From the NCBI GenBank assembly GCA_913020235.1, contig CAJWBT010000104.1:1-7662 (forward strand): 7,662 nt of DNA, read 5' to 3'. Below the pieces are notes generated by a model. That model saw only the letters and a list, made by a program, of their open reading frames with translations. It ran no database searches and was not told the origin of the DNA. This document shows, piece by piece, positions 1 to 7,662 of this stretch. The translations under genes and the position numbers were made by a program. Within the stretch, counting starts at the first letter, position 1. The number at the start of each line of letters is the position of its first letter. Source of the DNA: an uncultured Chloroflexota bacterium. Lineage in GTDB: Bacteria > Chloroflexota > Dehalococcoidia > UBA3495.

Positions 1-910
1 GGGTCACGGAACGGGCGCCATGGGTCCAGGGTCCCATGATCAGGCTCACCGGGCCTTGCTTGCTGTGCGAAAGGGCCTCGTAATTGTCGGTGGTGCTGCG
101 GGCGTAGGGATCGTACCAGCTTCCCATGTGCACCTGGGGCACGCCGGCAAACTGGGCGTAGTTGGCCTCGGCGCAGAGGCCGATCTGCCGCCAGAAGTCG
201 TCGAAGGTCTCCCGGCTCCAGATCTCCAGCAGGTAGTTCTCGTAGTCCGGCGTCCAGCGCAAGGGGGAATGGCCCTTCTTCCAGGGCAACCGCTGGAACC
301 AAACTTGGATGTCCTGGTTTTCCATGGCGGCCTTGGCTACCAGCGGGTGGGCGTGGACATCCCGGCTCTCCATGGCCTCGCGAAACGCCCAGGTGAGCTG
401 CCTCAGCTCAAAGGCGCCGCCGTTGCGGCAACCGCTGAGGAACGCGTTCGAGAAGCCGCCCGATTCCAGCCACATGCACGACAAGTTGGGCGGATTCAGG
501 CAGGCCAGCGCCGCCTGGGTATGGGCGCCGTAGGAAAGGCCGTAAGTGCCTATCTTGCCGCTGCACCAGGGCTGCCGGGCCAGCCAGTCCAGCGTGTCGA
601 ATCCGTCGCTACCCTCGTCCACATACTTGGTGAACCCCCCTCCGGACTCGTACCTTCCCCGGCAGTCTTGGACAACGGTTACGTATCCCCTGACGGTGAA
701 GAAGCCGGCCTCCAAGACTCTGGCCTCCGCCGACTTGTTATAGGGGGTGCGGTGAAGCAACACGGGGAAAGAGCTGTCCTGGGGCTGGCCGTCCAGCGCG
801 GGCCGGTGGATGTCCACCGCCAGGTCCACCCCATCACGCATGGGCACCATGACGTTGCGGTCGGTGTGGACCTTGTACGCCCCCGACGAAGCAGCTTCTC
901 TTGGGCGCAT
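1..910 (-). CDS. CocE/NonD family serine hydrolase (X-Pro dipeptidyl-peptidase-like), 3' end outside window
   Basis: This is the first 303 residues of an alpha/beta-hydrolase of the CocE/NonD family, which cleaves esters or amides with a Ser-Asp-His triad. The reading frame runs off the left edge, so the C-terminal jelly-roll domain expected in this family is not seen. Visible landmarks are the N-terminal strand with MRDGVDLAVDIHRP (about 24-37), the RTPYNKS segment (54-60) whose Tyr57 matches the oxyanion-hole Tyr of cocaine esterase, QDCRGRYESGG (81-91), the nucleophile elbow GLSYG with Ser126, GSWYD with Asp267, and MGPWTHG with His297. All three catalytic residues are therefore present. 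The ATG is preceded two codons upstream by an in-frame TAG and by a GGAAGG Shine-Dalgarno, which fixes the start. There is no obvious signal peptide, so it is probably cytoplasmic. The substrate cannot be told from sequence. It is divergent from the thioredoxin-reductase-like gene. Confidence 0.9.
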   Translation of the reverse strand, partial: MRPREAASSGAYKVHTDRNVMVPMRDGVDLAVDIHRPALDGQPQDSSFPVLLHRTPYNKSAEARVLEAGFFTVRGYVTVVQDCRGRYESGGGFTKYVDEGSDGFDTLDWLARQPWCSGKIGTYGLSYGAHTQAALACLNPPNLSCMWLESGGFSNAFLSGCRNGGAFELRQLTWAFREAMESRDVHAHPLVAKAAMENQDIQVWFQRLPWKKGHSPLRWTPDYENYLLEIWSRETFDDFWRQIGLCAEANYAQFAGVPQVHMGSWYDPYARSTTDNYEALSHSKQGPVSLIMGPWTHGARSVT

Positions 911-917
911 CGGCTAA

Positions 918-923
918 CCTTCC
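918..923 (-). promoter_or_regulatory. Shine-Dalgarno of the CocE-like gene
   Basis: GGAAGG on the minus strand lies 7 nt before the ATG at 910. It supports this start; an in-frame TAG between the site and the ATG excludes a longer protein. Confidence 0.6.
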
Positions 924-1005
924 AGCACCAAGAATCGGGCTAACGGCCCCAACCATCCTGGGGGTCTTCCGCGCTCGGGCGGCAAACACGAGGCTGGTAG
1001 ATACT

Positions 1006-1034
1006 ATTCTAGGCCCCTGCCACTGGAGGCGCAA
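1006..1034 (-). promoter_or_regulatory. Candidate sigma70-type promoter for the CocE-like gene
   Basis: On the minus strand, TTGCGC (1034-1029) and TAGAAT (1011-1006) are separated by exactly 17 nt. The -10 box matches the consensus at 5 of 6 bases and the -35 at 3 of 6. It would give a leader of about 90 nt. Its -35 lies only 14 bp from the -35 of the opposing promoter, so one regulator could control both. Confidence 0.42.
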
Positions 1035-1048
1035 CGCCCAAATCCATG

Positions 1049-1078
1049 TTGACACTCAAAACTGGTCGCCGATATAGT
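1049..1078 (+). promoter_or_regulatory. Sigma70-type promoter of the thioredoxin-reductase-like gene
   Basis: A perfect TTGACA -35 (1049-1054) is followed after 18 nt by TATAGT (1073-1078), 5 of 6 matches to the -10 consensus. Transcription would begin near 1085, giving a leader of about 43 nt with the strong Shine-Dalgarno in it. This is one of the two best promoters in the window. Confidence 0.72.
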
Positions 1079-1112
1079 TACGCTGTAGAATAGGCAAGAA
1101 TCGCAAGCTTCT

Positions 1113-1120
1113 AAGGAGGT
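1113..1120 (+). promoter_or_regulatory. Consensus Shine-Dalgarno that decides a TTG start
   Basis: AAGGAGGT, the full anti-16S complement, ends 7 nt before TTG at 1128. No ATG or GTG gives a complete N-terminus in this frame, and the FAD-binding strand begins five codons later, so TTG is the start. Confidence 0.85.
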
Positions 1121-1127
1121 CCCCATC

Positions 1128-2054
1128 TTGGCTAAAGACTACGACGTTCTGGTGATCGGTGGCGGCCTGGCTGGCCTGACTGCGGCGATGTTCGGCGCCC
1201 GGTACGGCCTGTCGACAGGGTTGATAGAGCAGATGATGGGCGGCGCGCAGATCATCAACATCGAGAAAATCGAAAACTTCCCCGGATTCCCCCAGGGGAT
1301 TTCCGGCTCGGAGTTGGGTCCCACGGTGCAAGAGCAGGCGATGGACGCCGGGGCTGAGTTCATCATGAGCGAGGCTGCCGGGGTATCGATGGACGGCCAA
1401 TATAAAGTCGTGTCCACCGATTCGGGCGACTACCGGGGCAAGGCGGTCATCGTCGCCGCAGGCTCCACCGCGCGCAAGCTGGGAATTCCGGGCGAGGACG
1501 AGTTCTACGGCCGCGGTGTGTCCCACTGCGCTACTTGCGATGGCCCCCTCCACATGAGCCAGGTCGTCGGCGTCGCCGGCGGCGGCGACGCTGCGGCGGA
1601 CGAGGCTTTGACCCTCACCGAGTACGCCGACCGGGTACTGCTTTTCCACCGGCGGGACCAACTCCGGGCGCAGAAGGTTTTGCAGGACCGGGTACACGCC
1701 AACCGCAAGATTGAGGTGGTCTGGAATACCCGAATAGAGGAAGTGCTCGGAGAGGACGTGGTTTCCGGGGTCCGGGTCCGCAACGTGGTAACCAACTTGG
1801 AGAACGCGGTGGAGGTGTCGGGCCTTTTCGTCTACGTGGGGTTGGAGCCCAACTCCGAGCTGGTAAGGAATCTGGTGCGGGTGGACGGGGCCGGCCACAT
1901 TCCCGTCAACATTTCCATGGAGACGGAGGTGCCAGGGCTCTACGCGGCTGGCGACATCCGTCAGAACTCGGCAGCCAAGCTCGCGTCTTCGGCCGGAGAC
2001 GGCGCCACCGCCGCCACCGCCGCCTTCAAATACATCAGGAGCAGGGACTGGTAG
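1128..2054 (+). CDS. trxB: Thioredoxin-disulfide reductase-like FAD/NADPH flavoprotein
   Basis: This is a 308-residue, low-molecular-weight thioredoxin reductase-type protein, predicted to pass electrons from NADPH through FAD to a redox-active disulfide and on to thioredoxin or a similar partner in the cytoplasm. In order: FAD-binding VIGGGLAGL (9-17), the IENFPGFP segment (48-55) typical of TrxB, the CATC disulfide (Cys134, Cys137) followed by DG, the NADPH Rossmann motif GVAGGGDAAADEA (148-160), HRRDQLRA (174-181) whose arginines normally select NADPH, and the second FAD motif GLYAAGDIR (270-278). Length is normal for the family (about 305-320). The usual GGGDSA is GGGDAA here, a minor change. 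No thioredoxin gene is next to it, so its partner is unknown. It heads a run of same-strand genes (73 bp to the LiaF-like gene) that may form an operon. The family call is firm; the exact partner, and therefore the symbol, is less certain. Confidence 0.88.
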   Translation: MAKDYDVLVIGGGLAGLTAAMFGARYGLSTGLIEQMMGGAQIINIEKIENFPGFPQGISGSELGPTVQEQAMDAGAEFIMSEAAGVSMDGQYKVVSTDSGDYRGKAVIVAAGSTARKLGIPGEDEFYGRGVSHCATCDGPLHMSQVVGVAGGGDAAADEALTLTEYADRVLLFHRRDQLRAQKVLQDRVHANRKIEVVWNTRIEEVLGEDVVSGVRVRNVVTNLENAVEVSGLFVYVGLEPNSELVRNLVRVDGAGHIPVNISMETEVPGLYAAGDIRQNSAAKLASSAGDGATAATAAFKYIRSRDW

Positions 2055-2112
2055 AGGGCAAGATGGATCCCTTCACGCGCCACAATCCATGCCGCCGGGA
2101 AAGGGCAGGTGC

Positions 2113-2119
2113 AAAGGGG
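2113..2119 (+). promoter_or_regulatory. Shine-Dalgarno choosing the LiaF-like start at 2128
   Basis: AAAGGGG lies 8 nt before ATG 2128. An in-frame ATG at 2089 would add 13 hydrophilic, Lys/Gly-rich residues and has no Shine-Dalgarno, so the internal ATG is preferred. Confidence 0.5.
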
Positions 2120-2127
2120 CGCCAGAG

Positions 2128-2874
2128 ATGAATTACCCGTGGCTATCCACGAGAACCTTTGTCGGCCTGTTGGTGCTTGGCGTCGGCGTTATGCTCCTGC
2201 TGGACACCACCGACGCCCTGGGTGAAGACACGTCAGTTTTCGGAACCTACTGGCCGGCGCTCCTCATCGCGGCGGGACTGTGGCGGCTGGGCTCTCGTGG
2301 CTTCCGATTCAAGCTATCGCCCCTGATCGTCTTGACCCTCGGAATGGTGTTCTTGCTCGCCGAGCTTGAGGTCGGCTCCCTGAGCATCGGCCAGCTCTGG
2401 CCCGTCATCGTAATAGTGTTGGGCGGGACGCTGTTGCTCCGCGGGCTCACCGGCGGACGCCGCGGGTGGCGAAGGCGATCAGCCGGACGGGGCTTCTCGA
2501 ATCTCATCTCCGGGGACCTGCGTAGTGGGACCCGCGGCTCCGGGGATGACGCGGTGAAGGCCATCTTCTCGGGCGCCAAAAAGCGCGTTACCTCCCAGGA
2601 GTTCGCGCGCCTTCAGGCAACCGCAATCTTCGGTGGGGTCGAGTTGGACCTCAGCGGGGCCAGTCTCGCCGGGGATAACGCGACCCTCGAGGTGACCGTG
2701 CTGTTTGGTGGGCTTGAAATTAGGGTACCTCGTGGCTGGAGGGTCAACGATGAGACGGCTCCAGTGGCTGGACAGCTGGAGATTGAACGCCGGCAGCCCG
2801 CGCCGGATGAGGCCACCGGGGCGCTCACCATCACCGGTACCTTGATTTTCGGTGGCATCACCGTTCGGAGCTAG
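2128..2874 (+). CDS. LiaF-like four-TM membrane protein with C-terminal FGG-repeat domain
   Basis: The 248-residue product resembles LiaF/YvqF-type envelope-stress proteins. LiaF of Firmicutes inhibits the LiaS kinase until cell-wall stress occurs. The N-terminal half has four likely membrane segments at about 10-27, 40-56, 64-81 and 87-105, followed by a strongly basic stretch (GGRRGWRRR, 109-117) that should stay inside. A linker leads to a beta-rich C-terminal domain (about 144-248) built on a repeated motif: AIFSGAKKRV, AIFGGVELDL, VLFGGLEIRV and LIFGGITVRS. This is the pattern of the LiaF/DUF2154 C-terminal domain. No liaS-liaR pair adjoins it; the NarL-type kinase and regulator lie 1.6 kb downstream behind two metabolic genes. 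Family membership is well supported by the repeats. A role in sensing or inhibiting a kinase is inference. Confidence 0.75.
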   Translation: MNYPWLSTRTFVGLLVLGVGVMLLLDTTDALGEDTSVFGTYWPALLIAAGLWRLGSRGFRFKLSPLIVLTLGMVFLLAELEVGSLSIGQLWPVIVIVLGGTLLLRGLTGGRRGWRRRSAGRGFSNLISGDLRSGTRGSGDDAVKAIFSGAKKRVTSQEFARLQATAIFGGVELDLSGASLAGDNATLEVTVLFGGLEIRVPRGWRVNDETAPVAGQLEIERRQPAPDEATGALTITGTLIFGGITVRS

Positions 2875-2891
2875 CCGGGACCCAACCGGCT
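2873..2891 (+). other. Hairpin overlapping the LiaF-like stop codon
   Basis: AGCCGG (2873-2878) and CCGGCT (2886-2891) can form a 6-bp stem with a 7-nt loop, followed by a second possible GCGGC/GCCGC stem. There is no T-run, so it is not a convincing terminator. It might protect the upstream mRNA end or partly attenuate transcription. Confidence 0.3.
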
Positions 2892-2937
2892 GGCGGCCCG
2901 CGAAAGCCGCTAAGAACCAATAGAACGGGAGGTTGCT

Positions 2938-3300
2938 ATGGATCTGGTCGAGGAGCAGCTGCGCAACAGCAATACCATCGCCGTCGTGGGCCTTTCCGGC
3001 AACCCGGAGCGGACCAGCTACCGGGTGTCCAAGTACATGCAGGAGCAGGGGTACCGCATCATCCCCGTCAACCCCATGATCGCTGAGGCCTTGGGTGAAA
3101 AGAGCTACCCGGACCTGAAATCGGTCCCGGTGCCCATCGACATGGTGGACGTTTTCCGGCGGTCCGAACTGGTACGCCCGGTGGTGGACGAGGCTATCGA
3201 GGTAGGCGTCAAGTACATCTGGATGCAGGACGGAGTCATCGATACCGAAGCGGCCGCCAAGGCGGAACGGGCCGGCATCCCGGTGGTCATGGACGATTGA
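2938..3300 (+). CDS. CoA-binding domain protein (YccU/CoA_binding_2 type), possibly extended past an in-frame TGA
   Basis: This is a small, single-domain Rossmann protein of the CoA_binding_2 type. Members bind CoA; their cellular role is poorly defined. Motifs read IAVVGLSGNPERTSYRV (14-30), the nucleotide-binding loop; IIPVNP (41-46); DMVDVFRR (68-75); YIWMQDGV (93-100); and IPVVMDD (114-120). A GGGAGG Shine-Dalgarno precedes the ATG. The product stops at 120 residues, whereas relatives are usually about 135-145 and end in a pattern like VVxDRC...EHxRLF.G. Here TGA stands where the Cys is expected. The same frame continues for 21 codons to a TAG at 3364-3366 and carries H, R, F and G at matching positions. 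The full-length protein may thus be 142 residues with a selenocysteine at 121, or the gene may be slightly truncated by mutation. It follows the LiaF-like gene by 63 bp. Confidence 0.85.
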   Translation: MDLVEEQLRNSNTIAVVGLSGNPERTSYRVSKYMQEQGYRIIPVNPMIAEALGEKSYPDLKSVPVPIDMVDVFRRSELVRPVVDEAIEVGVKYIWMQDGVIDTEAAAKAERAGIPVVMDD

Positions 3301-3301
3301 A

Positions 3302-3347
3302 CCCTCCGGGTGCATCGCCGCCGGTTCGGCGGCCAACAGGCGGGGGG
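3302..3347 (+). other. SECIS-like hairpin directly after the CoA-binding gene's TGA
   Basis: GCCGCC (3317-3322) and GGCGGC (3328-3333) enclose the apical loop GGTTC; pairing G3323-C3327 would extend the stem to 7 bp around GTT. A lower stem can form between CCCTCCG (3302-3308) and CGGGGGG (3341-3347) with one U-G pair. The loop G is about 22 nt beyond the TGA, within the spacing known for bacterial SECIS elements, and GGUU in the loop recalls the GGUC of E. coli fdhF. The region is GC-rich, so hairpins are common by chance, and no T-run makes it a terminator. Confidence 0.35.
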
Positions 3348-3390
3348 GACCGCGGCATCGGGCTAGCCAGGCTGGCCGGCGTCGTGGTAC

Positions 3391-3417
3391 TCGACATCAT
3401 GCGCCTCTATATATAGG
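3391..3417 (+). promoter_or_regulatory. Weak candidate promoter or operator before the SDR gene
   Basis: TCGACA (3391-3396, 5 of 6 to TTGACA) precedes an AT island containing the 10-bp perfect palindrome CTATATATAG (3407-3416). The best -10, TATAGG, gives a 15-nt spacer, which is short. The AT island stands out in an otherwise GC-rich gap. It could be a promoter, a regulator site, or both. Confidence 0.33.
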
Positions 3418-3455
3418 ACCTCGCCGGTGAAAGATGGCGACGAGGCTGGAAACAG

Positions 3456-3470
3456 CGCGGCATAGCCGCG
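3456..3470 (+). repeat. Inverted repeat in the SDR leader
   Basis: CGCGGC-ATA-GCCGCG is a perfect 6-bp inverted repeat with a 3-nt loop, 30 bp before the SDR start and just ahead of its Shine-Dalgarno. It could form a hairpin in the mRNA leader or be a protein site. No function is shown. Confidence 0.35.
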
Positions 3471-3490
3471 TCGGGGGAGCCCACGGAGAC

Positions 3491-3495
3491 GGAGG
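3491..3495 (+). promoter_or_regulatory. Shine-Dalgarno of the SDR gene
   Basis: GGAGG lies 5 nt before ATG 3501. An in-frame GTG at 3495 overlaps this site, so it is an unlikely start. Confidence 0.65.
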
Positions 3496-3500
3496 TGAGA

Positions 3501-4256
3501 ATGGGCAGATTGGAAGGGAAGGTAGCGTTGATCAGTGGAGGGGCCAGGGGGCAGGGGGCTGTCGAGGCCAAAATGATGGCCCGCGAGGGCGCCAAGGTGG
3601 TCTTTGGGGACGTTCTGGACGACGAAGGTAGGAAGGTGGAGGCGGAGATTCTGGAGGCGGGCAACGAAGCCACCTACGTTCACCTGGACGTGACCCGGGC
3701 GGCCGACTGGCGGGCGGCTATCGAAACCGCCATCGACCGCTACGGCAAGCTGAACGTCCTGGTGAACAACGCCGGGATTCTCATCCGCAAGAGAATCGAG
3801 GACACCACCGAAGAGGACTGGGACCGCATCATGGCCGTGAACGCCAAAGGGGTGTTCCTGGGCACCAGAGAGGCCATCCCCGCACTGCGCCGGGCCGGCG
3901 GGGGCTCCATCGTCAACATCTCCTCCACCGCGGGGTTGGTGGCCAGCCCTCAGGGCGGCGCCGGCTACACCGCTACCAAGGGAGCGGTCCGTCTCTTCAC
4001 CAAGGCCACTGCGATCCAGCACGCCAAAGACAACATCCGGTGTAACTCCGTCCACCCCGGGCCGATTGACACGCCCATGATTCGGGAAACCCTGACCGAT
4101 CCCGCTAAGATGGAACAACGGATGCGGCGGCTGCCCATGGGCAGGGTGGGAACACCCGAAGACATTGCTTACGGGGTCCTTTATCTGGCCTCCGACGAGT
4201 CCTCGTTCGTCACCGGCGCGGAACTGGTCATCGACGGGGGCACCACTGCCGAGTAA
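3501..4256 (+). CDS. Short-chain dehydrogenase/reductase (classical SDR)
   Basis: The 251-residue product is a complete classical SDR, an NAD(P)-dependent oxidoreductase acting on an alcohol or ketone group in the cytoplasm. The cofactor loop is SGGARGQG (12-19), a variant of TGxxxGxG. Asp37 at the end of the second strand (VVFGDV) suggests NAD rather than NADP. NNAG is at 89-92 and the structural Asn is Asn114 (MAVNAKG). The active site is NISS (Ser142 the likely catalytic serine), Tyr156 and Lys160 in YTATK. The C-terminal signature is GRVGTPEDIA...ASDESSFVTGAELVIDGG. Length is typical (about 250). The Ser-Tyr spacing is one residue longer than the usual 12, from an insertion in SPQGGAGY. 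The substrate cannot be predicted; relatives include 3-oxoacyl-ACP reductases, glucose dehydrogenases and steroid dehydrogenases. It is 200 bp from the upstream gene, so it probably has its own transcription start. Confidence 0.92.
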   Translation: MGRLEGKVALISGGARGQGAVEAKMMAREGAKVVFGDVLDDEGRKVEAEILEAGNEATYVHLDVTRAADWRAAIETAIDRYGKLNVLVNNAGILIRKRIEDTTEEDWDRIMAVNAKGVFLGTREAIPALRRAGGGSIVNISSTAGLVASPQGGAGYTATKGAVRLFTKATAIQHAKDNIRCNSVHPGPIDTPMIRETLTDPAKMEQRMRRLPMGRVGTPEDIAYGVLYLASDESSFVTGAELVIDGGTTAE

Positions 4257-4343
4257 GCATGGCCAGCGCCGGGTGCTGCAGCGGTTCCTCGGCAGGAACA
4301 CCTCAGCGAAGCACGGCTTTCGGACGCCCCCGAACATGGTTCG

Positions 4344-4372
4344 TTGTTTCCTACCCTTAAATTCATTATAAT
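4344..4372 (+). promoter_or_regulatory. Sigma70-type promoter of the histidine kinase operon
   Basis: A perfect TATAAT -10 (4367-4372) lies 17 nt after TTGTTT (4344-4349), which keeps the TTG of the -35. The start would be near 4379, leaving a leader of about 90 nt. This AT-rich patch stands out from its surroundings. Confidence 0.65.
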
Positions 4373-4373
4373 G

Positions 4374-4387
4374 TAATATCCGATATT
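4374..4387 (+). promoter_or_regulatory. Inverted repeat AATATC-C-GATATT at the kinase transcription start
   Basis: AATATC (4375-4380) and GATATT (4382-4387) are a perfect inverted repeat around one base, sitting at the predicted +1 just downstream of the TATAAT. A bound protein there would block initiation. The sequence TAATATCCGATA recurs with one change (TAATATCGGATA) ahead of the receiver-only regulator at 6335-6346, supporting a shared operator. The regulator is unknown. Confidence 0.45.
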
Positions 4388-4471
4388 CTTTCTCGCAGGA
4401 TGTTTCCCCTGGAATCCACGTTGTGTGGCACTGGCGCCAAGCCGTAAATTGAACAAGGACCCGCGGAAACG

Positions 4472-5557
4472 ATGGATCAACTGAAATCCCTACGCCGGGC
4501 CGACCCTCAAGAGAGACAAGTCAATCGGACAGTGGAAGTGCTCGAAGGGGCGCTCGGCCCGGCGGAAGAGCTTTACCGCAAGATTTTCGACCACTCGAAT
4601 GATGCGATATTCGTGATTGACCCTGGTGAGGACACAATCGTAGACGTAAATCCCAAAGCCTGCGTCATGTTGGGTTACTCCCGAAAAGAACTCCTGTTGA
4701 TTCCGATATCGGCGGTGCACCCCAACGAAATGACCAAGCTCCAGGCTTTTGCTGAGGCGGTCTTCAGGGACGGGAGTGGGTGGACCAACGAACTCAGCTG
4801 CCTTACCAAGGGTGGTCATGAGTTGGCTTCAGAGATCTCGGCCTCCCCCATCGATGTTGCCGGGCAGACGCGGATTATCGCCATGGTCCGGGACATCACA
4901 GAGCGGAGGCAGGCGGAGCAGGCGCAGCGACAACTGGCGGTGGTGGAGGAGCGAAACCGTCTGGCCCGTGAGATTCACGATTCTCTGGCCCAGGGGCTCA
5001 CGGCGATCATCTGGCAGATCAACGCGGCGGAAGGGCAGGCCGAAGCCGGCGGGGAACAAGCGTTGCAGAACCTGAGGCGAATCCGCGACCTGGCCAGAGA
5101 GAGCCTCCAGGAGGCCCGCCGGTCGGTTTGGGACCTGCGAAGCGGCCCGCTGAAGGGCCTGTCACTGGTAGGAGCGCTGCGACGGGAGACCGACAAGGCT
5201 GCCGGAGGCAATGTCCGGGCCTCTTTCAACGTGGAGGGGGAAGACCGGGTACTGCCCGGCGGGGTGGAGGCCTCCGTCCTTCGCATCTGCCAGGAGGCAC
5301 TGGCCAACATGCTCAAGCACGCCAACGCCAGCCGAGTGGCGGTGACCATAGAGTTCGATGACGCCTGGGTCCGCCTGACGGTAGAAGACGACGGTGTGGG
5401 CTTCGAGCCGGTCATCCCGAAGCATTGGGACAGGGACAGCGGCGGCTTCGGGCTGGTCAGTATGCGAGAGAGGGCCCACCTGCTGGGGGGAGAATTGACC
5501 GTGAGCAGCGCCATTGGCCGGGGCACCACGGTGAAGGCGGCCATGCCGCTGAAATAG
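4472..5557 (+). CDS. Soluble PAS-domain histidine kinase, NarL/LiaS type (HisKA_3)
   Basis: This 361-residue sensor kinase autophosphorylates on His and hands the phosphate to a response regulator. A short charged, partly helical start (1-32) leads into a PAS domain (about 33-146) with IFDHSNDAIFVID, the NPKACVMLGYS loop and the closing MVRDITERR. A coiled linker follows. The HisKA_3 dimerisation motif ERNRLAREIHDSLAQGL carries the phospho-acceptor His169. The ATPase domain has an N box CQEALANMLKHA (Asn279), a G1 box DDGVG (307-310) and a G2 box GGFGLVSMRERAHLLGG. No transmembrane segment or signal peptide is seen, so it should sense a cytoplasmic signal through PAS; the ligand is unknown. 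It is followed after 13 bp by its likely partner regulator. The Shine-Dalgarno is weak (AAGGA, 12 nt from the ATG). Confidence 0.92.
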   Translation: MDQLKSLRRADPQERQVNRTVEVLEGALGPAEELYRKIFDHSNDAIFVIDPGEDTIVDVNPKACVMLGYSRKELLLIPISAVHPNEMTKLQAFAEAVFRDGSGWTNELSCLTKGGHELASEISASPIDVAGQTRIIAMVRDITERRQAEQAQRQLAVVEERNRLAREIHDSLAQGLTAIIWQINAAEGQAEAGGEQALQNLRRIRDLARESLQEARRSVWDLRSGPLKGLSLVGALRRETDKAAGGNVRASFNVEGEDRVLPGGVEASVLRICQEALANMLKHANASRVAVTIEFDDAWVRLTVEDDGVGFEPVIPKHWDRDSGGFGLVSMRERAHLLGGELTVSSAIGRGTTVKAAMPLK

Positions 5558-5570
5558 CGGGAGAGACCGG

Positions 5571-6227
5571 GTGGAGACGATGAAAGAGCCCATCAGAATC
5601 TTGATTGCAGACGACCACCCTATCGTTCGGCAGGGACTGGCCGCCGTGCTGGACCGGGAGGACGACCTGGTGGTTGTCGCCCAGGCCGCCAACGGCCTGG
5701 AAGCGGTCGCCAAGGCCCGCGAGCTTTTGCCTGACATCATCTTGATGGACTTGCAGATGCCCGAGATGGACGGTGTAGCCGCGATTATCGAGATCAAAGA
5801 AGCGGCCCTGGAAGCCGGCATCATAATCCTGACCACCTACGATACAGATGATTACATCTTCCGCGGCATCGAGGCCGGAGCCAGAGGCTACCTGCTCAAA
5901 GACTCACCTCCCGAGGACGTGATTAAAGCCATCCGGTCGGTCTACCGGGGGGAGTCGCTGATTCAGCCTCGGGTGGCCAGCAGGCTCCTGGACCGGTTGA
6001 GCCAACTCTCCCGCGCCGCGCCGCCCGAGGGGCCTCTCTCGATGCGCGAGGTGGAAGTGCTCCAGATAATGGCCACCGGGGCCGCCAACAAAGATATTGC
6101 CAGCCGTCTCAACATCGGCCAGAGCACCGTCAAGACCCACATCGTCCGCATCTTCGACAAACTGGGGGTCAGCGGCCGGACGGAAGCGGTGACCGAAGCC
6201 GCGAAAAGGAAGATAATCGAGTTGTAA
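5571..6227 (+). CDS. NarL/LuxR-type DNA-binding response regulator
   Basis: This 218-residue regulator pairs with the kinase just upstream. The receiver domain (about 7-125) has the acidic pair Asp14/Asp15 (IADDHP), the phospho-acceptor Asp60 (IILMDLQMP), Thr88 or Thr89 (ILTTYD) and Lys110 (GYLLKD), so all switch residues are present. The LuxR-type helix-turn-helix (about 156-212) reads LSMREVEVLQIMATG, then NKDIASRLNIGQSTVKTHIVRIFDKLGV. It should act as a transcription factor when phosphorylated. The start may be GTG 5571, with GGGAG 7 nt upstream, or ATG 5580, where spacing to GGAG is too short; GTG is preferred. The spacing of 13 bp from the kinase and the terminator downstream define a two-gene operon. 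Targets are unknown. Confidence 0.93.
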   Translation: METMKEPIRILIADDHPIVRQGLAAVLDREDDLVVVAQAANGLEAVAKARELLPDIILMDLQMPEMDGVAAIIEIKEAALEAGIIILTTYDTDDYIFRGIEAGARGYLLKDSPPEDVIKAIRSVYRGESLIQPRVASRLLDRLSQLSRAAPPEGPLSMREVEVLQIMATGAANKDIASRLNIGQSTVKTHIVRIFDKLGVSGRTEAVTEAAKRKIIEL

Positions 6228-6256
6228 CCGGCTGCCGGGACTAATCCATGTCCACC

Positions 6257-6293
6257 AAGAGGTTGATCGCTGTATCAACCTCTTTTCTGTTTG
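6257..6293 (+). terminator. Intrinsic terminator of the kinase-regulator operon
   Basis: AAGAGGTTGAT (6257-6267) and ATCAACCTCTT (6274-6284) form a perfect 11-bp stem with a 6-nt loop (CGCTGT), followed by a T-rich run TTCTGTTT. It lies 30 nt after the regulator stop and separates that operon from the receiver-only gene. Confidence 0.85.
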
Positions 6294-6332
6294 GATTCGG
6301 TGGAGTGGGGGATGTCCAACGAGGAGCGAAAA

Positions 6333-6346
6333 GATAATATCGGATA
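6333..6346 (+). promoter_or_regulatory. Candidate promoter/operator of the receiver-sigma unit
   Basis: GATAAT (6333-6338) could serve as a -10, but no good -35 lies 16-18 nt upstream, so a regulator- or alternative-sigma-dependent promoter is possible. Overlapping it is TAATATCGGATA (6335-6346), matching 11 of 12 bases of the sequence at the kinase promoter. It lies between the upstream terminator and the next gene, where a new start is expected. Confidence 0.38.
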
Positions 6347-6385
6347 AGAGAGATCAGGCACCGGGGCTTCAAGGAAAGACATCAT

Positions 6386-6775
6386 ATGATCCGAATTCTA
6401 ATCGCGGAAGATTGCCCTTATGTTCTAGATGGACTGACGTGTCTTATCCAGGCCCAATCCGATTTTGACCTGGTAGGCACGGCCAAGGACGGCCAAGAGG
6501 CGCTGGAGAGGGCATTGGAGCTACGCCCCGACGTGGTAATCATGGATGCCCAGATGCCACGGCTCGACGGCGTGGAGGCCACCAGGCTCCTCAAACGGAC
6601 CTCGCCCGATGTCGGCGTCCTGTTTTTCAGCGTGTTCACCGAGTACCTGGAGGCAAGCGTGGTTGCCGGATCCGACGGTTGCCTGTGCAAGGACTGCGAA
6701 CCGACGGCGCTGTTTGCCGAGATCCGGCGCATCGCTTCCCGTCCTCCGACAGAGGACCTGGCGGCGGCCGACTGA
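6386..6775 (+). CDS. Receiver-only response regulator with a cysteine cluster
   Basis: The 129-residue product is a single receiver domain with no output domain, most like the receivers of NarL-family regulators. The acidic pair is Glu8/Asp9 (IAEDC), the phospho-acceptor is Asp54 (VVIMDAQMP), the switch Ser is Ser82 (FFSVF) and the conserved Lys is Lys102. It should accept phosphate and act by protein contact or as a phosphate sink, possibly for the kinase upstream. It is odd in having Cys10 where NarL-type proteins have His of DDH, and a CLCKDC segment (Cys99, Cys101, Cys104) around Lys102. It ends after a short acidic tail. AAGGA lies 10 nt before the ATG. The ECF sigma gene follows by 71 bp, probably in the same transcript. 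The domain is clear; the function is not. Confidence 0.88.
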   Translation: MIRILIAEDCPYVLDGLTCLIQAQSDFDLVGTAKDGQEALERALELRPDVVIMDAQMPRLDGVEATRLLKRTSPDVGVLFFSVFTEYLEASVVAGSDGCLCKDCEPTALFAEIRRIASRPPTEDLAAAD

Positions 6776-6831
6776 CCACGGTCGCGGCAATCCCGGCCCC
6801 AACCAAGCGACGAAGGCTGGCGCAGTTTCGC

Positions 6832-6837
6832 AAGGAG
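6832..6837 (+). promoter_or_regulatory. Shine-Dalgarno deciding the sigma factor start
   Basis: AAGGAG lies 9 nt before ATG 6847. The same frame is open upstream into the receiver gene, but this site and the region-2 alignment place the start here; a tandem second ATG at 6850 is also possible. Confidence 0.7.
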
Positions 6838-6846
6838 TCAATAACA

Positions 6847-7455
6847 ATGATGGGTTCGATAGCATCAACGGCATTCCCACAGATTGCCTGGGGCTCAAAT
6901 GAGGTGGCCGCGCGGCCGGATCAGGACCGGGCCACGATGGAGAGCGCCTTCTCGCGGGTGGTCGAGGAATATGCTGACTTCGCCTACAACGTAGCATACC
7001 GCATGCTTCACAACGTTGAGGACGCCGAAGACGCGGTGCAGGAAGCCTTCATCTCCGCCTATCGTGCTTTCCCCCGCTTCAAAGGCGCGTCCAAGGTCTC
7101 GACCTGGCTCTACCGTATCGTCGTCAATTCCTGTTTGATGAAGATACGCAAGGATAAGTCCCGCGCCAAGTACCTGATCCAAACCGACTACAACGACGAA
7201 GTATCGCGCAGCTGGACCGCCGACCCGGAGCAGGCAGCGATCAGCGGCGAGCTGCGGGATGTCGTGGAATCGGAGTTGGGCAAGCTTTCCCCCGAGCTGC
7301 GCGCCACCGTAGTGATGCGGGACGTCCAGGGGTTGACTACCGAGGAATCAGCCGAGACGCTGGGGCTTTCGATAGCCGCGTTCAAATCCCGGCTCCACCG
7401 GGCCCGTGTTCTCGTACGCCAGGGACTGGAAGTATATCTGGCCAGGGAGAAGTAG
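6847..7455 (+). CDS. ECF-type RNA polymerase sigma factor (sigma-70 family)
   Basis: This 202-residue protein is an extracytoplasmic-function sigma factor that directs RNA polymerase to a set of stress or signal-responsive promoters. A polar leader of about 30 residues precedes region 2 (about 33-102), with EEYADFAYNVAYRML, the DAEDAVQEAF core-binding motif (59-68) and the -10-recognising KVSTWLYRIVVNSCL. Region 4 (about 143-200) has KLSPELRATVVMRDVQGLT and the helix-turn-helix ESAETLGLSIAAFKSRLHRAR, which reads the -35. Region 3 is missing, as usual for the class. No anti-sigma gene is found up to the window end, and no C-terminal extension is seen, so its control may come from the receiver-only neighbour, by transcription, or from a gene further away. 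The family assignment is firm; the regulon is unknown. Confidence 0.93.
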   Translation: MMGSIASTAFPQIAWGSNEVAARPDQDRATMESAFSRVVEEYADFAYNVAYRMLHNVEDAEDAVQEAFISAYRAFPRFKGASKVSTWLYRIVVNSCLMKIRKDKSRAKYLIQTDYNDEVSRSWTADPEQAAISGELRDVVESELGKLSPELRATVVMRDVQGLTTEESAETLGLSIAAFKSRLHRARVLVRQGLEVYLAREK

Positions 7456-7662
7456 GCAGCCTTTCTCGGCGCAATGCCCCCGCCATGTTCTGTCTTGGGT
7501 GGTCAAAGACCTCCAAGCGCTTCCCCCTGCCAACCATCTGAGACCTCCCTGACACCCCGCCTCCCGCCACCAGCCCCAAACACCGGTGGCTGGGGGCCAT
7601 TGACGCCCTTCTTGCCCACTTGGTACACTCGCCTCGCAAAGGGGATGAACCCTGGGATCGAA
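7456..7662 (+). other. Non-coding 3' segment, no gene supported
   Basis: After the sigma gene I see no convincing coding frame. CCAGCC and GGCTGG (about 7569-7593) may pair around a 12-nt loop, but there is no T-run, so it is not a clear terminator. The segment ends with a candidate promoter reading right. Confidence 0.5.
7600..7629 (+). promoter_or_regulatory. Candidate sigma70-type promoter reading out of the window
   Basis: TTGACG (7600-7605, 5 of 6) and TACACT (7624-7629, 4 of 6) are separated by 18 nt. It suggests a further plus-strand gene just beyond the right edge. Confidence 0.45.

Follow-up and report, generated by a model that had tools for sequence, protein, structure and literature searches.

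An apparent new selenoprotein family in SAR202-type bacteria, with a predicted selenocysteine on a CoA-binding Rossmann domain

We analysed a 7,662-nucleotide stretch of DNA from an uncultured Chloroflexota bacterium (the window), in which a gene of the CoA_binding_2 family contains an in-frame TGA close to its 3' end. The features of the locus are collected in Table 1. The conventional open reading frame, 2938-3300, encodes 120 amino acids with VVMDD at the C-terminus and then TGA. The original prediction, made from the sequence letters, was that the same frame remains open for 21 codons past this TGA to a TAG; the TAG is at the expected place and the read-through product has 142 residues, reading VVMDD-U-TLRVHRRRFGGQQAGGTAASG across the UGA. 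Two genes lie upstream on the same strand. The product of the more distant one scores 333.1 bits against TIGR01292, just below the cut-off of 343.45, and the LiaF-like gene separates it from the CoA_binding_2 gene. Downstream, positions 4472-7455 hold in series a histidine kinase with PAS, a LuxR-type regulator, a single-domain response regulator and an ECF-type sigma factor, relatives of which are likewise found downstream of the corresponding gene in one related locus (L004).

Table 1. Features of the CoA_binding_2 locus, in window coordinates.
Feature	Position	Strand	Remarks
Thioredoxin-reductase-like (TrxR-like) flavoprotein gene	1128..2054	+	start TTG; PF07992; possible redox partner
LiaF-like membrane protein gene	2089..2874	+	PF22570 / PF18917; start codon uncertain
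Shine-Dalgarno-like GGGAGG	2927..2932	+	5 nt 5' of the ATG; read from the sequence by eye
Predicted CoA_binding_2 selenoprotein gene	2938..3363	+	142 codons with UGA as Sec, then TAG 3364-3366
In-frame UGA, predicted selenocysteine 121	3298..3300	+	TGA 48/111, TGC/TGT 63/111, TAA/TAG 0 (aligned sequences)
Predicted read-through coding tail	3301..3363	+	residues 122-134 = predicted last helix of the domain
Bacterial-SECIS-like hairpin	3317..3333	+	stem 3317-3322/3328-3333, optional pair 3323-3327, loop GGUUC

The assignment to CoA_binding_2, originally made from the pattern of the family, was borne out by profile comparison: the read-through product scores 141.6 bits against PF13380 over residues 13-126, where the gathering score is 22.8, and the product stopped at the TGA scores lower, at 133.1 bits. 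The alignment of the read-through product with PH1109 and TT1466, both of solved structure, extends into the tail of the product and puts the TGA opposite their Cys, and among the structure alignments listed three solved structures have Cys at this position. Ten columns are invariant when the window, with its U written as C, is compared with 53 non-TGA homologues, and residue 121 is among them. The structure predicted from this 54-row alignment (A4, which combines 47 reading frames chosen from 61 without TGA with 6 public proteins and the window, every row except the window's having Cys) has a mean pLDDT of 94.7 and a confident helix at 122-134. An earlier model, from a 30-row alignment that included 7 proteins ending before codon 121, had a tail with pLDDT under 50. 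The predicted fold is that of solved CoA_binding_2 members, a Rossmann CoA-binding domain, and in the model Sec121 would sit just ahead of its last helix. CoA binding by the product is likewise predicted, from its homologues. The alpha subunit of succinyl-CoA synthetase (SCS) has a cysteine known from the literature, Cys123, and the equivalence of residue 121 with it is offered as a lead: since E. coli SucD was not matched in a profile comparison, it draws only on an ungapped motif aligned by eye and the common fold.

Codon 121 was then read in related loci. A first scan of genome contigs gave 64 loci, of which 63 aligned at codon 121 (37 TGA, 26 Cys), and same-class and same-order genomes added further loci to reach 110 aligned, 47 with TGA and 63 with Cys. 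Together with the window the codon is thus TGA in 48 sequences and a Cys codon in 63 (51 TGC and 12 TGT), and neither TAA nor TAG in any. These counts cover selected loci from match sets of 328 and 103 genomes; they leave out L064, whose match stops short of codon 121, L075, L076 and L154, which are places counted already, and L107-L134, which are repeat copies of genomes counted already. Thirty-six of the 47 TGA-bearing relatives are titled Dehalococcoidia, SAR202, Chloroflexi or Chloroflexota, one (L020) is titled Desulfobacteraceae and the other ten are from genomes of the window's class. The TGA recurs in these 47 loci at 56-88% identity, and in all 48 sequences the frame past it is open for 11-25 codons, ending at TAG (33), TAA (10) or TGA (5). 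Directly after the TGA the motif TLRxHRRRxGG is exact in 39/48. Close relatives of the window have the same TGA codon and a conserved downstream sequence, more distant ones have Cys, and the proposed placement of the TGA on the family's conserved Cys agrees with the three structure alignments and with all 63 non-TGA loci. The proposal that the tail matches the family was upheld, with one small correction: the motif is conserved among relatives, and the conserved portion stops near residue 132, the remainder being variable. On a tree of the 111 rows there are 7 changes between Sec and Cys, at least 4 of them forced by well-supported branches, with many forks unresolved.

Some further features of the sequences around codon 121 were observed. 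The base before the UGA (3297) is T in 41/48 TGA sequences (GAT 32, AAT 9) and the corresponding base is T in 12/63 Cys homologues, while bases 3301-3302 are AC in 47/48 TGA sequences; these may be decoding context. In one genome (G033) the first copy is followed approximately 1.4 kb on by another, partial match (71%; contig C30, 2557-2823) that has an in-frame TGA and is possibly a tandem Sec paralogue.

Bacterial SECIS elements have a G in the loop and lie within a limited distance of the UGA. The hairpin in the window begins 16 nt 3' of the UGA and its first loop G (3323) is 22 nt from it, so that the GGUUC apical loop placed about 22 nt past the TGA by the original prediction maps to 3323-3327. 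The hairpins of relatives have 6-7 pairs and a loop of GGUUC, GGUCU or similar. Numbering from the T of the TGA, the TGA sequences form every one of the pairs from 20-36 to 26-30 in 43-48 of 48 cases, and the Cys sequences in only 12-34 of 61 (two of the 63, L043 and L049, are too short). One TGA locus, L078, has a hairpin of other sequence a few nucleotides further downstream; it is absent from alignment A1 and included in the stem count. Pairing holds in 96.3% of cells (47 sequences, 42 distinct) and falls to 22-64% when the pairing is slid by 1-3 columns. Stem pair 21-35 has changed to U-A four times and to G-C once. Four of five pairing and covariation measures, including the covariation score, were reached by 0/500 shuffles; two pairs have changed on both sides, a number equalled in 49/500 shuffles and by the +3 slide. 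RNAalifold predicted only 4 of the hairpin pairs, and the window hairpin folded alone is unexceptional (z -1.39, with 19/200 shuffles as good). It is conserved pairing across relatives, not the fold of the window alone, that bears out its SECIS-like character.

Codon usage over the hairpin points the same way. We compared synonymous-codon diversity in 48 TGA and 63 Cys sequences (an earlier hairpin comparison used 40 TGA and 52 Cys). At codons 127-132 it is 0.20, 0.12, 0.17, 0.07, 0.26 and 0.05 in the Sec set and 0.75, 0.75, 0.67, 0.57, 0.72 and 0.78 in the Cys set (commonest residue); as an upstream control, 26 four- or six-fold codons of the Sec set have a mean diversity of 0.57 and a lowest value of 0.25. 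In a related locus with TGC, L023, the stem is lost. The pairing, the near-frozen synonymous codons of the Sec set and this loss together amount to a constraint at the RNA level that goes with the UGA. The hairpin was also considered as a transcription terminator and this was rejected, there being no terminator-like site in 2800-3600. Scanned against Rfam, the window yielded only matches under the gathering scores, among them a Fibro-purF match at 6277-6352 (25.9 bits against a gathering score of 60) that is probably due to chance.

The genes for selenocysteine decoding were surveyed in 37 TGA-bearing relatives (G001-G038 minus G023), of which 33 have selA, 33 selB and 35 selD over the cut-off. 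At the tool's own cut-off tRNA-Sec was called in 40/43 genomes, yet also in 5/14 controls, so only matches of at least 62 bits were counted; there are 29 of these among the 37 relatives, and the next lower score is 54.2. All four components were found in 25/37 and at least one in 37/37; the 12 genomes in which at least one is missing may be incomplete assemblies. ARAGORN called tRNA-Sec with anticodon TCA in 6/6 loci given. In every one of the 40 genomes with selD over the cut-off the selD match has an in-frame TGA of its own, which in the two that were read lies within CAG-U-AAK, the usual SelD Sec motif. Ten further TGA genomes gave selB over the cut-off (8) or fragments only (2).

The idea that Cys forms are confined to genomes without selB was discarded, as selB is over the cut-off in 19/19 non-TGA genomes of one survey and was found in 5/6 of another; of the 19, 14 were read as Cys and five (G513, G519, G489, G563 and G532) have a match without TGA. 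Because Cys-form genomes mostly have selB, the exchange between Sec and Cys takes place inside Sec-decoding lineages. PMC5649159 reports that SelA and SelB occur together in bins of sponge symbionts from various phyla.

Taken together, the comparative evidence strongly supports selenocysteine insertion at UGA 3298-3300, and the gene is very probably a selenoprotein gene in which this UGA would be decoded as selenocysteine. The possibility of a CoA-binding selenoprotein, raised originally from the window alone, is supported by the TGA and Cys codons, the conserved tail, the SECIS-like hairpin and the sel genes of relatives. Alternatively the TGA could be a true stop, the gene then encoding a shortened protein of 120 residues or being a recent pseudogene whose homology persists downstream, and the protein records might be taken to say so, as 65 of the 120 public proteins listed stop one residue before codon 121 while 46 have Cys. 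Drift of this kind does not fit the recurrence of the TGA in 47 further loci, the conserved frame and the frozen, paired hairpin, and ending at codon 121 would cost the predicted fold its last helix. We therefore reject a pseudogene or true stop as highly improbable, and a sequencing error at 3298-3300 is rejected on the recurrence of the TGA. Two of the listed public proteins (P0002 and P0041) read through with one residue missing, which is probably a dropped U.

Even less credible is that UGA is reassigned genome-wide or is read without selenium as Trp, Arg or another residue. Five of the 120 listed public proteins (P0012, P0019, P0021, P0027 and P0031) do have W (2), R (2) or L (1) at residue 121, two more being unclassified, but these five are on contigs of 559-982 bases and W, R and L can each be reached from TGA by changing one base, so errors or losses may explain them. 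Cys in 63/63 non-TGA loci argues against any other residue. Genome-wide reassignment is rejected since UGA terminates another gene in the window, 6386-6775, and serves as the next stop in 5/48 TGA sequences.

For the selenoprotein reading, we propose that the ribosome would read UGA 3298-3300 as selenocysteine and continue to the TAG, with the hairpin at approximately 3317-3333 directing decoding through SelB and tRNA-Sec. The product would be a CoA-binding Rossmann protein of 142 residues and a single domain, with Sec taking the place of the conserved Cys121. Its selenol may be positioned where the thiol end of CoA binds, and could then undergo reversible redox chemistry, most likely as a Sec-S-CoA selenenylsulfide, with recycling by the neighbouring TrxR-like flavoprotein in the subclade to which the window belongs. 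We put forward this CoA-linked redox mechanism as a tentative hypothesis, of rather low probability, and the more specific version, a Sec121-CoA selenenylsulfide protein recycled by a dedicated TrxR-like flavoprotein in a SAR202-type CoA-based thiol redox system, is a little less likely still. Counted against it are the SucD comparison, the low pLDDT of the tail in the first model and the distribution of the reductase: a TrxR-like gene is upstream in 19/45 Sec loci and was not found in the other 26. The somewhat favoured reading is a selenoprotein whose Sec has another role, such as metal or electrophile scavenging, acyl-transfer, regulation or CoA-free peroxide reduction. The sources examined establish no function for the Cys of this family, and the gene neighbours of the Sec gene vary between clades, both of which leave room for such a role; the predicted CoA-binding fold and the reductase neighbour in the window's subclade speak against it. 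Another common neighbourhood occurs downstream of the Sec gene in L018, L021, L025, L026 and L152, where we take some of the proteins to resemble DUF1800/DUF1501. The role of residue 121 is directly testable, because nature has repeatedly exchanged Sec and Cys at this conserved position.

The gene very probably represents a real, and apparently undescribed, selenoprotein family in SAR202-type bacteria, its novelty being judged within the literature searched. Searches in that literature, with most subscription journals outside its coverage, gave, among the papers listed, no description of a CoA-binding selenoprotein, and no NCBIfam model calls the protein a selenoprotein. Table 1 of a 2026 review (PMC13188914) counts 119 prokaryotic selenoprotein families or subfamilies and has no row for CoA_binding_2 or PF13380. 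PMC11499653 cites Hiyama 2006 for Pyrococcus CoA-binding proteins. Found in genomes of SAR202-type bacteria and of other Dehalococcoidia, it seems to extend the selenoproteins by a family without the thioredoxin fold. Many gene calls in public records stop one residue before the UGA and are short by one helix.

The predicted protein shares with known bacterial SelA/SelB/SelC/SelD selenoproteins an in-frame UGA, a close downstream hairpin with a G in the loop and Cys homologues, the sel genes here being those of relatives, and differs from them in having a Rossmann CoA-binding fold and not a thioredoxin fold. A link between Sec and CoA is suggested by the name of the selenium-containing FAD oxidoreductase (CoA-disulfide reductase, TIGR03385) listed in PMC13188914, but that enzyme belongs to another protein family and the read-through product has no match to TIGR03385 in an NCBIfam scan. 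The SCS alpha subunit is a ligase subunit with a second domain, whereas the product here is single-domain. The closest known proteins are the CoA_binding_2 members themselves (PF13380; PH1109 of Pyrococcus horikoshii, TT1466 of Thermus thermophilus and the putative CoA-binding protein 2duw of Klebsiella), which have Cys where the gene described here has a UGA, predicted to encode Sec, and a SECIS-like hairpin.
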